From: Acidobacteriota bacterium
Lineage (GTDB): Bacteria; Acidobacteriota; Terriglobia; Terriglobales; Acidobacteriaceae
Assembly: GCA_021780095.1 (NCBI GenBank)
Contig: JAJXZK010000334.1
Location: forward strand, 1-64,000
DNA: 64,000 nt
Direction of reading: 5' to 3'
Shown here: positions 1 to 64,000 of the stretch, piece by piece
How positions within the stretch are numbered: position 1 is the stretch's first letter
Layout: each line of letters starts with the position of its first letter
Position numbers and translations under genes: made by a program
The notes under the pieces: generated by a model
Seen by the model: only the letters and a program-made list of their open reading frames with translations
What the model was told of the DNA's origin: nothing
Databases searched by the model: none

Positions 1-162
1 CTTCCACTCGGCCGGATCGGGTTCGCGGAATCGCCAGCAAAATTTCCCAGTCGGGCAGATCAGAGAGATAGATCTGCCGGGATGCGAGTTTCTCTGATGT
101 TGCCCGCCAACGTGTAAGCTAGCTGTACCCAATCCCCCCAAACAAACTTCAGGAGAACCCCC

Positions 163-1029
163 ATGGCTTCTGTACTGATTACAGGAACAAGCGCGGGCAT
201 CGGCTTGGCGACCGCTTTGACCGTTGCTCGAGCGGGCCATACGGTCTACGCGACGATGCGCAATCCCGCGCGCGCACCAGAATTGGCGGAAACGGCCGCG
301 ACGGAAGGCTTGCCGATCCACATCTCCACGCTGGACGTGGACTCGGACAGCTCAGTGAAAGCGGGAATGGAAGCGATTTATCGGGAGGCGAAACATCTCG
401 ATGTGCTGGTGAACAACGCGGGACTGGGAGAGAGTGGATCGGTTGAAGAGTTACCGTTGGCCAGGATGCGGGCGGTGATGGAGACAAATTACTTTGGAGC
501 GCTGCGCTGTATCCAGGCGGTTGTTCCCGACATGCGGCAGCGCAAAAGCGGATGTATCATCAACATCTCCTCGGCTGCGGGGAAAATCGCGAATTCGCCG
601 AGCGGTTGTTACGCGGCGTCGAAGTTTGCGCTGGAAGCGATCAGTGAGGCGCTGGCCCAGGAGATGATTTCGTTTCATGTGAGAGTCGCCATTGTCGAGC
701 CGGGGATCATCGACACGGCGATGGCGCGACGAATTGAGGCGCGGAATGGCCCGACCGTTTACCCACAGCAGCGGCGGTTCGCAGCGTTGTTCGCGGCAAG
801 TCTTCGAAATCCGGGACAGCCAAGCATGGTTGCTGAAAAAGTTCTGGAGATTATCGAAAGCGATACCTTGCAGTTGCGACATCCCGTGGGTCCGGACGCG
901 GAGCCATTGCTGGCGTGGCGCAGATCCATGACCGACGAGGAATGGGTGGCCTTGTTCGGTGCCAGCGACGATGTCTGGTATGAGCGGTTGGAGCGCGATT
1001 TCGGTATGGAGATTCGACCGAAGACTTGA
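163..1029 (+). CDS. Short-chain dehydrogenase/reductase (SDR), classical type
   Basis: A 288-residue cytosolic NAD(P)-dependent oxidoreductase; its substrate cannot be read from sequence. The Rossmann cofactor motif TGTSAGIG lies at about residues 7-14, the NNAG motif near 89, and the catalytic Ser and YAASK near 138-156. The substrate-binding C-terminus is longer than in minimal 250-residue SDRs. The ATG is chosen because AGGAG sits 7 bases upstream. The next gene starts 170 bp downstream on the same strand, so it may or may not be co-transcribed. Family assignment is firm; a more specific role would be a guess. Confidence 0.88.
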   Translation: MASVLITGTSAGIGLATALTVARAGHTVYATMRNPARAPELAETAATEGLPIHISTLDVDSDSSVKAGMEAIYREAKHLDVLVNNAGLGESGSVEELPLARMRAVMETNYFGALRCIQAVVPDMRQRKSGCIINISSAAGKIANSPSGCYAASKFALEAISEALAQEMISFHVRVAIVEPGIIDTAMARRIEARNGPTVYPQQRRFAALFAASLRNPGQPSMVAEKVLEIIESDTLQLRHPVGPDAEPLLAWRRSMTDEEWVALFGASDDVWYERLERDFGMEIRPKT

Positions 1030-1199
1030 AGACGGCATTGTTATGCGGCCATGAGGGGCTCCGAAGATGCTCGCCGGAAATCACGACCCGCCTTTGAATG
1101 AGAAATGGCAGACCAGCTTTCTTGTTAGGTGATACGCTGACTTGACCCCCCAACACTTGAAGAAATAGAAACCCTGATGTTTGTCAGAGGAGGCTTGTA

Positions 1200-2225
1200 A
1201 TGCAACCTGGAAATGGCGTCGAAGGCCAGTTGAATCCTGGACTGGTATTTGAAATGTTGAACGCGTATCAGCGTACAGCGGCCTTGAAGGCGGCAATCGA
1301 CCTGGATCTGTTTCGGGCGGTCGGAGAAGGACCGGGAGACGCGGCCTCCATCGCACGTCAGTGCTCGGCGTCGGAGCGGGGTGTGCGCATCCTGTGTGAT
1401 TTTCTGACGATCAATGGCGTGTTGGTGAAAGAGGAGGGACGCTATCGGCACACGCCGTCGAGCGCGGTCTTTCTGGATCCGCGGTCGCCAGCGTGCCTGG
1501 CTTCCGTGGCCCAGTTTCTGGGCAACCCGGCGATGCACGGGGCCTATGACAACCTGGCGGAGATTGTACGCACGGGTCGCACCAACCTGCCGGGAGACGG
1601 CACTGTGGAACCGGAGAATCCGATTTGGGTGCAGTTTGCGGAGACCATGGCGCCGATGATGGGCCCGATGGCAGGTCCCCTGGGCAAGGTGGTGCTGCAG
1701 GGACAAGCAGGTCCGATGCGGGTGTTGGATATCGCGGCCGGTCACGGATTATTTGGAATCGAGATTGCGAAGCAGAATCCGCAGGCGCATGTGACGGGAT
1801 TGGATTGGGCGCCGGTGCTGCGGGTGGCTCTGGACAACGCCCGCAAAGCGGGCGTGCATGATCGGTACAACATGCTGCCGGGCAGCGCCTTTGATGTGGA
1901 CTTCGACGGGCCGTATGACGCGGTGCTGTTGACGAATTTTCTACACCACTTCGACAAGCCGACCTGCGTGGGACTGCTGCAGAAGGTTCATGCTGCTCTG
2001 CGTCCGGGAGGACAGTGCGCCACACTGGAGTTTGTGCCGAATGAAGACCGCGTGTCCCCGCCCATGCCCGCCAGCTTTGCTCTTACTATGCTGACCAGTA
2101 CCGCGGCCGGCGATGCTTATACGCTGAGCGAACTGACGAGCATGTATCGCGAAGCCGGATTCAAAACCATTGGCGGCCATCCCATCCCCATGAGTCCGCA
2201 CACCATTGTGACTGGGCAAGCCTGA
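1200..2225 (+). CDS. SAM-dependent O-methyltransferase-like protein with N-terminal winged-helix dimerisation domain
   Basis: A 341-residue class I methyltransferase of the plant-type/antibiotic O-methyltransferase architecture. Residues about 15-90 form a winged-helix dimerisation region (LDLFRAVGEG onward). Residues about 165-320 form the SAM domain, with motif I VLDIAAGHGLFG near 180 and the acidic LDWAP loop near 200. A GAGG Shine-Dalgarno lies 9 bases before the ATG. The product ends only 14 bp before the next gene, a membrane protein, suggesting a two-gene unit. The acceptor substrate is unknown; related proteins act on quinone, polyketide or hydroxy-aromatic compounds. Confidence 0.8.
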   Translation: MQPGNGVEGQLNPGLVFEMLNAYQRTAALKAAIDLDLFRAVGEGPGDAASIARQCSASERGVRILCDFLTINGVLVKEEGRYRHTPSSAVFLDPRSPACLASVAQFLGNPAMHGAYDNLAEIVRTGRTNLPGDGTVEPENPIWVQFAETMAPMMGPMAGPLGKVVLQGQAGPMRVLDIAAGHGLFGIEIAKQNPQAHVTGLDWAPVLRVALDNARKAGVHDRYNMLPGSAFDVDFDGPYDAVLLTNFLHHFDKPTCVGLLQKVHAALRPGGQCATLEFVPNEDRVSPPMPASFALTMLTSTAAGDAYTLSELTSMYREAGFKTIGGHPIPMSPHTIVTGQA

Positions 2226-2239
2226 GGGATGGTAGGGGC

Positions 2240-3037
2240 ATGGCCGATACGGCGACAAACCTGGGGCGCATCGAGCTGACAACGAAATCCGCCAGGGTGA
2301 AAACGGCGAGGGCGAAGCCTGTTCGCCTGCTGCAGCAATACTTCTACTTCTTCATGTCGTTGCTGATCGCCGTGATCGTGGTCTACGGCTTCAGCCACAC
2401 CATAGACGAGCGCCTCATCCATGCTGCCGTCCGCCGCCCCTTTATCCTGTATCTTCATGCGGCAATTTTCTTCGGATGGGTGCTTTTCTTCATCTTCCAG
2501 TCCCTGCTGGTCCGGACCCGCAAAGTGCGGTTGCATCGCCAGATCGGCTGGTTCGGTGTCGGGCTCGGTGTTGCGATTTCCGTTCTGGGCATCTCCACCG
2601 CCATCACCATGACGCGGTTTCAAATGTACCGACTTCACGCGGTCGAGGATGCGGTGACTGATCTCATTGGCCCGTTCTTAGACATGACCTCCTTCACGGT
2701 TCCGTTTGTGCTGGCGATTTACTGGCGAAAAAAGCTGGAATACCATCGCCGCTTGCTCCTGGTTGCAACCTGCGTGCTTACCTCGGCGGCTTTCAGTCGA
2801 ATGTCTCTTCAGATGTTGCCAGTTTTGCCGAATATGCTGATATTTATTTGGATTTACGGGGGCGTCGACGTTCTGATTTTCCTCGGGGTGGTGCGCGATC
2901 TGATCGTTGACCGCCGCATCCACCCGGTCTATCTCTATGCGCTGCCCGCGCTCCTTGCTGCCCAGGTAATCGTCATTTGCATGTACCAATATGATTGGCC
3001 TTTGTGCGTAAAAATAGCCCACGCAGTCGTAGGCTAA
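2240..3037 (+). CDS. Polytopic membrane protein of unknown function
   Basis: A 265-residue protein with a basic N-terminus and about seven hydrophobic segments (starting near residues 34, 65, 95, 145, 170, 195 and 230). Histidines recur at membrane edges (FSHTID, YLHAAIFFGW, RLHRQIGWFG, LEYHRRL), a pattern seen in haem-binding or DUF2306-like membrane families; that resemblance is only an inference. It follows the methyltransferase by 14 bp and is probably co-expressed with it. It ends in a 56-bp convergent gap facing the gcv operon. I do not recognise a specific family. Confidence 0.6.
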   Translation: MADTATNLGRIELTTKSARVKTARAKPVRLLQQYFYFFMSLLIAVIVVYGFSHTIDERLIHAAVRRPFILYLHAAIFFGWVLFFIFQSLLVRTRKVRLHRQIGWFGVGLGVAISVLGISTAITMTRFQMYRLHAVEDAVTDLIGPFLDMTSFTVPFVLAIYWRKKLEYHRRLLLVATCVLTSAAFSRMSLQMLPVLPNMLIFIWIYGGVDVLIFLGVVRDLIVDRRIHPVYLYALPALLAAQVIVICMYQYDWPLCVKIAHAVVG

Positions 3038-3093
3038 TTCGAGTGTCAAATTCGTAGCGGGGGTCGCATTTCATTCGACCGATAAATCGCTGG

Positions 3094-3360
3094 CTACTTC
3101 GAATCTGGCTTGCTGTCGAGCTCTTGCATGACGGACTGGATGAGTTCTTTGGCGCCGGTCAACTGCTGCATGATGGTTTGCAAATCGAGAGCAGGCTGTG
3201 TTGGGTTGCGGGCCGAGGTGCAATACACGCCGTGCTGGCCAACCAGGATGAGAGCGTCGGTGATCATGTCGAGGGTAACAGCAAGACGGCCGCGCGGAAC
3301 GCCCATCATGAATTCATGCTTCTCGAGAGACTCGCGCTGATCGTCGAAGGCTGAGGCCAT
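3094..3360 (-). CDS. Small conserved-looking protein at the end of the gcv operon, unknown function
   Basis: An 88-residue acidic soluble protein (MASAFDDQRESLEKHEFM...), predicted mostly helical, with no signal peptide or membrane segment. Its ATG directly abuts the gcvPB stop codon (zero spacing), so it is very likely translated with the glycine cleavage genes. One Cys is present (VYCTSAR); no metal-binding or enzymatic motif is seen. It could be a small accessory factor for glycine decarboxylase or a passenger. The function is not recognisable from sequence. Confidence 0.65.
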   Translation of the reverse strand: MASAFDDQRESLEKHEFMMGVPRGRLAVTLDMITDALILVGQHGVYCTSARNPTQPALDLQTIMQQLTGAKELIQSVMQELDSKPDSK

Positions 3361-5001
3361 CTAATACTCCTTGGCCGGAGTGGCGGGAACGAGCGGCGGA
3401 TTCGTAGTGGACGCGGCTGTTTCAGGCGCAGCTGCTTCGGCACCGTCATTGGGCTTCCAGCGCAGGACAGGCTTGCGGGCGGCGGTGACTTCATCCATGC
3501 GGCTGACGCGGGTAGCGTGCGGCGCGTGCAGAATGATCTCTGGGTTCTCGTCGGCCTCTCGCGCGATCTGGCGCATGGCGTCAATGAACTGATCCAGCTC
3601 TTCTTTCGATTCACTCTCTGTGGGCTCAATCATCAGCGCGCCGGGTACGATCATCGGAAACGATGTCGTATATGGGTGGAAGCCGTAGTCGATGAGGCGC
3701 TTGGCGATGTCGCCGGTCTTGACTCCATTGCGCGTCTGGCGGCGGTCGCTGAAAACCACCTCATGCAGCGTGGGCGTTTTGTACGGCAGCTCGTACACAT
3801 CTTCCAACTTGGCGCGAATATAGTTTGCGTTCAAGACTGCGTCTTCCGTGGTTTGACGCAGGCCATCGGGGCCGTTGGCGAGGATGTAGGCGAGGGCGCG
3901 AACAAACATTCCATAGTTGCCGTAGAACATGCGCACGCGGCCCACCGACTGCGGACGATCGTAGCTGAAGGTCAGGGTGTTGTCCGGTTTTTCGACAAGG
4001 ACCGGTGTGGGCAGAAACGGCTCCAGAATTTTTTTGCAGGCAACCGGACCTGAGCCGGGACCACCGCCGCCGTGAGGCGTGGAGAAGGTCTTGTGCAGAT
4101 TCAGGTGCATGACATCGACGCCGAAATCGCCGGGGCGCGTTTTGCCGACCAGGGCATTCATATTGGCGCCATCCATGTAGAGCAGCGCGCCTTTGGAATG
4201 CAGGATGTCGGCGATTTTGTGGATCTCACTCTCAAACACGCCAATGGTGGAAGGATTGGTGAGCATGAGCGCGGCGGTTTCTTCGTCGACCAGTTGCTCC
4301 AGTTCGGCAAGGTCGACCATGCCATTGCTGTTGGACTTGAGATTTTGCACCTGATAGCCGCAAATAGCCGCCGTGGCAGGGTTGGTGCCGTGGGCGGAGT
4401 CGGGAATCAAAATCTTTTTGCGCGGATTGCCTTTTGACTCGTGGTACGCGCGGACCAGGAGAATGCCGGTAAACTCGCCATGCGCGCCGGCAGCCGGCTG
4501 CAGCGTGATCGAGTCCATTCCGGTAATTTCTCTAAGGCATTCCTGCAGCATCCACATGACGCGCATTGCGCCCTGCGAAAGAGATTCGGGCTGGTAGGGA
4601 TGGGCGTCGGCGATTCCTTCCAGACGCGCCACCATTTCATTGACGCGAGGATTGTATTTCATGGTGCAGCTGCCCAGCGGATACATGCCAAGGTCGATGG
4701 CGTAGTTCCAGGTCGAGAGGCGAGTGAAGTGGCGGATGATTTCAACCTCGCTGACTTCCGGCAGCACGCCGAGATCTTCGCGGGCATGTTTGCCCAGCAG
4801 CGCTCGGGGGTCGATCGCGGGCACATCGAGCGGCGCGAGGCGATAGGCTTTTTTACCGGGCGAGGACTTCTCGAAGATCAAGCCTTCATTCTGACTGATG
4901 TGACTGGAGACCTTGGAGCGCTCGCCGACAAAGGGGACATCGTTGCCTGGAGAACCGGCTGCTTTCGTAACTGTAACTGTTTCAGTTGCCATTTCGTTCA
5001 T
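3361..5001 (-). CDS. gcvPB: Glycine dehydrogenase (decarboxylating) subunit 2
   Basis: A 546-residue PLP-dependent C-terminal half of the split P-protein, which with GcvPA decarboxylates glycine and passes the aminomethyl group to lipoyl-GcvH. The PLP lysine is in NLHKTFSTPHGGGGPG (Lys about 304), and the conserved GSCTMKYNP is near residue 110. The first ATG is 2 bp after the gcvPA stop. An AAGG at that stop is ideally spaced for a second ATG at 4992, so the true start may be three codons later. The C-terminal 40 residues are Ala/Pro/Thr-rich and look like a lineage-specific tail. Confidence 0.95.
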   Translation of the reverse strand: MNEMATETVTVTKAAGSPGNDVPFVGERSKVSSHISQNEGLIFEKSSPGKKAYRLAPLDVPAIDPRALLGKHAREDLGVLPEVSEVEIIRHFTRLSTWNYAIDLGMYPLGSCTMKYNPRVNEMVARLEGIADAHPYQPESLSQGAMRVMWMLQECLREITGMDSITLQPAAGAHGEFTGILLVRAYHESKGNPRKKILIPDSAHGTNPATAAICGYQVQNLKSNSNGMVDLAELEQLVDEETAALMLTNPSTIGVFESEIHKIADILHSKGALLYMDGANMNALVGKTRPGDFGVDVMHLNLHKTFSTPHGGGGPGSGPVACKKILEPFLPTPVLVEKPDNTLTFSYDRPQSVGRVRMFYGNYGMFVRALAYILANGPDGLRQTTEDAVLNANYIRAKLEDVYELPYKTPTLHEVVFSDRRQTRNGVKTGDIAKRLIDYGFHPYTTSFPMIVPGALMIEPTESESKEELDQFIDAMRQIAREADENPEIILHAPHATRVSRMDEVTAARKPVLRWKPNDGAEAAAPETAASTTNPPLVPATPAKEY

Positions 5002-5003
5002 CC

Positions 5004-6362
5004 TTATACGTATGCCAATGCGGGCGCTTGTTTGTCGGCGATGACCGCAGCCGCAGCGTCAATTTGCGTGCGCGAATTTTGCTCGGTGGCGCACCACAGT
5101 GAGGCATGCTTCAGCTCTGGATACCAGGCGGAGAGCGGCAGCCCGCCAATCATTTTCTGCTGCAGCAGGCGCGCGTTGATGGTTTCGGACGCTTCGGCGG
5201 TCTGCAATACAAACTCATTGAAGCGCGGAGAATCCGCGAAGAGCAGCTTGCTGCCCGGAGTTGCAGCCAATGTTTCCGCGGCATAATGCGCCTTCGCTAG
5301 ATTTTGTTCGGCCAGTTCGCGCATTCCGGCTTTGCCATAGATGGTGAGATAGATGCAGGTCATTAGCGCGACCAGCGCCTGGTTGGTGCAGATGTTGGAC
5401 GTCGCCTTTTCGCGGCGAATATGTTGCTCGCGGGTGGAAAGGGTGAGCACAAATCCGCGACGGCCGTCTTGATCGACGGTAGCGCCGGTGAGGCGTCCGG
5501 GCATCTGGCGAATGAATTTTTCTTTGCAGGCCAACACGCCGCAGTAGGGTCCGCCGTAGCTAATGGCGACTCCGAGGGATTGCGCTTCGAGGGAGACGAT
5601 GTCGGCTTCCGTGGGTGGCCGAACAACGCCGAGCGACAGCGCCTCTGCGACGGAGACAATGAGCAGCGCGCCTTTGGCGTGGGCTAGATCGGCAATGGCC
5701 GCGACATCTTCAATGACGCCGAAAAAGTTGGGCGACTGGATCAGCACGCAGGCGGTCTGGTCGGTGATGGCGGCTTCCAGAGCCTTCATATCGACGCGGC
5801 CATCAGCGCCGTACGCCACGCGATGCTTGGTGAGTCCCTGGTGCTGCGCATAGGTTTTCAGGACTTCTCGATACTCGGGATGCACGGTGCTGGCGACAAC
5901 CATGTGGCTGCGGCGGGTGACGCGCGCCGCCATCATCACGGATTCCGCTGCCCCTGTCGAGCCGTCGTACATGGAGGCGTTGGCGATCTCCATTCCGGTG
6001 AGCTCGCAGATCATGGTCTGAAATTCAAAGATCGCCTGCAGTGTGCCCTGGGAAATTTCCGCCTGGTACGGTGTGTACGAGGTAAGGAACTCGCCGCGTT
6101 GCACCAGCGCGTCAATGACGACCGGGCGATAGTGGCGATATGCGCCCGCGCCGAGAAAACTGGCGTACCCGTTGGCATTGCGGTCGGCAGCAAGGCGGAA
6201 CAGATCGACGATTTCCTGCTCGCCCATCTGCGTCGGAATCTTCAGATCACCTTTCAGGCGATACTCGGCGGGAATAGATTGAAACAAATCGCCGATCGAC
6301 GACACGCCAATTTCTTTCAACATGGCGTCGCGGTCGCTCGGGGATTTGGGTAGGTAGCGCAT
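5004..6362 (-). CDS. gcvPA: Glycine dehydrogenase (decarboxylating) subunit 1
   Basis: A 452-residue N-terminal half of the split glycine decarboxylase. It opens with the typical [19 protein letters not shown] and carries [11 protein letters not shown] and [14 protein letters not shown], hallmarks of this subunit. It forms a heterotetramer with GcvPB. The length matches the family norm of about 440-450. It lies between gcvH (52 bp away) and gcvPB (2 bp), giving operon order T-H-PA-PB as in many bacteria with the two-subunit enzyme. Confidence 0.95.
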
Positions 6363-6414
6363 GATTCAGAGTCCTGTCTTCAAGGCTGTGAGACCGCGAT
6401 GCTTTTGAGAATGC

Positions 6415-6804
6415 TCAGGCGTGGGTTTCTTCCGCAATAAATGCTTCGTAGTCGGCGGAACTAAGCAGCGCGTCGACTTCCGATGAGTTCGACAACTCCA
6501 CTTTGATAATCCAGGACTGGTGCGGTTCGGTGTTGATTTTTTCGGGTGATGTGACCAGGTCTTGATTCACGGCTGTGACCGTGCCGCTGACCGGTGAATA
6601 CAGATCGGAGACGGCCTTCACGGACTCCACGCTGCCGAAAACTTTACCGGCCTGGACTGTGTCTCCGACTTTGGGAGCATCGACGAAGACGATGTCGCCG
6701 AGAGAATTCTGCGCGTAGTCTGTGATGCCGACGGTGCCGACGGTGCCTTCCACCTGGAGCCATTCATGCTCGCGGGTGTAGCGATAGGTGTTTGGATATG
6801 TCAT
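6415..6804 (-). CDS. gcvH: Glycine cleavage system H protein
   Basis: A 129-residue lipoyl carrier that shuttles the methylamine group between P-, T- and L-proteins. The lipoylation motif is FGSVESVKAVSDLYSPVSG, with the modified Lys at about residue 63. The frame stays open far upstream, but the start at 6804 is chosen because it gives the canonical MTYPNTYRYTREHEWL N-terminus and has GAGGA 8 bases before it. It sits between gcvT and gcvPA in the operon. Confidence 0.95.
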   Translation of the reverse strand: MTYPNTYRYTREHEWLQVEGTVGTVGITDYAQNSLGDIVFVDAPKVGDTVQAGKVFGSVESVKAVSDLYSPVSGTVTAVNQDLVTSPEKINTEPHQSWIIKVELSNSSEVDALLSSADYEAFIAEETHA

Positions 6805-6893
6805 AGGATTCGTCCTCTTCCATTGTATGTTGTCGGGGAATCGCGGACCCGAAGGCGGCGCTCCGCAGAGGTCTTTTGCACAGGAGCCACAAT

Positions 6894-8042
6894 TCAGGCG
6901 TGTTTTTTTGGACGGCGGTAGAACGGCTGCGGCACGATGCGGGCGCGCACATCCTGACCGCGGATCTTGATGGCCAGCTCGGTGTCGATGGCACTGTGCG
7001 CGACGGGGACATAGCCGAGAGCAATGTTCTTCTTGAGGAATGGAGCAGGAGAGCCGCTGGTGATGACCCCAATGTGTTCGCCTGAGAGTGTGCAAATGGG
7101 ATAGCCATCGCGGCCGATCCCACGCTCGATCATTTCCATGCCGACCAACTTGCGCTGCGGGCCACCAGCTTTCCGCAGTTTTCTCAATGCCGCCTGTCCC
7201 AGAAACTCCGGCTTGTCGAGCTTGCAAAAGCGGTCCAGACCAGCTTCAAAGACGTTGGTTTCATCCGTAATTTCGTGGCCATAGAGCGGCATGGAGGCTT
7301 CCAGCCGCAGGGTGTTCCGAGCGCCCAGGCCGCAGGGAACAATTTCAAACTCGCGCCCAGCGTCAAGGATTTCCTGCCAGACGCGCGCGGTGGTGGCTGG
7401 ATCGGAGGGAATATAAATTTCAAATCCATCCTCGCCCGTATAGCCGGTGCGCGAGATCAGCACATTATGGATGCCGCAGACCTGACCCCAGACAGACCAA
7501 TAATTCTTGATGGCATTCAGATCGATGCGGGTCAGCTTTTGCAGCGTGGCCAGCGCTTGCGGACCCTGGATGGCGAGTTGCGAATAGTGTTCGCTGTAGT
7601 CGCTTACGTGGCAGTGAAAGCGCTGCGAATGCTGCTTGATCCACGCATAGTCCTTTGGGCGAGTGCCTGCGTTAACGACCAGAAGATAATCGTTAGGACT
7701 GAACTTGTAGACCAGGATGTCGTCGACGAATGTGCCTTGCGGGGTGAGCAGTGCCGAGTATTGCGCCTGACCTTCGGCGAGCTTCGAGGCATCGTTCATG
7801 GAAACGAACTGCACAGCCTCAAGCGCCTCGGGTCCGCGCAATTGGATTTCGCCCATGTGGCTGACGTCGAAGATGCCGACGCGGGTGCGCACCGCCATGT
7901 GTTCGGCAATCAGTCCGGCGTATTCCACCGGCATATCCCAGCCGCCGAAGTCGACCATCTTGGCGCCGCACTGGCGATGGGTGGGGTTGAGCGCTGTTTT
8001 TTGCAGGATAGGGGTGGTCGCGGGAACAGACGAACTCGACAT
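6894..8042 (-). CDS. gcvT: Glycine cleavage system T protein (aminomethyltransferase)
   Basis: A 382-residue tetrahydrofolate-dependent aminomethyltransferase. Family signatures visible are AKMVDFGGWDMPVEY near the N-terminus, FDVSHMGEI, the folate-binding region near YTGEDGFEIYIP, and the C-terminal EIRG/PFYRRPKKH end. The start at 8042 (MSSSSVPATTP) is preferred to an in-frame ATG 81 bp upstream, which would overlap the VOC gene. It is the first enzyme gene of the gcv operon, 25 bp after the VOC gene and 89 bp before gcvH. Confidence 0.94.
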   Translation of the reverse strand: MSSSSVPATTPILQKTALNPTHRQCGAKMVDFGGWDMPVEYAGLIAEHMAVRTRVGIFDVSHMGEIQLRGPEALEAVQFVSMNDASKLAEGQAQYSALLTPQGTFVDDILVYKFSPNDYLLVVNAGTRPKDYAWIKQHSQRFHCHVSDYSEHYSQLAIQGPQALATLQKLTRIDLNAIKNYWSVWGQVCGIHNVLISRTGYTGEDGFEIYIPSDPATTARVWQEILDAGREFEIVPCGLGARNTLRLEASMPLYGHEITDETNVFEAGLDRFCKLDKPEFLGQAALRKLRKAGGPQRKLVGMEMIERGIGRDGYPICTLSGEHIGVITSGSPAPFLKKNIALGYVPVAHSAIDTELAIKIRGQDVRARIVPQPFYRRPKKHA

Positions 8043-8067
8043 AGAACACCAGTTTAAACGACGGCTA

Positions 8068-8997
8068 CTACTTGGGCGCGGGCAGCGTATACGGGGAGCA
8101 GCAGGGCTTGCGGACCGGGCCAAACTCCATCAATTCCGCGCGGGTGCCGTTGGGATCGTACAGATTGAGCTGCCATTTGCCATCGAGGCCGATTTCGGGG
8201 TCCTCGTACGGATGAGATGAGTCCCAATGGCGGTGCTGCAGCATCTGCGCAGCCTGATGAATATCGGGAACTCCCAGCGCGAAGTGATTGAGGACGCCGC
8301 TGTCGCCCGCGTTTTTGGCGCCCGGATCCTGCAGCATGTATTCCAGCCATTGAGCGCCGTCGGGCACACGCATGTCCACCCACTCCAGCTTGTGCCCGCG
8401 GCCGCCCTGCCAGCCTTCGACAAAGCCGAGAATATCGCGGAAGAAGCGGTCTTCCTCGGCGCGATTGTGCACGATGAACCCCGCGTGCAGAATGATTTGC
8501 GAGATGGGCTGGGGCGCGTTCTTTGACGCTGAAGAGCTGACAGGAACAAGACGGCCCCGCGATGCTCGTTGCACAAACTGTAGGGAATGTCCCCCTGGAT
8601 CTTTCACCCATAGAAACCGCGTGCCGTCTGGCTGGGTTTGAATTTCGCCTTCGATGGGAACTTTCCGGCTCACCAGATAACGCTGCATGGAATCAAGGTC
8701 TGTTGTGGCGAAGGCAATGTACGCCAAGAAGTCTGTTGTGCCCGGAGGCGCGGCCTGGACCTCGATCGATTGTTTCGAGCTCACGCGAAATTCCATCGGC
8801 CCGGAAGGGGACGGAGATGAGATCTGCGGGAACCCCAGAAATGTTCCATAGAACTGCTGCGATTTGTTCAGACTGGACGCATACACGGAAACCTTGGCGA
8901 TGCCGGTGATGGGCGGACGCATGGAGGTATTCTGAGCGGCCAATGAAATTGGAATGGCCGCGAAGGCGACGAAGAGTACAGATTGGATTCGAAACAC
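8068..8997 (-). CDS. Exported VOC-family (glyoxalase/bleomycin-resistance fold) protein
   Basis: A 309-residue protein starting at GTG, with a Sec-type signal peptide (FVAFAAIPISLAAQ, cleavage near residue 21). Two vicinal-oxygen-chelate modules follow, at about residues 30-155 and 165-300. Each has the beta-strand pattern around FYGTFLGF and FFRDILGF, and the second has GVLNHFALGVPD and PNGTRAELMEFG, where metal ligands usually lie. The substrate is unknown; dioxygenases, glyoxalases and binding proteins share the fold. It is read in the same direction as gcvT, 25 bp upstream, so a periplasmic protein appears to head the gcv operon, which is odd. Confidence 0.75.
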   Translation of the reverse strand: MFRIQSVLFVAFAAIPISLAAQNTSMRPPITGIAKVSVYASSLNKSQQFYGTFLGFPQISSPSPSGPMEFRVSSKQSIEVQAAPPGTTDFLAYIAFATTDLDSMQRYLVSRKVPIEGEIQTQPDGTRFLWVKDPGGHSLQFVQRASRGRLVPVSSSASKNAPQPISQIILHAGFIVHNRAEEDRFFRDILGFVEGWQGGRGHKLEWVDMRVPDGAQWLEYMLQDPGAKNAGDSGVLNHFALGVPDIHQAAQMLQHRHWDSSHPYEDPEIGLDGKWQLNLYDPNGTRAELMEFGPVRKPCCSPYTLPAPK

Positions 8998-9159
8998 AGA
9001 ATTTGCCCCGGGGAACGACAGGGAAATACTAGCAAAATCGCGGAGGACGCGTTGGATGGGTAACCCAGATTTTGGGAAATCAACCGCCGCTTCGCCTTGG
9101 GGAATTGTTCGCCCAAATCAGAGGGGAAGCTCGTGTTTGCTGGTAACAGGAGAAGAACG

Positions 9160-10113
9160 CTATCTTGCCGATGGGGCGATCGCCGTATTTAGATAGGCTC
9201 GAATCTCGGTATCGAGAAAAGGCATACCTCCGCGATGGGATGCGGCCCACGCTCCGCAGCGATTCGCGGCTTCTGCCAGGATCGGCAACGGTCGGTGATG
9301 CAGTGAGAAATACGTAAGCGCCGCGGTGAAGCAGTCGCCCGCGCCGATGGAATCGACCACGTGCGCGGGAATTCCTGGATGGTCGTTTACAGCGTCGCGT
9401 GAAACCAGAAGGCTGCCCTGGGGTCCGCGAGTGATGGCTACCAGCTGGATGGGAAATTCATGGAGCAAAGAATGCGCGATTTGAAGTGGAGAACTTTGTT
9501 CTTCTGCGCCGATGGCATTGGCGACGGGTGCGACTTCCTCACGATTCATTTTGAAGATGGTCGCGTTCTCGCAGCCCCAAACGATCGCGTCCGCAGTCCA
9601 GTCGGGCTCGCGTAGATTGACGTCGAAGACGCGAAGACAGTCCGGACGCGTGGCCGCAACCAGGGAGCGAAGCGTGCTGGATGTTACGGGCGATCGCTGC
9701 GCCAGGGTTTCAAAACAAATGGCATCCAGCGTGGGCGCCAGCGCGGCCAAGTGTGGAGTGGTGGGCACGGCGTCCCAGGCGACACCATTGCAGATGCGAT
9801 AGTGCGGGCCCTGTTCCGCGTCGAACTGCACCTCTACGGTCCCGGTGGGACGGTCGGGATCCACCGCGATGAAGTCCGGACGAACCCCATGCGCGACCAA
9901 TTGCTCGCGCGCCTGTATCCCAAGCGGATCGTCACCAACACAGCTGACGAGAAACACTTCGCCCGCAGGTGTGGCCGCATCGCAGGCGAACATCTGCGCC
10001 AGAATTGCGGCGAAGTTCGCGGGAGCGCCCCCAAGTTGTGGGCCATCGGGAAGCAGGTCCCACAGAAGTTCTCCAATCGCCGCGACGCGCCGGGGTTTCC
10101 GCATGGTGTTCAT
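9160..10113 (-). CDS. PfkB-family carbohydrate kinase, probably fructokinase
   Basis: A 317-residue ribokinase-family sugar kinase. The N-terminal substrate-binding signature is GELLWDLLPDGPQLGGAPAN, and the PfkB signature 2 with the catalytic Asp is DSIGAGDCFTAAL near residue 265. The fructokinase-like order suggests phosphorylation of fructose or a related hexose. Start 10113 (ATG) is chosen because longer versions overlap the amylase gene; an ATG three codons later is possible, and no strong Shine-Dalgarno is visible for either. It lies 20 bp downstream of the GH13 gene, so the pair probably forms a glycan-degradation operon. Confidence 0.82.
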   Translation of the reverse strand: MNTMRKPRRVAAIGELLWDLLPDGPQLGGAPANFAAILAQMFACDAATPAGEVFLVSCVGDDPLGIQAREQLVAHGVRPDFIAVDPDRPTGTVEVQFDAEQGPHYRICNGVAWDAVPTTPHLAALAPTLDAICFETLAQRSPVTSSTLRSLVAATRPDCLRVFDVNLREPDWTADAIVWGCENATIFKMNREEVAPVANAIGAEEQSSPLQIAHSLLHEFPIQLVAITRGPQGSLLVSRDAVNDHPGIPAHVVDSIGAGDCFTAALTYFSLHHRPLPILAEAANRCGAWAASHRGGMPFLDTEIRAYLNTAIAPSAR

Positions 10114-10133
10114 CTTGTACGGTACCGCTGGAC

Positions 10134-12080
10134 TTATGGTTGCGCGGTTGGTTGCGCGGCGAAGACCACCAACTGTTGCGGGCCGACGGTAACGTTGCAA
10201 TGGTCTTGTGAAACTATCACCGTGTCGTTCGTATTCCACAGTGGATTAAGGGTGTTGATGCCGTCGAGAGTTGTGCGGGTGAAATCCAAATGAAAGGTCC
10301 GCGGAGTGTCGGATTTGTTCATCAGTACGAGATCAATTTCCGACGGTGGAGGCGTCGACCCACTTTTCGGAGGAGGGACTACGAAGCGAGCGAACACGAA
10401 ACCTCTGTTGTCCGCCAACAGGTTCTGCTGGGATCCGGTTTGCAAAGCTGGATGATGCGCGCGCAGATCCAACAGACTCTGCACCCAGGCATACGTCGCC
10501 TGTTGCTGCGGAGTGCGACCGGCGGCGGTGAACGAATTTTGGGGGTCTCCGGGAAACCCTCCGGGGAAGTCAGGCCGGTTGTCGCCGTCGGGTCCGGAGG
10601 AGAGGCCGATCTCATCCCCGTAATAAATTTGCGGCATGCCGCGCATGGTGGCCAGCAACCCGAAGGCGAGCCGCTCGCTGGCTGGGCTTGCGCCGGGAGC
10701 GGACAGAAACCGCGCAGTATCGTGGTTGCCGAAAAATGTCACCAGCGTTTCAGGATGAGGATAGAGCCAGTCCTGACGCTGCACATTTTCCAGATCCGAC
10801 ATGGATGAGCTGGAGGCGGCGGAGCCGGTCAGGGTGGAACGCAATGCGTAGTAGCTGGGGAAGTCGAACTCCGTGTCGAGACCCGTGTCGATGCCCACGT
10901 GTTTCTGTCCGCCGACGAAGTACGACGTCACTGTTGGATCGGAGTTGTAAACTTCGCCGACAGTCGTCATGTTGGGGTACAGGGCGTGCACGACGGAGTG
11001 AAAGTCCTGCCAATAAGAGCGGTCGACGTAGGGAAACGTATCCAGGCGTAGGCCATCCAAGGTGCCCATTTCGACCCACCAGATTGCGTTCTGGGTCAGA
11101 TACTGCTTGACCAGCGGATTCGACTGATTCAGATCCGGAAGTATATTGCGGAACCATCCATCCACTACCGGCTGATAGGCGGCCGGAGCGGCGTGCGGAC
11201 TTGCGATCGAGGCAAAATCCTCCGTCGCCGCGAGATGATCGGCCGTCGTTCCGTGGAACCAGTCGGGCGTGGGCGGATCGCTGACCCATACACTTTTCGG
11301 GCCTACCTGGTTGGCCACGATATCCAACACCAGCTTCATGCCAAGGCTGTGAACGGCGGCGGCCAGATCCTCATAGTCCTGCAATGTGCCGTAGTGTGGA
11401 TTGATCTGGTACATGTTGACCGGCTCGTATCCGTTGTAGTCCTCGGAGAGAGGGTCTGGCGCATAGAGCGGCGTGATCCAGAGGGTGGTGACGCCAAGCT
11501 GCTTGAGATAGTCCAAATGATTTTGGATGCCGCGCAAATCGCCGCCATGGTAGTCGTGGGGATTGCTGCGATCCACGACGGCGGCAGGCTTCGGGGTCGG
11601 CTGGCTGGCTGTATCCCCTTGCGAAAACCGGTCCGGCACGACGAGATACATTACATCCGCAGGGGTGAAACCCTGGTAGCCCTGGCTGGGGTCGTGCCGC
11701 TTCTGCAGTTCATACGGAACGCGAGTATGACCGCCGGCAGTGCGCACGATCAGGTCGAAGTGTTGCGGAGGAGCATCGGAAGTATCCAGCCAGACGAAGG
11801 CCCAGTGGCCGTTCTGAGAAATCCTTGTGCGCCGCACAGAAATTCCAGCGACGCTGCTGCCGATGTGCGCATCGGTGAGGTTTTTTCCGTATAGCAGCAC
11901 CATCGGGTTGGGAAGATTGCTCCACCAATTCGGTGGTTCCACCTGCTGTACCGTGGGCTTACCCTGCGGAACTGCAGCGCGCCGATGCTTGGTGCGAGCG
12001 GCAACAGAAAGGCCGGCGCAAGTCAACATGAGGCATAGAAGCAGAGAGCGCAGCGCGCGAGGGAAGGAATTCGGATTCAT
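10134..12080 (-). CDS. Exported GH13 alpha-amylase-family enzyme (cyclomaltodextrinase/neopullulanase, SusA-like)
   Basis: A 648-residue alpha-glucan hydrolase with a signal peptide (residues about 1-28, ending SVAARTK). A cyclomaltodextrinase N-terminal domain (VEPPNWWSNLPNP, about 45-125) precedes the TIM barrel. GH13 motifs are visible: DIVANQVG, GLRLDTFPYVD (nucleophile Asp), VGEVYNSD (acid/base Glu) and FFGNHDTARF (third carboxylate). A beta-domain ends the protein. The start is supported by GGAG about 10 bases upstream. It probably cleaves starch or cyclodextrin fragments in the periplasm, with the downstream PfkB kinase acting on sugars in the cytosol. Confidence 0.87.
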   Translation of the reverse strand: MNPNSFPRALRSLLLCLMLTCAGLSVAARTKHRRAAVPQGKPTVQQVEPPNWWSNLPNPMVLLYGKNLTDAHIGSSVAGISVRRTRISQNGHWAFVWLDTSDAPPQHFDLIVRTAGGHTRVPYELQKRHDPSQGYQGFTPADVMYLVVPDRFSQGDTASQPTPKPAAVVDRSNPHDYHGGDLRGIQNHLDYLKQLGVTTLWITPLYAPDPLSEDYNGYEPVNMYQINPHYGTLQDYEDLAAAVHSLGMKLVLDIVANQVGPKSVWVSDPPTPDWFHGTTADHLAATEDFASIASPHAAPAAYQPVVDGWFRNILPDLNQSNPLVKQYLTQNAIWWVEMGTLDGLRLDTFPYVDRSYWQDFHSVVHALYPNMTTVGEVYNSDPTVTSYFVGGQKHVGIDTGLDTEFDFPSYYALRSTLTGSAASSSSMSDLENVQRQDWLYPHPETLVTFFGNHDTARFLSAPGASPASERLAFGLLATMRGMPQIYYGDEIGLSSGPDGDNRPDFPGGFPGDPQNSFTAAGRTPQQQATYAWVQSLLDLRAHHPALQTGSQQNLLADNRGFVFARFVVPPPKSGSTPPPSEIDLVLMNKSDTPRTFHLDFTRTTLDGINTLNPLWNTNDTVIVSQDHCNVTVGPQQLVVFAAQPTAQP

Positions 12081-12242
12081 CAATGCGCTCCAGCCGCTGG
12101 AAGAGGCGATCGGTGTTCGCACTTTTGACATGGATCGATGGCGTCGCGAACAACGTCCCCAGTGTACCCCGGCGGGATAGGCAGGTGAACGCATGCGAAG
12201 CGAAAAAGGAAGAGATCAATGGACAAATCTTTCGGGGCCAAT

Positions 12243-14960
12243 TCAGCCTGGAATTGCGGAATTCTGAAGAGAGTCGGCGAGAACTGTTTGCAAGTGATCC
12301 AGAAACTCTGGATCAAGCTTTGCATTTTCCGTTTGATTGTGGGGCGAGGATGTTTCGTGCGGAACCGCGCCCTTCGTCAGGTAGAAAACGTCGATTGCGA
12401 CTTCCCCTTCGGTATCGATCAGCGCAACGGAGATGTCGCATTTCTGCTGCGCCAAGACCAGGCTGAGCCGACGCAGCAGGCCCGGAGTGTCCTGGGTAAT
12501 GATCTGCAGGATGGTGCTGTGGGTCGAGGAGGTGTTGTCCACAGAGAGCCGCGTTTCAACGCGGGTCTTGTGGTTTTGTGTGCGCGCGGAGTGGGCCCGG
12601 GCGGCAAGAAGTCTCTCGACCGAGACCAGGCCGCTGGCCACATCGGTCAGACTTTTCTGGAAGCGCTCTGTTTCGGCGGGGTTGAGAGAAAGGGTTTCGT
12701 AGCGATCGAGAAAGCGGAAGTGGTCGATGACGATTCCCGCTGCGTTTGAAAATGCATCGGCCTTCAGAATGTCCATCCCCCAGGCGGTTAAGGCACCGGC
12801 GGCGTCGGCGAACAGAAACGGGCGATCACGGGTAATCAATGTGCAATCCCACCAGGCACCAGCACGCGTGAGCACCGTGCTGGAGGAGGTGTCGCTTAAC
12901 TGCGATGCCAATTGCCAGTGGGTGAGGATTTCCGTTGCCGGGCGGGTGCGCAGATAGCGTTGCGGGAGGCCTGCCAGGAAGCGATGGATGGCTACGGAGT
13001 CGGCCGGCGACAACGCGATCACCTGTTGCACGGCGGCGGTGTCGGCATCGGCTTCAATGCGGTCTTCATCTACATTGCGATCCAGATAGTTCGAGGTCGC
13101 CATGTAAAGACCCCATAAATTTTCCGCCTTCCAGGGCGTCAATGCCTCCGGATTGACGGAGTGAATGTCAGCATAGGTTAAGAGCGTCAGCAGTTGCAGG
13201 TTGCTAGGTGTGCCGACAAGGTCTGCAAACATGCGGATGGTTTCCGCGTCATAAATATCTTTGCGCAGCGCAAGCGACATTTCCAGGTGATTGCGAATCA
13301 GGCGCAACACGGTTTCGCGCTGGGTCGGCGTCAGTCGCCAGCGCTCGCAGACCGCGTCGGCGACCGACATGCTGTGATCGGTGTGGCTGCCCTCACTGCG
13401 AGCTTTGCCGGTATCGTGCAGGAGGGCCGCAAGGTACAGCAATTCCGGCTCTTCAACCTCGCGAAGAATCGAAGCAAAACCTTTCTCCCACTCGTCGTGC
13501 GGCTGCGCCAGGGCGTGCAGATTTTCAAGGATCAGAAATGTGTGTTCATCGACGGTGTAGCGATGGTAGGCATCGCGCACCACCAGCGCGTCCACGCCGT
13601 GAAATTCCGGCAGAATCAGTTCCAGAATTCCCAGCGCATGCATGACGCGGAGAGCCTGAGCCACCTCCGGTCCAAGCAGAATGCGTCGAACCCGCTGCCA
13701 AAGCGCAGCACCTTCGGGCAGGCGTTCTGCCAACACGGCAAGCGAATCGCTGAGATGGCCTTCGGCTTCGCGGGTCAGCTGCAGCGGCTGTTCCGCGATC
13801 AGCTGAAACAGCGTCAGCACGCGATCTGGATCGGAGTACTCTGCCGTGGTTTTCAGGGCGATCTTGCCGTCGGCAACTGGACAGCCGCTCAAGACAGTGC
13901 GGCTGCGCCACTGGCGGATTTGATCCATCACGGTGAGACGGCCGCTGGGAATTTCGTCCATCATCTGACGGGAAAGCCACTCAATGGAGCGAGCATGGCG
14001 AAAATATTGACGCATCCATCCGGCGGTGTCCGCGGGGCGCTTCTCTGTCAGGCGCGACCGGACAGTCGACACACCGAGACGCAACTGCGCGGCCTCATCC
14101 TGCGCCTGCCAGTAGAGCATATTGTCGTCCCGCTGGCTTCTGTAATGGAGAAAACTTCGCACCGTGATGAGAAATTGATGTGCGAGGGCGGAGTCGTCCT
14201 GGCGTTCCACCAGCAGATCTTTTTCATAACGGCTGGCGGAGAATCGCGCCGCTTCCGGCAATAGCTGGCTCAACCAGGCGCAGGTATGATAGTCGCGAAG
14301 ACCGCCGATGCCATCCTTGACGTTGGGCTCCAAATGAAACAGCGTTCGCTGATATTTGGCGTGACGGGCGCGCGTCAGCTGCGCGATGGCGGCGAACAGT
14401 TGAGATCGCCCGCGTTCGACCAGCGCGGGAATCCGTTCGAGGTCCAACTCCTCAAACAGGGCAAAATCGCCGGCGATATAGCGGCGGTCCAGAAGGGACA
14501 GGGTAAATTCCGGATTCTCTTCGCTGATCCGTTCGCATTCCGCCAGGGTGCGGGTTGTGGCGCTGGCGCGCAATCCAATGTCCCACAGGTCCTGGGACAA
14601 CCTGCGAATTTCAGCTTTGTGCGCGCCTTCCGTGGTGGCGTCGGCGGCGATAAACAGCAGATCGATGTCGGAGTAGGGAAAGAGCTGCCGTCTTCCATAC
14701 CCTCCGATGGCCGCCAGGGTAAGGCCCTGGGGACCATACTCCTCGGAGGCAATGTGCTGCAGCCACAAACGCTCAATGAGATGGTCGACAAGTTCCGAAC
14801 GGCGCTGCACGAGAACGGAACCATCCTGCGATTCGGAAAAGAATTGCCGGATCTGGTCCGAAGTCCGCTGGTATTCCACGCGCAATAGTTGGATCGAAGA
14901 TGAATCGGAGATCGGGATGGCAGGCTCCTTTGCGCGGAATCTGTGAATGGAAGCGCCCAT
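12243..14960 (-). CDS. glnD: [Protein-PII] uridylyltransferase / uridylyl-removing enzyme
   Basis: A 905-residue bifunctional nitrogen sensor that uridylylates or deuridylylates PII according to glutamine level. The nucleotidyltransferase motif GGYGRRQLFPYSDIDLLF is at residues 86-103; the GlnD-type helical region, an HD domain (LLHDTGKARSEGSHTDHS) and two C-terminal ACT domains follow. An open frame continues upstream, but it would overlap glnB by 140 bp, so the ATG at 14960, 4 bp after the glnB stop, is chosen. Together with amtB and glnB it forms a nitrogen-control operon. Confidence 0.93.
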   Translation of the reverse strand: MGASIHRFRAKEPAIPISDSSSIQLLRVEYQRTSDQIRQFFSESQDGSVLVQRRSELVDHLIERLWLQHIASEEYGPQGLTLAAIGGYGRRQLFPYSDIDLLFIAADATTEGAHKAEIRRLSQDLWDIGLRASATTRTLAECERISEENPEFTLSLLDRRYIAGDFALFEELDLERIPALVERGRSQLFAAIAQLTRARHAKYQRTLFHLEPNVKDGIGGLRDYHTCAWLSQLLPEAARFSASRYEKDLLVERQDDSALAHQFLITVRSFLHYRSQRDDNMLYWQAQDEAAQLRLGVSTVRSRLTEKRPADTAGWMRQYFRHARSIEWLSRQMMDEIPSGRLTVMDQIRQWRSRTVLSGCPVADGKIALKTTAEYSDPDRVLTLFQLIAEQPLQLTREAEGHLSDSLAVLAERLPEGAALWQRVRRILLGPEVAQALRVMHALGILELILPEFHGVDALVVRDAYHRYTVDEHTFLILENLHALAQPHDEWEKGFASILREVEEPELLYLAALLHDTGKARSEGSHTDHSMSVADAVCERWRLTPTQRETVLRLIRNHLEMSLALRKDIYDAETIRMFADLVGTPSNLQLLTLLTYADIHSVNPEALTPWKAENLWGLYMATSNYLDRNVDEDRIEADADTAAVQQVIALSPADSVAIHRFLAGLPQRYLRTRPATEILTHWQLASQLSDTSSSTVLTRAGAWWDCTLITRDRPFLFADAAGALTAWGMDILKADAFSNAAGIVIDHFRFLDRYETLSLNPAETERFQKSLTDVASGLVSVERLLAARAHSARTQNHKTRVETRLSVDNTSSTHSTILQIITQDTPGLLRRLSLVLAQQKCDISVALIDTEGEVAIDVFYLTKGAVPHETSSPHNQTENAKLDPEFLDHLQTVLADSLQNSAIPG

Positions 14961-14964
14961 CGAT

Positions 14965-15303
14965 CTACAAAGCGGTTTCTCCACGTTCGTCGTTGCGAAT
15001 GCGAATGGCTTCGTCGATGTGCGAGACGAAAATCTTGCCGTCGCCAATTTTTCCGGTTCGGGCAGCAGTAAGGATGGCCTGAATGGCGCGTTCCGCCATG
15101 GCATCGGTCACGACGACTTCCAATTTGATTTTGGGCAGGACATCCACGGCATATTCGCGGCCGCGATAAAACTCGGTGTGGCCCTTTTGGCGGCCGTGCC
15201 CGCGCGCCTCCAGAATAGTGATGCCTTCCACTCCAATTTCGATCAGCGCTTCTTTCACTGCGTCCAGTTTCGACGGCTGAATGATCGCTTCAATCTTCTG
15301 CAT
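14965..15303 (-). CDS. glnB: Nitrogen regulatory protein PII
   Basis: A 112-residue trimeric signal protein that integrates 2-oxoglutarate, ATP/ADP and uridylylation. The T-loop GRQKGHTEFYRGREY places the uridylylation Tyr at residue 51, exactly as in E. coli GlnB. The C-terminal GKIGDGKIFV motif is also present. Start 15303 follows an AGGAAG Shine-Dalgarno; longer frames are not needed. Being next to amtB suggests a GlnK-like job of blocking the ammonium channel, and glnD directly downstream supplies the modifying enzyme. Confidence 0.96.
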   Translation of the reverse strand: MQKIEAIIQPSKLDAVKEALIEIGVEGITILEARGHGRQKGHTEFYRGREYAVDVLPKIKLEVVVTDAMAERAIQAILTAARTGKIGDGKIFVSHIDEAIRIRNDERGETAL

Positions 15304-15387
15304 GTCTTGCTTCCTCGCTTTTCTCAAAAAAAGAAGGGTTGGTCGTTGATCCGTTGTTCCTCATCGCCAAGATATACCAGAGCGATA

Positions 15388-16806
15388 TTACGAAGCCGCA
15401 ATTTCCCAATCGTAGCCTTCTTCGCCGTGCTGGCTCAGGTCCAGCCCCTCGTGTTCGTCGGCGGGATCCACGCGCAAACCAACCAGCATGTCGACAATTT
15501 TCAGCAGGACCAGCGTTCCCACGATGGAAAGGGTCCACGCAATGGCGACACCCAGCAACTGATGGGGCACCTGCATCCAGTTGCCATCGAGCCAGCCGAC
15601 CGGCAGCGCATTGCCGTGAGCGTCTTTGAAAATAGGATTGATGGCGCGGGAGGCGAAGACGCCAGTAAGAATTGCACCTAGTGTTCCGCCTGCGCCGTGC
15701 ACGCCAAACGCATCCAGGGAGTCATCGTAGCCAAACCACTGTTTTACCTTGGCGACCATAAAGTAGCAGAACAGACCGGCGAGGAAACCAATGGCAAGCG
15801 CCGACATGGGTCCGACAAAACCAGCTGCCGGGGTGATGGCGACCAACCCTGCGACTGCGCCGGAGATGGCCCCCAGGGCGCTGGGCTTGCCGTTGCGAAT
15901 CCACTCTATCAGGCACCATCCAATGGCTGCGGCAGCCGCGCCAAAATGAGTGGCGACAAACGCGCTGGTGGCCAGGGTACCGGCAGACAATGCGCTTCCT
16001 GCATTGAAACCGAACCAACCTACCCACAGCAGGCCCGCACCGATAAAGCTGAGCACCACGCTGTGCGGGGGCATCGGTTCCTTGGGATAGTGCAGCCGTT
16101 TGCCGAGATAGACCGCGCACACCAGGGCCGACACGCCGGAGGTGATATGGACGACGGTACCGCCGGCGAAGTCCAAGGTGGGAACACCGCCGGAAAGAGC
16201 GGCATTCAGCAGACCGTCTTTGCCCCACACCATGTGAGCCATGGGCGCATAGACGAACAGGGACCAAAGCAGGGTAAACAGGGACATGGCGCTGAACTTC
16301 ATGCGTTCGGCAAATGCGCCAGAGATGAGTGCGGGCGTAATGACGGCAAACATCAGCTGATAGATCATGAAGGTAGCGAACGGAATCGTGGCTGCGTAGG
16401 CGGGGTCGGGAGCGGAGCCAACTCCGCGCAAAAATACATGGTGAAATCCGCCAATGAACCTGGTTCCGGAGCCAAAGCACAGGCTGAAGCCGACGAATGC
16501 CCACACCACGGAGATGATGCCGGCCATGGCAAAGCTATGCATCATGGTGCTGAGGACGTTCTTTTTGCGTACCAGCCCGCCATAGAACAGGGCCAGACCG
16601 GGAATCGTCATCATCAGGACCAGCGCCGCACAGACGAGCATCCAGCCGTTATCGGCGGAAAGCTGGGCACTTTGCACGGCCGCATCCAACTGCTGCAGAT
16701 GTTGCTGCGTCTGGGCATCGACGGGCGCGGCGACCTGAGCATGGAGACTTGCGCCGAAACAGCCAGTGAACAGAAGAAGCAGCAGCACCGTAGGCACCCA
16801 CGCCAT
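15388..16806 (-). CDS. amtB: Ammonium transporter
   Basis: A 472-residue Amt/Rh channel with a cleavable signal peptide (MAWVPTVLLLLLFTG, then ASLHAQ) and 11 membrane segments. The twin pore histidines are in DFAGGTVVHITSG and DAFGVHGAGG; GLALFYGGLVRKKN is the classic family start. The short C-terminal tail ends EEGYDWEIAAS, the part expected to meet PII. The start is uncertain: no good Shine-Dalgarno precedes 16806, and ATG codons at 16926 and 16983 stay in frame but add sequence unlike the family. It lies 84 bp upstream of glnB. Confidence 0.92.
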   Translation of the reverse strand: MAWVPTVLLLLLFTGCFGASLHAQVAAPVDAQTQQHLQQLDAAVQSAQLSADNGWMLVCAALVLMMTIPGLALFYGGLVRKKNVLSTMMHSFAMAGIISVVWAFVGFSLCFGSGTRFIGGFHHVFLRGVGSAPDPAYAATIPFATFMIYQLMFAVITPALISGAFAERMKFSAMSLFTLLWSLFVYAPMAHMVWGKDGLLNAALSGGVPTLDFAGGTVVHITSGVSALVCAVYLGKRLHYPKEPMPPHSVVLSFIGAGLLWVGWFGFNAGSALSAGTLATSAFVATHFGAAAAAIGWCLIEWIRNGKPSALGAISGAVAGLVAITPAAGFVGPMSALAIGFLAGLFCYFMVAKVKQWFGYDDSLDAFGVHGAGGTLGAILTGVFASRAINPIFKDAHGNALPVGWLDGNWMQVPHQLLGVAIAWTLSIVGTLVLLKIVDMLVGLRVDPADEHEGLDLSQHGEEGYDWEIAAS

Positions 16807-17441
16807 TTGCTGGGAGAGGCGCGAGGCTGAACTGTGCCGGACCCCATGGTGTTGCAAGATAGTCTGATTCCCGTGGTGCTGGGCCTGGCGCCGAATACCA
16901 TGGCACCGCTCTCGGATCCGTCTCATAACGATTGACCGCCGTGGTGAAAGAATGAACTGAAGAAGCCTTATATTTCGAAGCATATCTCTGAACTTGCGGC
17001 CGACCCGCGTTGCGTAGATGGGATCGTCTAGAAGTGAATCTCGACGGCATTGCTGCCGAGTGCGCATGGATCGAACATGATGCCGAGCGAAACCAAAAAG
17101 TTTTCGAGGGTTGGCGAAGCTTTCTTCTACTTTGCCCTGTGGCTCGCGAAAGGTCGAATACAAATTTTTTATCGAGCTTATGGAGTGTAGTTATGCGCGG
17201 GTTGTGGGAAGGCAAGGTTCACAGGGAGTGCGTGGCGCATCTGCGAAGAGCTTCCTGGGCTTGGCAGCTTTGCCCGAAACAGCTCTCGGGCCGCATCATA
17301 ATGTAGGCAAGACAATCTGGGCGAAACTGAAGTCTTTCAGAATTCCCGATAGAATTTTAAGGGCGAGAGATTCGGCAGGGCTTTGGCCGCCGCGGTAGGG
17401 TCGTGGCGGGCGCTTTGGGATGAGTTTCTTTAGAGGTGCGA
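16807..17441. other. Intergenic region between divergent amtB and wzi-like genes
   Basis: About 630 bp with no frame that resembles a protein. It must hold the promoter of the amtB-glnB-glnD operon on the minus strand and that of the Wzi gene on the plus strand. A scan for a -24/-12 sigma-54 element facing amtB found nothing convincing. If amtB starts further upstream (16926 or 16983), part of this stretch is coding. Confidence 0.5.
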
Positions 17442-19433
17442 GTGAAAAAACGTAGCATTTGGACAGTTGGGTCAGGTTGGCTGTGCACGGGGTTGGCGGT
17501 TGGCTTGATGGTCCTTCAAAGTGGGAACGCAGGGGCGCAGGTGGTGCGGACGCGATCGCTGCCCGGGGTCGGTTCAACATTTCTGGCAAATGTTTCGTGG
17601 CAGCCGGTGGAGTCCACGATAATGTTCGGTCCGCAGCAGGACCAGAGCATGCCGGCCTTTCGAGCGCCGAAGCAGAAGACGCCGCAGGGTGGTACGACAA
17701 ACTCCTACCAATCGTCCACTCAGTCCAACGGGTCCAACACTTCGGACGAGGCCTTTCCGCCGTTTACGATCGTGCCAGCGTCAGAGATCGCGGGCAATTT
17801 GGGGTCGACCTATATTCCGTTGGACAGCTGGATGTATCCCGCGTTGATGCGGCTGTACTCCATGGGGTATTTGACCACGTCGTTCGTCGACATGCGTCCC
17901 TGGACTCGACTCGGCGTGCTGCGCATGCTGTTTGCCGAGCAGGAGAAAATCCACTCGGACACGAATAACGAGCAGGCGCTGGAGATTTACAACGCCGTGC
18001 TTGCAGAACTGGAAGGAGACATCCACACGACCGGCTATTGGACGACGAAGGCGACGCTGGAGTCACTGTATGAGCGCGCCATGCCGATCGGAGGAACGCC
18101 GTTGCGGGACAGCTATCACCTGGGGCAGACAATCATCAACGATTACGGGCGCCCGTATGAAGGTGGATTTAACAACTATGCGGGCTTCAGCGCTCGGGCG
18201 ACTTCCGGCCCGTTTGCGTTGTATGTCCGCGGTGAATATCAGCATGTACCCAGCGCGGATGGATACTCTGCGGATCTGGCGGCGACGCTGGCGGCCGTGG
18301 ACGCTGTTCCAGACGTGCCGCAGGCCACGATCCCAGCCGGCCCGATTCCAACGCACAACTATTTTCGCCTGATTGAGGCCAATCTGTCGGCCACAGTCTT
18401 GAATCATGACATCTCGATTGGGAAAAGCGATGTGTGGGATGGTCCGGCAACCGGCGGGGCGTTCGACTGGAGCAATAACGCGGAAGATATTTATTCGTTC
18501 CGCATCAACCGCGTGGAGCCGCTGAAAATTCCGCTGCTGTCGTATGTTCTGGGCCCGGTGCGATATGAGTTTCTGGTGGGCAGCCTGAAAGGCCACACCT
18601 ATCCAAACGATCCCTGGGTCCACATGGAGAAGTTCGCGTTCAATCCCACTCCCACGTTTGAGTTCGGATTTTCGCGGACCGTGATCTGGGGCGGCAAGGG
18701 CCATGAGCCGATAACCCTGGGCAGCTTCTGGAACAGCTTCACCAGCTTCCAAAATGTTTCGGAGGCCACAAAGTTCTCGCGCAATGATCCGGGCGCGCGC
18801 TTCAGCACCTTTGATTTCAGCTGGCGGCTGCCGTATGTGAGTAAGCTGGTGACGCTGTACGCCGATGCGGAGTCGCACGACGATGTGACGCCGGTGAGTG
18901 CGCCGCGGCGCGCGGGCATCCGATCCGGAATCTTTCTCGCTCGGCTGCCGAACGCTCCCAAGTTTGACTTGCGCGCCGAGGGCGTCTATACCGATGTCGC
19001 CCGTTCGAACAGCAATAACGGTAGTTTCATGTACTACGAAACCATCCAGCGGCAGGGCTACACCAACAAAGGCAATATTTTCGGCGACTGGATCGGGCGC
19101 GAGGCGAAAGGCGGCCAGGCGTGGCTGACCTATCATCTTTCTCCCATGGAGATGTTGCAGCTCTCCTACAGAAATGCGAAGGCGGCGAAGGACTTTATTC
19201 CGGGCAACACTTTCTCAACCGGAGTGCCGCGGGTCGATGGCGGGACGACGCAGAATGATTTCACGTTCACGGTGGTCAAGCGGCTGAAGCCGGATGTGGA
19301 GTTGAACGCCTGGTTGCAGTACGAGCGCTGGAAAGCTCCCGTATATAAAACCGGCGGACAGAACGACGTTACGACGAACGTGCAGATCACTTGGTATCCG
19401 GAGAAGAAGACTCGCACACTACGCAAGTGGTAG
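17442..19433 (+). CDS. Capsule assembly Wzi-family outer membrane beta-barrel protein
   Basis: A 663-residue exported protein with an N-terminal signal sequence (LCTGLAVGLMVLQSGNAGAQ). It has a low-complexity Gln/Ser/Thr stretch around residues 60-100, then a domain with YIPLDSWMYPALMRLYSMGY and a long series of alternating aromatic beta-strands ending in a barrel. Wzi proteins hold capsular or exopolysaccharide at the cell surface. The GTG at 17442 is preferred because AGAGG lies 5 bases before it; a GTG two codons earlier is in frame. The neighbouring exopolysaccharide genes fit this role. It is convergent with the UDP-sugar gene. Confidence 0.78.
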   Translation: MKKRSIWTVGSGWLCTGLAVGLMVLQSGNAGAQVVRTRSLPGVGSTFLANVSWQPVESTIMFGPQQDQSMPAFRAPKQKTPQGGTTNSYQSSTQSNGSNTSDEAFPPFTIVPASEIAGNLGSTYIPLDSWMYPALMRLYSMGYLTTSFVDMRPWTRLGVLRMLFAEQEKIHSDTNNEQALEIYNAVLAELEGDIHTTGYWTTKATLESLYERAMPIGGTPLRDSYHLGQTIINDYGRPYEGGFNNYAGFSARATSGPFALYVRGEYQHVPSADGYSADLAATLAAVDAVPDVPQATIPAGPIPTHNYFRLIEANLSATVLNHDISIGKSDVWDGPATGGAFDWSNNAEDIYSFRINRVEPLKIPLLSYVLGPVRYEFLVGSLKGHTYPNDPWVHMEKFAFNPTPTFEFGFSRTVIWGGKGHEPITLGSFWNSFTSFQNVSEATKFSRNDPGARFSTFDFSWRLPYVSKLVTLYADAESHDDVTPVSAPRRAGIRSGIFLARLPNAPKFDLRAEGVYTDVARSNSNNGSFMYYETIQRQGYTNKGNIFGDWIGREAKGGQAWLTYHLSPMEMLQLSYRNAKAAKDFIPGNTFSTGVPRVDGGTTQNDFTFTVVKRLKPDVELNAWLQYERWKAPVYKTGGQNDVTTNVQITWYPEKKTRTLRKW

Positions 19434-19777
19434 GGCGAGTCGCGCGCGATTCCTGGGCCGACCACCACAGCCAAACTGCTGCCAGGAACACCGCAGGTAT
19501 GAGCTATACCGCACTGAGAATCAGGGCGATCCAGTTTTTGATTCGCGCCATCGCAGGGTCCTCAGCACTCCGGTTTTTGTCTAAGTCCCTGAACATCAGG
19601 GACTGTCTAACCCGGTGGGGTCTAACTGGTGGGCTACCAATTAGGACATAAAACAGAATCACTCCCCTAAACGGGCTTCAATCCAGTCGCCACTCCCGGC
19701 TTACGGAAGACCTCAATGAGTACATTATCTTCAAGTCAGCCGGTGAACCTTCCACACATGGAAGGAGCCGGACCGCC
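19434..19777. other. Convergent intergenic region
   Basis: About 344 bp between the 3' ends of the Wzi gene and the Ugd-Uxs fusion. No gene is visible. It contains a perfect hairpin at 19585-19603 (listed separately) and otherwise unremarkable sequence. Confidence 0.5.
19585..19603. terminator. Hairpin between convergent genes, possible transcription barrier
   Basis: GTCCCTGA and TCAGGGAC form a perfect 8-bp stem around an ACA loop, midway between two converging genes. No T-run follows on either strand, so intrinsic termination would be weak; it may act with Rho or merely stabilise 3' ends. Confidence 0.35.
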
Positions 19778-22255
19778 TTAGCCGGCGACGATTAGGTCGG
19801 TGGGGAGGGCGCGGAAGTAGGCGATGGTTTCGCTGAGGCCCTGGTCGAAGGAGACCACGGGCTCCCAGGCGAGCAGTTGGCGGGCCTTGGTGATGTCGGG
19901 GCGGCGGCGTGGCGGATCGTCCTGCGGCAGTAGCTCAAACCGAATGCGACTGGAAGAGCCGGTGAGCGCAATCACACGGCGGGCGCAGTCGAGAACCGTA
20001 TTTTCGGCGGGGTTGCCGAGGTTGACCGGCAGCGGTTCTTCAATGCGCGATAAGCGAACGATTCCCTCAATCAGGTCGGTCACGTAGCAGAAGCTGCGGG
20101 TGTGCGAGCCGTCGCCATAGACGGTGACATCTTCTCCGCGCAGTGCCTGCATCACGAAGTTGGAAATCACGCGGCCGTCGTCGGGCTGCATGCGCGGGCC
20201 ATAGGTGTTGAAGATTCGAACCAGGTGGCCATCGACGTTAAAGTGGGCTCGATAGGCCATGACCGCGGCTTCGCCAAAACGTTTGGCCTCGTCATAGACG
20301 GAACGCGGACCTACGGGGTTGACGTGGCCCCAATAACTTTCCGGCTGAGGGTGAATCTCCGGCGTGCCGTAGCACTCGGAAGTAGAGGCATGTAGCACCT
20401 TGGCGCGGTATTTTCGGGCCAGGTCCAGGATGTTCATGGTGCCTTCCGAGCCGACCCGCAACGTTTCAATGCCGAGGCGCATGTATTGTGGAGGGCTGGC
20501 CGGGCAGGCGAAGTTGAAAATGTAGTCGATGGGGCCGGGATCGAAGAATTCACAGATGTCATGCTCGATCAGCTCAAAGCGCGGATTGCGGGCGAGGTGC
20601 GCAAGGTTGTGAAACACGCCGGTGGACAGGTTATCGACGCCGACGACGGAATGGCCCTCGGCCAATAGGCGATCGGTGAGGTGCGAACCGAGAAAGCCTG
20701 CGGCTCCGGTGAGCAGCACGCGCATTTTTCTCTTGCCGCGAGCGACCGGGGGAACCAAGTAGGGTGCGGCGATCTTTTCTGACGGGATGGTGCGCGGGAC
20801 GGAGGCGCCGGTTTCGGCAAATTCTGAAAGCTCCGGCTCAGTTGTGGATTCCGCTGCACCGGCAGCGAACTCCGTGGCCCCGGCTGCGGGACGCCCGACG
20901 CTGAGATACATCATTCCCTGGCGAACGACATCTTCCGGCGCGAACAAGTTGCGGCCATCGATCAGCAGAGGCCGTCGCAGGGTTCGCGAAAATACCTCGA
21001 GATCCAGCGCGAGGAACTGCGGCCAGTCGGTGAGCACCAGCAACGCGTCGGCGTTCGTGGCAGTTTCGAGTTCACTCGTCGCATAGCGCAACGCGGGGCT
21101 GGGAGGCAGCACCTCCTGTGCGCGACTCATGGCGGCGGGATCGTAGGCGACGATGCTGGCGCCCTCGGCCAGAATCAACTGCACCAGGCGCATGGCGGGA
21201 GATTCACGCACATCGTCGGTGCCGCCTTTGTAGGCCAGGCCAAGCACGGCCAGGTGTTTGCCTTCGAGGCTGCCCAAGGCGCTCCGCACCTTCTCCAGAA
21301 AGCGCAGCGGCTGCAGTTCGTTGATGCGCTCAATGGCGCCCAGAAGGCTAAAATCGATCCCGTATTCCGCGGCCATGGAGCGAAAGGCGGTCAGATCCTT
21401 GGGAAAACAGGAACCGCCGTAGCCGATGCCGGGATGAAGAAACTGGGTGCCGATGCGCTGGTCCATGCCGACGCCGGGCCCGACTTCAGTAATGTTGGCA
21501 CCGACAATTTCGCACAGGTTCGCAATGGCGTTGATAAAGGAAACCTTCATCGCGAGGAAGGCGTTGGAAGCGTGCTTGATCAGTTCGGCGCTTTGTGGGG
21601 AGGTGCGAAGCAGGACGGGCGGTCTATCCGGAACGCATTGCCCAGGGATGATGTCCGCGCGCTGATAGTAGGCACCGGAGGTGAGGGGCTTGTAGACGTC
21701 GCCGACCAGGGCGGCGGAACGGTCGTTGTTGCATCCGATGACGATGCGGTCTGGATGAAGAAAGTCCGCGGCAGCGCTGCCTTCGCGCAGAAATTCAGGA
21801 TTGGACACAACGTCGAAGCGATCGCGGGAAACGCCACAGCGTTCGATCAAGCCACCGATCCACTCATTGGTATAGACCGGGACGGTGCTTTTTTCCACAA
21901 TCACGGTATAGTGGTCGATATTTCTTGCAATCTCTTTGACGGCGGTTTCGATGTACGTCAGGTTTGCCTTACCGCCGCGGGCCTGGGGTGTGCCGACGGC
22001 AATAAAGATCACTTCCGCCTGCCGGGCGGCGGCAGCGAGTTCGGTTGTGAACACCACGTTGCGATTGCCGTGTCGGCGCAGCAATTCGGGTAAATACCGT
22101 TCATGAATCGTGGCGCGGCCGGCCTGCAATGCGGCCATTTTGACAGGGTCATTATCCACGCACAGCACGTGGTATCCCATTTCAGCAAAGCAGAGCGCCG
22201 CTACCAGGCCCACATACCCGGAGCCGACCACGACAATGGGACGATTTGCATCCAT
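19778..22255 (-). CDS. Fusion of UDP-glucose 6-dehydrogenase and UDP-glucuronate decarboxylase (UDP-xylose synthase)
   Basis: An 825-residue protein with two complete enzymes in one frame. Residues about 1-450 are a UDP-glucose dehydrogenase: [11 protein letters not shown] at the start, KSTVP, and the catalytic Cys in [13 protein letters not shown] (Cys 283). After an Ala/Glu/Ser-rich linker (about 460-508), residues 510-825 are an extended SDR of the UXS type: [10 protein letters not shown] at about 516, [16 protein letters not shown], and the catalytic pair Tyr 654/Lys 658 in YDEAKR. The predicted pathway is UDP-glucose to UDP-glucuronate to UDP-xylose. An alternative ATG lies 54 bp upstream. 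It sits beside exopolysaccharide genes. Confidence 0.9.
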
Positions 22256-22826
22256 TCCTGGGTGTACCCTCGCGACTTCTTGCAACCGACCCCAATACTC
22301 GACGATCATATCAGCGCGGGCGGCCTGCTATTAGGATGAGACCGGGGGAGAACCTGACTTGCCCATGAGGTCCACACCTGACAACAGTATGCGTGGCGAG
22401 TTCCTAAAATGGCTTGAATTTCGCCAACCAACCCGGAGGAGTTTCCCGTCATCCTTCTCAGGGTAAGTCCTGTATTCTTATCTAGTGGGGTTCATCGCCT
22501 GTGCGGTATTGCGAGAATTGACGCGCATTGGCGCTTGCACCTATCCTCAAGAGTAACCATCTCCATGGTATTTTGGACCGGTCAGCACTGAGATTGCATC
22601 GGTGGTGGCTTGTTGTATGTTTGAGGGATATGGCAGAGCGCAGTCCAGAGATTCAGATCGTGCGCGTGGAGGGTCGGAAGACCGTGGAAGAGGAGAATCC
22701 GACCCCTTTGTGGAAAGAAAAGGACTGCCTGCGAATCATGTTCCGAATGCCATCCGAACTCCGAGGTTCCACAAGCATCTCCATGCAACAACCTAGCGCA
22801 AGAATGAATGAGCGGTCCTTCCTGGC
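22256..22826. other. Divergent promoter region between ugd-uxs fusion and wzc-like gene
   Basis: About 570 bp with no convincing protein. It must carry promoters for both polysaccharide transcription units. An inverted repeat GGGTCGGA (22671-22678) / TCCGACCC (22698-22705) lies about 120 bp before the wzc-like start and could be an operator or a leader hairpin. A 100-codon open frame here looks random. Confidence 0.45.
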
Positions 22827-25097
22827 ATGACTCCAATCGAAACCAACGCAGCGCCCCAGGAAGAATTCAAACCTCGATCGTTCCAGACCGGTGGCGGCTG
22901 GGTAACGAACGAGGAAGGGAACGCGCTGGCGGAAAACCTTCTGACGCTCCGCAAGCGGAAGTGGATTGTTTTGACCTGCGTTTTTATCGGAACGGTGTTT
23001 GGAGTGGTGCGCGCGATTACCACTCCGAAAACGTATATTTCGGGTGGAACTATCCAGGTTCGTCCGGGCTCTTCGAATGAGTACCGAATTGGCAATGGAA
23101 GTTCCGGTCCACAGGACCTGGGAACCCGTCTGGAAACGGAAGTCGCGATCCTGCAGAGCGACTCGCTGCTGCTGAAGGTGGCGAAAGAGCTAAAGCTGGA
23201 AGACAATCCTTATTTTCTAGGACCCAAAGCGACGGTGACGCACGTCGATCCGAACGATCCGACGGTGCAGGACTGGATGATTGGATTTCTACGCGGCGGG
23301 TTGGGGATTGGACGCATCCCGAAGACGGAACTGATCTCCATCAACTTCACCAGTTTGTCCCCGGAGTTGTCGGCGCGGGTGGTCAACACGCTGATCAACG
23401 ATTACATCGAACGCAGTTTCCAGACTCGCTATGCGGCAACGCAACGGGTTTCCCAGTGGCTGTCGACGCAGTTGGATGACCTGAAGCAGTCGGTAGAAAC
23501 CGAGCAGCAAAAGCTGGCGGAGTTGCAGCGAAAGCTGGGAGTGCTGGGCTTTGGCGACCAGGCGCACAACCTGAACCTGGATACTTTGGATGACCTGTCG
23601 AAAGCTGCTGCGGATGCGAAGATTGCCCGGATTGTGTCGGAAGCGCGCTACCGCATGCTGACGTCGATGAACCCGGACCTGATCGACGGCAGTCCTGCTG
23701 TGTTGGGTTCCGGATCGGGAACGTTGCTAGCCACGCTGCGGAACGGCCAGGCGACGCTGGAATCGCAATACGCGCAACTCATTTCCCAATTCGGACCGAA
23801 CTATCCGGCAGTCAAGCAGTTGAAAGCGGAGATGGCGCAGAACCAGAAGGCCATCGACAAGGAGCAAACCCGTGTTCTGGCGGAGTCGAACAACGCGTTT
23901 CGCGCCGCCTCCGTGAACGAGTCGATGACATTAGCTGTTCTGAAGGACGAAGAGACCAAGGACTACCAAAAGCGCGACGACATGATCCAGTTTGTGCTGT
24001 TGCAGCGCGAATTCGATTCCAACCGCACGCTGTATGACGGTCTGCTGCGACGCTTGCGCGAAGCCGGGATTGAAGCGGGACTGGAGTCGAGCGAAATCGA
24101 TGTGGTCGATTATGCTCGCAAGCCGCTGTTGCCGAGCGGAATGCGGCGCAGCTCGAGAGTTTTGATCGGGCTGATGTTTGGATTGTTTGGCGGGGTTGCG
24201 CTGGCCTTCTTCTTCGACAGTCTGGATACCAGCCTGCGCAGCGTTCATGATATCGAAACCATTTCTGAACTGCCGTCCCTGGCTGTCATTCCGCGAGCGC
24301 GAAAAGTTCTGCCGCGGACGATCACGGAAGATACGCGATCGGCGGCGCAAAAAAATGTGGACGTCATTGGCCAGCCCAATTCTCAGTTTGCGGAGGCTTT
24401 CCGGTCGCTGCGTACATCGCTGCTGTTGTCTGGCGTAGGACAGCCTCCGCAGATGGTGCTGATTACCAGTTCCACTCCGGCGGAAGGAAAGAGTACGATT
24501 GCGAGCAACTTAGCCGCAGTGCTGGCGTTCCGCGAGGCCAAGGTTCTGTTGATCGATGCCGACCTCCGCCGGCCCACTATTCACAGTCGCTTCGGAATCA
24601 CCAGCCGCGTCGGTCTCTCCACGCTCTTATCCGGTTCGACGACGCTGGATGAATCCATCCAGACGATCCCCGAAGCACCAAATCTTTTCCTGCTACCCAG
24701 CGGTCCCATTCCGCCGTTTCCGACAGAATTGATCTCGTCGAATCGAATGATCACATTCCTGGAGGAATGCAAGCAGCGGTTCACGCACATCATCATCGAC
24801 TCGCCGCCGGTACTGACCATTACGGACGGGCTGATTCTTGCGCCCTTCGCCGACGCGGTGCTGTTGGTGGTTCGCTATGGACGTGCCAGCAAACATTCCG
24901 TGCGCCGCTCTCGTGATCTGATGCTGCGGGCCGGGACCCGCCTCGGAGGCACTGTCATCAACGCTGTCGATGCGGCCTCGCAGCGCTATTACGGGTACTA
25001 CGGATATCAGCGCTATTCCTATTCCAATGGCCGGGCTCCCGCCAACGGAACGGGCAAGCGCAAATGGCCGTTCTTCTGGCGCAGGGAGGATTCCTGA
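22827..25097 (+). CDS. Wzc-like polysaccharide co-polymerase with cytoplasmic tyrosine autokinase domain
   Basis: A 756-residue inner-membrane protein controlling exopolysaccharide chain length and export. A Wzz-type first membrane helix lies at about residues 50-70. A long periplasmic coiled-coil region (about 170-420) contains the GNVR-like FDSNRTLYDGLLRRLREAGI, and the second helix is at about 445-465. The BY-kinase domain has Walker A SSTPAEGKST, Walker A' LLIDADLRRPTIH and IIIDSPPVLTITDG. It ends in a tyrosine cluster (YYGYYGYQRYSY), the expected autophosphorylation site. Its stop overlaps the start of the export gene (TGATG). Confidence 0.9.
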   Translation: MTPIETNAAPQEEFKPRSFQTGGGWVTNEEGNALAENLLTLRKRKWIVLTCVFIGTVFGVVRAITTPKTYISGGTIQVRPGSSNEYRIGNGSSGPQDLGTRLETEVAILQSDSLLLKVAKELKLEDNPYFLGPKATVTHVDPNDPTVQDWMIGFLRGGLGIGRIPKTELISINFTSLSPELSARVVNTLINDYIERSFQTRYAATQRVSQWLSTQLDDLKQSVETEQQKLAELQRKLGVLGFGDQAHNLNLDTLDDLSKAAADAKIARIVSEARYRMLTSMNPDLIDGSPAVLGSGSGTLLATLRNGQATLESQYAQLISQFGPNYPAVKQLKAEMAQNQKAIDKEQTRVLAESNNAFRAASVNESMTLAVLKDEETKDYQKRDDMIQFVLLQREFDSNRTLYDGLLRRLREAGIEAGLESSEIDVVDYARKPLLPSGMRRSSRVLIGLMFGLFGGVALAFFFDSLDTSLRSVHDIETISELPSLAVIPRARKVLPRTITEDTRSAAQKNVDVIGQPNSQFAEAFRSLRTSLLLSGVGQPPQMVLITSSTPAEGKSTIASNLAAVLAFREAKVLLIDADLRRPTIHSRFGITSRVGLSTLLSGSTTLDESIQTIPEAPNLFLLPSGPIPPFPTELISSNRMITFLEECKQRFTHIIIDSPPVLTITDGLILAPFADAVLLVVRYGRASKHSVRRSRDLMLRAGTRLGGTVINAVDAASQRYYGYYGYQRYSYSNGRAPANGTGKRKWPFFWRREDS

Positions 25098-26128
25098 TGT
25101 TCGCCATGAAATGGACGACGATGGCTCGACGGTTTAGCCCAGGGGTGGCGCGTCTGCTGGCAGGCGGTATAGTGCCTCTGGTGCTCGTGGTGACGATGAT
25201 GTGGCCGGGAGCAGCCGCGTATGCACAGTTCCAGGGACCTGCACCGACAAAGGCAGATAGTCCGAACCCGGACAACAAGGGTCTGGTCGAACGGGCTCCT
25301 ACTGAAGTTCTGCCGGGTAGTCCGATCGTTCTGCATCCCGGCGATGGGATTGGCGTAAGTGTGTACGGTGTGCCGGACTACAAGGTTGCGGCGCGGATTG
25401 CGGGCGACGGCAATGTGGATTTGCCGTTGATTGGCAGCACCCATGTTGCGGGCCTGACCGTCGAACAGGCGCAGGAGTTGGTCGCTCAGAAACTGATCGA
25501 CGGGCAAATGATCATCAGTCCGGATGTGTTGATCTCCGTCAGCGACTCGAACGTGGACATTATTGGCGTCACGGGAGAAGTGAACTCGCCCAAGGCGATC
25601 CCTGCATTCGCTCCGATGAGTTTGTTCGATGCGCTTTCCGCTGCCGGCGGGCTAAAGTCGGATGCCAGCCACAGCATTTCGATTCTTCGCAAGGGCGTGA
25701 ACGAGCCCCTTCTGGTCGTGCTGAATTCCAACCCGGCCAACGCCGTGGATCAGAACATTCCTTTATATCCGGGCGATCGGGTGATCGTCCCGCGCACCGG
25801 AGTGGTGTATGTGGTGGGAGCGGTGCTGCATTCCGGCGCCTTTCCGATTACGCCGGATACTCCGTTGACGTTGACGCAGGTGGTGACTTTGGCAGGGAAC
25901 GTTGGTTATCAGGCCGCGCCGACGGAAACCCGCATTATTCGCACCACGGGGGCGAAGCGTAGAGAAATTCGCGTAAACCTTTCGCGAGTGTCCGCCGGAA
26001 AAGATCCTGACCCGATTCTGCAGAATGATGACATCGTGATGATCCCGACCAACATGATCAAGGCTGCTATCAAGGGTGGTGGAGTGGGTATCGCGATCGG
26101 CCTTGTCTACGCCATTCCGTTGCTGTGA
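25097..26128 (+). CDS. Polysaccharide export protein (Wza-like, poly-export and SLBB domains)
   Basis: A 343-residue exported protein. The signal peptide ends near AAAYAQ (residue about 45), with no lipobox Cys. The polysaccharide export domain spans about 80-165 (LHPGDGIGVSVYGVPDYK, GLTVEQAQELVAQKL). SLBB repeats follow (VTGEVNSPKAIP; VVGAVLHSGAFP). A C-terminal hydrophobic stretch (GVGIAIGLVYAIPLL) replaces the amphipathic helix of Wza. The start at 25097 shares a base with the wzc stop and has GGGAGGA upstream, so the two are translationally coupled: the usual outer-membrane channel and inner-membrane kinase pair. Confidence 0.87.
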   Translation: MFAMKWTTMARRFSPGVARLLAGGIVPLVLVVTMMWPGAAAYAQFQGPAPTKADSPNPDNKGLVERAPTEVLPGSPIVLHPGDGIGVSVYGVPDYKVAARIAGDGNVDLPLIGSTHVAGLTVEQAQELVAQKLIDGQMIISPDVLISVSDSNVDIIGVTGEVNSPKAIPAFAPMSLFDALSAAGGLKSDASHSISILRKGVNEPLLVVLNSNPANAVDQNIPLYPGDRVIVPRTGVVYVVGAVLHSGAFPITPDTPLTLTQVVTLAGNVGYQAAPTETRIIRTTGAKRREIRVNLSRVSAGKDPDPILQNDDIVMIPTNMIKAAIKGGGVGIAIGLVYAIPLL

Positions 26129-26206
26129 TGTCGTCGGCCGCGGAAGTTGCTGAGATCTCATGTTAGAGCTCGCCTGTCTCTCTGGTGGTATTACCTACTG
26201 AAAGTT

Positions 26207-27421
26207 ATGCTGCGAGTCGCCTATCTTCTCAGTCATCCGATCCAGTACCAGTCACCCCTGCTGCGGCTTTTGGCGCAGCAACCTGGATTGGAATTGACGG
26301 TGCTCTACAGCTCCGACTTTTCTGTACGCAGCTATCACGACAAAGGATTTGGTGCGGCAGTGGAGTGGGATGTGCCGCTGTTGGGCGGTTATCGGCATGA
26401 ATTTCTGCCGCCACTGCTCGACGGCCATGACGTGTCATTTTTTCGTCCACTGAATCGCGGTATCTTTCGTCGGCTGCGGCAGGGCCGGTTTGACGTGCTG
26501 TGGATTCACGGATATGCGACGCTTAATTCCTGGATGGCAATGGCCGCGGCAAAGCTGTTGGGCATCCCGGTGCTGCTACGCACGGACTCGACATTGATCG
26601 ATCGTGCGCGCGGGCCGGTGAAGCTGGCCGTAAAGAATCTGTTCTTTCGAATCTTGCGGCGCTTCACATATGGCGTTCTCAGCGTCGGCCAGCGGAATTC
26701 GGAGTACTGGCGCCATCATCTTGGCAGGGACATTCCTGTCTTTTCGATTCCATACGCGGTGGATAATGCATTTTTTCAGGAGAGATGCCGTGCGGCTTCC
26801 GCTACCCGAGAGCAATTGCGGGAGCAGTTAGGCCTGCAGGTGAATCGGCCTGTGTTGCTGTTTGCATCGAAATTGCTGGCGAGGAAGTGCTGCGTCGATT
26901 TGGTGGATGCGTATCTGGAACTGGCGAAGCGATCGAGATCGCAAGACGCTTCCCGTCCGCTGCCGTATTTGCTGATCGTCGGGAGGGGAGAGCAGCGGCC
27001 GCAGATTGAAGCGCGGTTGCAGCAGGCTAGCTCGGAGGGCCGCGAGGGCGTCCGCATGCTCGGCTTTCGCAACCAGTCGGAACTGCCGCCCTTCTACGAC
27101 CTATGCGACGCGTTTGTGCTGCCTTCGATCCATGAACCCTGGGGTCTGGTGGTGAATGAGGCGATGAACGCAGGCAAGGCCCTGGTGGTTTCCGACCAAG
27201 TTGGATGCCAGCCGGACTTGGTGGAGGACGGAGACAACGGCATCGTGTTCCCCGCGAGAAACGTGAGCGCGCTGGCCGATGCGCTGGCAAATGTCCTGGC
27301 GGACCCAGTCGCTTGTCGTAAGATGGGCGAGCGCAGCAGGGAGTGCATTCAAGCCTTCAGTTTCGAAGCCAATGTAACGGGACTGATGCAGGCATTTACG
27401 GCGGCCAGAGAACAGAAATAA
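26207..27421 (+). CDS. GT4-family glycosyltransferase
   Basis: A 404-residue GT-B fold glycosyltransferase. The N-terminal half begins MLRVAYLLSHPIQYQSPLL. The C-terminal donor-binding half carries DAFVLPSIHEPWGLVVNEAMNAGKALV, an E-x7-E motif typical of retaining GT4 enzymes. No membrane helix is evident. The start at 26207 is chosen for its match to the family N-terminus; an earlier ATG at 26147 is in frame. It probably adds a sugar to the repeat unit exported by the upstream Wzc/Wza pair; donor and linkage are unknown. Confidence 0.83.
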   Translation: MLRVAYLLSHPIQYQSPLLRLLAQQPGLELTVLYSSDFSVRSYHDKGFGAAVEWDVPLLGGYRHEFLPPLLDGHDVSFFRPLNRGIFRRLRQGRFDVLWIHGYATLNSWMAMAAAKLLGIPVLLRTDSTLIDRARGPVKLAVKNLFFRILRRFTYGVLSVGQRNSEYWRHHLGRDIPVFSIPYAVDNAFFQERCRAASATREQLREQLGLQVNRPVLLFASKLLARKCCVDLVDAYLELAKRSRSQDASRPLPYLLIVGRGEQRPQIEARLQQASSEGREGVRMLGFRNQSELPPFYDLCDAFVLPSIHEPWGLVVNEAMNAGKALVVSDQVGCQPDLVEDGDNGIVFPARNVSALADALANVLADPVACRKMGERSRECIQAFSFEANVTGLMQAFTAAREQK

Positions 27422-27479
27422 CTATGGAAGCGAACCAGCTTGTCGACCGAATGAACAAACCGAACAGCAAGGAGAGGGC

Positions 27480-28631
27480 GTGGCCATGCATATTTTGCAT
27501 GTGATCCGTTCTCTCCACCCGGAATACGGTGGGCCCGCGCAACTGGTGCGCTGCATTGTGGCCGCAGGCCCGCGCCTGGGTTGGGAAGGTGAAGTGGCGT
27601 GCCTCGACGAACCTTCGGAGTGTTTTCTCGGCGAGATTGCATTCCCTGTTCATGCATTGGGCCAGGGCAACGGAACTTATGGCTACTCCAGCGCATGGGT
27701 CCCGTGGCTGCGTGCAAATATCGATCGCTTCGATGGAGTGGTGATTCACGGCATCTGGCAATATCAGAGTTTTGGCACCTGGCGCGCGATCCATGGACGT
27801 AAACCCTATGTGCTGTTTCCGCATGGAATGCTGGATCCGTGGTTCAAGAGGCGCTATCCGTTGAAGCACATTAAGAAATGGATTTACTGGAACCTGGCGG
27901 AACGTCGGGTGCTGCGCGATGCCAACTCGATCCTTTTCACCTGTGACACAGAGCAGCGGCTGGCCCCGCAAAGTTTCAATACGCCGCGGTGGAATGCTGC
28001 CGTGGTGCCGTACGGAGCGGAGACGCCACCCGGTGACCCGCAGCAGCAGGTGGAGGCATTTTATGAAGCCTGTCCGGGGGCCCGGGGAAGACGGTTTCTC
28101 CTGTACCTGGGCAGGATCCATCCGAAAAAGGGATGTGACCTGCTGATCGATGCGTTTCTGGCGATTACCGCCAGCGCGCCCGATTTCGACCTGGTAATGG
28201 CGGGCCCGGACGCAGGGATGCGCGAGGGTTTGGAGGCGCGTGTCAAAGCTGCCCACTTGACCCACCGCGTGCACTGGCCAGGATTAATCACCGGCGATGC
28301 CAAGTGGGGGGCGTTTCACGCCAGCGAGGTGTTTGTGCTGCCCTCTCATCAGGAAAATTTTGGAATCGCGGTGGCGGAGGCTCTGGGCTGCAGTCGGCCG
28401 GTGCTGATTTCCGACCAGGTGAACATCTGGCCGGAGATTCATTCCGATGGCGCCGGGCTGGTTGCTCCAGACACGCTGGATGGCACGAAGCAGTTGCTGC
28501 AGCGGTGGCTGGCGCTATCGCTCGAAGAGCGTCAGGAGATGCAGGGGAAGGCACATGCCTGCTTTGTGGCTCGCTATAATCTGGATCAAAATGTCAGTCA
28601 GCTAGTACGATTCTTTCAATACATGCAGTAA
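27480..28631 (+). CDS. GT4-family glycosyltransferase
   Basis: A 383-residue GT-B enzyme. The start region HILHVIRSLHPEYGGPAQLV is typical of GT4 acceptor domains with a Gly-rich loop. The donor domain has LYLGRIHPKKGCDLLIDAF and FVLPSHQENFGIAVAEALGCSRPVLI, with the E-x7-E pair. GTG at 27480 follows GGAGAGGG closely; ATG two codons later is an alternative. It lies 58 bp downstream of the previous glycosyltransferase, in the same exopolysaccharide gene run. Confidence 0.83.
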   Translation: MAMHILHVIRSLHPEYGGPAQLVRCIVAAGPRLGWEGEVACLDEPSECFLGEIAFPVHALGQGNGTYGYSSAWVPWLRANIDRFDGVVIHGIWQYQSFGTWRAIHGRKPYVLFPHGMLDPWFKRRYPLKHIKKWIYWNLAERRVLRDANSILFTCDTEQRLAPQSFNTPRWNAAVVPYGAETPPGDPQQQVEAFYEACPGARGRRFLLYLGRIHPKKGCDLLIDAFLAITASAPDFDLVMAGPDAGMREGLEARVKAAHLTHRVHWPGLITGDAKWGAFHASEVFVLPSHQENFGIAVAEALGCSRPVLISDQVNIWPEIHSDGAGLVAPDTLDGTKQLLQRWLALSLEERQEMQGKAHACFVARYNLDQNVSQLVRFFQYMQ

Positions 28632-28643
28632 CGAGTGTGCCCC

Positions 28644-29258
28644 ATGGATCCCAACCCGCCCTCTAGTTCGCCGGCATCGGTTACGGATCGGGAGATGGCG
28701 CGCGGCATCACGCACGTGCGGAAAGATCCCTACACCGCGCCCCAATATTCCTTCGGCAATCGCGCGCAGCGACAGTTTTGGAGCGTGGTGTGGATCGTGC
28801 TGTATCGGCCGTCGCCGCGGATCGCGCATGTGTGGCGCGCGTGGTTGCTGCGATGCTTTGGCGCGAAGCTGGGACCGCATTGCCGCTTTTATCCCGCCTC
28901 GCGAGTGTGGGCGCCGTGGAATTTGAACTGCGAAGACACGGTCATGGTGGCCGACGAAGCGGAACTCTATAATCCTGCGCCGATGTTTCTGTCGTCGCAT
29001 GCCATTGTGTCACAGGGAGCGTATCTCTGCGGCGCTACCCATGACTACAACGATCCGAAATTTCCCGTGGTTGCGTTGCCCATGCGACTGGGACGCTATG
29101 CCTGGGTTGCAGCGCGCGCGTGCGTCTCGCCGGGAGTGAACCTTGGGGATGGGGCCATTCTTGGACTGGCGTCGGTAGCGACCAAAGACCTGGAACCATG
29201 GTCGATCTATGCGGGAGTACCGGCGCGCAAGGTGAAAGACCGTCGGCGCATCGAGTAG
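28644..29258 (+). CDS. WcaF-like left-handed beta-helix acetyltransferase
   Basis: A 204-residue hexapeptide-repeat acyltransferase of the colanic-acid WcaF type. It has the conserved YSFGNRAQRQFW lead, RVWAPWNLNCEDTVMVADEAELYN, the catalytic-His region CGATHDYND, and hexapeptide coils ending in the loop SIYAGVPARKVKDRR. It probably O-acetylates a sugar of the exopolysaccharide. ATG 28644 is chosen; a GTG at 28635 is in frame. It starts 12 bp after the glycosyltransferase stop, so it is in the same operon. Confidence 0.83.
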   Translation: MDPNPPSSSPASVTDREMARGITHVRKDPYTAPQYSFGNRAQRQFWSVVWIVLYRPSPRIAHVWRAWLLRCFGAKLGPHCRFYPASRVWAPWNLNCEDTVMVADEAELYNPAPMFLSSHAIVSQGAYLCGATHDYNDPKFPVVALPMRLGRYAWVAARACVSPGVNLGDGAILGLASVATKDLEPWSIYAGVPARKVKDRRRIE

Positions 29259-29308
29259 CGCATGCGCCGCTCAAAAATTTCCGTGATTTTCGTTGTGGAG
29301 AGACTCCA

Positions 29309-29638
29309 ATGAAGACCGAACAGGTGCCATTCACGGTGATTGAATGGGATAGGGAACTTGTAACAGAAGTCGCGGGCAAGAGCGGGACAGCGCACATGCG
29401 GACCGTGATCGACGACACGTTATGCGTTCGGATGGTCGACTTTACGCCGGGCTACAGCGCAGACCACTGGTGCGCCAAGGGCCACATCGCATTGATCATT
29501 GCGGGATCGTTGAAGATCGCATTGGGAGATGGACGAAGCTTCGAGCTGCGCGCAGGCTCGAGCTTTCATGTTGGCGATCGAGCAGGCAGGCATCGGGTTT
29601 CGTCGGACGCTGGAGCGAGGGTGTTCATCGTCGATTGA
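29309..29638 (+). CDS. Small DHCW-type cupin-fold protein
   Basis: A 109-residue single-domain cupin. The central DHWCAKGHIALIIAGSL and the later GDRAGRHRVSSD hold the His residues expected for a small cupin barrel. No signal peptide. The ATG follows GGAGAGACTCCA, a good Shine-Dalgarno. It is 50 bp after the acetyltransferase and may be the last gene of the run, but no polysaccharide role is evident. Members of this group are mostly uncharacterised. Confidence 0.7.
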   Translation: MKTEQVPFTVIEWDRELVTEVAGKSGTAHMRTVIDDTLCVRMVDFTPGYSADHWCAKGHIALIIAGSLKIALGDGRSFELRAGSSFHVGDRAGRHRVSSDAGARVFIVD

Positions 29639-29738
29639 AGCAAATTCAGGCGGAATCAAGATGCCTGAATCCGCGTATCTTCGTTAGAATTCAGAACGAG
29701 CCGCCGCAGAATGCGGGCTACGAGAGCTGCGGACTCCT

Positions 29739-31628
29739 CTATCCCGCTGAGGTTTCCGGGAGCTCGATGGGCGCGGCGGATGGAGCAAAACCCACCGACT
29801 TGAGCTTGCGGCGATAGATTGCTTCTCCGGTGGAGACGTAGAGGGTTTGCAAGTCGGCGCCGCCAAAACAGATTCCAACTAACTGTTGCCCGGCGAGGGG
29901 CAGAATAGCGCGGACGCGTCCATTGCGATCGAAGACCTGCACTCCCATTCGGGTGGCCGTGTAGGCATATCCATCGCGATCCATGGAGACCTGGGTTACG
30001 CCGCTGTCGTCAGCGGTATCGGGAACGTGGAACCAGTAATATGGTTCGCCAAGCTGCAACTCGCCGCTGGGCTGCACACGATAGCTGTAGCCGTGGTGAC
30101 CCTTGCTCTCCGCAGCGCAAAGCCACAATCCATCCGGAGAAAGAGAAATTCCAGTGGGGCCGTTGAGACCCTCGGCAACGACGATTTTTTCGCCATGGGG
30201 ACGGATGAGCCAGATTTTGCCGGAATATGAAGCAGCGTCATTTGGTTCCGTCACGTAGATGTTTCCCGCGTGCGTCACAGTGAGTCGGGCGCCGTGGATT
30301 CCCTCGGCGATGACAGCGGCATGACCCTGTTCATTCAACGCGACAATTCTTGCCTTAGCAGTTTCCGCAACGTACAGGCGTCCGTCGGGACCAAAGGCGA
30401 TTCCGTTATTCCCGGCGCTGACTGTTGCAAGATGCTCCGTGGAACCATTGGCGTGGATGCGGTCGATGCTGCCGCTGGAAGGATTCTGCACATAGACTCG
30501 CCCTGAGGCATCACTCGCAAGCGCCGCAGCGGTGGATTGCTCGTTCAGGACGGACGTGCTGCGATAGATGGGCAGGTTAGAGGCTTGGGTCGCTGGAGAG
30601 GCGGCGACAGTCAACGCAGGCTCCCAGTTTTCCTGCGGCTGCAAGATGGTTCGCAGCATGGAGTTTTGGCTAGTTCCCGATTCGATCGGCTTGGGCCAGT
30701 CTTTCCACAACCAACGCATCACGTCGGGAAGGATCGATTCGCCGTGACTGCCTTCGTGTCCGAGGACGCCCCAGGAATGATTGACTTCATACCCGGAGAA
30801 TGTCAGAGCGCGCTCCATCTCCTGATTGCTCATCCACCAGTCGCCAAATTCCAGGCCGCCGGGCCAGCCGTCGCGGCTGCCATCCTGCAGAAACACCCGC
30901 AGTGGTTTGGGGTCGGTCTTTCGGACGAGGACCGGGTAGCGATCGCCGCCGCGCATGCCGACGTAGGTGCCGATCATACTGTAGATACGGCGAAAGGCGC
31001 CGGGACGCTGCCAGGCGACGGTGAAGGAACCGATGCCGCCGGTGCTGCCTCCCATGATGCCGCGATCGTTGGGGTCGGTGGAGAGACGAATGGGCAGGCC
31101 GTCCGGAGTTTTCTGCTGCTCGACGGCGGGCAGAAGTTCCTGCAGGATGAAATCCGCTAAAACATCGGAGAGACTGTCGAACTCGAAACTGCGATTGAAG
31201 CGGGGATTGTGCGGCGGGACGGAGGAAGGGACGTCTCCCGAATGCAGCCCGATGGCGATGATGACGGGCAGGTCTTTTCGGTGAATCAGGTTATCGAAGA
31301 CGATGGGCTGGGTGCGCATCAGATGGTCCAAGGCGACCAGGACACATGCGGGTCGAGCGGCGGTGTATTGCGCCGGAACGTAGACGTCGATCGTGCGTTG
31401 GGTGCCGGGAAAGAATTTCGACTGGTCCTTCGATTGATCGAGGGAGAAGCTGAAGACTTTGCCAACGGGAACGTTCGGCTGGCGTTTGGAATCGGGTCCG
31501 AGGGGATAGTCTTGCAGCGGCGGTGGTTCGGGTGGATTTTGCGGAGTTGCCGCGGAAGCCGATGGATTCGCCCATGCGGTGGTGACGCCAGTTGCGGCCG
31601 CAGACTTCAAAAAATCTCTTCGCTTCAC
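29739..31628 (-). CDS. Tat-exported fusion of esterase domain and SMP-30/gluconolactonase-like beta-propeller
   Basis: A 629-residue exported protein starting at GTG with a twin-arginine leader (KRRDFLKSAAATG). GAGGAG lies 9 bases upstream of the GTG, which rules out longer forms. Residues about 50-330 are an enterochelin-esterase-like alpha/beta hydrolase with nucleophile Ser in GIMGGSTGGIGS and a probable catalytic His in GHEGSHGESILP. Residues about 370-620 are an NHL/SMP-30-type propeller with repeated GNNGIAFGPDGRLYV, GPTGISLSPDGLWL and SMDRDGYAYT blades. It probably hydrolyses a sugar ester or lactone in the periplasm; the substrate is unknown. Confidence 0.8.
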   Translation of the reverse strand: MKRRDFLKSAAATGVTTAWANPSASAATPQNPPEPPPLQDYPLGPDSKRQPNVPVGKVFSFSLDQSKDQSKFFPGTQRTIDVYVPAQYTAARPACVLVALDHLMRTQPIVFDNLIHRKDLPVIIAIGLHSGDVPSSVPPHNPRFNRSFEFDSLSDVLADFILQELLPAVEQQKTPDGLPIRLSTDPNDRGIMGGSTGGIGSFTVAWQRPGAFRRIYSMIGTYVGMRGGDRYPVLVRKTDPKPLRVFLQDGSRDGWPGGLEFGDWWMSNQEMERALTFSGYEVNHSWGVLGHEGSHGESILPDVMRWLWKDWPKPIESGTSQNSMLRTILQPQENWEPALTVAASPATQASNLPIYRSTSVLNEQSTAAALASDASGRVYVQNPSSGSIDRIHANGSTEHLATVSAGNNGIAFGPDGRLYVAETAKARIVALNEQGHAAVIAEGIHGARLTVTHAGNIYVTEPNDAASYSGKIWLIRPHGEKIVVAEGLNGPTGISLSPDGLWLCAAESKGHHGYSYRVQPSGELQLGEPYYWFHVPDTADDSGVTQVSMDRDGYAYTATRMGVQVFDRNGRVRAILPLAGQQLVGICFGGADLQTLYVSTGEAIYRRKLKSVGFAPSAAPIELPETSAG

Positions 31629-31717
31629 AGATACCGGCTCCTCAGAAAAAGAATCGCAAAATTCCACCCAGTATAAGCTGCCAAAATCTTCGTTCGACAA
31701 GATTAGGCCGCACAAGC

Positions 31718-31746
31718 AAAAGGCGTAGCCAGGGGCCACGCCTTTT
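31718..31746 (-). terminator. Intrinsic terminator after rho
   Basis: AAAAGGCGT pairs perfectly with ACGCCTTTT, and inner GCC/GGC around an AGG loop extends the stem. Because the arms end in A4/T4, the hairpin has a U-run on either strand. It sits 19 bp past the rho stop codon and before the esterase gene. Confidence 0.7.
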
Positions 31747-31764
31747 ACGCGAAGATGAAATTGT

Positions 31765-33015
31765 CTACAGTGCGTTCATGTTTTGCAGGAATTCTGAATT
31801 GTTACGCGCTTTGCCGAGCTTATCGACCAGCAACTCCATGGCTTCCACCGGGGAAAGCGGGTTCAGGACTTTGCGGACGAGCCAGGTACGCTGCAATTCA
31901 TCCTTGGGGATGAGCAGTTCTTCCTTACGGGTTCCGGAGCGCTGAATATCGATGGCAGGGAACACACGCTTGTCGACCAGCTTGCGGTCGAGAATGACTT
32001 CCATGTTGCCGGTGCCCTTGAACTCTTCAAAGATCACTTCATCCATGCGGGAGCCGGTGTCGACGAGGGCGGTGGCGATGATGGTGAGCGAGCCGCCTTC
32101 TTCAATATTCCGGGCAGCGCCGAAAAAGCGCTTTGGCCGCTGTAACGCATTGGAGTCAACGCCGCCAGAGAGTACCTTGCCGGAAGGCGGGACGATGGTG
32201 TTGTAGGCGCGCGCCAGGCGGGTGATGGAGTCGAGCAGGATGACTACGTCGCGTTTGTGTTCGACCAGGCGCTTGGCCTTTTCGATCACCATTTCGGCGA
32301 CTTGCACGTGGCGCACGGCGGGCTCATCGAAGGTGGAGCTGATCACCTCACCCTTGACTGACCGCTGCATGTCGGTGACTTCTTCCGGGCGCTCGTCGAT
32401 CAGCAGGACAATCAGAACAACTTCAGGATGATTGGTGGTGATGGAGTTGGCGATGGACTGCAGCAGCATGGTCTTGCCGGTGCGGGGCGGAGCGACGATC
32501 AGGCCGCGCTGGCCTTTGCCGACCGGCGTCAACAGATCCATGACGCGACCGCTGATGCTTTCGCGCACGGTTTCCATCTTGATGCGTTCCTGCGCGTAGA
32601 GCGGCGTCAGGTTATCGAACAGGATCTTATTGCGGGTCTCTTCCGGAGATTCGAAATTGATGGCCTCAATCTTGACCAGGGCGAAATATTTTTCGCCTTC
32701 ATGGGGCGGCCGGACGTTGCCGCTGATGGTGTCGCCGGTCTTCAGGTCGAACTTGCGAATCTGCGACGGAGAGACATAGATGTCATCGGGGCCGGGCAGG
32801 TAGTTGTAGTCAGGGGAGCGGAGAAAGCCGTAGCCGTCGGGCAGAATTTCAAGCACGCCTTCGGCGAAGATGTGACCTTCTTTTTCACTCTGCGCCTGCA
32901 GGATCTTGAAGATCAGGTCTTGCTTGCGCAGTCCGCTGGCTCCAGGTATTTCAAGGGAACGCGCGATGCGCGTCAGTTCGGTTATGTTTTTTTCTTTTAG
33001 TTCTGCAATCGTCAT
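31765..33015 (-). CDS. rho: Transcription termination factor Rho
   Basis: A 416-residue hexameric RNA helicase. Residues 1-48 form the Rho N-terminal domain ([18 protein letters not shown]). Residues 50-125 form the CSD-like RNA-binding domain ([24 protein letters not shown]). The motor domain has Walker [11 protein letters not shown] and Walker [16 protein letters not shown], plus the Q/R-loops. The length matches the E. coli protein (419). It lies between rpoZ and the esterase gene, with its own terminator downstream. Confidence 0.97.
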
Positions 33016-33144
33016 AAATGTTTTTTAGTGGATTTCCGGATGATTTTGATTGGGGAATGCAACGGGAAGCGCTACGGATAGGAAGTGGTAGTGGTTAGGA
33101 GGAAAAAATAAATGAAGGCGGGCCGTGGGGGAACGGCACGCAGC

Positions 33145-33363
33145 TTACGCTGCGCGACGTTCCTGCTTACGAACCTGCTCAACGGGAACAGCACTTTCGC
33201 CCAAAGGATTTGAGTGATGAAAGCGAATCAACACATCGTTCATCGTGTCCTGCAGACGGGTGGTTGGCTTGTGTAATTTGCGAGCCGCTTTGGAAGCGAG
33301 CTGACACAGCTCGTAGCGATTTCGAACATAAGTCAAAGCGCCAAATATTAGTTGGGAGCGCAT
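33145..33363 (-). CDS. rpoZ: DNA-directed RNA polymerase omega subunit (divergent form)
   Basis: A 72-residue protein beginning MRSQLIFGALTYVRNRYELCQLASKAARKL, matching the Rpb6/omega pattern in which NRYELCxLASKxARKL forms the conserved helix that clamps the beta-prime C-terminus. The C-terminal half (LQDTMNDVLIRFHHSNP) is lineage-like rather than proteobacterial. GGAGAGG lies about 12 bases upstream of the ATG. It lies directly upstream of rho (129 bp), both reading leftward. Assignment is by motif resemblance only. Confidence 0.68.
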   Translation of the reverse strand: MRSQLIFGALTYVRNRYELCQLASKAARKLHKPTTRLQDTMNDVLIRFHHSNPLGESAVPVEQVRKQERRAA

Positions 33364-33900
33364 AATTTTTTAATACCTCTCCTGGATCAGTAATGGCCGT
33401 CAAAACCTTCTACTTCGGGGCACGAGAAGTGTTGAGCCGGGCCGGCCAACTTTGTTACCTAGTTAGACGCACGAAGCACACCTGTCGATGGACGGAAAAA
33501 TTGGAAATCTTAGTCAAATTCGTTTGATGAGATCCACAACCGACTTCTTTACAGGGGTTTGCTGGAGCGTTCGTTCTTGCGGATACTGGCAACTCACGAA
33601 GTGAAGATCGTCGCCGACTCACTCCCGTAGACGGTCAGGACGGATGCCGCCAAATGGCGTTTTCCTATCTTGGAAGTCCTTGACTGGACGGGATTTCCCG
33701 TGGGGGTATGGCACTTGTCGTAGCGACGAACGCCCACTGGTGGAGCTCGACAACTCCTAAGAATAACTTTCCGAATAATCCCCAGTCAACACAAATTTAC
33801 CATTTGTCTACACATTTCCAGCACGAGAGAACTGAGGGGGAACCTTGGGCGATACATCGCACTCGCAGACCACTTGCCTAAGCAGCACAAACTAAACCCG
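33364..33900. other. Intergenic region between comM and rpoZ
   Basis: About 537 bp without a convincing gene; any transcript leaving comM on the minus strand runs through it into rpoZ. It is more AT-rich than its surroundings in places. Visible structures are an ACAAAT/ATTTGT inverted repeat at 33791-33807 and a small hairpin CGCC-AAAT-GGCG plus TTTT at 33648-33663 on the plus strand. A long rpoZ leader or a small RNA is possible, but I recognise no known RNA family. Confidence 0.4.
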
Positions 33901-35460
33901 CTAAGACCAATAGCTGCGATCAAGAGTGCGGTATTGAATGGCTTCCGCCAGGTGTTTCACCGCCAAATCGGGCTCACCTTCGATGTCGGCGATGGTGCGC
34001 GCGACTTTCAGGATGCGATCGTGGGCCCGCGCAGTGAGGCCCTGCTGCTGCATGGCTCGTTCCAGCAGGCGTTCGGCGTCGGGGGGAAGACCGCAATAGG
34101 TTCGGATCTGGCGGGTGCCCATCTGAGCATTACAGAAAACGCGCTCTTTCGCTTCGGTGAAGCGGGTGGCCTGACGCTCGCGGGCGGCCAATACCCGGGC
34201 GCGAATCTCGGCGGAGCCTTCGGCAGCAGAGCCACCCCGGAGTTCCTTATATTGGACGGCGGGCACCTCGATATGGATGTCGATGCGGTCGAGCAAGGGT
34301 CCGGAAACTTTGGACACGTAGCGTTGAATCATGGGCGGCGTGCACATACATTGCCGGGATTTGTCGTTGAAATATCCGCATGGGCACGGGTTCATGGCCG
34401 CCGCCAACATGAAGCGTGCCGGAAAGCTGAGCGACATGGAGGCGCGGGCAATCGTGACGTGGCCATCTTCCAGAGGCTGACGAAGAACTTCCAGAACATT
34501 GCGCGGAAACTCCGGCAGTTCATCCAGGAAGAGCAGGCCGTTGTGGGCGAGCGAGACCTCGCCGGGACGCGGGATGGCGCCGCCGCCGATGAGGCCGGCA
34601 TCGGAAACGGTGTGGTGCGGGGAGCGGAACGGCCGCTGGGTGACCAGGCCGGTTTCAGAATTCAACACGCCGGCGACGGAGTGGATTTTGGTGGTTTCCA
34701 GAGCTTCCTCAAAGTTGAGTGGCGCCAGAATTCCCGGCAGGCGCTTGGCCAGCATGGTTTTGCCGGAACCCGGGGGCCCGATCATCAAGATATTGTGACC
34801 GCCGGCCGCAGCCACTTCCAAGGCGCGCTTGGCGGTTTGCTGGCCGCGAACGTCGCTGAAGTCGAAGGGAAAATGTTCCATCTCCCCGAGCAGATCACGG
34901 GTAGCGACGCGAATGGGCTGGGCTTGTATGCCACCGTTGGCGGCGGAATTCAACAACTCGCGCACTTCCAGCAGGGAGTTGACGCCATAGACATCGACGC
35001 CCTCCACGACAGCGGCTTCGCGGGCGTTGGCTGCGGGGATGAGAAGGTTGCGAATGCCGCGTTCGCGCGCTGCAATCGCGATGGGCAGCATCCCTTGCAC
35101 CGGACGCAGGCTGCCATCGAGGCCGAGCTCACCCACCAGAAGAAAATTACTGAGATCGCGCAACTGCAGACTGCCATACGCGCCCAGGATGCCGATGGCC
35201 ATGGGAAGGTCGAAGCCGGAGCCTTCCTTCTTGAGATCGGCGGGAGCCAGATTGATGGTGATGGTGGTGGGGGGGACGTCGAAACCGGAGTTTTTGATGG
35301 CGGCGCGGACCCGATCGCGGCTTTCGCGCACGGCGGCGTCGGGCAGGCCCACGGTATGGAAGCGGTCTTCGGTCGTCTTGATGCCGGAGAAATCCACCTC
35401 CACATCAATGATGTTGGCGTGGATGCCGTACACGGCGGCGCTAAAAGATTTGAAAAGCAT
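33901..35460 (-). CDS. comM: YifB/ComM-family Mg-chelatase-like AAA+ ATPase
   Basis: A 519-residue protein. An N-terminal Lon-like domain ([25 protein letters not shown]...) is followed by an AAA+ core with Walker [19 protein letters not shown] and Walker [13 protein letters not shown]-terminal Mg-chelatase subunit region includes the Cys-rich [14 protein letters not shown]. ComM is a branch-migration helicase promoting integration of transformed DNA. The length is normal for the family (about 500). It is divergent from sdaA across 169 bp. Confidence 0.92.
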
Positions 35461-35629
35461 CGTGGGGGAGTTCCGTCCTCGATGGTACTACTGCGGAGAA
35501 GATTTTGAATGTGCCAGCGCGCAACATGCCATTACCGGCGGATGGACCGAGGTGGACGGCGTAGCCTTCGGCGCAGCCGATGTCGCGCCTGTGCCGGTAT
35601 GCTGAGAGTGCTGCGCGCGAGTCTCCAGC

Positions 35630-36991
35630 ATGATGACGAGTCTATTTGATTTATTCAAGATCGGGATTGGACCCTCCAGTTCGCACACGGTTGGCCCGAT
35701 GCGGGCCGCGCGTCGATTTGTGCTCGAACTGGAGAATGCGGGGCTGCTGCAAGAGACGGCGCGCGTTACGGTGGAGCTGTACGGGTCGCTGGCGTTGACG
35801 GGTCACGGTCACGGCACGGATCGCGCGATTTTGCTGGGCCTGCTGGGCGAACAGCCGGACAAGGTAGATCCGGCGGCCATCGACGGAATCGTACAAGGGA
35901 TTCGCGATGCACATGCGTTGCGAGTGCTTGGCAAGCATGTTGTTGCGTTCGATGAAGCCGATGACCTGGTGTGGCGCCGCGCCGAAGCGCTGGCAGCCCA
36001 TCCCAACGGAATGCGATACACGGCGTCCGACGAGAGCGGTGCGATATTGCGACAGCAGATCTTCTACTCCGTCGGTGGGGGATTTATTCGCGCCGAAGGC
36101 GAAGAGATCGAGACAGGTGAATCTGCGAACATCCCCTATTCATTCCGAAGCGCGGCGGAGTTGATGGAGATCGCGGAACGAAATCGGCTATCGATTTGGG
36201 AGTTGATTCTGGCAAATGAGTCTGTTACACGCAGCGAGGCGGAAGTTCGGGCCGGCATTCGTACGATCTGGAAGACGATGCAGCAGTGCGCCGAGCGCGG
36301 CCTGACGACGGAGGGCACGCTGCCCGGCGGATTGAGTGTTCGTCGCCGAGCGCCGGAGATGCGCGCCAAGCTGCTGCGGAAACAGTCCGGCGATCCGCTC
36401 GCGCCGATGGATTGGCTGACGCTCTACGCCATCGCTGTGAACGAAGAAAATGCCGCGGGCGGACGCGTGGTGACTGCGCCAACGAATGGCGCTGCCGGGG
36501 TGATTCCGGCGGTGGCGCATTACTATCGCAACTTTGTTCCCAATGCGGAGGAGGATGGGGTTGTGCGCTACTTTTTGACTGCGGCGGCCATCGGGATTTT
36601 GTACAAGGAGAACGCATCCATCTCCGGCGCGGAGGTGGGATGCCAGGGCGAAGTAGGTGTTGCTTGTTCGATGGCGGCGGGCGGGTTAGTGGCGGCGATG
36701 GAAGGAAGCAATGAGGAAGTGGAGCATGCCGCTGAAATTGCCATGGAACATAATCTCGGCATGACCTGCGATCCGATTGGCGGGCTGGTGCAGATTCCCT
36801 GCATCGAACGCAATGCCATGGGGGCGGTGAAGGCGGTGAATGCGTGCCGCATTTCCATGAACGAAACCGGGACACACAAAATTTCTCTCGATCAGATTAT
36901 CGAGACGATGTACCGCACCGGTCTCGACATGCAGAGCCGCTACAAGGAAACTTCCCAGGCGGGATTGGCGCTGAATATTATTGAGTGCTGA
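35630..36991 (+). CDS. sdaA: L-serine ammonia-lyase (iron-sulfur type, single chain)
   Basis: A 453-residue enzyme converting L-serine to pyruvate and ammonia. The N-terminal beta-domain starts [24 protein letters not shown]. The C-terminal alpha-domain holds the Fe-S cysteines: [35 protein letters not shown] and the final [19 protein letters not shown] is also family-specific. ATG 35630 is followed directly by a second ATG, and either could be used. It links serine breakdown to central metabolism, and complements glycine cleavage (one-carbon/serine exchange) elsewhere in the window. Confidence 0.95.
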
Positions 36992-37045
36992 ACAGCGAGC
37001 AAGGGAGCCGGAGAATTTTCCGAGCGTGGGGATCTGGGCCTGAGC

Positions 37046-37828
37046 TTACGCCAACTTTCCGTAGGTGACCACGCAGTCGTACTCCATCTGTACATGACCG
37101 TCTTTCTGGCATCGTGAAAATAGTTCTTTGATCCGGCGCAGCATGGCGGGGTAGCGGGGATGATCCGGTTGCGGCATGTAGGAAGAAGAAAGAATGCGTC
37201 CTACCATTTCCTCCAGGCCGAACACCTGCTGGTTGTGGAAATACGTCTGATGCATGAGCGCCGGCGCAAAAAATTCCGCCAGCGCGTTGTTGTCGATATA
37301 CCGGCCGCGTACCTGCTGATAATCAACCCCAAAATCGCAGAGGAGGCGTTCGTAGCCGTCGTGGAAGACGTCGCCGGCGTAGCGGCGATTATTGTAGACG
37401 ATGGCGCACCACCCCTCAGTCCGTAGAATGCGGACGAATTCTGCCCGGGCGCGGGAAAGTTGGAACCAATGCAGCGCCTGGCCGACAGTCACAAAGTCGG
37501 CACAATGTTCGGGCAGGGTTGTGGCCTCGGCGGAGCCGTCGATACATGTCAGTTTGGGATATGGTGAGCGCAGCTCCTCGCACACGGACCGCATTGCGCG
37601 GTTAGGCTCGACCGCCAGGACAGCATTGCCATTCGCAAGAAACAGTTCAGCCAGTAATCCCGTGCCTGCTCCAATGTCGGCAATGACGGAGGCGGCAGTG
37701 AGACCACAATGCTTCTGAAGCAGATGAAGCACCGCGATCGGATACTGCGGACGAAATTTGCGATATGCACCGACGCGATTGGTAAATCGCTCGATTGAGT
37801 CTGCGCTGTCGCCGCCTGACAAAGCCAT
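37046..37828 (-). CDS. Class I SAM-dependent methyltransferase (UbiE/Methyltransf_11 type)
   Basis: A 260-residue methyltransferase. The leading RFTNRVGAYRKFRPQYP is a motif of a common small-molecule methyltransferase group. Motif I is VIADIGAGTGLLAELFL, and the acidic loop is VEPNRAM. ADFVTVGQALHWF is the usual post-motif II. ATG 37828 has GCGGAG 9 bases upstream and is preferred to one eight codons earlier. It lies 54 bp from the next minus-strand gene and converges with sdaA. Substrate unknown. Confidence 0.8.
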   Translation of the reverse strand: MALSGGDSADSIERFTNRVGAYRKFRPQYPIAVLHLLQKHCGLTAASVIADIGAGTGLLAELFLANGNAVLAVEPNRAMRSVCEELRSPYPKLTCIDGSAEATTLPEHCADFVTVGQALHWFQLSRARAEFVRILRTEGWCAIVYNNRRYAGDVFHDGYERLLCDFGVDYQQVRGRYIDNNALAEFFAPALMHQTYFHNQQVFGLEEMVGRILSSSYMPQPDHPRYPAMLRRIKELFSRCQKDGHVQMEYDCVVTYGKLA

Positions 37829-37882
37829 GGAAGAAGTCTCCGCTTTCAACATCGATGATCGCCGATGAGCATCATCTTAAAG

Positions 37883-39208
37883 TTAAAACGGCCGCAGACG
37901 AACAAAGATATTTACTCCGGCCGGGTCCGATCCATAGATTGGTCGCAGCGGGGCACCGACGCCGTACACGCTGAACTGCGATCCGACTGCCGACGCCAAA
38001 TGGGGCAGAAGTTGAAAATCGCGATCATAGCCAAAGGTATACGCCTGCACGTGCGTCAATGGAGATTCTGTAAAGCCGGGCGGCAAGGGATTTTCGCCGA
38101 TCAGGAGTGCGTTCGATCGTCCGGCATTTTCCATGCGGGTCCACACGTAGTTCCGTCGCAAGAACTGCAGCGTTGCTTCCAGGAGATAGCTATTTTCTTT
38201 TCCATTATCCGGAGTGGAGCGGGTGCGCCCCCAAACAACTGTGCCGGCGAGGTTGCCGGTTTTGAAGGGCCGGTTGTACATGACCGAAGCCGTGGTGCGG
38301 GCCTGACTTTCGTTGGGAAATAATTGTTCCGGACTTGTCAGCCGGCCATAGGAGTATTGCGCGCTCCAGTTCTGATCCGGCTGGACGGTCAAGCGCGTCG
38401 ACCATGAATCGATCGCGCCCTGATCGATATTCCAGCGAAATTCATCTGGCTCGCGGCCGTGAAATCCGCTGGCCTCAATGCGCGCGACTTTGTACGTGAC
38501 ACCCACGGTCGCTACATCGTCGGAAATATGGGTCGAGTCTTCCTGATGATGACCCAGGGCGCCGACAGGATTTTCCAGCGCGGAGGCGCGATGCGGATAT
38601 GCCGTCGGGCCCAACGCCGGATCACCCATGGGAGCGAAGTAGAACGACAGCAGAGTCTGCTTGCTCAGATGCAAATCGTAGAGAGCCGCCAGCTCCATGA
38701 AGAAATCGTGGGGGTGCTGGCCATCTGCAATGGGGACACCGAACGCGGTTTCACCTTGCTGGAACAGAAGCGGATAGCGTCGGTCAGTAATGGTGGCTGG
38801 TTCCAAACTGAACATCGCGCGGACGGTGAGTTGTCCCGGACCGAGGCTACGTTCGGCCATGGGCATAAACCAATTTGTCGAGAAGAATTTGTCGCCGCCG
38901 CGCGGGCTGGACTGCTGTTCGTCGGTAATGAAGACGTTGGCGTGGAACATCAACATCCATGGTCCATGTGCGGTCATCATCATGGGCATGGGCGTGGAAT
39001 TTGGCTCGGCGCTGGTTCCGGAGGTGGCGTGGTGCAGAATTTCTTCAATGAAGGTGCGCGACTCCATGGATTGCATCGGCATGCTGCCGGCTGGAGACAT
39101 GGGCTGCATTGAATGTTGCGAAGGCCGAGGCGATGCCATGGAATCTTGCGCGAAGGTGCGCCACGGGCCCAGCAACAAGAGCAGCGCGAGGGGGACAAGT
39201 TTTCTCAT
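37883..39208 (-). CDS. Met/His-rich exported protein with outer-membrane beta-barrel character
   Basis: A 441-residue protein with a signal peptide (LVPLALLLLLGPWRTFAQ). The mature N-terminus is strikingly rich in Met and His (SMQPMSPAGSMPMQSMES; STPMPMMMTAHGPWMLMFH). About 330 residues of alternating aromatic strands follow, ending in FVRLRPF, whose terminal Phe is typical of barrel proteins. Met clusters often bind Cu(I) or Ag(I), so metal handling is a reasonable inference but unproven. The upstream neighbour on this strand is the thiolase gene, 99 bp away. Confidence 0.62.
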   Translation of the reverse strand: MRKLVPLALLLLLGPWRTFAQDSMASPRPSQHSMQPMSPAGSMPMQSMESRTFIEEILHHATSGTSAEPNSTPMPMMMTAHGPWMLMFHANVFITDEQQSSPRGGDKFFSTNWFMPMAERSLGPGQLTVRAMFSLEPATITDRRYPLLFQQGETAFGVPIADGQHPHDFFMELAALYDLHLSKQTLLSFYFAPMGDPALGPTAYPHRASALENPVGALGHHQEDSTHISDDVATVGVTYKVARIEASGFHGREPDEFRWNIDQGAIDSWSTRLTVQPDQNWSAQYSYGRLTSPEQLFPNESQARTTASVMYNRPFKTGNLAGTVVWGRTRSTPDNGKENSYLLEATLQFLRRNYVWTRMENAGRSNALLIGENPLPPGFTESPLTHVQAYTFGYDRDFQLLPHLASAVGSQFSVYGVGAPLRPIYGSDPAGVNIFVRLRPF

Positions 39209-39307
39209 TTGACAAAACAGCCAGATAATTCCGAGTCCCAGGCATCGAGCTTTTGCATGGGGACCTATCCGTAGATTCGAATTGCCGTGACAAGATTCAT
39301 GTCCGCG

Positions 39308-40492
39308 CTATCGCTCGATGGCCATGGCGACGGAGTTGCCGCCGCCGAGACAAAGCGCGGCGACACCCTTCTTCGCATCCTGACGAATCAATTCGTAGAT
39401 CAACGTGATCAAGACGCGAGCGCCGCTGGCGCCGATGGGATGCCCAATGGCGACAGCTCCACCGTTCACGTTGACCTTGTCGGGATTGAGGCCCAGTTCG
39501 CGCGACACGCCGAGTGCCTGGACGGCGAAGGCTTCGTTCAATTCAAAGAGGTCGACCTCATCGCGCTGCCAGCCTGCTTTCTCTAATACTTTGCGGATGC
39601 CGGTGACCGGAGCCATCATGACCCACTTGGGCTCGATGCCGCTGCTGGCCTGGGCGCGGATATGAACCATGGGCTTCAATCCGAGTGACGCAGCCTTCTT
39701 CGCGGACATTACCAGCAACGCGCCGGCGCCGTCGTTGACGCCCGGGGCGTTACCGGCGGTGACAGTTCCATCTTTCTTGAATGCGGGCTTCAACTTTCGC
39801 AGCGCTTCCAAGGTGGCGTCTTCACGGACAGACTCGTCATGGCTGAAGAGGGTGGGCTCGCCGCCTTTCTTCTTTGCTGGAATTTCGACGGGAACAATCT
39901 GTGACGCGAAGTGGCCATCCTTCCATGCGGCGGCGCTTTTGCGGTGGGACTCTAGCGCGTAGGCATCCTGTTCTTCGCGGGTGATGGAATATTCTTCGGC
40001 GACGTTCTCGCCGGTCATGCCCATGTGGTAGTCGTTGTAGATATCCCACAGTCCGTCTCTCACCATGCTGTCGACCGCCTTGTTATCGCCCATGCGAAAA
40101 CCCTTGCGCGCGTCGGGCAGCAGATAGGGAGCATTGCTCATCGACTCCATTCCGCCGGCCACAACGATTTCCGCATTGCCGGTCTGGATGGCCTGGGCCG
40201 CGAGCGAAACTGCTTTCAATCCTGATCCGCAAACCATGTTGACGGTGAAGGCTCTGACTTCCGGCGAGAGACCGCCGAAGATAGCCGCCTGTCGCGCGGG
40301 ATTCTGCCCGAGGCCGGCCGATACAACGTTCCCCATGATGCACTCATCGACCGACGGGGGGTCAATGCCGGCGCGTTCTACGACTTCGCGAACGACGATG
40401 GCGCCCAACTGCGTCGCCGAAAAATCGGCGAGCGAGCCAAGGAACTTTCCGACGGCTGTGCGAACTCCGGCAACGATGACGATGTCTTCCAT
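39308..40492 (-). CDS. Acetyl-CoA C-acyltransferase (thiolase II type)
   Basis: A 394-residue thiolase condensing two acetyl-CoA units or cleaving acetoacetyl-CoA. The nucleophilic Cys is in [12 protein letters not shown] (Cys 88), the His in [16 protein letters not shown], and the second Cys in [12 protein letters not shown]-terminal [15 protein letters not shown] is classic AtoB/PhaA. The start at 40492 has AAGGGG 6 bases upstream; the frame is open further but unlike the family. Biosynthetic (mevalonate or polyhydroxyalkanoate) and degradative roles cannot be separated from sequence. Confidence 0.92.
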
Positions 40493-40903
40493 ACCATCCC
40501 CTTCAACTTTCGCAGATGCGGTTCGGGTGCAAACAGAAAAGTATACGGCGCAGTGGTCGTGTCTGGCTTGCTCCGCCGTCTGCAGTCCAGTGGATGAGGT
40601 TGCGAGGTGTTGGCTGCAAAATCGGAAGGAGCGAAATAGCCAGTGTGGGAGCATCGATCGCGTTGCGTCGAGGATTTGTGCTGCAACGCGCGCTGCCTCT
40701 GGTCGATGCGCGGTTGCGGATCGTATTCAATGATCGCAACGGGATAAATGGCTTCCAGTTTCGCGCTGACATGTGTCGACGCGCGAGTCGCGGGTCGTAT
40801 GATTTTTGGAGTGCGCGTGCGCTGCATCACAAGAAAGAATTCCCCTTTAGAAAAAATGACAACTCGATAGCCATAAAAAAGCGACATGAATGTAATTTTT
40901 TTC
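40493..40903. other. Intergenic region upstream of thiolase and of the micro-ORF unit
   Basis: About 410 bp with overlapping open frames on both strands, none resembling a known protein. It should hold the thiolase promoter (minus strand). Its right end turns AT-rich (A/T tracts around 40870-40905), immediately before the consensus -35 of the micro-ORF promoter, as expected for an UP-element. Confidence 0.4.
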
Positions 40904-40932
40904 TTGACATTAATTTTGCGCAAAACTATACC
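40904..40932 (+). promoter_or_regulatory. Near-consensus sigma-70 promoter of the Lys/Ala micro-ORF
   Basis: A perfect TTGACA (40904-40909), a 17-bp spacer and TATACC (40927-40932), preceded by A/T tracts. The expected transcript start is near 40939. Confidence 0.7.
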
Positions 40933-40939
40933 TTCGTGT

Positions 40940-40978
40940 AACTGCGGTACGAGACTGCAGTTCTCGATGTCACATCGA
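40940..40978 (+). promoter_or_regulatory. Two short hairpins in the micro-ORF 5' leader
   Basis: AACTGC/GCAGTT (40940-40945 with 40957-40962) and TCGATG/CATCGA around TCA (40964-40978) fold one after the other, ending a few bases before the GGGAG ribosome site. They could protect the messenger or gate translation. Confidence 0.45.
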
Positions 40979-40995
40979 AAGGGAGAATAGTTCAT

Positions 40996-41064
40996 ATGGC
41001 AACCAAGAAAGCAGCAAAGAAAGCAACGAAGAAGGCAGCTAAGAAGACCACCAAAAAGAAGTAA
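40996..41064 (+). CDS. 22-residue Lys/Ala/Thr-rich histone H1-like micropeptide
   Basis: A complete frame of 22 codons: one Met, eleven Lys, six Ala and four Thr, arranged as KKAAKKATKK-type repeats like the C-terminal tails of eukaryotic H1 and chlamydial Hc1/Hc2. GGGAG lies 11 bases before the ATG, a near-consensus promoter lies 64 bp upstream, and a perfect terminator begins 22 bp after the stop, so the unit is self-contained. At this composition the peptide would be strongly cationic, probably nucleic-acid binding and disordered. Codons mix AAA/AAG and four Ala/Thr codons, so it is not a simple nucleotide repeat. Automatic annotation would normally skip it because of length. The function is inferred only. 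Confidence 0.7.
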   Translation: MATKKAAKKATKKAAKKTTKKK

Positions 41065-41085
41065 TTAACCGAATCAATCAAAGGC

Positions 41086-41126
41086 AAAACAGAAGAGGGA
41101 GCGCTTAGCGCTCCCTCTTCTGTTTT
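41086..41126. terminator. Perfect bidirectional intrinsic terminator after the micro-ORF
   Basis: A 19-bp stem without mismatch (41086-41104 with 41108-41126) around a TTA loop, with A4 at one end and T4 at the other. It is the strongest terminator-like structure I found in the window, and it separates the micro-ORF from rsmE. Confidence 0.9.
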
Positions 41127-41199
41127 GTGGGAACGTACAATTTGTCTGCCGGCGGTCTGTTGTTTTTTGCTGCTGTCCGGTAGGCTCAGCGGAGAAGAT

Positions 41200-41931
41200 A
41201 TGACTCGCCGACGCTGGATCGCAGATCGATGGACTGAAAATTCCGCCACACTGATGAAAGAACAGGCGGCGCATCTAGCGCGCGTCTTGCGCGCGCAGGT
41301 CGGCCAGGAATTCGATATCGTCGCTGGACATGCGGTTCGGAGAGGGGTGGTCGAAAAAGTGTCTGCCGTCGCTGTCGAGTTTTCGCTGCATGAGGAAGTG
41401 GATGCAACAGACTCTCTTCCGCTGACCGTGGGAGTGAGCATCGTTCGTTTTGAAAGGATGGAATGGGCGATCGAGAAGCTGACGGAGTTGGGAGTGGCGC
41501 GAATCATTCCCTTGAAGGCGCAGCGAAGCGAAAAACATTTGGTGCTGGCGGCGACAAAACGGTGCGAGCGGTGGAGAAAAATCTCGCGTGAGTCGGCGCA
41601 ACAATCTCGCCGCAGTCAGGTGCCGGAAATTTCCGATCCGACGTCGGTGAACGATTGCATCGCGGAAAGCGGCAACGCGCTACGCTATCTTTTTTCGGAG
41701 CAGGAGCGATCCCGTTCGCTGTGGGAATCTTTGATGACAACAGGTCGAGATGTGACCCCATCGGCGAAAATTTATGCCGCGATCGGACCGGAAGGCGGAT
41801 GGACTTCGTCGGAGCTTTCGAGCTTCAATGAAAGCGGTTGGCAATCGGTAAGCCTTGGAAAGAATATTTTGCGAAGCGAAACGGCGGCAATCGCGGTGGC
41901 TGGTTTGATCGGCGCGTGGTGGAACGGATAG
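41200..41931 (+). CDS. rsmE: 16S rRNA (uracil(1498)-N(3))-methyltransferase
   Basis: A 243-residue SPOUT-class RNA methyltransferase. The N-terminal PUA-like domain includes HLARVLRAQVGQEFDIV. The catalytic trefoil-knot domain has KLTELGVARIIPLKAQRS, the SAM-site GPEGGWTSSE, and SLGKNILRSETAAIAVAG. GGAGAAGAT directly precedes the ATG; an upstream in-frame start would run into the terminator and is rejected. It is convergent with dnaJ across about 150 bp. Confidence 0.93.
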   Translation: MTRRRWIADRWTENSATLMKEQAAHLARVLRAQVGQEFDIVAGHAVRRGVVEKVSAVAVEFSLHEEVDATDSLPLTVGVSIVRFERMEWAIEKLTELGVARIIPLKAQRSEKHLVLAATKRCERWRKISRESAQQSRRSQVPEISDPTSVNDCIAESGNALRYLFSEQERSRSLWESLMTTGRDVTPSAKIYAAIGPEGGWTSSELSSFNESGWQSVSLGKNILRSETAAIAVAGLIGAWWNG

Positions 41932-42083
41932 CGACTGCTGTGTCGTTATTTGTGAAAGAACGGAATCTCTGGAGCGTGGACCGTGAAGCAGGTCCCTCCA
42001 GTCGCCGCGGCGACCCGCCCAAAACTGGCGCGCTTCGGTCGGGATGACAAGTCCTTTTTGTTGTCGGTCGTGCGGCGCTTGCT

Positions 42084-43214
42084 TTAGCTGAAGATGTCTT
42101 TCATCTTGCCGAGGAAGCTGCGCGATGAAGGTGTGTTTTCAACAGTGAGAGTTTCGGCGAGCTGGCGCATTAATTCCTTTTGCGGTTTGGTCAGCTTGCG
42201 CGGCACCTGCGCCACTACCTGAACAACTAAATCTCCACGACCGTGATCGTTCAGATAGGGAACACCCTTGTTGCGGAGGCGGAACTCTGTGCCGCTCTGG
42301 GTCCCTTCGGGAACTTTCAGCTTGGTCTCGCCTTCCAGCGTTGGGATCATAATTTCCGTGCCCAGTGTCGCTTGCGGAAAGGAGATGGGCAACACGTAAT
42401 GCAGATCGTTGCCTTCACGCTCAAGGAACGGATGCGGCTCGACCGAAACCACCACATACAAATCACCCGAGGGCCCCCCATAGCGGCCAGCATCGCCCTC
42501 ACCCTGGTAGCGGATGCGCATACGATCCTCAATGCCGGCGGGAACCGTGACGTTGATGGTGTGGTCGGCTGCCTGACGGCCTTCTCCCTTGCACTTTTGA
42601 CAGGGATGGGTGACCAGGCTGCCGGTGCCGCCGCAGACTGGGCAGGTGCGCGCGACGGAGAAAAATCCCTGCTGAAAACGAACCTGGCCGCGACCCGCAC
42701 ATTGCTGGCAAACGGTAGGACCGTGTCCCGGTTCGGCGCCCGTGCCCTGGCAGATGGTGCAGTTTTCCATGCGGCGAATTTCAATTTCACTCTGTTTGCC
42801 GAAAACCGCCTCTTCAAAGGTGAGGGTCAGCTCATACTGCAGGTCGCGACCGCGCTGGGCGCGTGAAGAGCGGCGGCCGCCGCCCATATTGAACATTTCT
42901 CCGAAAAGATCGCCGAAGATGTCGCCAAGGTCGGGCATGCCGGCGAAACCGCTGGCATCGCCAGCGCCGTTGCTAACGCCGGCGTGGCCAAAGCGATCGT
43001 AGGCGGCGCGTTTGTCCGGATCGGACAGGATCTGGTAGGCCTCGCTCGCCTGCTTGAACTTATCTTCGGCGGCAGGATCGTCCGGATTGCGATCCGGATG
43101 ATGTTGCATGGCGAGTTTGCGGTAGGCGCTCTTCAGCTCCTGATCGGAGGCAGTGCGCTCGACACCAAGAACTTCGTAATAGTCGGCTTTGATCACGCGG
43201 GCAGTTGGACTCAT
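42084..43214 (-). CDS. dnaJ: Chaperone protein DnaJ
   Basis: A 376-residue type I Hsp40. The J-domain contains HPD in MQHHPDRNP. A Gly/Phe-rich segment follows (GNGAGDASGFAG...). Four CxxCxGxG zinc motifs are present (CTICQGTG, CQQCAGRG, CPVCGGTG, CQKCKGEG), then the C-terminal substrate domain. Its ATG overlaps the grpE stop by 4 bp (ATGA), so the two are translationally coupled. It delivers unfolded proteins to DnaK, which is not in the window. Confidence 0.96.
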   Translation of the reverse strand: MSPTARVIKADYYEVLGVERTASDQELKSAYRKLAMQHHPDRNPDDPAAEDKFKQASEAYQILSDPDKRAAYDRFGHAGVSNGAGDASGFAGMPDLGDIFGDLFGEMFNMGGGRRSSRAQRGRDLQYELTLTFEEAVFGKQSEIEIRRMENCTICQGTGAEPGHGPTVCQQCAGRGQVRFQQGFFSVARTCPVCGGTGSLVTHPCQKCKGEGRQAADHTINVTVPAGIEDRMRIRYQGEGDAGRYGGPSGDLYVVVSVEPHPFLEREGNDLHYVLPISFPQATLGTEIMIPTLEGETKLKVPEGTQSGTEFRLRNKGVPYLNDHGRGDLVVQVVAQVPRKLTKPQKELMRQLAETLTVENTPSSRSFLGKMKDIFS

Positions 43215-43813
43215 GCTGTTTTCTGATTTGGATTGGTGGCGACTCGAACTAAGGCTGGGCGCAGCAAGCGGTCGCGCAGGGTATAGCCGCGGCGGACTTC
43301 GTCCATCACCTGGTGGTCCGGCAGATCGTCGCGTTCGACCATCTCGATGGCCTCATGGACGCGGGGATCGAATTGCGTGTCGACCGTAGGAATCGGCTGC
43401 ACGCCGAGAGAGCGCAGAACTTCTCCCATCTGGCGGACAATCAATTCGACGCCAGAGCGGAGTTGCTCGGCAGTGCTTTGAGTGCTGAGCGCGAGCTGAA
43501 AATTGTCGAGCACCGGAAGAAATTGTTCCACGGTGTTGATCAGGGCATAGTCGCGATATTCGGCCCGCTCCCGCGTTTCGCGTTTGCGGTAGTTGTCGAA
43601 CTCAGCCTGCAAGCGTGCCAGGCGATCGAAGAGCTGGTCGCGTTCTGTTTGCAGGCGCTCGACTTCGGCCGGGGGCGCCGCCGCGTCGATGGCGGCTACA
43701 TTCTCGGCTTCGGGCTCCGCGGTCTCCACCGCCGGAGCCTGCGTGGGCATATCTTTGTCGTTCTTCATAGAATGGGCCGTTTTGGCCGACTTCAAGACTT
43801 CGTCGTGTCGCAT
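43211..43813 (-). CDS. grpE: Nucleotide exchange factor GrpE
   Basis: A 200-residue DnaK co-chaperone. A long N-terminal helix region (VERLQTERDQLFDRLARLQAEFDNYRKR) forms the coiled-coil dimer stalk. The beta-wing signature is VQPIPTVDTQFDPRVHEAIEMVERDDLPDHQVMDEVRRGYTLRDRLLRPALV. ATG 43813 is chosen over an in-frame TTG five codons earlier. The downstream dnaJ overlaps by 4 bp. A separate promoter is visible about 80 bp upstream. Confidence 0.94.
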   Translation of the reverse strand: MRHDEVLKSAKTAHSMKNDKDMPTQAPAVETAEPEAENVAAIDAAAPPAEVERLQTERDQLFDRLARLQAEFDNYRKRETRERAEYRDYALINTVEQFLPVLDNFQLALSTQSTAEQLRSGVELIVRQMGEVLRSLGVQPIPTVDTQFDPRVHEAIEMVERDDLPDHQVMDEVRRGYTLRDRLLRPALVRVATNPNQKTA

Positions 43814-43895
43814 AATTTCTTGTGTCAATTGATGGAATGTAGTGCCGGCGAATCGTTTGGCAAACTTCCGGGTCTTCGCTCTCTATAATTGGCTC

Positions 43896-43931
43896 ATTCT
43901 TAACAGATGCGCGAGATGCGTCAAACGCATC
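43896..43931 (-). promoter_or_regulatory. Probable grpE promoter overlapped by a 7-bp palindrome
   Basis: On the minus strand TTGACG (43919-43924), a 17-bp spacer and AAGAAT (43896-43901) point at grpE. The -35 lies inside the perfect inverted repeat GATGCGT-TTG-ACGCATC (43915-43931). This position suits a repressor, but the sequence is not a CIRCE element. Confidence 0.45.
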
Positions 43932-44064
43932 AACTTTGCGAGTCGCCAGTTCCTCTACTCCTCACCTCTATTGTAACCAGTTGAGGAAGAGCGGGGATCG
44001 GATGCGGTGGATACGCAGCAAAACGGCAAGATCGCGGCTGAGCAGGGTCTTGTGCTGCAATCGG

Positions 44065-45198
44065 TTAGGGCTGCGCCGCCCAGCGTCCAAACAGATCGGC
44101 GACGTAGGTGACAGTGCCGATGGCGCTGGCATATTGCATGCGGGTGGGCCCGATGACGGCGACCGTCCCCAGATGTTCCATACCGCGGCGAGCCGGGGCG
44201 GCGATCAGCACCAGGTCGCGCATCTCGGGAATGCTTTCCTCGAGGCCAACGACCACGCGGACGGAAGGCTGCTTGCTATCGACGTACGCGTTAAGCAGAT
44301 CGATAATGCGCTGTTTCTCCTCCAGGGCAAGGAATATCTCCCTCAGATGTCTCTGGTCGGCTTCGGTGGCCATCAGGTTGGCGACGCCGTCGACAAAGAT
44401 GGATTTTTCGTGGGTATTGCGGTCCCCACTCGGATTCATCGCGCCCTTGGCCCATAGTTCCAGCGAGCAGAGAACCTGGTCATACTCACGGCGTTCGTGG
44501 TCCATACGGCGAGTTAGTTCATTGCGAATGCTTTCCAGTCCCCAGCCGTGAAAATTCTGATTCAGATAATTGGCGGCGGTTTCAAGCTCAGATGGAGACA
44601 GATCGTGTTCGAGCATCAGCAGTCGATCGCGCACCACGCCCGCCGTGGTCACCAAGACGGTGAGCACGCGAGAATTTCCAAGCCGAGCAAAGTGGACGTG
44701 TTCCAGCATTTCCCAATCGGCAGAGGCGGCGATGGGAACGCCCAGGCCCACGCCGACGCCGCCGGAAAGCAGCGCCAGGATGTGCGAGGTGCGGGCGAAG
44801 AAGTCGGTAGCATTGGCGACGCCGTTGAAGCTCTCCTCAATCTGTTCCTGTGTAGGTTGCGGCAGGGCCTGGCGCGGCGAGGATTTGCGGCGCAGCAACT
44901 GCTCGACATAATAACGGAAGGCCTGCGGGGTGGGAATTCTGCCGGCGGAGGTGTGGGGTTGTTCCAGATAGCCCGCCTCGGACAGGTCCGCCATCACGTT
45001 GCGGACAGTCGCCGCGCTCATGCCTTCGCGATTCTGCTGGCGGGCGATGGCCTGCGACGCGACCGGATCGCCGGTGGCAATGTAGCTCTCGACAATGGCG
45101 GTCAGGACCAGATCTTTGCGCGGCCCCATGGGTGCGCCGCTTGCGTCGCCCGCGGAATCACTGCCTGTCCCGTCATTGCCAGAACGGTTCGCTGCCAT
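44065..45198 (-). CDS. hrcA: Heat-inducible transcription repressor HrcA
   Basis: A 377-residue repressor of heat-shock genes. The N-terminal winged helix includes DLVLTAIVESYIATGDPVAS and MSAATVRNVMADLSEAGYLEQPHTSAGRIPT, which is diagnostic. A GAF-like middle and C-terminal dimer region follow. About 25 Ser/Gly-rich residues precede the domain. ATG 45198 is selected because a sigma-70 promoter lies only 7 bp upstream, which would make longer forms untranscribed. The order hrcA-grpE-dnaJ is a common heat-shock cluster; dnaK is absent here. Confidence 0.94.
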   Translation of the reverse strand: MAANRSGNDGTGSDSAGDASGAPMGPRKDLVLTAIVESYIATGDPVASQAIARQQNREGMSAATVRNVMADLSEAGYLEQPHTSAGRIPTPQAFRYYVEQLLRRKSSPRQALPQPTQEQIEESFNGVANATDFFARTSHILALLSGGVGVGLGVPIAASADWEMLEHVHFARLGNSRVLTVLVTTAGVVRDRLLMLEHDLSPSELETAANYLNQNFHGWGLESIRNELTRRMDHERREYDQVLCSLELWAKGAMNPSGDRNTHEKSIFVDGVANLMATEADQRHLREIFLALEEKQRIIDLLNAYVDSKQPSVRVVVGLEESIPEMRDLVLIAAPARRGMEHLGTVAVIGPTRMQYASAIGTVTYVADLFGRWAAQP

Positions 45199-45204
45199 AC
45201 TGCG

Positions 45205-45233
45205 ACTGTAGGAATAAGCCGGCGCGAAGTCAA
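45205..45233 (-). promoter_or_regulatory. Sigma-70-like promoter giving a leaderless hrcA transcript
   Basis: TTGACT (45228-45233), a 17-bp spacer and TACAGT (45205-45210) on the minus strand. The hrcA ATG begins only 7 bases after the -10, so the transcript would start at or within a base or two of the start codon. Confidence 0.5.
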
Positions 45234-45426
45234 GCCGCGATTTGCGCGGTGCGCAGGTCAGACGGTCTGCGGAGCGTCTTAGGGTAGAAGTTTGAGCGTC
45301 GCGAGTTCGGATACAAGCTTGACCGTTTCCACGCTCACGGTGATTATCTGGCCGATGAGGCGGACGATGTACTCCGGGTCGGGGTCGCATCCGGCGGGTC
45401 GAGCAAGGGTTACAAAGACCTCTTCA

Positions 45427-46209
45427 TTACTGAATCACACCGGTTGCAGTGAGATACTTAGCCAGCCGCTCTTTGTTCGTTGCAAGATTTGAGAACTGTT
45501 TGTCGCATACGTCACTAAATCTCGCTAAACTCTTCCGGTTGATGTCTTCCTGGTTCTCGAAGACCCCGACTCCCCGATGCGGTACACCCCACCGTTCATA
45601 CTGGTGCAATCCAATAGTGGCGTCCTTAACCTTGTCATCAGACTGCAATGCATAAATAAAAATTGGATCGTGAGCCGGAACCTCTATACGGCAATCGACA
45701 GAGTAGAGGCCTTCAGGATCGTGTTTCGGATCGTGCCAATCGAATCGGCGCCGTTCTTGCACGACTGTCTCCTCAATGAACGCTTGAAAATCGTCCAAAA
45801 ACGTAGATCTGACTCTTTCTCGCGTGAGAAAAGTAACATCTGCGATTTTTAGGATCGCCTGGACAAAGCTATATAGGGCGTTTCCATACTGGCCGTTTTT
45901 TATTGGTATGAGAAGTTCTCCCGAACTATCTGTGACGGAAAACGCCGAGAGCGCATTCGTTATGATCTTTTGACGCGTTCCTATTCGGAGATCCTTTTCT
46001 TCCAGATCGTAAGTGAGGTGCATATACGTGTGGCCTTCATCGGACAACATCCAGTGCTCACGTTCGCGCTTCAGTACGATTGCAAGGTGATCGCCGTCCT
46101 CAAACATGAACGGCGTGAACACGCGAAAGCGATTCTCACCCTCTTGCGTGAGTCGGAGCTGTTCACAAACTTTGCTTCTGAAATCCTTGACGATCGCCTC
46201 TAGTTCCAT
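45427..46209 (-). CDS. DUF1828-domain-like protein in an accessory patch
   Basis: A 260-residue soluble protein. Residues about 1-110 resemble DUF1828 (FRVFTPFMFEDGDHLAIVLKR, WMLSDEGHTYMHLTYDL), a domain of unknown function often met in mobile or accessory loci. The remainder (FIEETVVQERRRFDWHDPKHDPEG..., VFENQEDINRKSLARFSDV) is not recognised. Codon use and base composition are more AT-rich than in flanking hrcA and lacD, suggesting transfer. AGGGG lies just before the ATG, and the upstream partner gene ends 9 bp away, so the two are coupled. Confidence 0.6.
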   Translation of the reverse strand: MELEAIVKDFRSKVCEQLRLTQEGENRFRVFTPFMFEDGDHLAIVLKREREHWMLSDEGHTYMHLTYDLEEKDLRIGTRQKIITNALSAFSVTDSSGELLIPIKNGQYGNALYSFVQAILKIADVTFLTRERVRSTFLDDFQAFIEETVVQERRRFDWHDPKHDPEGLYSVDCRIEVPAHDPIFIYALQSDDKVKDATIGLHQYERWGVPHRGVGVFENQEDINRKSLARFSDVCDKQFSNLATNKERLAKYLTATGVIQ

Positions 46210-46218
46210 ACATAGCCC

Positions 46219-46692
46219 CTAGAAAAGCAAATCCTGTCCGTTAGACGGGAGCACCAGTCCGCAATCTTGAATAAGGCACGTTAGCGCGTTTTGAAAATCG
46301 CCATACCGATGCGTCGCTTCGGCGTAGGCATCCTCTCTAAAACCGGAGCGCTGATATCGCTCCGTAGCGAAGTGAATATGGAAATCGTAGAAGGTTTGAC
46401 ATTCGATCTTGTTTGTATGTTCATGGCTCTTTCCGTTGTACCGACGTAGACGGAAGACCTGAGAAGACGAGTTTGAAGAGTATGCAAGAATTGCCGAGAA
46501 GTCGAGCACGTTCAGGAGGCCCTGCCTGAGAACCAGTCTGAATTCTGACCCGTTCGCTCCGGTTATATCCAATTCCCTCTCCCTATGACCCTGCTTCTGC
46601 TTTAGTTGCAGCTTGCTCATATATCCCGGCTCAAGCTGCTTGGGCTCGCTAATAAGCACATTGATTTCGGTGTCCGTGAGGAGGATGCTCAA
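46219..46692 (-). CDS. Unknown protein coupled to the DUF1828-like gene
   Basis: A 157-residue soluble protein starting at TTG (no earlier ATG fits). A beta-rich half (SEFRLVLRQGLLNVLDFSAILAY) is followed by a His-containing core, TFYDFHIHFATERYQRSGFREDAYAEATHRYGDF. The FHIHFATERYQ stretch is the most motif-like part and might be catalytic or a binding site. The partner gene is 9 bp downstream. The pair resembles the tight two-gene layout of toxin-antitoxin or defence cassettes, but no family was identified. AT-rich like its neighbour. Confidence 0.55.
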   Translation of the reverse strand: MSILLTDTEINVLISEPKQLEPGYMSKLQLKQKQGHRERELDITGANGSEFRLVLRQGLLNVLDFSAILAYSSNSSSQVFRLRRYNGKSHEHTNKIECQTFYDFHIHFATERYQRSGFREDAYAEATHRYGDFQNALTCLIQDCGLVLPSNGQDLLF

Positions 46693-46750
46693 CTTTCAGC
46701 GCCTCGTGTTTGTTTTTAACGTCTTTTGGGTGCTGCTATTGAATCTAACT

Positions 46751-47121
46751 TTAGCTACTTAAGAATATACTGCTCAGTCGGTGTGATGCCGAGGCAAGGA
46801 AGGCGGGGTATCCTGCTTCGAACTTCTTCTTCATCTTGGCTTCGAGGCCGTTTTTTTGTCCTTGGCCTCCCAATAGGCACGGGGGATGTTGAATTCGTCA
46901 AGCAGGGCACCGTCGATGCTGGCGGGGTTGCGGCGTTTGCGCGCCATGCGGTACTCGGGCACGAGCATCCAGCCGAACTGGCGGGCGCATTTTTTCAACA
47001 GATCCTCGAATGCGCCCCGAATGTTGCCTTCGTTGTCAAATTTCCCGTGACCGAATTTTTCGAGCGTCTCGTAGTATGCCTTGACCGGGGCGTGGGTTGG
47101 CTTCAGGTTTAGGGTGCTCAT
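46751..47121 (-). pseudogene. Decayed 5' fragment of a restriction-modification (type ISP-like) gene
   Basis: The first 96 codons (46831-47121, MSTLNLKPTHAPVKAYYETLEKF...) resemble the N-terminal nuclease domain of long single-chain restriction/methylase enzymes. A PD-(D/E)XK-type site is visible: Asp in SIDGALLDEF and E-x-K in YWEAKD. The frame breaks at a run of seven A (46851-46857, minus strand). One frame over, the family-like KMKKKFEAGYP continues to about 46806, after which similarity ends and a stop occurs at 46751. So an indel broke the frame and the 3' roughly 90% is gone. A slippage product would still be truncated. Confidence 0.6.
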
Positions 47122-47180
47122 TTGGTTGTGCTGATTGTAAATCGCGCGGCCTTGCTTGCGAGGAATCGCAGCTGCAAAGC

Positions 47181-47211
47181 AGCGGGACCGCACATGGCGT
47201 GCGGTCCCGCT
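47181..47211 (-). terminator. Hairpin downstream of lacD
   Basis: A 13-bp perfect stem (AGCGGGACCGCAC with its complement) around a 5-base loop, 30 bp past the lacD stop. The following sequence has only a short T stretch (GCTTTGC), so termination may be partial. Confidence 0.55.
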
Positions 47212-47240
47212 GGTGGTGCCTTTCAGGCGAGGGTGCGAGC

Positions 47241-48227
47241 TTACATACCGAACCGTTCATGCCACGGAGTGGCGGCCTTGAGTGCGGTGTTGACGTTCTC
47301 AATGTTCTTGACGCCGTCATCCTTCAGCCAATTTTCAAATGCCTTGGCCCCCTGCTTGGCATAGACGGGGATGCCGTCCTTCCAGGTGGCGCGGCCGCAC
47401 AGGACGCCGTTGAATTTGGCGCCGGACTCGCCTGCCAGCTGCAGCGTTTCAATAAAGACTGGATTGGAGACGCCCGCGGAAAGATAAATGAAGGGCTTGG
47501 TGGAAGCTTCCGCCGCCTTGCGGAACAGATGCAGCGCTTCCTCTTTGGTGTAGGCAGCTGTGCCTTTGAAGGCCTTGGTGCCGGAGACAAATTCCATCTG
47601 GATGGGAACTTCCATCTTGAGGACGTCGACGCCGAATTTTTCGTCGCTAAAGTCCTTGGTGGCCTGGGTCACGATTTCCGGCTTCTTCTTGGCATAGCCG
47701 ACGGATTTTTCGTCGCCGCCTTCGGCATCGTAGCCGACGATTTCCAGAAAGAAGGCAATGTCGTGGGCGCGGCACTCGTCGCCGACGCGTTCGATGAAAG
47801 CATATTTGACGTCATTGATTTCCTTCTTTTCAAACGGGGTGTAGTAGAGCAGCAGCTTCACGGCATTCGCGCCCTCATGCTGAATCCTGCGTACCGACCA
47901 GTGATCGAGCAGGTCGGGCAGGCGGCCGGGAGTGGCGGCGTCGTAGCCGGTCTTTTCATAAGCCAGCAGCAGCCCCTTGCCGTTGCGGTGCTGAGCGGCA
48001 GGCAGTCCGTATTCCGGATCGAGCAGAATCGCGGAGGCGTGCTTGGTGAGGACCTCCGTCACGAGCGTTTTGAATTCAATCAGCGCATGGTTGTCGACCG
48101 GAGCGCCTTTTTCCTTGGCCAGAGACTTTTGCAGAGAACCGCGCTGATCCATGGCGGCGGCGGCAATCACGCCGCGATCATCTGAGAGGGCTTTCATGCC
48201 GGCCAGTTTGCCGGGGGTGAGCTTCAT
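47241..48227 (-). CDS. lacD: Tagatose 1,6-diphosphate aldolase
   Basis: A 328-residue class I aldolase cleaving tagatose-1,6-bisphosphate (and often fructose-1,6-bisphosphate) to triose phosphates. Family motifs are MKLTPGKLAGMKALSDDRGVIAAAAMDQRGSL at the N-terminus, ILLDPEYGLPA, ANAVKLLLYYTPFE (probable Schiff-base Lys) and LSAGVSNPVF. AAGGAG at ideal distance fixes the ATG at 48227. No other lac/tagatose genes are nearby, so it may serve as a general glycolytic aldolase. Confidence 0.9.
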   Translation of the reverse strand: MKLTPGKLAGMKALSDDRGVIAAAAMDQRGSLQKSLAKEKGAPVDNHALIEFKTLVTEVLTKHASAILLDPEYGLPAAQHRNGKGLLLAYEKTGYDAATPGRLPDLLDHWSVRRIQHEGANAVKLLLYYTPFEKKEINDVKYAFIERVGDECRAHDIAFFLEIVGYDAEGGDEKSVGYAKKKPEIVTQATKDFSDEKFGVDVLKMEVPIQMEFVSGTKAFKGTAAYTKEEALHLFRKAAEASTKPFIYLSAGVSNPVFIETLQLAGESGAKFNGVLCGRATWKDGIPVYAKQGAKAFENWLKDDGVKNIENVNTALKAATPWHERFGM

Positions 48228-48374
48228 GGTCTTACTCCTTGGTTTTATCTTGTAGGGTCGGTGATTGTTGCGGCCTGGAAAGGCCAGGTTCACGCTTCAG
48301 AGGACTATCCCTTCCATGCCATCGTTTTCATTTTACGCTGGCGGCGGAAAGGCAAGCGGTGACGAGCGTCATAG

Positions 48375-49121
48375 TTACGGTCGAGGCGTGAGCACGGCCT
48401 GCTGCGCCAGAATGAGTTCCCGCGTGCCGCGCGCGGCCAGGTCGAGCAGGGCGAAGTGCTGGTCGCGGGAGAAGGTGTTGTGTTCCGCGGTCGCCTGCAC
48501 CTCGACAAACTCGCCGGCGCTGGTCACGACGACGTTCATGTCGACATCGGCGCGGGCGTCTTCTTCATAGGCCAGGTCAAGCAGCGGTGTGCCGTCGACC
48601 ACGCCAACGCTGATGGCGGCGATGAGATGCCGAATGGGCGATGCGGCCAGAGTTTTGGCAGCGACCAGGCGATCGATCGCGAGCTGCAGCGCCACCGCAG
48701 CGCCGGTGATGGCGGCGGTACGGGTTCCTCCGTCGGCCTGCAAGACATCGCAATCCAGGATGATGGTGCGTTCGCCCAGGGCTTTCAGGTCCACGGCAGC
48801 GCGCAGGCTGCGGCCAATCAGGCGTTGAATCTCATGGGTGCGACCGCCGACTTTGCCGCGCTCGCTTTCCCGCGGGGTACGGGTGAGGGTGGCGCGAGGA
48901 AGCATGCCATATTCCGCCGTGACCCAGCCCTGGCCGCGGTTGCGCAGCCACCCGGGCACGCCATTTTCCACGGTGGCGTTGCAGAGAACGCGGGTATGTC
49001 CCAGCTCGATGAGCACCGAGCCTTCGGCGGTGGGCACAAAATCGAGGGTCAGGTGAAGCGGACGGAGCGCATCGGGAGCGCGGCCTTCGGGCCGGAAATA
49101 GGTGACAGCGGGAGCGGGCAT
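48375..49121 (-). CDS. rph: Ribonuclease PH
   Basis: A 248-residue phosphorolytic 3'-5' exoribonuclease trimming tRNA 3' ends. Signatures are [50 protein letters not shown] and the phosphate-binding Arg region. The start at 49121 ([21 protein letters not shown]) gives the family N-terminus; the frame stays open upstream but unlike RNase PH. It lies upstream of lacD with a 147-bp gap. Confidence 0.94.
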
Positions 49122-49615
49122 GTGGATTCCATTGTAACGAGTATGGCGAGAATTGCACCGGCGGGAGCGCCAAAATGGGACTCCAGGAGGCGTGGTGCGG
49201 GTTGATCCCGGAGTGGGAAACCAGTTTGCACCTGGTTCAATTTGGGAATTTGAGGGGAAGTGGCTTTGCTTGGTTGGACTTGCGAGGGAAAGCGCAAGAA
49301 TGGGAATTTCATTTTGATACGAGAGGGTTCCTTTGGTAATGGGAGTCGGGGAGGGCTGTTCCAGATAAGTCCCATGAATTCGTATGGTTAGGGGAGGAGG
49401 AGCAGTTTGGCACGAAACGTGATAAGGAGTAGGGCGGAAGCGAATGAAAATCGAACGTGTTGAAGGTCCTACCACGGGAACCAGGCACCTCGAGATCGTC
49501 GACGCGACCGTTGATTGGTGAGTGAGTGGATCCGACGGGCAGCGCGTATTGCCCCTGAGCTGGCAGGCGAGAAACGGCGGGGTCCTGCCGAGGTTGCAAG
49601 ATTGGAGATTGCGTC
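49122..49615. other. Divergent intergenic region between rph and the two-component operon
   Basis: About 494 bp, no gene seen. On the plus strand TTGGCACG at 49407-49414 matches the -24 half of a sigma-54 promoter, but the -12 half 4 bases on reads GTGAT instead of TTGCW, so it is at best weak. Short purine-rich tracts (GGGGAGGAGGAG near 49391) are present. Confidence 0.4.
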
Positions 49616-50536
49616 ATGACCGTAGCGTTCCAGCAGCAAGAGCCGAGCCGTTCCGATGCCGCCACGATGTCGACCGGCACGCCGGAAGAACAGCGGGCGG
49701 CGGCCGTCAGCCATCTGGCGCACGATGCGCGCAACTGGCTGACGGTGCTGCAGGTCTACTGCGACCTGCTGCGCAGTTCCGGTGCGGTGGCAGGCCACGG
49801 CCGCACCTGGATGGATGAGCTTTCGAGTGCAGTGGAGCGCGGACAGGATCTCGTCACGTCGCTGCTCGACTCCGCGCGGACTGACTCGACGCGAGGGTTC
49901 CCCCATGCGGAAGCGGCAGCCGCAGGGCCGAAGGCACTGGACCTGGCGATCGTTCTTCAGAAAAGAAAACCATTGTTCCGGCAGATGGCAGGAAGCAAGA
50001 TTCGTGTGGAAAGCAAGATTACAGCCCGTGCGGAAACCACGGTTCTGGGGGAAGCGGAGTTCGATCGCATCCTGCTGAACCTAGTGCGCAATAGCATCGA
50101 TTCCATGTCGCAGGGCGGACGGCTGACGATTGAACTCGAGTACGATGGCACATCCGAACGGCGTCCCCTCGTGTTGCGTGTATCGGACACAGGCAACGGC
50201 ATCCCGGCGGACATCCTGCCCCATATCTTTAACTCCGGATTCTCAACCAAGTCGACAACGCGAAACCCCAAGTCAGAGCGGGGGTATGGGCTGGCTATCG
50301 TAAGGGAATTGGTTCTGGCCGCCGGCGGCTCGGTGCGGGTTCGTTCCCGTATCGGACAGGGTACATGCTTCGCGATTGAGTTGCCCGTGCAACTGGTTCC
50401 GGTAACACCGCGACCGGCAATTTCGCAGGCGAGAAACGTCGTACCCGCCTCGAAGAGCGCGACGCCGACACCCGCCGGTACCCGGCGAACCAACAATTTC
50501 GGCGCACATCAGAAAGGAACCCGAGTACCATGCTAA
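49616..50536 (+). CDS. Soluble histidine kinase without obvious sensor domain
   Basis: A 306-residue cytosolic kinase. The HisKA-like helix has the phospho-acceptor in SHLAHDARNWLTVLQVY (His 36). The HATPase domain has N-box LLNLVRNSIDSM (about 153-164), G1 VSDTGNGIP (about 189-197), and GYGLAIVRELVLAAGG. No membrane span or PAS/GAF module is seen; the roughly 30 residues before His 36 are too short for a sensor. It resembles NtrB-type kinases stripped of the input domain. Its stop overlaps the start of the NtrC-type regulator by 7 bp, so they are a cognate pair. Confidence 0.88.
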   Translation: MTVAFQQQEPSRSDAATMSTGTPEEQRAAAVSHLAHDARNWLTVLQVYCDLLRSSGAVAGHGRTWMDELSSAVERGQDLVTSLLDSARTDSTRGFPHAEAAAAGPKALDLAIVLQKRKPLFRQMAGSKIRVESKITARAETTVLGEAEFDRILLNLVRNSIDSMSQGGRLTIELEYDGTSERRPLVLRVSDTGNGIPADILPHIFNSGFSTKSTTRNPKSERGYGLAIVRELVLAAGGSVRVRSRIGQGTCFAIELPVQLVPVTPRPAISQARNVVPASKSATPTPAGTRRTNNFGAHQKGTRVPC

Positions 50537-51981
50537 CTACAACGCGAATGTTTACCCCCACGTCTCAAATCCCCCCCATGGAGCGAGCCGGCATGATGCA
50601 CGTGCTGGTGGTCGATGACGATGCTGCCATCCGGACTGCTGTCTCCGACATCACGCGCAACCTTGGCTTTGCGGTGTCGAGTGTGGACGATGCGAACGGC
50701 GCCCGCGCCGCACTGAAGGCGCACATGGCGGACATCGTTCTGCTGGACCTGAAGCTGCCGGGCGGCGGCGGACTGCCCCTGGTGGAAGAAATTCGCACGG
50801 TATACCCGGAAACAGTCGTCGTCGTGATGACCGCATATGCCACCGTTTCCTCCGCGGTTGAGGCGATGCGCACCGGGGCCAGCGAGTATCTGACCAAGCC
50901 CTTCACGATGGACGAATTGTCGGATGTGCTGGAGCGGGCCTCGGAACGACGTCATTTCGACACCGAGAGCCGCCGCCTGCGGGAAAAACTTCGTACTTCC
51001 GATGGCTTCGGCACCCTGATCGGGCGCAGCCCGGAAATGGAGCGGGTGTACCGCATCCTGTCGAAAGTGGCGCACACGACCCATCCGGTGCTGATCCTGG
51101 GAGAAAGCGGAACCGGCAAGGAGATCGTGGCCCGGACGATCCACTACAACGGGCCCAACGCCACTCATCCCTTCATTCCGGTGGACTGCGGATCGCTGGT
51201 GCCCACGCTGATTGAAAGCGAATTGTTCGGCTATGTGAAAGGCGCCTTCACCGGAGCCAACCGCTCCAAGGAAGGGCTGCTGGCCACCGCCGAGGGAGGC
51301 ACGGTCTTTCTGGATGAGATTGGCGAGCTGCCGCTCGACCTACAGTCAAAACTTTTGCGGGCGCTGCAGGAAAAAGAAATTCGGCCCATTGGATCGAACC
51401 AGCGAATCCCGATCCACGTGCGCATCCTGGCGGCCACGAATCGCGACCTGGTGTCGATGGTGGAGCAGGGCAGATTCCGCAAGGACCTGTTCTTCCGCCT
51501 CAACGTGGTCAACGTGAAAGTGCCGTCCCTGCGCGAGCGGCGTGCTGACATCGCTCTACTGGCGGCCCATTTTCTGGAACGGCGGCGGCGCGAGACGGGC
51601 GTGTCCTACACCCTGAGCGACGATGTATTGCGCGTGCTGGGCAGCTACGACTGGCCCGGTAACGTGCGCGAACTGGAGAACACGATTGAGCGGGCATGCG
51701 CGCTTTCCTCCGGACCGGTGTTGCACCTGGGGGATATGCCGACGCAACTGCAGGAGTACAGGATGCATTGGCAGGCAAGCACCGAGCCAACGGACGAGGA
51801 GCCGGTCAAGGTGGATGCCAGCATCCTGACGATTGCGGAGATGGAGAAGCAGGCCATTCTGAACACGCTGCGACAACTGGACGGGGACAAGCTGACGGCG
51901 GCTCGATTACTGGGCATCGGAAAAACGACGCTCTATCGCAAGCTGAAGGAATACGGAATCTCGGACGAGCCGGAAGTCTAG
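50530..51981 (+). CDS. NtrC-family sigma-54-dependent response regulator
   Basis: A 483-residue activator. The receiver has acidic pocket DDD (29-31) and phospho-acceptor Asp 73 in VLLDLKLPGGGG. The AAA+ domain has Walker A GESGTGKE (about 191-198), the sigma-54-contacting GAFTGA (about 238-243) and Walker B TVFLDEIGELP. A Fis-type helix-turn-helix ends the protein (TAARLLGIGKTTLYRKLKEYGI). About 22 residues precede the receiver. All residues needed for ATPase and sigma-54 activation are intact. It overlaps the kinase gene upstream. Confidence 0.93.
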   Translation: MLTTTRMFTPTSQIPPMERAGMMHVLVVDDDAAIRTAVSDITRNLGFAVSSVDDANGARAALKAHMADIVLLDLKLPGGGGLPLVEEIRTVYPETVVVVMTAYATVSSAVEAMRTGASEYLTKPFTMDELSDVLERASERRHFDTESRRLREKLRTSDGFGTLIGRSPEMERVYRILSKVAHTTHPVLILGESGTGKEIVARTIHYNGPNATHPFIPVDCGSLVPTLIESELFGYVKGAFTGANRSKEGLLATAEGGTVFLDEIGELPLDLQSKLLRALQEKEIRPIGSNQRIPIHVRILAATNRDLVSMVEQGRFRKDLFFRLNVVNVKVPSLRERRADIALLAAHFLERRRRETGVSYTLSDDVLRVLGSYDWPGNVRELENTIERACALSSGPVLHLGDMPTQLQEYRMHWQASTEPTDEEPVKVDASILTIAEMEKQAILNTLRQLDGDKLTAARLLGIGKTTLYRKLKEYGISDEPEV

Positions 51982-52055
51982 AGCGCGCGGGGCCGCGTCT
52001 GGCGCCCCATCGTCCATCCCATCCGAACGCAACCGAAAACCTGAAGGAGAATCCC

Positions 52056-52565
52056 ATGCAGCAAACTGTCTTGTTGGTGACGACGATGTCGGGAGCCGAA
52101 AACTGTGCCGCTGCCGTGGGACGACAGCTGGGGCTGACCGTCGAGGTGGCGGAGAACCGCCGCATTGCCCTGGCGGCGCTGCGGCGGCGCGATTACGCCG
52201 TGATGGTGCTGGACGAAAGCCTGGTGGAAGCCGATCCGGCGGGCGCGGAAGTGCTGTGGCAACACGCCGGGGTCGCGGTGCCCATCCAGGTGAACCTTGG
52301 CATCTCCGGCTGTAATCGCTTATTGCGTGAAGTGCGAGCCGCGCTCCAGCGGCGCGAACGCGAGCTGTCGCTGGCCATGCGTGCCGCCGCCCGGATTATG
52401 GAAGGCGAAATGAATACCACCCTGACCGGACTGCTGCTGCAGACCCAGCTGGCGCTGGAAGATCCGACGCTCACACCGGGAACGGCGGTCAAATTGCGGC
52501 ATGCAGTCGAGCTGGCGGGTGTGCTGCGAGAACAATTGCGGACGCCGCCGGTGGTCGTGCGCTAG
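52056..52565 (+). CDS. Degenerate receiver plus pseudo-histidine-kinase helical protein
   Basis: A 169-residue protein with AAGGAG 7 bases before its ATG, 74 bp after the NtrC-type gene. Residues 1-95 fit a receiver fold: hydrophobic strand TVLLVTT, Asp 53 in VMVLDESLVE at the phospho-acceptor place, but no acidic pair after strand 1. Residues 105-160 look like a DHp two-helix hairpin (GEMNTTLTGLLLQTQLALED) in which the usual His-Glu of HELRTPLT is Gly-Glu (Gly 117), so it cannot be phosphorylated there. It may be a dimerising decoy or connector for the upstream kinase. This reading is inference. Confidence 0.62.
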   Translation: MQQTVLLVTTMSGAENCAAAVGRQLGLTVEVAENRRIALAALRRRDYAVMVLDESLVEADPAGAEVLWQHAGVAVPIQVNLGISGCNRLLREVRAALQRRERELSLAMRAAARIMEGEMNTTLTGLLLQTQLALEDPTLTPGTAVKLRHAVELAGVLREQLRTPPVVVR

Positions 52566-52899
52566 GAAAAACCTGGGCAAGGAGTTGCAGCGGTGTCTGC
52601 ATCTAATCGCGCGCAAGTTTCGAACATTTTGTCCGATGACTCGGAGTGGGTATGGCGATGCGCCGCGACAGGACAGGCATGGCGCAGCCGGATTCGGGTG
52701 ATCTGCGAAGAAAAACCCCCACGTTCAGCGAAACCGTTACGATTTCTCCTGGCTTTGCCGTGCGACAGTATCGCTGCATCGCTGGTGTTGCCCCAGATTT
52801 CCTGGCATCCGTTTCTTGCCGTATCGGCGCAAAGCAGAATGGTCGGAAAGACATAGAAGGAATTGATCCCCGCTGCGCGGAACTTGGAAGCCTCATTGA

Positions 52900-52911
52900 G
52901 TAAATGTTTAC
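52900..52911. promoter_or_regulatory. LacI-type operator candidate O1 (upstream)
   Basis: GTAAATGTTTAC: perfect GTAAA/TTTAC arms around a two-base centre, like many LacI/GalR-family sites. It lies about 135 bp upstream of the predicted transcript start. Confidence 0.55.
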
Positions 52912-53004
52912 CGTAGGGTGAGATGATTGCGAAAGTGTGCGCAGGACGCCTGCCAGGTTACCCCAGCTCGGGAATACAGGCCGAAGGAGCTGCGCTCTTG
53001 AAGA

Positions 53005-53034
53005 TTGACAGGCACGGCCGGAGCCACTTATAGT
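53005..53034 (+). promoter_or_regulatory. Sigma-70 promoter of the L-ribulose operon
   Basis: Perfect TTGACA (53005-53010), an 18-bp spacer and TATAGT (53029-53034, five of six consensus bases). The start of transcription is expected near 53041, about 95 bp before araD. Confidence 0.7.
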
Positions 53035-53048
53035 CGTTCGATGTCAAG

Positions 53049-53060
53049 GTAAAGGTTTAC
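53049..53060. promoter_or_regulatory. LacI-type operator candidate O2 (promoter-proximal)
   Basis: GTAAAGGTTTAC: same arms and spacing as O1, placed at about +9 to +20 where a bound repressor would block the polymerase. The centres of O1 and O2 are 149 bp apart, close to 14 helical turns. Confidence 0.6.
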
Positions 53061-53135
53061 TTATCAATTGCAAGGCAGCTTCTTCGAGAACTGGCGCGAC
53101 CATCCGATGGGTTGTCGCGCTCCATGGGGAATCGC

Positions 53136-53855
53136 ATGTTAGTGGGGCGGCTGAGAAGCGAGGTCCTTCGCGCGAATCAAGAAATCGTGCGACAAGGGCT
53201 GGTGGTGTCGACTTTCGGCAATGTCAGCGGCATCGCGCGCGAGCAAGGCCTGGTCGTCATCAAGCCGAGCGGTGTCGCGTATGATGCCTTGACCCCTGAA
53301 GCGATGGTGGTCACCGACCTTGCCGGGATAATTGTTGAGGGCAAGCTGAAGCCGTCCTCCGACCTGGCGACACATCTGTTGTTGTATCGCAAATTTCAGC
53401 AGATTGGCGGCGTGGTGCACACGCATTCTGAGTACGCAACCGCCTGGGCACAGGCCAGGAAGCCCATCCCCTGTTACGGCACTACTCATGCAGATTATTT
53501 CCACGGGCCCGTTCCAGTGACGGAGATGTTGCGCGCGGATGAAGTGGGGGAAGATTACGTGCACAACACCGGCGAAGTGATCGTGCGATGTTTCCAAGGC
53601 CTCGATCCCATGTCGATTCCAGGCGTTCTTGTGGCCGGTCATGCGCCCTTCTGCTGGGGAAGAACGATTGACGACGCGGTCCATCATGCGGTGGCGTTGG
53701 AGTATGTGGCCCGGCTTGCGCTGCATACGGAAATGCTGGCAGGTCCGACCGCCGAAATTCCGAAGCACCTGATGGACAGACATCACACACGGAAGCATGG
53801 AGCGAATGCGACCTATGGGCAGACGACCGAGAATGCCCGCGAGCGCGAGGACTAA
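53136..53855 (+). CDS. araD: L-ribulose-5-phosphate 4-epimerase (class II aldolase family)
   Basis: A 239-residue zinc enzyme interconverting L-ribulose-5-P and D-xylulose-5-P. Visible family features are STFGNVSGIAR, IKPSGVAYDALTPEAMVVTDL, the zinc His pair in GGVVHTHSEYATAWAQ, and the third His in VAGHAPFCWG. Length matches AraD (231). ATG 53136 is chosen; ATG 53124 and TTG 53112 are in frame. The symporter gene starts 6 bp after its stop. The product enters the pentose phosphate pathway. Confidence 0.9.
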   Translation: MLVGRLRSEVLRANQEIVRQGLVVSTFGNVSGIAREQGLVVIKPSGVAYDALTPEAMVVTDLAGIIVEGKLKPSSDLATHLLLYRKFQQIGGVVHTHSEYATAWAQARKPIPCYGTTHADYFHGPVPVTEMLRADEVGEDYVHNTGEVIVRCFQGLDPMSIPGVLVAGHAPFCWGRTIDDAVHHAVALEYVARLALHTEMLAGPTAEIPKHLMDRHHTRKHGANATYGQTTENARERED

Positions 53856-53861
53856 CGCAGC

Positions 53862-55631
53862 ATGATGTCGGCGCTGCATGCAAACCTCTCCTCGAAGCTG
53901 TCCCTGGTTGCGGTTGTCGCGGCCTCGCCGCTGCATGGACAACTGGCCCACCTGACACCGCTGGATGTATCGGTGATCGCAATCTATTTTGCGATGGTGT
54001 TATTCATCGGCTTTTATTTGAGACAGGCGAGCAGCACCAGCGAACAATTTTTCCTTGCTGGACGAGAGATGACAGCCTGGATTGCCGGGCTGAGTTTCGT
54101 GAGTGCGAATATGGGCTCGCTGGAACTGATGGGCTGGGCTGGGTCCGCCTATCAGTACGGCATTTTGGCCACGCATTGGTACTGGATTGGCGCCATCCCC
54201 GCCATGCTGTTTCTTGGCCTGGTGATGATGCCCTTTTATTACGTCTCCAAGACGCATTCAGTGCCCGGTTATCTGAAGTTGCGCTTTGGCGAGTCGAGCC
54301 GCATCCTCGCCGCCTTTTCTTTTGCGATCGAGATGATCCTGATGAGCGGCGTCAACATGTTTTCGATGGCCGTGGTAATGAAGGTGGTGCTGGGCTGGAA
54401 TATCACATTCAGCATTCTCATGTCGTCGCTCGCGGTGGCCGTGTATGTGGGGCTGGGAGGCTTGCGTTCCGCCATCTACAACGAGGTGCTGCAATTTGTA
54501 TTGATCTGGGCGGGAGCGCTGCTGGTCCCGATTCTTGGAATGGTGGAAGCCGGCGGCTGGCACAAGATGGTTGCGAAGATCGCCAGCAATTATCGGGGAC
54601 AGGACTACGTTCATCTGTGGCGCGACACAGCGCACTTCAGTACGAACCCGATGGGGGTGCACTGGACGGGCATCGTCTTCGGACTGGGATTTGTGATTTC
54701 CTTCGGCTACTGGACAACGGATTTTCTGGTTGTACAGCGAGTGCTGGCGGCGCGAAATCTGCGAGCAGCGCAGATGGCTCCAATCATCGGCTCCTTCTTC
54801 AAAATGGCGGTACCATTCATCGTCATTCTGCCCGGGCTGCTGGGGTTGGTCGTATTGCAAAATCCAGACGGCACGTTGTTGCATCTGGTGGGCGAGAACC
54901 ACGTCAACGCCTTGCACCCGCATAGCTTTAATGAGGTGCTGCCGCTGATGATGGTGCGCTATCTAGGGCCCGGCTTGCTGGGACTAGGCATCACCGCGCT
55001 TATGGCTGGATTCATGAGCGGCATGGCCGGCAACGTCAGCGCATTCGCGACGGTGTGGACGTACGACATCTATCAACCGCTGATTCGCAAGCGCGCGTCC
55101 GACAGCCACTATGTCGCCGTTGGTCGCTGGGCCACGGTGCTGGGTGTTGTGGTGTCGATCGGCGCTGCCTACCTGGTGATGCATGCCGCGGGCATCATGG
55201 ATTATGTGCAGGCGCTGTTCAGCTTTTTCATTGCGCCGCTGCTGGGTGCGATCCTGCTGGGAATGTTCTGGAAGCGGGCGACCGCTGCTGGCGGGTTCTG
55301 GGGGTTGTTTCTGGGCATATTGAGTTCAGTAAGCTTGTTTGTGTGGGTGCGGATGGATCCGTCGGCATTGTCGATGGTCGCCATTTCGCCCGATGCGAAA
55401 AGCATGGCGGAGAATCTGTATCGCGCGGTGTGGAGTTTTTTGATTTCGATTGCGGTCACGGTAGTTGTCAGCCTGTTCACACAGCCCAGGCCGGCCGTGG
55501 AGCTGGATGGCTTGGTCTATGGCGTCACGAAACTGCCGTTTCAGGAGCCAGTGCCGTTCTATCGCAATCAATGGTTCTGGGCGGTGATCGTAGTAGTTTT
55601 GTTTGCCGGATTGAATATTTTGTTCTGGTAA
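53862..55631 (+). CDS. Sodium:solute symporter (SSS family), probable pentose transporter
   Basis: A 589-residue inner-membrane transporter with about 14 membrane segments. SSS landmarks are DVSVIAIYFAMVLFIGFYLR, SEQFFLAGREMTAWIAGLSFVSANMGSLELMGWAGSAYQYG (sodium-site region), GLGGLRSAIYNEVLQFVLIW and LMAGFMSGMAGNVSAFATVWTYDIYQP. By position between araD and araB it should import L-arabinose, L-ribulose or a related sugar. It is followed 28 bp later by a tiny membrane protein gene. Confidence 0.88.
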   Translation: MMSALHANLSSKLSLVAVVAASPLHGQLAHLTPLDVSVIAIYFAMVLFIGFYLRQASSTSEQFFLAGREMTAWIAGLSFVSANMGSLELMGWAGSAYQYGILATHWYWIGAIPAMLFLGLVMMPFYYVSKTHSVPGYLKLRFGESSRILAAFSFAIEMILMSGVNMFSMAVVMKVVLGWNITFSILMSSLAVAVYVGLGGLRSAIYNEVLQFVLIWAGALLVPILGMVEAGGWHKMVAKIASNYRGQDYVHLWRDTAHFSTNPMGVHWTGIVFGLGFVISFGYWTTDFLVVQRVLAARNLRAAQMAPIIGSFFKMAVPFIVILPGLLGLVVLQNPDGTLLHLVGENHVNALHPHSFNEVLPLMMVRYLGPGLLGLGITALMAGFMSGMAGNVSAFATVWTYDIYQPLIRKRASDSHYVAVGRWATVLGVVVSIGAAYLVMHAAGIMDYVQALFSFFIAPLLGAILLGMFWKRATAAGGFWGLFLGILSSVSLFVWVRMDPSALSMVAISPDAKSMAENLYRAVWSFLISIAVTVVVSLFTQPRPAVELDGLVYGVTKLPFQEPVPFYRNQWFWAVIVVVLFAGLNILFW

Positions 55632-55659
55632 GCAGGGTATCAGGATTGGAGGAATTGGA

Positions 55660-55887
55660 ATGCGCAGTCTTGGGGTGCCGGGAAATATTCCGATCTGGTT
55701 TTTCGTGGGCGTGTTGCTCACCATCTATGGCGTACTGATCGGCGGTCACGGTGTCTATGCCTGGGTGACACATGAGAGAAGCGTGGTGGTACTCGCAAAT
55801 CTGCATGCGGCGGTGTGGTGGGGAGGAATGATTTTGGTCTTGGGCCTGATCTACTGCGTGAAGTTTTTCCCCAGGCAGCAACGGTAA
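55660..55887 (+). CDS. Small two-helix membrane protein between symporter and kinase
   Basis: A 75-residue protein with two hydrophobic helices (PIWFFVGVLLTIYGVLIGGHGVYAW and LHAAVWWGGMILVLGLIYCV) and a basic tail. A strong GGAGGAATTGG site precedes the ATG. It may be a small partner of the SSS symporter, as DUF4212-type subunits are in some SSS systems, though it does not carry that family's motif as far as I can tell. Function not established. Confidence 0.65.
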   Translation: MRSLGVPGNIPIWFFVGVLLTIYGVLIGGHGVYAWVTHERSVVVLANLHAAVWWGGMILVLGLIYCVKFFPRQQR

Positions 55888-55987
55888 ACACGGCGGCGGA
55901 GGCTTGAACTTAGAGACGCGGTCAGTTTTGTAAAAGCCGCGGTTTTCTCGACCGAGAGAAGTTCCCCAAACTGGAAGAAGACGACGA

Positions 55988-57580
55988 ATGGCGATTGTTG
56001 CAGGTGTAGATTTCGGAACACAGAGTGTGCGCGTGTCGATTTTCGATAGCGAGCGGAAAGAGGGCAAGCCTGCGCGACTGGCGACGGCTTCGGTCGAGTA
56101 TCCGTTGCACCGCAAGCGAGAAGATCCGGAGTACGCAACACAGTCCCATACAGACCAGATGCAATCGCTCATTCAAGCGTGCCATCAGGCGATCGCTGCA
56201 GCGAGCATATCGGGTGAATCAATTGCGGCTATTGCCCTTGATACAACCGGGTCCAGCGTGGTTCCAGTGGATGCAAAGATGCAACCGCTGAGCGAGTATT
56301 ACCTGTGGTGCGATCATCGCGCCAAGTCGGAAGCGCAGGAGATTACCGCACTCGCGCATCAGCAACACTTGGAGGCGATTGAGTGGTGCGGTGGCGTCTA
56401 CTCGCATGAATGGGGCTTCGCCAAGGTGCTGCATTGGCTGCGGCATAATCCTGACAAGCGGACGCAGTTTGCCAGTGCCTTCGAGCATTGCGATATGGTC
56501 GCGGCGACTCTGGCCGGCGCGACGGATCCTTCGAAGGTGGTGCGCAGCGTCTGCGCATTGGGCCACAAGTGGATGTGGAACGAGCGCTGGGGAGGGTTCC
56601 CCTCACAGAAATTTCTATCTTCTGTAGATCCGCTGCTCGATGGAGTTCGCGAGAAGTTGCAGAGTCCCGTAAAAACTTCAGATCATCTCGCAGGCCATCT
56701 TAGCCAATACTGGGCAGAGCAGTTAGGTCTGAAGGCTGGGATTCCCATTCCTGTGGGAGCCTTCGACGCGCATTGGGATGCGGTGGGCGCGGGCATTCGC
56801 GAGGGTGACGTTGTCAACGTGATTGGCACCTCCACCTGCATTATCGCCATTTCTCGCGAGACGAATCTAGTTCCTGGTGTGTGCGGCATCGTTCCGGGCA
56901 GTGTTCATCCGGCGTTTACTGGATTGGAGGCTGGACTTTCCGCCACCGGAGACATTTTCGACGCGATCGCGCGGCGTGCTGGAACTAGTGTCAACGATTT
57001 ATCGAAAGGGCTGGAAAAATATCGCGGAGGCCAGACAGGCTTGCTGCGATTGAGCTGGGACAACGGCGACCGAACGGTGCTGGTGAATGCGGAGCTGGGC
57101 GGAGTCACATTGGGCTGGAATTTGTTGCACACCGCGCAAGATGAATTATTTGCTGCGATTGAAGGCACCGCGCTGCACACTCGCATCATTCTGGATCGAA
57201 TGGCGCAGCATGGCGTGCGCATTAACCGCGTGATCAATGCCGGTGGTGTGCCGCAGAATAATGCTGTCTTGAATCAGGTGTACGCCGACGTTCTGGGCAA
57301 GCCTGTGCTGGTACCAAATGGCGTGCCGACCAGTCTGGGCTCGGGCATCATGGCATTCCTGGCCGCAGGCGCTTATCCATCGCTCGAAGGGGCGCAAGAT
57401 GCGTTGTGCCTGCCGCACAAAACGTATCAGCCGGAACCGAAGAACGTCGCCATCTATGAGCGGTTGTACCCGCTTTATAGGGATGTTTATTTTTCGCTCG
57501 GGCAGCGAGATGCCGCTGCAGTGCACCTAGGAAGGGTTTTGCCGGAACTACGAAAGATTGCGACGCAGTCGCTCGAATAA
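55988..57580 (+). CDS. araB: Ribulokinase (FGGY family)
   Basis: A 530-residue kinase phosphorylating L-ribulose (and ribitol/ribulose analogues). The N-terminal FGGY motif VAGVDFGTQSVRVSIFD holds the phosphate-binding loop; DTTGSSVVPVD and YLWCDHRAKSEA are ribulokinase-specific, and IPVGAFDAHWDAVGAGIREGDVVNVIGTSTCI contains the catalytic Asp. VINAGGVPQNNAVLNQ is the C-terminal nucleotide site. Its product is the substrate of AraD. No araA isomerase is in the window, so the imported sugar may already be L-ribulose, or araA lies elsewhere. Confidence 0.92.
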   Translation: MAIVAGVDFGTQSVRVSIFDSERKEGKPARLATASVEYPLHRKREDPEYATQSHTDQMQSLIQACHQAIAAASISGESIAAIALDTTGSSVVPVDAKMQPLSEYYLWCDHRAKSEAQEITALAHQQHLEAIEWCGGVYSHEWGFAKVLHWLRHNPDKRTQFASAFEHCDMVAATLAGATDPSKVVRSVCALGHKWMWNERWGGFPSQKFLSSVDPLLDGVREKLQSPVKTSDHLAGHLSQYWAEQLGLKAGIPIPVGAFDAHWDAVGAGIREGDVVNVIGTSTCIIAISRETNLVPGVCGIVPGSVHPAFTGLEAGLSATGDIFDAIARRAGTSVNDLSKGLEKYRGGQTGLLRLSWDNGDRTVLVNAELGGVTLGWNLLHTAQDELFAAIEGTALHTRIILDRMAQHGVRINRVINAGGVPQNNAVLNQVYADVLGKPVLVPNGVPTSLGSGIMAFLAAGAYPSLEGAQDALCLPHKTYQPEPKNVAIYERLYPLYRDVYFSLGQRDAAAVHLGRVLPELRKIATQSLE

Positions 57581-57689
57581 AAACTTGTGCGCGGATCAAT
57601 CCGCAGGAATTTGAAAGTTGCAGGCAAGAAGAACACGAACGGGCGCAGCCCGCTTGCTCCAAAGTCTTAGGCGCGAAATCACGCTCGAC

Positions 57690-58790
57690 ATGGCACAGAA
57701 GAAACGTAAGCCGCGCACCAGAAAGCCTCCCCGGATGGATATTCGCGCCGTAGCGGCGCATGCGAAAGTCTCGATTGCCACAGTCTCGCGCACCATTAAT
57801 CACATTCCCACTGTTGACCCCGCCATGGCCAAGCGCGTGTGGAAGGCAATTCGAGAGCTGAACTATGTCCCCAACACTCAGGCACGCGCCTTAGTTTCGG
57901 GACGGAGCCATATTCTCGGCTTGATTGTTTCCGAAATTACCAACCCTTTCTTTCCCGAACTCATTCAGAATTTTGAAGAGTGCGCGGTCGAGCGCGGTTA
58001 TGAAATTCTGATTACGTCAACCAACTACGATCCTGCGCGCATGATCTCCTGTGTCCGCAGGATGCTGGAACGAAAGGTCGACGGTATCGCCGTGATGACC
58101 TTCGGAATTGAAGAACCGCTGCTGGAGGATCTGGCAAAACGAAAAATCCCTCTGGTCTATGTCGATTCCAGGCCCCAGCAACCCGCCGCCATGACGCTGA
58201 ATGTGGATTATCGCCATGGGATCTGGCAAGGGGTTCAGCATCTTGCCGTATTGGGCCATAGAAAAATCGCTTTTGTCAGTGGACCGCTCAATTTGCACAC
58301 CGCGCGGCTTCGTCATCGGGCGTTCACGGAATCGATGGAAGAGGTTGGCCTGCAGGCCTATCCCGCATGGATGATTGAGGGGAACCACACACTCGAAGGC
58401 GGTATGCGCGCGATGGAACAACTATTGCAGTGCAACGACGGCCCCACCGCCATCCTCTGTTCCAACGACATGACTGCCATTGGCGTGATGCACACCATTC
58501 TCGGCGCGGGCTTGCGCATCCCTGACGACTTTTCTGTTATTGGATTTGACGATGTCCATATCGCACAGTTTACCTTTCCGCCCCTGACCACAATTCGAAT
58601 GTCCTGCCTCGATCTTGCCCGAGCCGCGGTTGCGGTTCTGTGTTCCGAAGCGAAAGCGCAGACGCCTGCGGTCGAGAAGGCAAACCTGATGATTCCGACC
58701 GAATTGATCGTCCGACGTACCACATCCATCCCACGAGATACGATACAGACCCTTAAGCCTGTTGTACGGGCAGCAGCGAGCCAACCCTAA
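57690..58790 (+). CDS. LacI/GalR-family transcriptional regulator of the L-ribulose operon
   Basis: A 366-residue repressor. A basic leader (AQKKRKPRTRKPPR) precedes the helix-turn-helix MDIRAVAAHAKVSIATVSRTINH and hinge YVPNTQARALVSGRS. The ligand domain is a periplasmic-binding-protein fold (HILGLIVSEITNPFFPELI, VIGFDDVHIAQFTFPPLTTI). It probably binds a pentose or its phosphate. It lies 109 bp after araB and is the obvious candidate to bind the two palindromes upstream of araD. ATG 57690 is chosen by family fit, without a strong ribosome site. Confidence 0.88.
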   Translation: MAQKKRKPRTRKPPRMDIRAVAAHAKVSIATVSRTINHIPTVDPAMAKRVWKAIRELNYVPNTQARALVSGRSHILGLIVSEITNPFFPELIQNFEECAVERGYEILITSTNYDPARMISCVRRMLERKVDGIAVMTFGIEEPLLEDLAKRKIPLVYVDSRPQQPAAMTLNVDYRHGIWQGVQHLAVLGHRKIAFVSGPLNLHTARLRHRAFTESMEEVGLQAYPAWMIEGNHTLEGGMRAMEQLLQCNDGPTAILCSNDMTAIGVMHTILGAGLRIPDDFSVIGFDDVHIAQFTFPPLTTIRMSCLDLARAAVAVLCSEAKAQTPAVEKANLMIPTELIVRRTTSIPRDTIQTLKPVVRAAASQP

Positions 58791-59183
58791 ACCGAGCAAA
58801 GCTCCACTCTGCCGCCGCGGATCGGACTTGAGAACCGCTGTCCCATATAACTTCCTCAGCTCTCGACGGCGCCGAACCGAACCGGATTTCCGCGGCAATG
58901 GTGAGTGTCATACCTGGTGCACGCGTTGGCCCGGAAAAGGGGAGGCGAAGAATTGGACGGTTCCGGGCTTCGCCTCGTTGCGGCCGAAATTCTGCGTTTC
59001 CAGAGAATTGCGTCGCTCGTCACCGGGGAGTGGTTTGCGGACACATGAATTCTGACTGCCCACAGACCGTCGAAAGTGCGATTGAGGCGCGAGTCGCGAC
59101 GGTCCGAGCGTTCTTTGCAACTCCCGTGACGTCGATCACAGCATTTTGCGTCCCTGCATGGCAACATGGCCAAGAAGGAAACA
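58791..59183. other. Intergenic region before the ArsR cassette
   Basis: About 390 bp with no convincing gene. A 9-bp inverted repeat GAGGCGAAG / CTTCGCCTC (58942-58950 with 58968-58976) could form a hairpin ending the lacI transcript, but no T-run follows. GTGA/TCAC half-sites near 59131-59144 are too short to call an operator. Confidence 0.4.
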
Positions 59184-59486
59184 ATGTTAACTCATGGAAA
59201 AGTGCAAGCCTTCGTGAAACAGGCAAACATGCTCAAGGCCCTTGCCCATGAATCTCGCCTGATGATTGTGGATCGGCTGAGCCGCGGGGAGTGCTCGGTT
59301 GGAGAGCTGAGGGATCTTGTCGGCGGCGATCTGTCGACCGTCTCAAAACACCTGGCATTGCTTCGCGCCCACGGCATCGTCGAATCCAGACGCGACGGAA
59401 CCACCGTGTATTACCGGCTGTTGACGCCTTGTGTTTGCAACTTCTTCACTTGTGCGACGCAGGTTCTGAAAGAGAGAACGAGATGA
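59184..59486 (+). CDS. ArsR-family metalloregulator
   Basis: A 100-residue winged-helix repressor (ANMLKALAHESRLMIVDRLSRGECSVGELRDLVGGDLSTVSKHLALLRAHGIV). The usual ELCVCD metal motif of ArsR is absent from helix 3; instead cysteines cluster at the C-terminus (PCVCNFFTC), as in regulators beside ArsP-type permeases. Thiol-bound arsenite, antimonite or a related soft metal is a likely inducer (inference). ATG 59184 has AAGGA close upstream; ATG 59166 is the alternative. Its stop overlaps the next start (ATGA). Confidence 0.85.
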   Translation: MLTHGKVQAFVKQANMLKALAHESRLMIVDRLSRGECSVGELRDLVGGDLSTVSKHLALLRAHGIVESRRDGTTVYYRLLTPCVCNFFTCATQVLKERTR

Positions 59487-60325
59487 CCGCGCGAGCAGAA
59501 GCCCTGAACCGCCATTGCAGACCTAGACTGAATGAGGGTGCGCTAAGCCGGCAGAACAGCCGCAGTTTTGCTTCGCGGCTCGCGCTCCTTTTGGTTCTCG
59601 CGTCCCTGAGTGCGACCCAGACCTCTCTAGCGCAGCAGCGGGTGCAGCAGGACTTTTATCCTGCGTGGGCCGCGCAGGCGCGCTACCTTCAACCACTCAT
59701 GGTTTTGGACACCGACAGCGCGCTGGGCAGGCGCAATCTGTATCCGAAACGCATCACCCTGAAAGATATGGCACGGATGCACGGTCATCTTTGTGATGGC
59801 CTTGTGACGGCGTGGGTGGAGTTGAGCGCCGCGCTGCGGGTGCTGTTTCCTGATGGTGTTGTGGACCGCACGGACGTCCGGGTGGTCTCGAAGAATGCTC
59901 CCTGCTGGGCCGATGCCGGTGCGTGGATGACAGGCGCACGCATCAATCAGGGAACGCTCATTCTGGACAATTCAGTCGGCGACGGCTTCGTTGTGCAGCG
60001 AGTTTCGACCGGCAACGCGATGCGGGTTTCATTGCGGGCGGGTGCCTATCCCGCGCAACTCGCGGCGCTGGAGCAATCCATCCGCTCCCGCCGTGCGCAT
60101 GGCGAAGCCGTTGCTCCTCAGGAGATCGACCGCTTTGAACGAGACGCCAATGAATACAGCCGGACGCTGCTGAACACGCCGCCGGAAAGGGCGATCTCGC
60201 TCGAACGTCTCGATGATTACCATTTCCCGGACCACAGCCAAAACCCGCTTGCGCCGCGCAGTGACACGATCAACCACGATGCGCCACGAAGCAGCGTCCA
60301 TCCCGGGGGAAGTAAGTGCCGGTGA
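59483..60325 (+). CDS. Exported FmdE-like protein in an arsenic/metal cassette
   Basis: A 280-residue protein whose N-terminus carries a signal peptide or anchor (FASRLALLLVLASLSATQTSLAQ, residues about 30-52). The core resembles the FmdE family (formylmethanofuran dehydrogenase subunit E-like): MHGHLCDGLVTAWVEL with paired His/Cys and a later Cys in KNAPCWADAGAWMTG, which could bind metal. FmdE proteins are normally cytosolic; export here is unusual. Translational coupling to the ArsR gene (4-bp overlap) and the permease 47 bp downstream tie it to metalloid handling. Role unknown. Confidence 0.65.
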   Translation: MTARAEALNRHCRPRLNEGALSRQNSRSFASRLALLLVLASLSATQTSLAQQRVQQDFYPAWAAQARYLQPLMVLDTDSALGRRNLYPKRITLKDMARMHGHLCDGLVTAWVELSAALRVLFPDGVVDRTDVRVVSKNAPCWADAGAWMTGARINQGTLILDNSVGDGFVVQRVSTGNAMRVSLRAGAYPAQLAALEQSIRSRRAHGEAVAPQEIDRFERDANEYSRTLLNTPPERAISLERLDDYHFPDHSQNPLAPRSDTINHDAPRSSVHPGGSKCR

Positions 60326-60372
60326 TCCGGACATTTCAATACGGTAAAGGTGCCCGTTGCAGAGGTAAGACC

Positions 60373-61455
60373 ATGGCAATCCAGATAAGCAATCCCGACG
60401 ACGTCAAGGATGGAAGGCAGAAGAAGACACCACAGGAATCCACACTTCGCAGCGTTGTTCTGATCGGAGCGGGGATCGTCGTGTGGTGGATGATCTACCA
60501 GCGACTGAGCGTCTTCGCGGACTGGTTTGCGTTCACGGTCCTGCACTGTTCCCCCGCATCACGGCTGGGCTCCGCAGTCCAGTTCATGGTGTTTGAAACG
60601 CCGAAAGTGCTGATGCTGCTGTTGCTGGTGGTCTTCGGCGTAGGGATTGTGCGGTCGTTCTTCGCGCCGCAGCACACGCGGGCGATTCTTGCCGGGACGC
60701 GCGAATCGGTGGGCAATGTGTTGGCAGCTTTGCTCGGCGTCGTCACACCATTTTGTTCGTGTTCGGCAGTGCCGCTGTTTATCGGTTTTGTGACGACCGG
60801 CGTTCCGCTAGGCGTTACATTTTCTTTTCTCATTGCGGCTCCGATGATCAATGAAGTCGCCCTGGTGCTCCTCTTTGGGCTTTTCGGCTGGCGTGTCGCC
60901 GGTATTTATGCAGGAACAGGGCTGCTGATTGCGATGATCGCCGGCTGGACGATTGGCCGTCTGAAGATGGAGCGCTATGTTGAGCCATGGGTCTACGCGG
61001 TGCAGATGGGCGAAACTGCGGACGAGAAATCGCGGCTTAACTGGGGTCAGCGAATCCAGCTTGGCCGCGAGGCGGTGCGTGACATCGTCGGCAAGGTGTG
61101 GCCGTACGTGACGGCGGGAATCGCCGTCGGCGCGGGCATTCATGGCTACGTACCACAGAACTTCATGGCCCACATCATGGGCAAGGGCTCGTGGTGGTCG
61201 GTCCCGCTGGCAGTGCTGATCGGCGTTCCCATGTACTCGAATGCCGCCGGAATTATTCCCATTGTGCAGGCGCTACTGCAGAAGGGCGCGGCGCTCGGCA
61301 CGGTACTCGCCTTCATGATGTCGGTCATCGGGCTGTCATTTCCAGAGACAATCATCCTGCGCAAGGTGCTTCGTCCACCGTTGATCGCGGCTTTCGTGGG
61401 CGTCGTGACGGTAGGAATTCTGGTCGTCGGCTATCTGTTCAACTTTTTTATGTGA
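60373..61455 (+). CDS. ArsP/YraQ-type permease (DUF318), putative metalloid or organoarsenical exporter
   Basis: A 360-residue inner-membrane permease with about 8-10 helices. The family motif VVTPFCSCSAVPLFIGF has the paired Cys of the ArsP substrate site, repeated topologically by MYSNAAGIIPIVQAL; SFPETIILRKVLRPPLIAAF closes the family pattern. ATG 60373 follows AGAGGT; a GTG at 60316 would overlap the FmdE gene. The cassette partners (ArsR, thioredoxin-like protein) match known DUF318 permease neighbourhoods. Confidence 0.83.
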   Translation: MAIQISNPDDVKDGRQKKTPQESTLRSVVLIGAGIVVWWMIYQRLSVFADWFAFTVLHCSPASRLGSAVQFMVFETPKVLMLLLLVVFGVGIVRSFFAPQHTRAILAGTRESVGNVLAALLGVVTPFCSCSAVPLFIGFVTTGVPLGVTFSFLIAAPMINEVALVLLFGLFGWRVAGIYAGTGLLIAMIAGWTIGRLKMERYVEPWVYAVQMGETADEKSRLNWGQRIQLGREAVRDIVGKVWPYVTAGIAVGAGIHGYVPQNFMAHIMGKGSWWSVPLAVLIGVPMYSNAAGIIPIVQALLQKGAALGTVLAFMMSVIGLSFPETIILRKVLRPPLIAAFVGVVTVGILVVGYLFNFFM

Positions 61456-61477
61456 GTCAAGGACTGGAGAAGAAAGC

Positions 61478-61711
61478 ATGAAGACATTGCAAATACTCGG
61501 ACCAGGATGCGCAAATTGCGCGCGGCTAGCGAACAACGTAGAAGCTGCGGCTACGCAACTCGGCATGGAGTTCACGATGGAAAAGGTAACGGATTTTCAG
61601 GAGATTGTGCGCGCAGGGGTGATGAAGACGCCTGCACTGGTCGTGGACGGCCAGGTAAAACTCTACGGCCGTGTGTCGAGTGTCGAGGAGATCAAGACCA
61701 TCCTCGCCTGA
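61478..61711 (+). CDS. Small thioredoxin-like protein (TM0996/MTH895 type)
   Basis: A 77-residue glutaredoxin-fold protein with the redox pair C-x-x-C in GPGCANCARL (Cys 11 and Cys 14) and the cis-Pro loop VMKTPALVVDG. Such mini-thioredoxins accompany DUF318 permeases and may keep thiols or the bound metalloid reduced (inference from context). It starts 22 bp after the permease stop with GGAGAAGAAAGC before the ATG. Same operon. Confidence 0.85.
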   Translation: MKTLQILGPGCANCARLANNVEAAATQLGMEFTMEKVTDFQEIVRAGVMKTPALVVDGQVKLYGRVSSVEEIKTILA

Positions 61712-61843
61712 AAGGAACGCTCCGTGATTGGAGGCGATGCGGCGCGATAGGAACGATCCTGCATTGTGACCTGATCCGTGTGTTGCGCGTGTCATCCGGT
61801 GATGCCACGGAGAGATGATTTTCATCAATGGAGTAAAGCGAAA

Positions 61844-63241
61844 ATGTTTCCAGTTAAAAGAAACCCTGTTGGTTGGAGGAAAGAAGAAGGCGCCATTCGG
61901 CTGAAACGACATTTGCGTGCAATCTGCATGTCCCTGTTCGCTTTCTCCTGGTGTGTGGTTTGCCATGCCGTCGCTTCTGACGCGGAGAACCTGCAAACAG
62001 CCTACAAACAGGCTGCTTCGACTTCTCCTGTCATCGCCCAGGCACGCGCGCAGTTGGACCACGATCTGGCCGGCAGACCGCTGGCACGCGCGGCGTTGCT
62101 TCCCCACATCAATGGTGGAGCCAGCGGAGGTATGAACACAGGCCGTGTCACAGGCTTCGGCGCGCAAACGATTTCCACGGGATATCATTCCGACATCTTC
62201 AGCGCCAGCCTGACGGAATCCATCTTCAACGGTCAGGCGTTCACGGCGATGAAGCAGTCGGACAGCCGCATCCGGGCCAGCGAAGCGGCTCTGGCGTATG
62301 CGCAGCAAGCGGTCGCGCTGCAGGTGACGCAGGCCTACTTTGGTATCTTGCAGGCGGAAGCCAACCAGCGCGTAGCGCAGCAGCAGATGGACCTGTTCGA
62401 AAGCATCGACAAGCAGACCCGCGCCAGCCTGCAGGTTGGCAGCGGAGATATTATCTCGGTGCAGGAAGTGCAGGCGCAGTTGGATGCGGCGAAGGCCGAC
62501 CTGATTGCGGCGAACAATGCGGTCACGGTGGCGACGAACCAGTTGGAGCGGCTCACGCATCAGCCTGTTGGAGTGCTTGAAGATGTAACCACGCTGCAGC
62601 CCACAGGTCCGCAGCCGGACACGATCGGACCGTGGCTCGCGGCGGCGCTCACAAACCAGCCGCTGCTGCAGCAGGCAAGGGCCACATTGAAAGTGTCTGA
62701 GCAACAGGTGCAGTATGCCAAGCGGGCGCGTTGGCCCACATTGACGTTGAGTGGCATCGGCCAGCACGCCGCGGGAACGCTGATTCCGCCCGTGGCCATC
62801 GACCAGGTTGGCGGCTCGCTCAATTTGTCCATTCCGATTTATGAGGGTGGCGGCACGCGAGCGGAGATCCATCAGGCAGAGGCACTTTCCAGGGCCAGCC
62901 GTGCCAGCCTTGCCAATGTTCAGGACCAGATCAAACTGGACACGCAAACCGCATTCCAAGATCTTCAGGACAGCGTCGCGCAGTTTCAGGCGACGCAGCA
63001 AACGGTAGCTTCCGCCAAAGTATCGATGGACGGCACGCGGAAGGGATATGAGATCGGCAGCCGTTCCATCATTGACCTGCTGACGGCAACGACCAACTAT
63101 GCTGCCGCGCAACGCAATTATTATCTGGCCCTGTACACGCAACTGGTAGCTCGAACGCAACTCAAGGCGGCCGCTGGGGTATTGACGCCAGCGGATATCG
63201 ATGCCATCAATACTATGCTGGAAAGCAGTCCTTCAAAGTAG
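61844..63241 (+). CDS. TolC-family outer membrane efflux protein
   Basis: A 465-residue outer-membrane channel subunit. A basic leader and hydrophobic stretch (MSLFAFSWCVVCHAVAS, residues about 28-44) form the signal sequence. Two OEP repeats follow (LQTAYKQAASTSPVIAQARAQ...; LAAALTNQPLLQQARATLKVSEQQ...), with coiled-coil helices such as VTQAYFGILQAEANQRVAQQQ. ATG 61844 is chosen; upstream in-frame starts at 61802 and 61778 are possible. It starts 132 bp after the thioredoxin gene and 31 bp before the adaptor gene. Confidence 0.88.
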   Translation: MFPVKRNPVGWRKEEGAIRLKRHLRAICMSLFAFSWCVVCHAVASDAENLQTAYKQAASTSPVIAQARAQLDHDLAGRPLARAALLPHINGGASGGMNTGRVTGFGAQTISTGYHSDIFSASLTESIFNGQAFTAMKQSDSRIRASEAALAYAQQAVALQVTQAYFGILQAEANQRVAQQQMDLFESIDKQTRASLQVGSGDIISVQEVQAQLDAAKADLIAANNAVTVATNQLERLTHQPVGVLEDVTTLQPTGPQPDTIGPWLAAALTNQPLLQQARATLKVSEQQVQYAKRARWPTLTLSGIGQHAAGTLIPPVAIDQVGGSLNLSIPIYEGGGTRAEIHQAEALSRASRASLANVQDQIKLDTQTAFQDLQDSVAQFQATQQTVASAKVSMDGTRKGYEIGSRSIIDLLTATTNYAAAQRNYYLALYTQLVARTQLKAAAGVLTPADIDAINTMLESSPSK

Positions 63242-63272
63242 GCAGCACGGCTGTTTTGCTGGGAGAATATCC

Positions 63273-64000
63273 ATGATTTCGGTCAAGAAACGCGTTTCGA
63301 TTCTGGCAATTCTGGTCCTGCTTCTGGCTGCGGGCTTCTTTGGGTGGCGCTGGTTTCAGGGGAAACATGCTCCCAGTGATTCCATCACGCTCTATGGCAA
63401 CGTCGATATTCGTCAGGTACAGCTTGCCTTCAATGACAGCGAGCGGATCGACAAGCTGCTGGTCGATGAAGGCAGCGCCGTCCATGCAGGCCAGCTTGTC
63501 GCCCAACTGGTGCAGCAACGCTTTCAAGATGCGGTGGCAAAAGACCAATCCACCATGGCGGCGCAACAACAGGTGGTTGCGCGACTCCGGGCGGGCAGCC
63601 GTCCGGAGGAGATCGCACAGGCGCGCGCCGATGTTGCCGCCGCGCAAGCCGACGTGGTCGCCGCGCAGGCCAATCTGACGAATGCAGGATTGCTCTATCG
63701 CCGCCAGAAGACCCTGGCGAAGCAGCAGTATGTTTCCTTGCAGATTCGCGACGATGCCGAACGCTCTTACCTTGCCGAACAGGCGAAGCTGGCGGCAAAG
63801 AAGGAGGTACTGGTGGCCAAAGAGCAAGTGTTGCGGCTCGCCGTGATTGGGCCCCGCAAGGAAGATGTTGCGGCGGCGCAGGCCACGCTCCAGGCTGACA
63901 AAGCGAATTTGGCCCTGGCGCAAAAACAGCTGGCCGATACGCAACTCTATGCCTCCGCGGATGGCGTCATTCAAGACCGCATTCTGGAACCCGGCGATAT
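63273..64000 (+). CDS. HlyD/YbhG-type membrane fusion protein (cut by window end)
   Basis: The first 242 codons of a periplasmic adaptor; the gene runs past base 64000. A signal anchor lies at residues about 8-26 (VSILAILVLLLAAGFFGW). The barrel-sandwich lipoyl half TLYGNVDIRQVQLAFN...GSAVHAGQLVAQL is followed by long alpha-hairpins with the YbhG-typical SRPEEIAQARADVAAAQADVVAAQA, then the second lipoyl half begins (TQLYASADGVIQDRILEPGDI). GGGAG lies 7 bases before the ATG. With TolC it should feed an ABC or RND pump encoded just outside the window. Confidence 0.88.
   Translation, partial: MISVKKRVSILAILVLLLAAGFFGWRWFQGKHAPSDSITLYGNVDIRQVQLAFNDSERIDKLLVDEGSAVHAGQLVAQLVQQRFQDAVAKDQSTMAAQQQVVARLRAGSRPEEIAQARADVAAAQADVVAAQANLTNAGLLYRRQKTLAKQQYVSLQIRDDAERSYLAEQAKLAAKKEVLVAKEQVLRLAVIGPRKEDVAAAQATLQADKANLALAQKQLADTQLYASADGVIQDRILEPGD

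Follow-up and report, generated by a model that had tools for sequence, protein, structure and literature searches.

A predicted lysine-rich micro-gene in a conserved transcription unit of Acidobacteriota, and a lineage that keeps the unit without the reading frame

The unit in the window and its neighbours

The window, that is, the whole stretch of 64,000 nucleotides of acidobacterial DNA that was analysed, carries a compact block (positions 40904-41126) between a divergent thiolase gene and rsmE. The block contains a reading frame of only 22 codons. The first-pass annotation had described it as a self-contained transcription unit for a histone H1-like peptide, and every control element of that description was seen in the sequence, apart from minor corrections (Table 1). 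The -35 element is perfect and the spacer measures 17 bp, as described, but the -10 element TATACC agrees with the consensus TATAAT at only four of six positions. It has no T at position 6, which the promoter scan requires, so that the scan omits this promoter. Across an alignment of 32 sequences, TTGAC and TATA show no variation, and AGGGAGAA.AG is invariant as well. The T-tract on the 5' side of the -35 element is almost invariant among 207 units, with T frequencies of 0.77, 0.91, 1.00, 1.00, 0.96, 0.74 and 0.79 at bases 8 to 2 before the -35, three of these positions lying at 0.96-1.00; it is possibly an UP-type or bendable element.

Transcription would start at about 40938-40940, at the foot of the first leader hairpin. 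The fold prediction returned both of the leader hairpins that had been described, and the GGGAG site and the frame with its 11 lysine codons are present as stated. The terminator is indeed a perfect inverted repeat that reads as terminator-like in both directions, with a stem of 20 bp rather than the 19 bp first given. The block is not a product of chance: its single-strand fold has a z of -6.9, and it is found again in many relatives.

Table 1. Coordinates of the predicted unit and of its context genes in the window.
Feature	Position	Strand	Basis and remarks
Thiolase gene, divergent, upstream context	39308..40492	-	Pfam PF00108/PF02803
T-tract TTTTTTTC	40896..40903	+	sequence and 207-unit count; abuts the -35 element on its 5' side
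Promoter: TTGACA (40904-40909), 17-bp spacer, TATACC (40927-40932)	40904..40932	+	sequence
Leader hairpin 1, 9 bp	40940..40962	+	predicted fold and covariation; at the putative RNA 5' end
Leader hairpin 2, 6 bp	40964..40978	+	predicted fold; in part of the relatives only
Ribosome site GGGAG within AGGGAGAATAG	40981..40985	+	sequence and alignment
ORF of 22 codons, MATKKAAKKATKKAAKKTTKKK (11 K), ATG start, plus TAA	40996..41064	+	sequence, purifying selection, counterparts in relatives
GGCAA copy 1, overlapping the ATG GCA start	40998..41002	+	sequence; motif counts in relatives
GGCAA copy 2, at the 5' edge of the terminator	41083..41087	+	sequence; motif counts in relatives
Perfect inverted repeat, 20 bp, 3-nt loop, terminator-like both ways	41085..41127	+	sequence and fold; minus-strand reading listed by the scan
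rsmE, downstream context	41200..41931	+	Pfam PF04452

Beyond rsmE, the window continues with dnaJ and hrcA, which lie on the minus strand. A 260-aa ORF with DUF1828 (45427-46209, minus strand) adjoins hrcA, and on the other side of the block a 441-aa ORF (37883-39208, minus strand) appears by eye to carry a signal peptide and matches no Pfam family at E <= 0.001. A search of related genomes for the same block upstream of rsmE had been suggested. It was there in all of the first six relatives, found through RsmE (five acidobacterial MAGs and Paracidobacterium acidisoli), where the frame was intact in 6/6, whereas among 155 units, one locus per genome, rsmE lies downstream in only 47 and is convergent in 2. 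A divergent thiolase gene stands beside at least 70 of the 155 units, and the true count may be higher, since many loci are short; other recurrent neighbours on the opposite strand form clusters of 32, 23 and 20 genomes. For units of the window's type, the divergent thiolase is a more constant neighbour than rsmE. Terminator-like repeats follow 117 of 133, 42 of 51 and 21 of 22 units, compared with 5, 4 and 2 in mononucleotide shuffles, which together with the varying or convergent downstream genes bears out the view of a self-contained transcription unit.

Distribution, coding evidence and leader structure

A DNA query made of leader and ORF matched 196 of 299 genomes of the class to which P. 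acidisoli belongs, taken to be Terriglobia, at E <= 0.1, with matches ranging from full length down to short stretches of the ORF only. To avoid circularity, the later models were limited to promoter and leader. Model R1, ending at ATGGC, was built from sequence only, because RNAalifold gave no pairs on the first leader alignment, in which the arms were out of register; it matched 127 of 399 class genomes (E <= 1). Model R2, which ends at the start codon and includes leaders found by R1, matched 173 of the 399 (E <= 0.1), and model R3, representing a second leader type and including R2 matches, matched 136 (E <= 0.01). The union of R2 and R3 comprises 213 of the 399 genomes, 96 of them common to both, and 186 gave no match to either model in this search. 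Among the matches listed, each genome had a single one with R2 and a single one with R3. When 396 genomes were drawn from the phylum, 45 were matched, and 44 of these were R2 matches of the class draw too. Judged from sequence, the unit is a genuine, class-wide acidobacterial micro-gene.

A lysine-rich ORF (K >= 33%) was found in 133 of the 155 units and was absent from 22, by a rule that takes, among the ATGs close to the end of the leader, the one whose frame is richest in lysine and so favours K-rich frames. The set of 155 genomes excludes L136, L144-L148 and L183, which are weak, partial or phylum-only matches, none with a K-rich ORF. L183 (genome G427) is the forty-fifth match of the phylum draw; it is leader-like with an E value of 0.002 and has GGAGAATAGGCA. 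The tests used only fetched matches outside the model alignments, namely 38 for the earlier leader models and 52 + 8 for R3 (13 of the 52 were also R2 matches); outside the fetched set lie about 20 R1 places at E > 0.01 and those R2 matches at E 0.009-0.1 past the ones listed that are not shared with R3. Of the 38 leader matches, 35 had a K/A-rich ORF starting where predicted, and a K-rich ORF was present in 59 of the 60 fresh R3 matches (51/52, at a threshold of K >= 25%, and 8/8); the ATG was again the one of the most lysine-rich frame, which favours such ORFs. As background, the rest of the fetched DNA has 262 short ORFs preceded by a ribosome-site motif, and under a slightly different rule none of them reached K >= 33%.

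Substitutions were counted by codon position between nearest neighbours of equal length, in 39 pairs that do not overlap. The 195 substitutions fell 16, 14 and 165 times at positions 1, 2 and 3, respectively. Non-synonymous changes numbered 32 against 120.2 ± 5.8 under the null, lysine-changing ones 7 against 59.9 ± 4.4, and no new stop codon arose against 1.4 ± 1.0. In all 133 units the ribosome motif lies 6-13 nt from the ATG, and the stop codon is TAA in 93 and TAG in 40. The substitution pattern indicates that the frame is protein-coding and under strong purifying selection at the protein level. The first-pass annotation had named beforehand a lack of frame conservation in relatives as a refuting outcome and a codon-substitution test as a check; the frame is kept, and the test came out in its favour. 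A chance low-complexity ORF, considered as an alternative, is ruled out by the codon test and the background ORFs.

Over the 184 ORF-bearing units (133 + 51), 130 distinct peptides were found with lengths of 11-120 aa and a median of 22, the peptide being no longer than 32 aa in 165 units. Their residues are 47% lysine, 37% alanine, 7% proline and 6% threonine, with acidic residues at 2 of 4665 positions. There are two main start types, MATKK.. and MKNATKK.., which differ in their neighbours. In the relatives that were read, the ORF begins and ends inside the K/A stretch, with no globular DNA-binding domain adjoining. As far as the substitutions and lengths indicate, selection acts on lysine identity, and the peptide is variable in length, up to 120 aa. 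The units L254, L271, L278, L280, L266, L267 and L270 carry AAAPAKK-like repeats of 83-120 aa behind a like leader and resemble a full H1-type tail.

The 22-mer matched no Pfam family at E <= 0.001. Four longer relatives matched no Pfam and no NCBIfam family at E <= 0.1, and NCBIfam gave for three short peptides only two matches, both to one peptide and both far below cut-off. These negative results are weakened by low complexity and short length. A 52-aa relative had no named homologue at E <= 0.001. For a 111-aa relative, the best 7997 candidates scored included 112 proteins of similar composition, many with SWIB (PF02201) or HU (PF00216/PF18291) domains and the rest with SecG or no domain, none of them an evident orthologue. 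The PDB yielded one weak match at E <= 10, the ribosomal protein eS25 (E 2.5). In Rfam, no family reached its gathering score in the window, nine weak matches of the block in E-value mode all lay over the terminator repeat, and 12 relatives gave nothing at E <= 0.1. The micro-gene was found in no family library searched; its H1-like character stands as a matter of composition, and it matches no named family at the cut-offs of Pfam or NCBIfam. No earlier description of it was found in the open-licence literature searched.

Leader hairpin 1 was picked on the alignments A2 and A3 by column-pair scans of those same alignments, which biases the counts towards structure. With this bias, 85.7% of the cells pair over 61 leaders, and double-change cells number 57 compared with 20.8 ± 5.8 when shuffled and 5-26 when slid. 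The 40 MK-type leaders gave 84.8% pairing and 33 double-change cells compared with 10.8 ± 3.7 shuffled and 4-29 slid; here the slides by -2 and +1 come near with 25 and 29 double-change cells, but pair in 56% and 34% of cells versus 85%. The number of hairpin-1 pairs showing any double change was not above that of the shuffles (325 and 68 of 500 were as high in the two leader sets). The arms of hairpin 2 are visible in some relatives and weak or absent in others.

A lineage without the reading frame

RsmE lies in the locus of 49 genomes. The 18 of these without the ORF are set apart from the others by a single branch in the RsmE tree (SH-aLRT 96), and absence of the ORF requires one change on this tree compared with 14.8 when shuffled; the tree is a quick one with a midpoint root, on which the long branches L039 and L125 join beside the ORF-less group with uncertain placement. 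The group (L092, L096, L112, L113, L116-L118, L120, L121, L123, L124, L128, L130, L131, L133, L135, L149 and L196) keeps the T-tract, promoter, hairpin 1, GGGAG and terminator, and its flanks are not alignable across the group. Further ORF-less units outside the tree are L086, L090, L207 and L221, with L281 as a fifth. Because both the MA and the MK types have the ORF, its absence is taken as loss and not late gain, and we infer that the ORF was lost in one lineage. The predicted RNA unit has thus outlasted the ORF in a lineage of 18 genomes, and since the ORF is missing from the locus there, the peptide is dispensable at this place in that lineage.

The motif GGCAA, which was chosen after inspecting the same sequences, occurs 52 times in the 18 x 95 nt of the ORF-less group, compared with 5.0 expected and a maximum of 12 in 500 mononucleotide shuffles. 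ORF-bearing units of the MATK type have a mean of 2.5 copies, one of which is usually the start-codon context; the motif is scarce in the MK type, with 0.32 per unit in 19 MKNA units. One-base indels within the GGCAA stretch argue against a shifted or alternative ORF in it. Several ORF-less loci carry a GCGGtGGCAAAGgCCGC stretch, a potential stem-loop.

A relocated ORF was sought in the 22 ORF-less genomes with a 23-aa query at E <= 10, and 24 matches were fetched and read; the open-frame lengths of these matches run from stop to stop and may mask micro-ORFs, as the 22-aa ORF of G001 appears as 403. K/A matches were found in 9 of the 22 genomes, most of them deep within longer K/A frames, and the other 13, G173 included, gave no match to the query at this threshold. 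In the genomes with matches, another K/A protein may replace the lost peptide. The ORF-less genome G295 (L304, L323) has two other frames that start with MATKK, of 117 and 48 aa, which are possible replacements or paralogues; the 48-aa frame is without a recognised ribosome-site motif.

Proposed function and comparison with known systems

We lean towards the view that the locus encodes an H1-tail-like peptide serving as a counter-ion of nucleic acids and made from a stable monocistronic mRNA, a transcript that perhaps also acts as an RNA. Such a role, in neutralising and compacting nucleic acids, is ascribed to the K/A/P tails of AlgP and of proteins with HU or SWIB domains. In the proposed mechanism, the sigma-70-type promoter with its upstream T-tract would drive a short mRNA, the conserved stem-loop at the 5' end would protect this mRNA, GGGAG would start translation of the K/A(T/P) peptide, and the strong hairpin terminator would insulate the unit from its neighbours. 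A stable, abundant mRNA could then yield many copies of a probably disordered polycation, which as a free-standing H1-type tail would neutralise and compact DNA and/or structured RNA. Charge density would count, and length (11 to 120 aa) and exact sequence would count little. Transcription and its level, nucleic-acid binding and a nucleoid or RNA target are what we infer for the peptide of this unit.

Composition by itself cannot separate a DNA target from RNA, the ribosome or polyphosphate. An example of a ribosome-associated basic micro-protein is bTHX, and a place at the ribosome or rRNA instead of the nucleoid would suit a tiny, strongly basic peptide with strong translation signals, whose sole PDB match is the weak one to eS25. 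However, lengths of 11-120 aa, repeat-like expansion and the lack of a fixed residue pattern are unlike a protein with a defined pocket, and the ORF has been lost at the locus in one lineage, so that we regard this role as unlikely. Quite improbable is a factor of polyphosphate or other polyanion granules, as AlgP is in Pseudomonas: the K/A/P composition is near that of the AlgP C-terminal repeats (PMC9239181), but the tail here has no adjoining anchoring domain. The order of a short lysine-rich ORF and then a terminator 5' of rsmE in the window would also fit a leader peptide whose lysine codons, together with the terminator, attenuate the downstream gene. This has next to no probability in our estimate; attenuation of rsmE is excluded by downstream genes that vary and are often convergent, with no fixed co-directional gene over the 155 units. 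In addition, the predicted minimum-energy fold offers the 20-bp stem no competing anti-terminator, and lysine identity is selected in a peptide whose length varies up to 120 aa.

That the RNA unit persists after loss of the ORF points to some further role of the transcript, one not explained by an H1-type tail, and a second, RNA-level function is plausible in the lineage linked to thiolase and rsmE. The transcript may be a small regulatory RNA, with a 5' hairpin, a terminator and repeated GGCAA as a seed or protein-binding site, that also encodes the peptide and has only its RNA role left in one lineage; this would add to the H1-tail-like function and not replace it, and we hold it as a serious possibility short of probable. 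It would account for the retention of the predicted RNA unit, between flanks that cannot be aligned, by the 18 ORF-less genomes that fall together in the RsmE tree, for the 52 copies of GGCAA against 5.0 expected in these genomes, for one-base indels that speak against an alternative ORF, and for the average of 2.5 copies in ORF-bearing MATK-type units. A precedent is the Yersinia SgrS without the sgrT ORF (PMC4021124). On the other hand, the control for GGCAA is a mononucleotide shuffle with a motif chosen post hoc, the MK type is nearly without the motif, which would make the function lineage-specific, and no Rfam family was matched at gathering score, the weak matches all falling on the terminator repeat. 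Returning to the H1-tail-like peptide, a bolder combination can be offered only tentatively, in which the class-wide locus would be both the smallest known free-standing H1-tail gene and a regulatory RNA, headed by the hairpin, bounded by the terminator and acting via repeated GGCAA; nucleic acids, perhaps including this very RNA, would be the target of the polycation, and by loss of the ORF one lineage would have turned the mRNA into a purely non-coding one.

What is new here is the free-standing micro-gene and the loss of its ORF, as H1-like polycations are already known as a class. The locus indicates that an H1-type tail can stand as a gene in its own right, in most cases 11-32 codons long and served by a deeply conserved transcription unit of its own; length cut-offs and tryptic proteomics easily overlook micro-genes of this kind. 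With lengths of 11 to 120 aa following leaders of one kind, the peptides may serve as a natural titration of the requirements of an H1 tail, and the ORF-less lineage as a natural experiment on an mRNA that survives the loss of its protein. The first-pass annotation missed the thiolase as the steadier neighbour, the growth to 120 aa and the ORF loss with the RNA unit kept.

Stem-loops at the 5' terminus of the ompA type stabilise mRNA. Similar to these, the stem-loop of the micro-gene lies at the putative extreme 5' end of a presumably abundant mRNA; unlike them, it is conserved class-wide with covariation, and its stabilising effect is putative. Similar to the chlamydial Hc2 (HctB) and Bordetella BpH1, the product is a Lys/Ala-rich low-complexity polycation; in those proteins the number of repeats sets the size and the frame is kept, and Hc2 binds DNA and RNA, according to PMC2848022. 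Hc2, however, has 165-237 aa with Arg/Lys pentamers and further conserved parts, whereas the micro-peptide has mostly about 20-26 aa, almost no arginine and no second domain, and its gene sits in a conserved cassette of promoter, leader and terminator. In its K/A/P composition the peptide resembles the KPAA-repeat C-terminal domain of AlgP from P. aeruginosa, for which PMC9239181 reports DNA binding by a C-terminal fragment and by KPAA peptides, with disorder predicted. HU and SWIB proteins have similar K/A/P stretches beside their domains. AlgP, HU and SWIB proteins carry the tail joined to another domain, whereas in the micro-gene the tail is the entire protein. In layout the predicted transcript resembles SgrS/SgrT of enteric bacteria, likewise a short RNA with a 5' ORF and a 3' terminator, of which some species have the RNA without the ORF (PMC4021124). 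SgrT, however, is a 43-aa inhibitor of a sugar transporter, unlike the polycationic micro-peptide, and the function of the acidobacterial RNA is a putative one.
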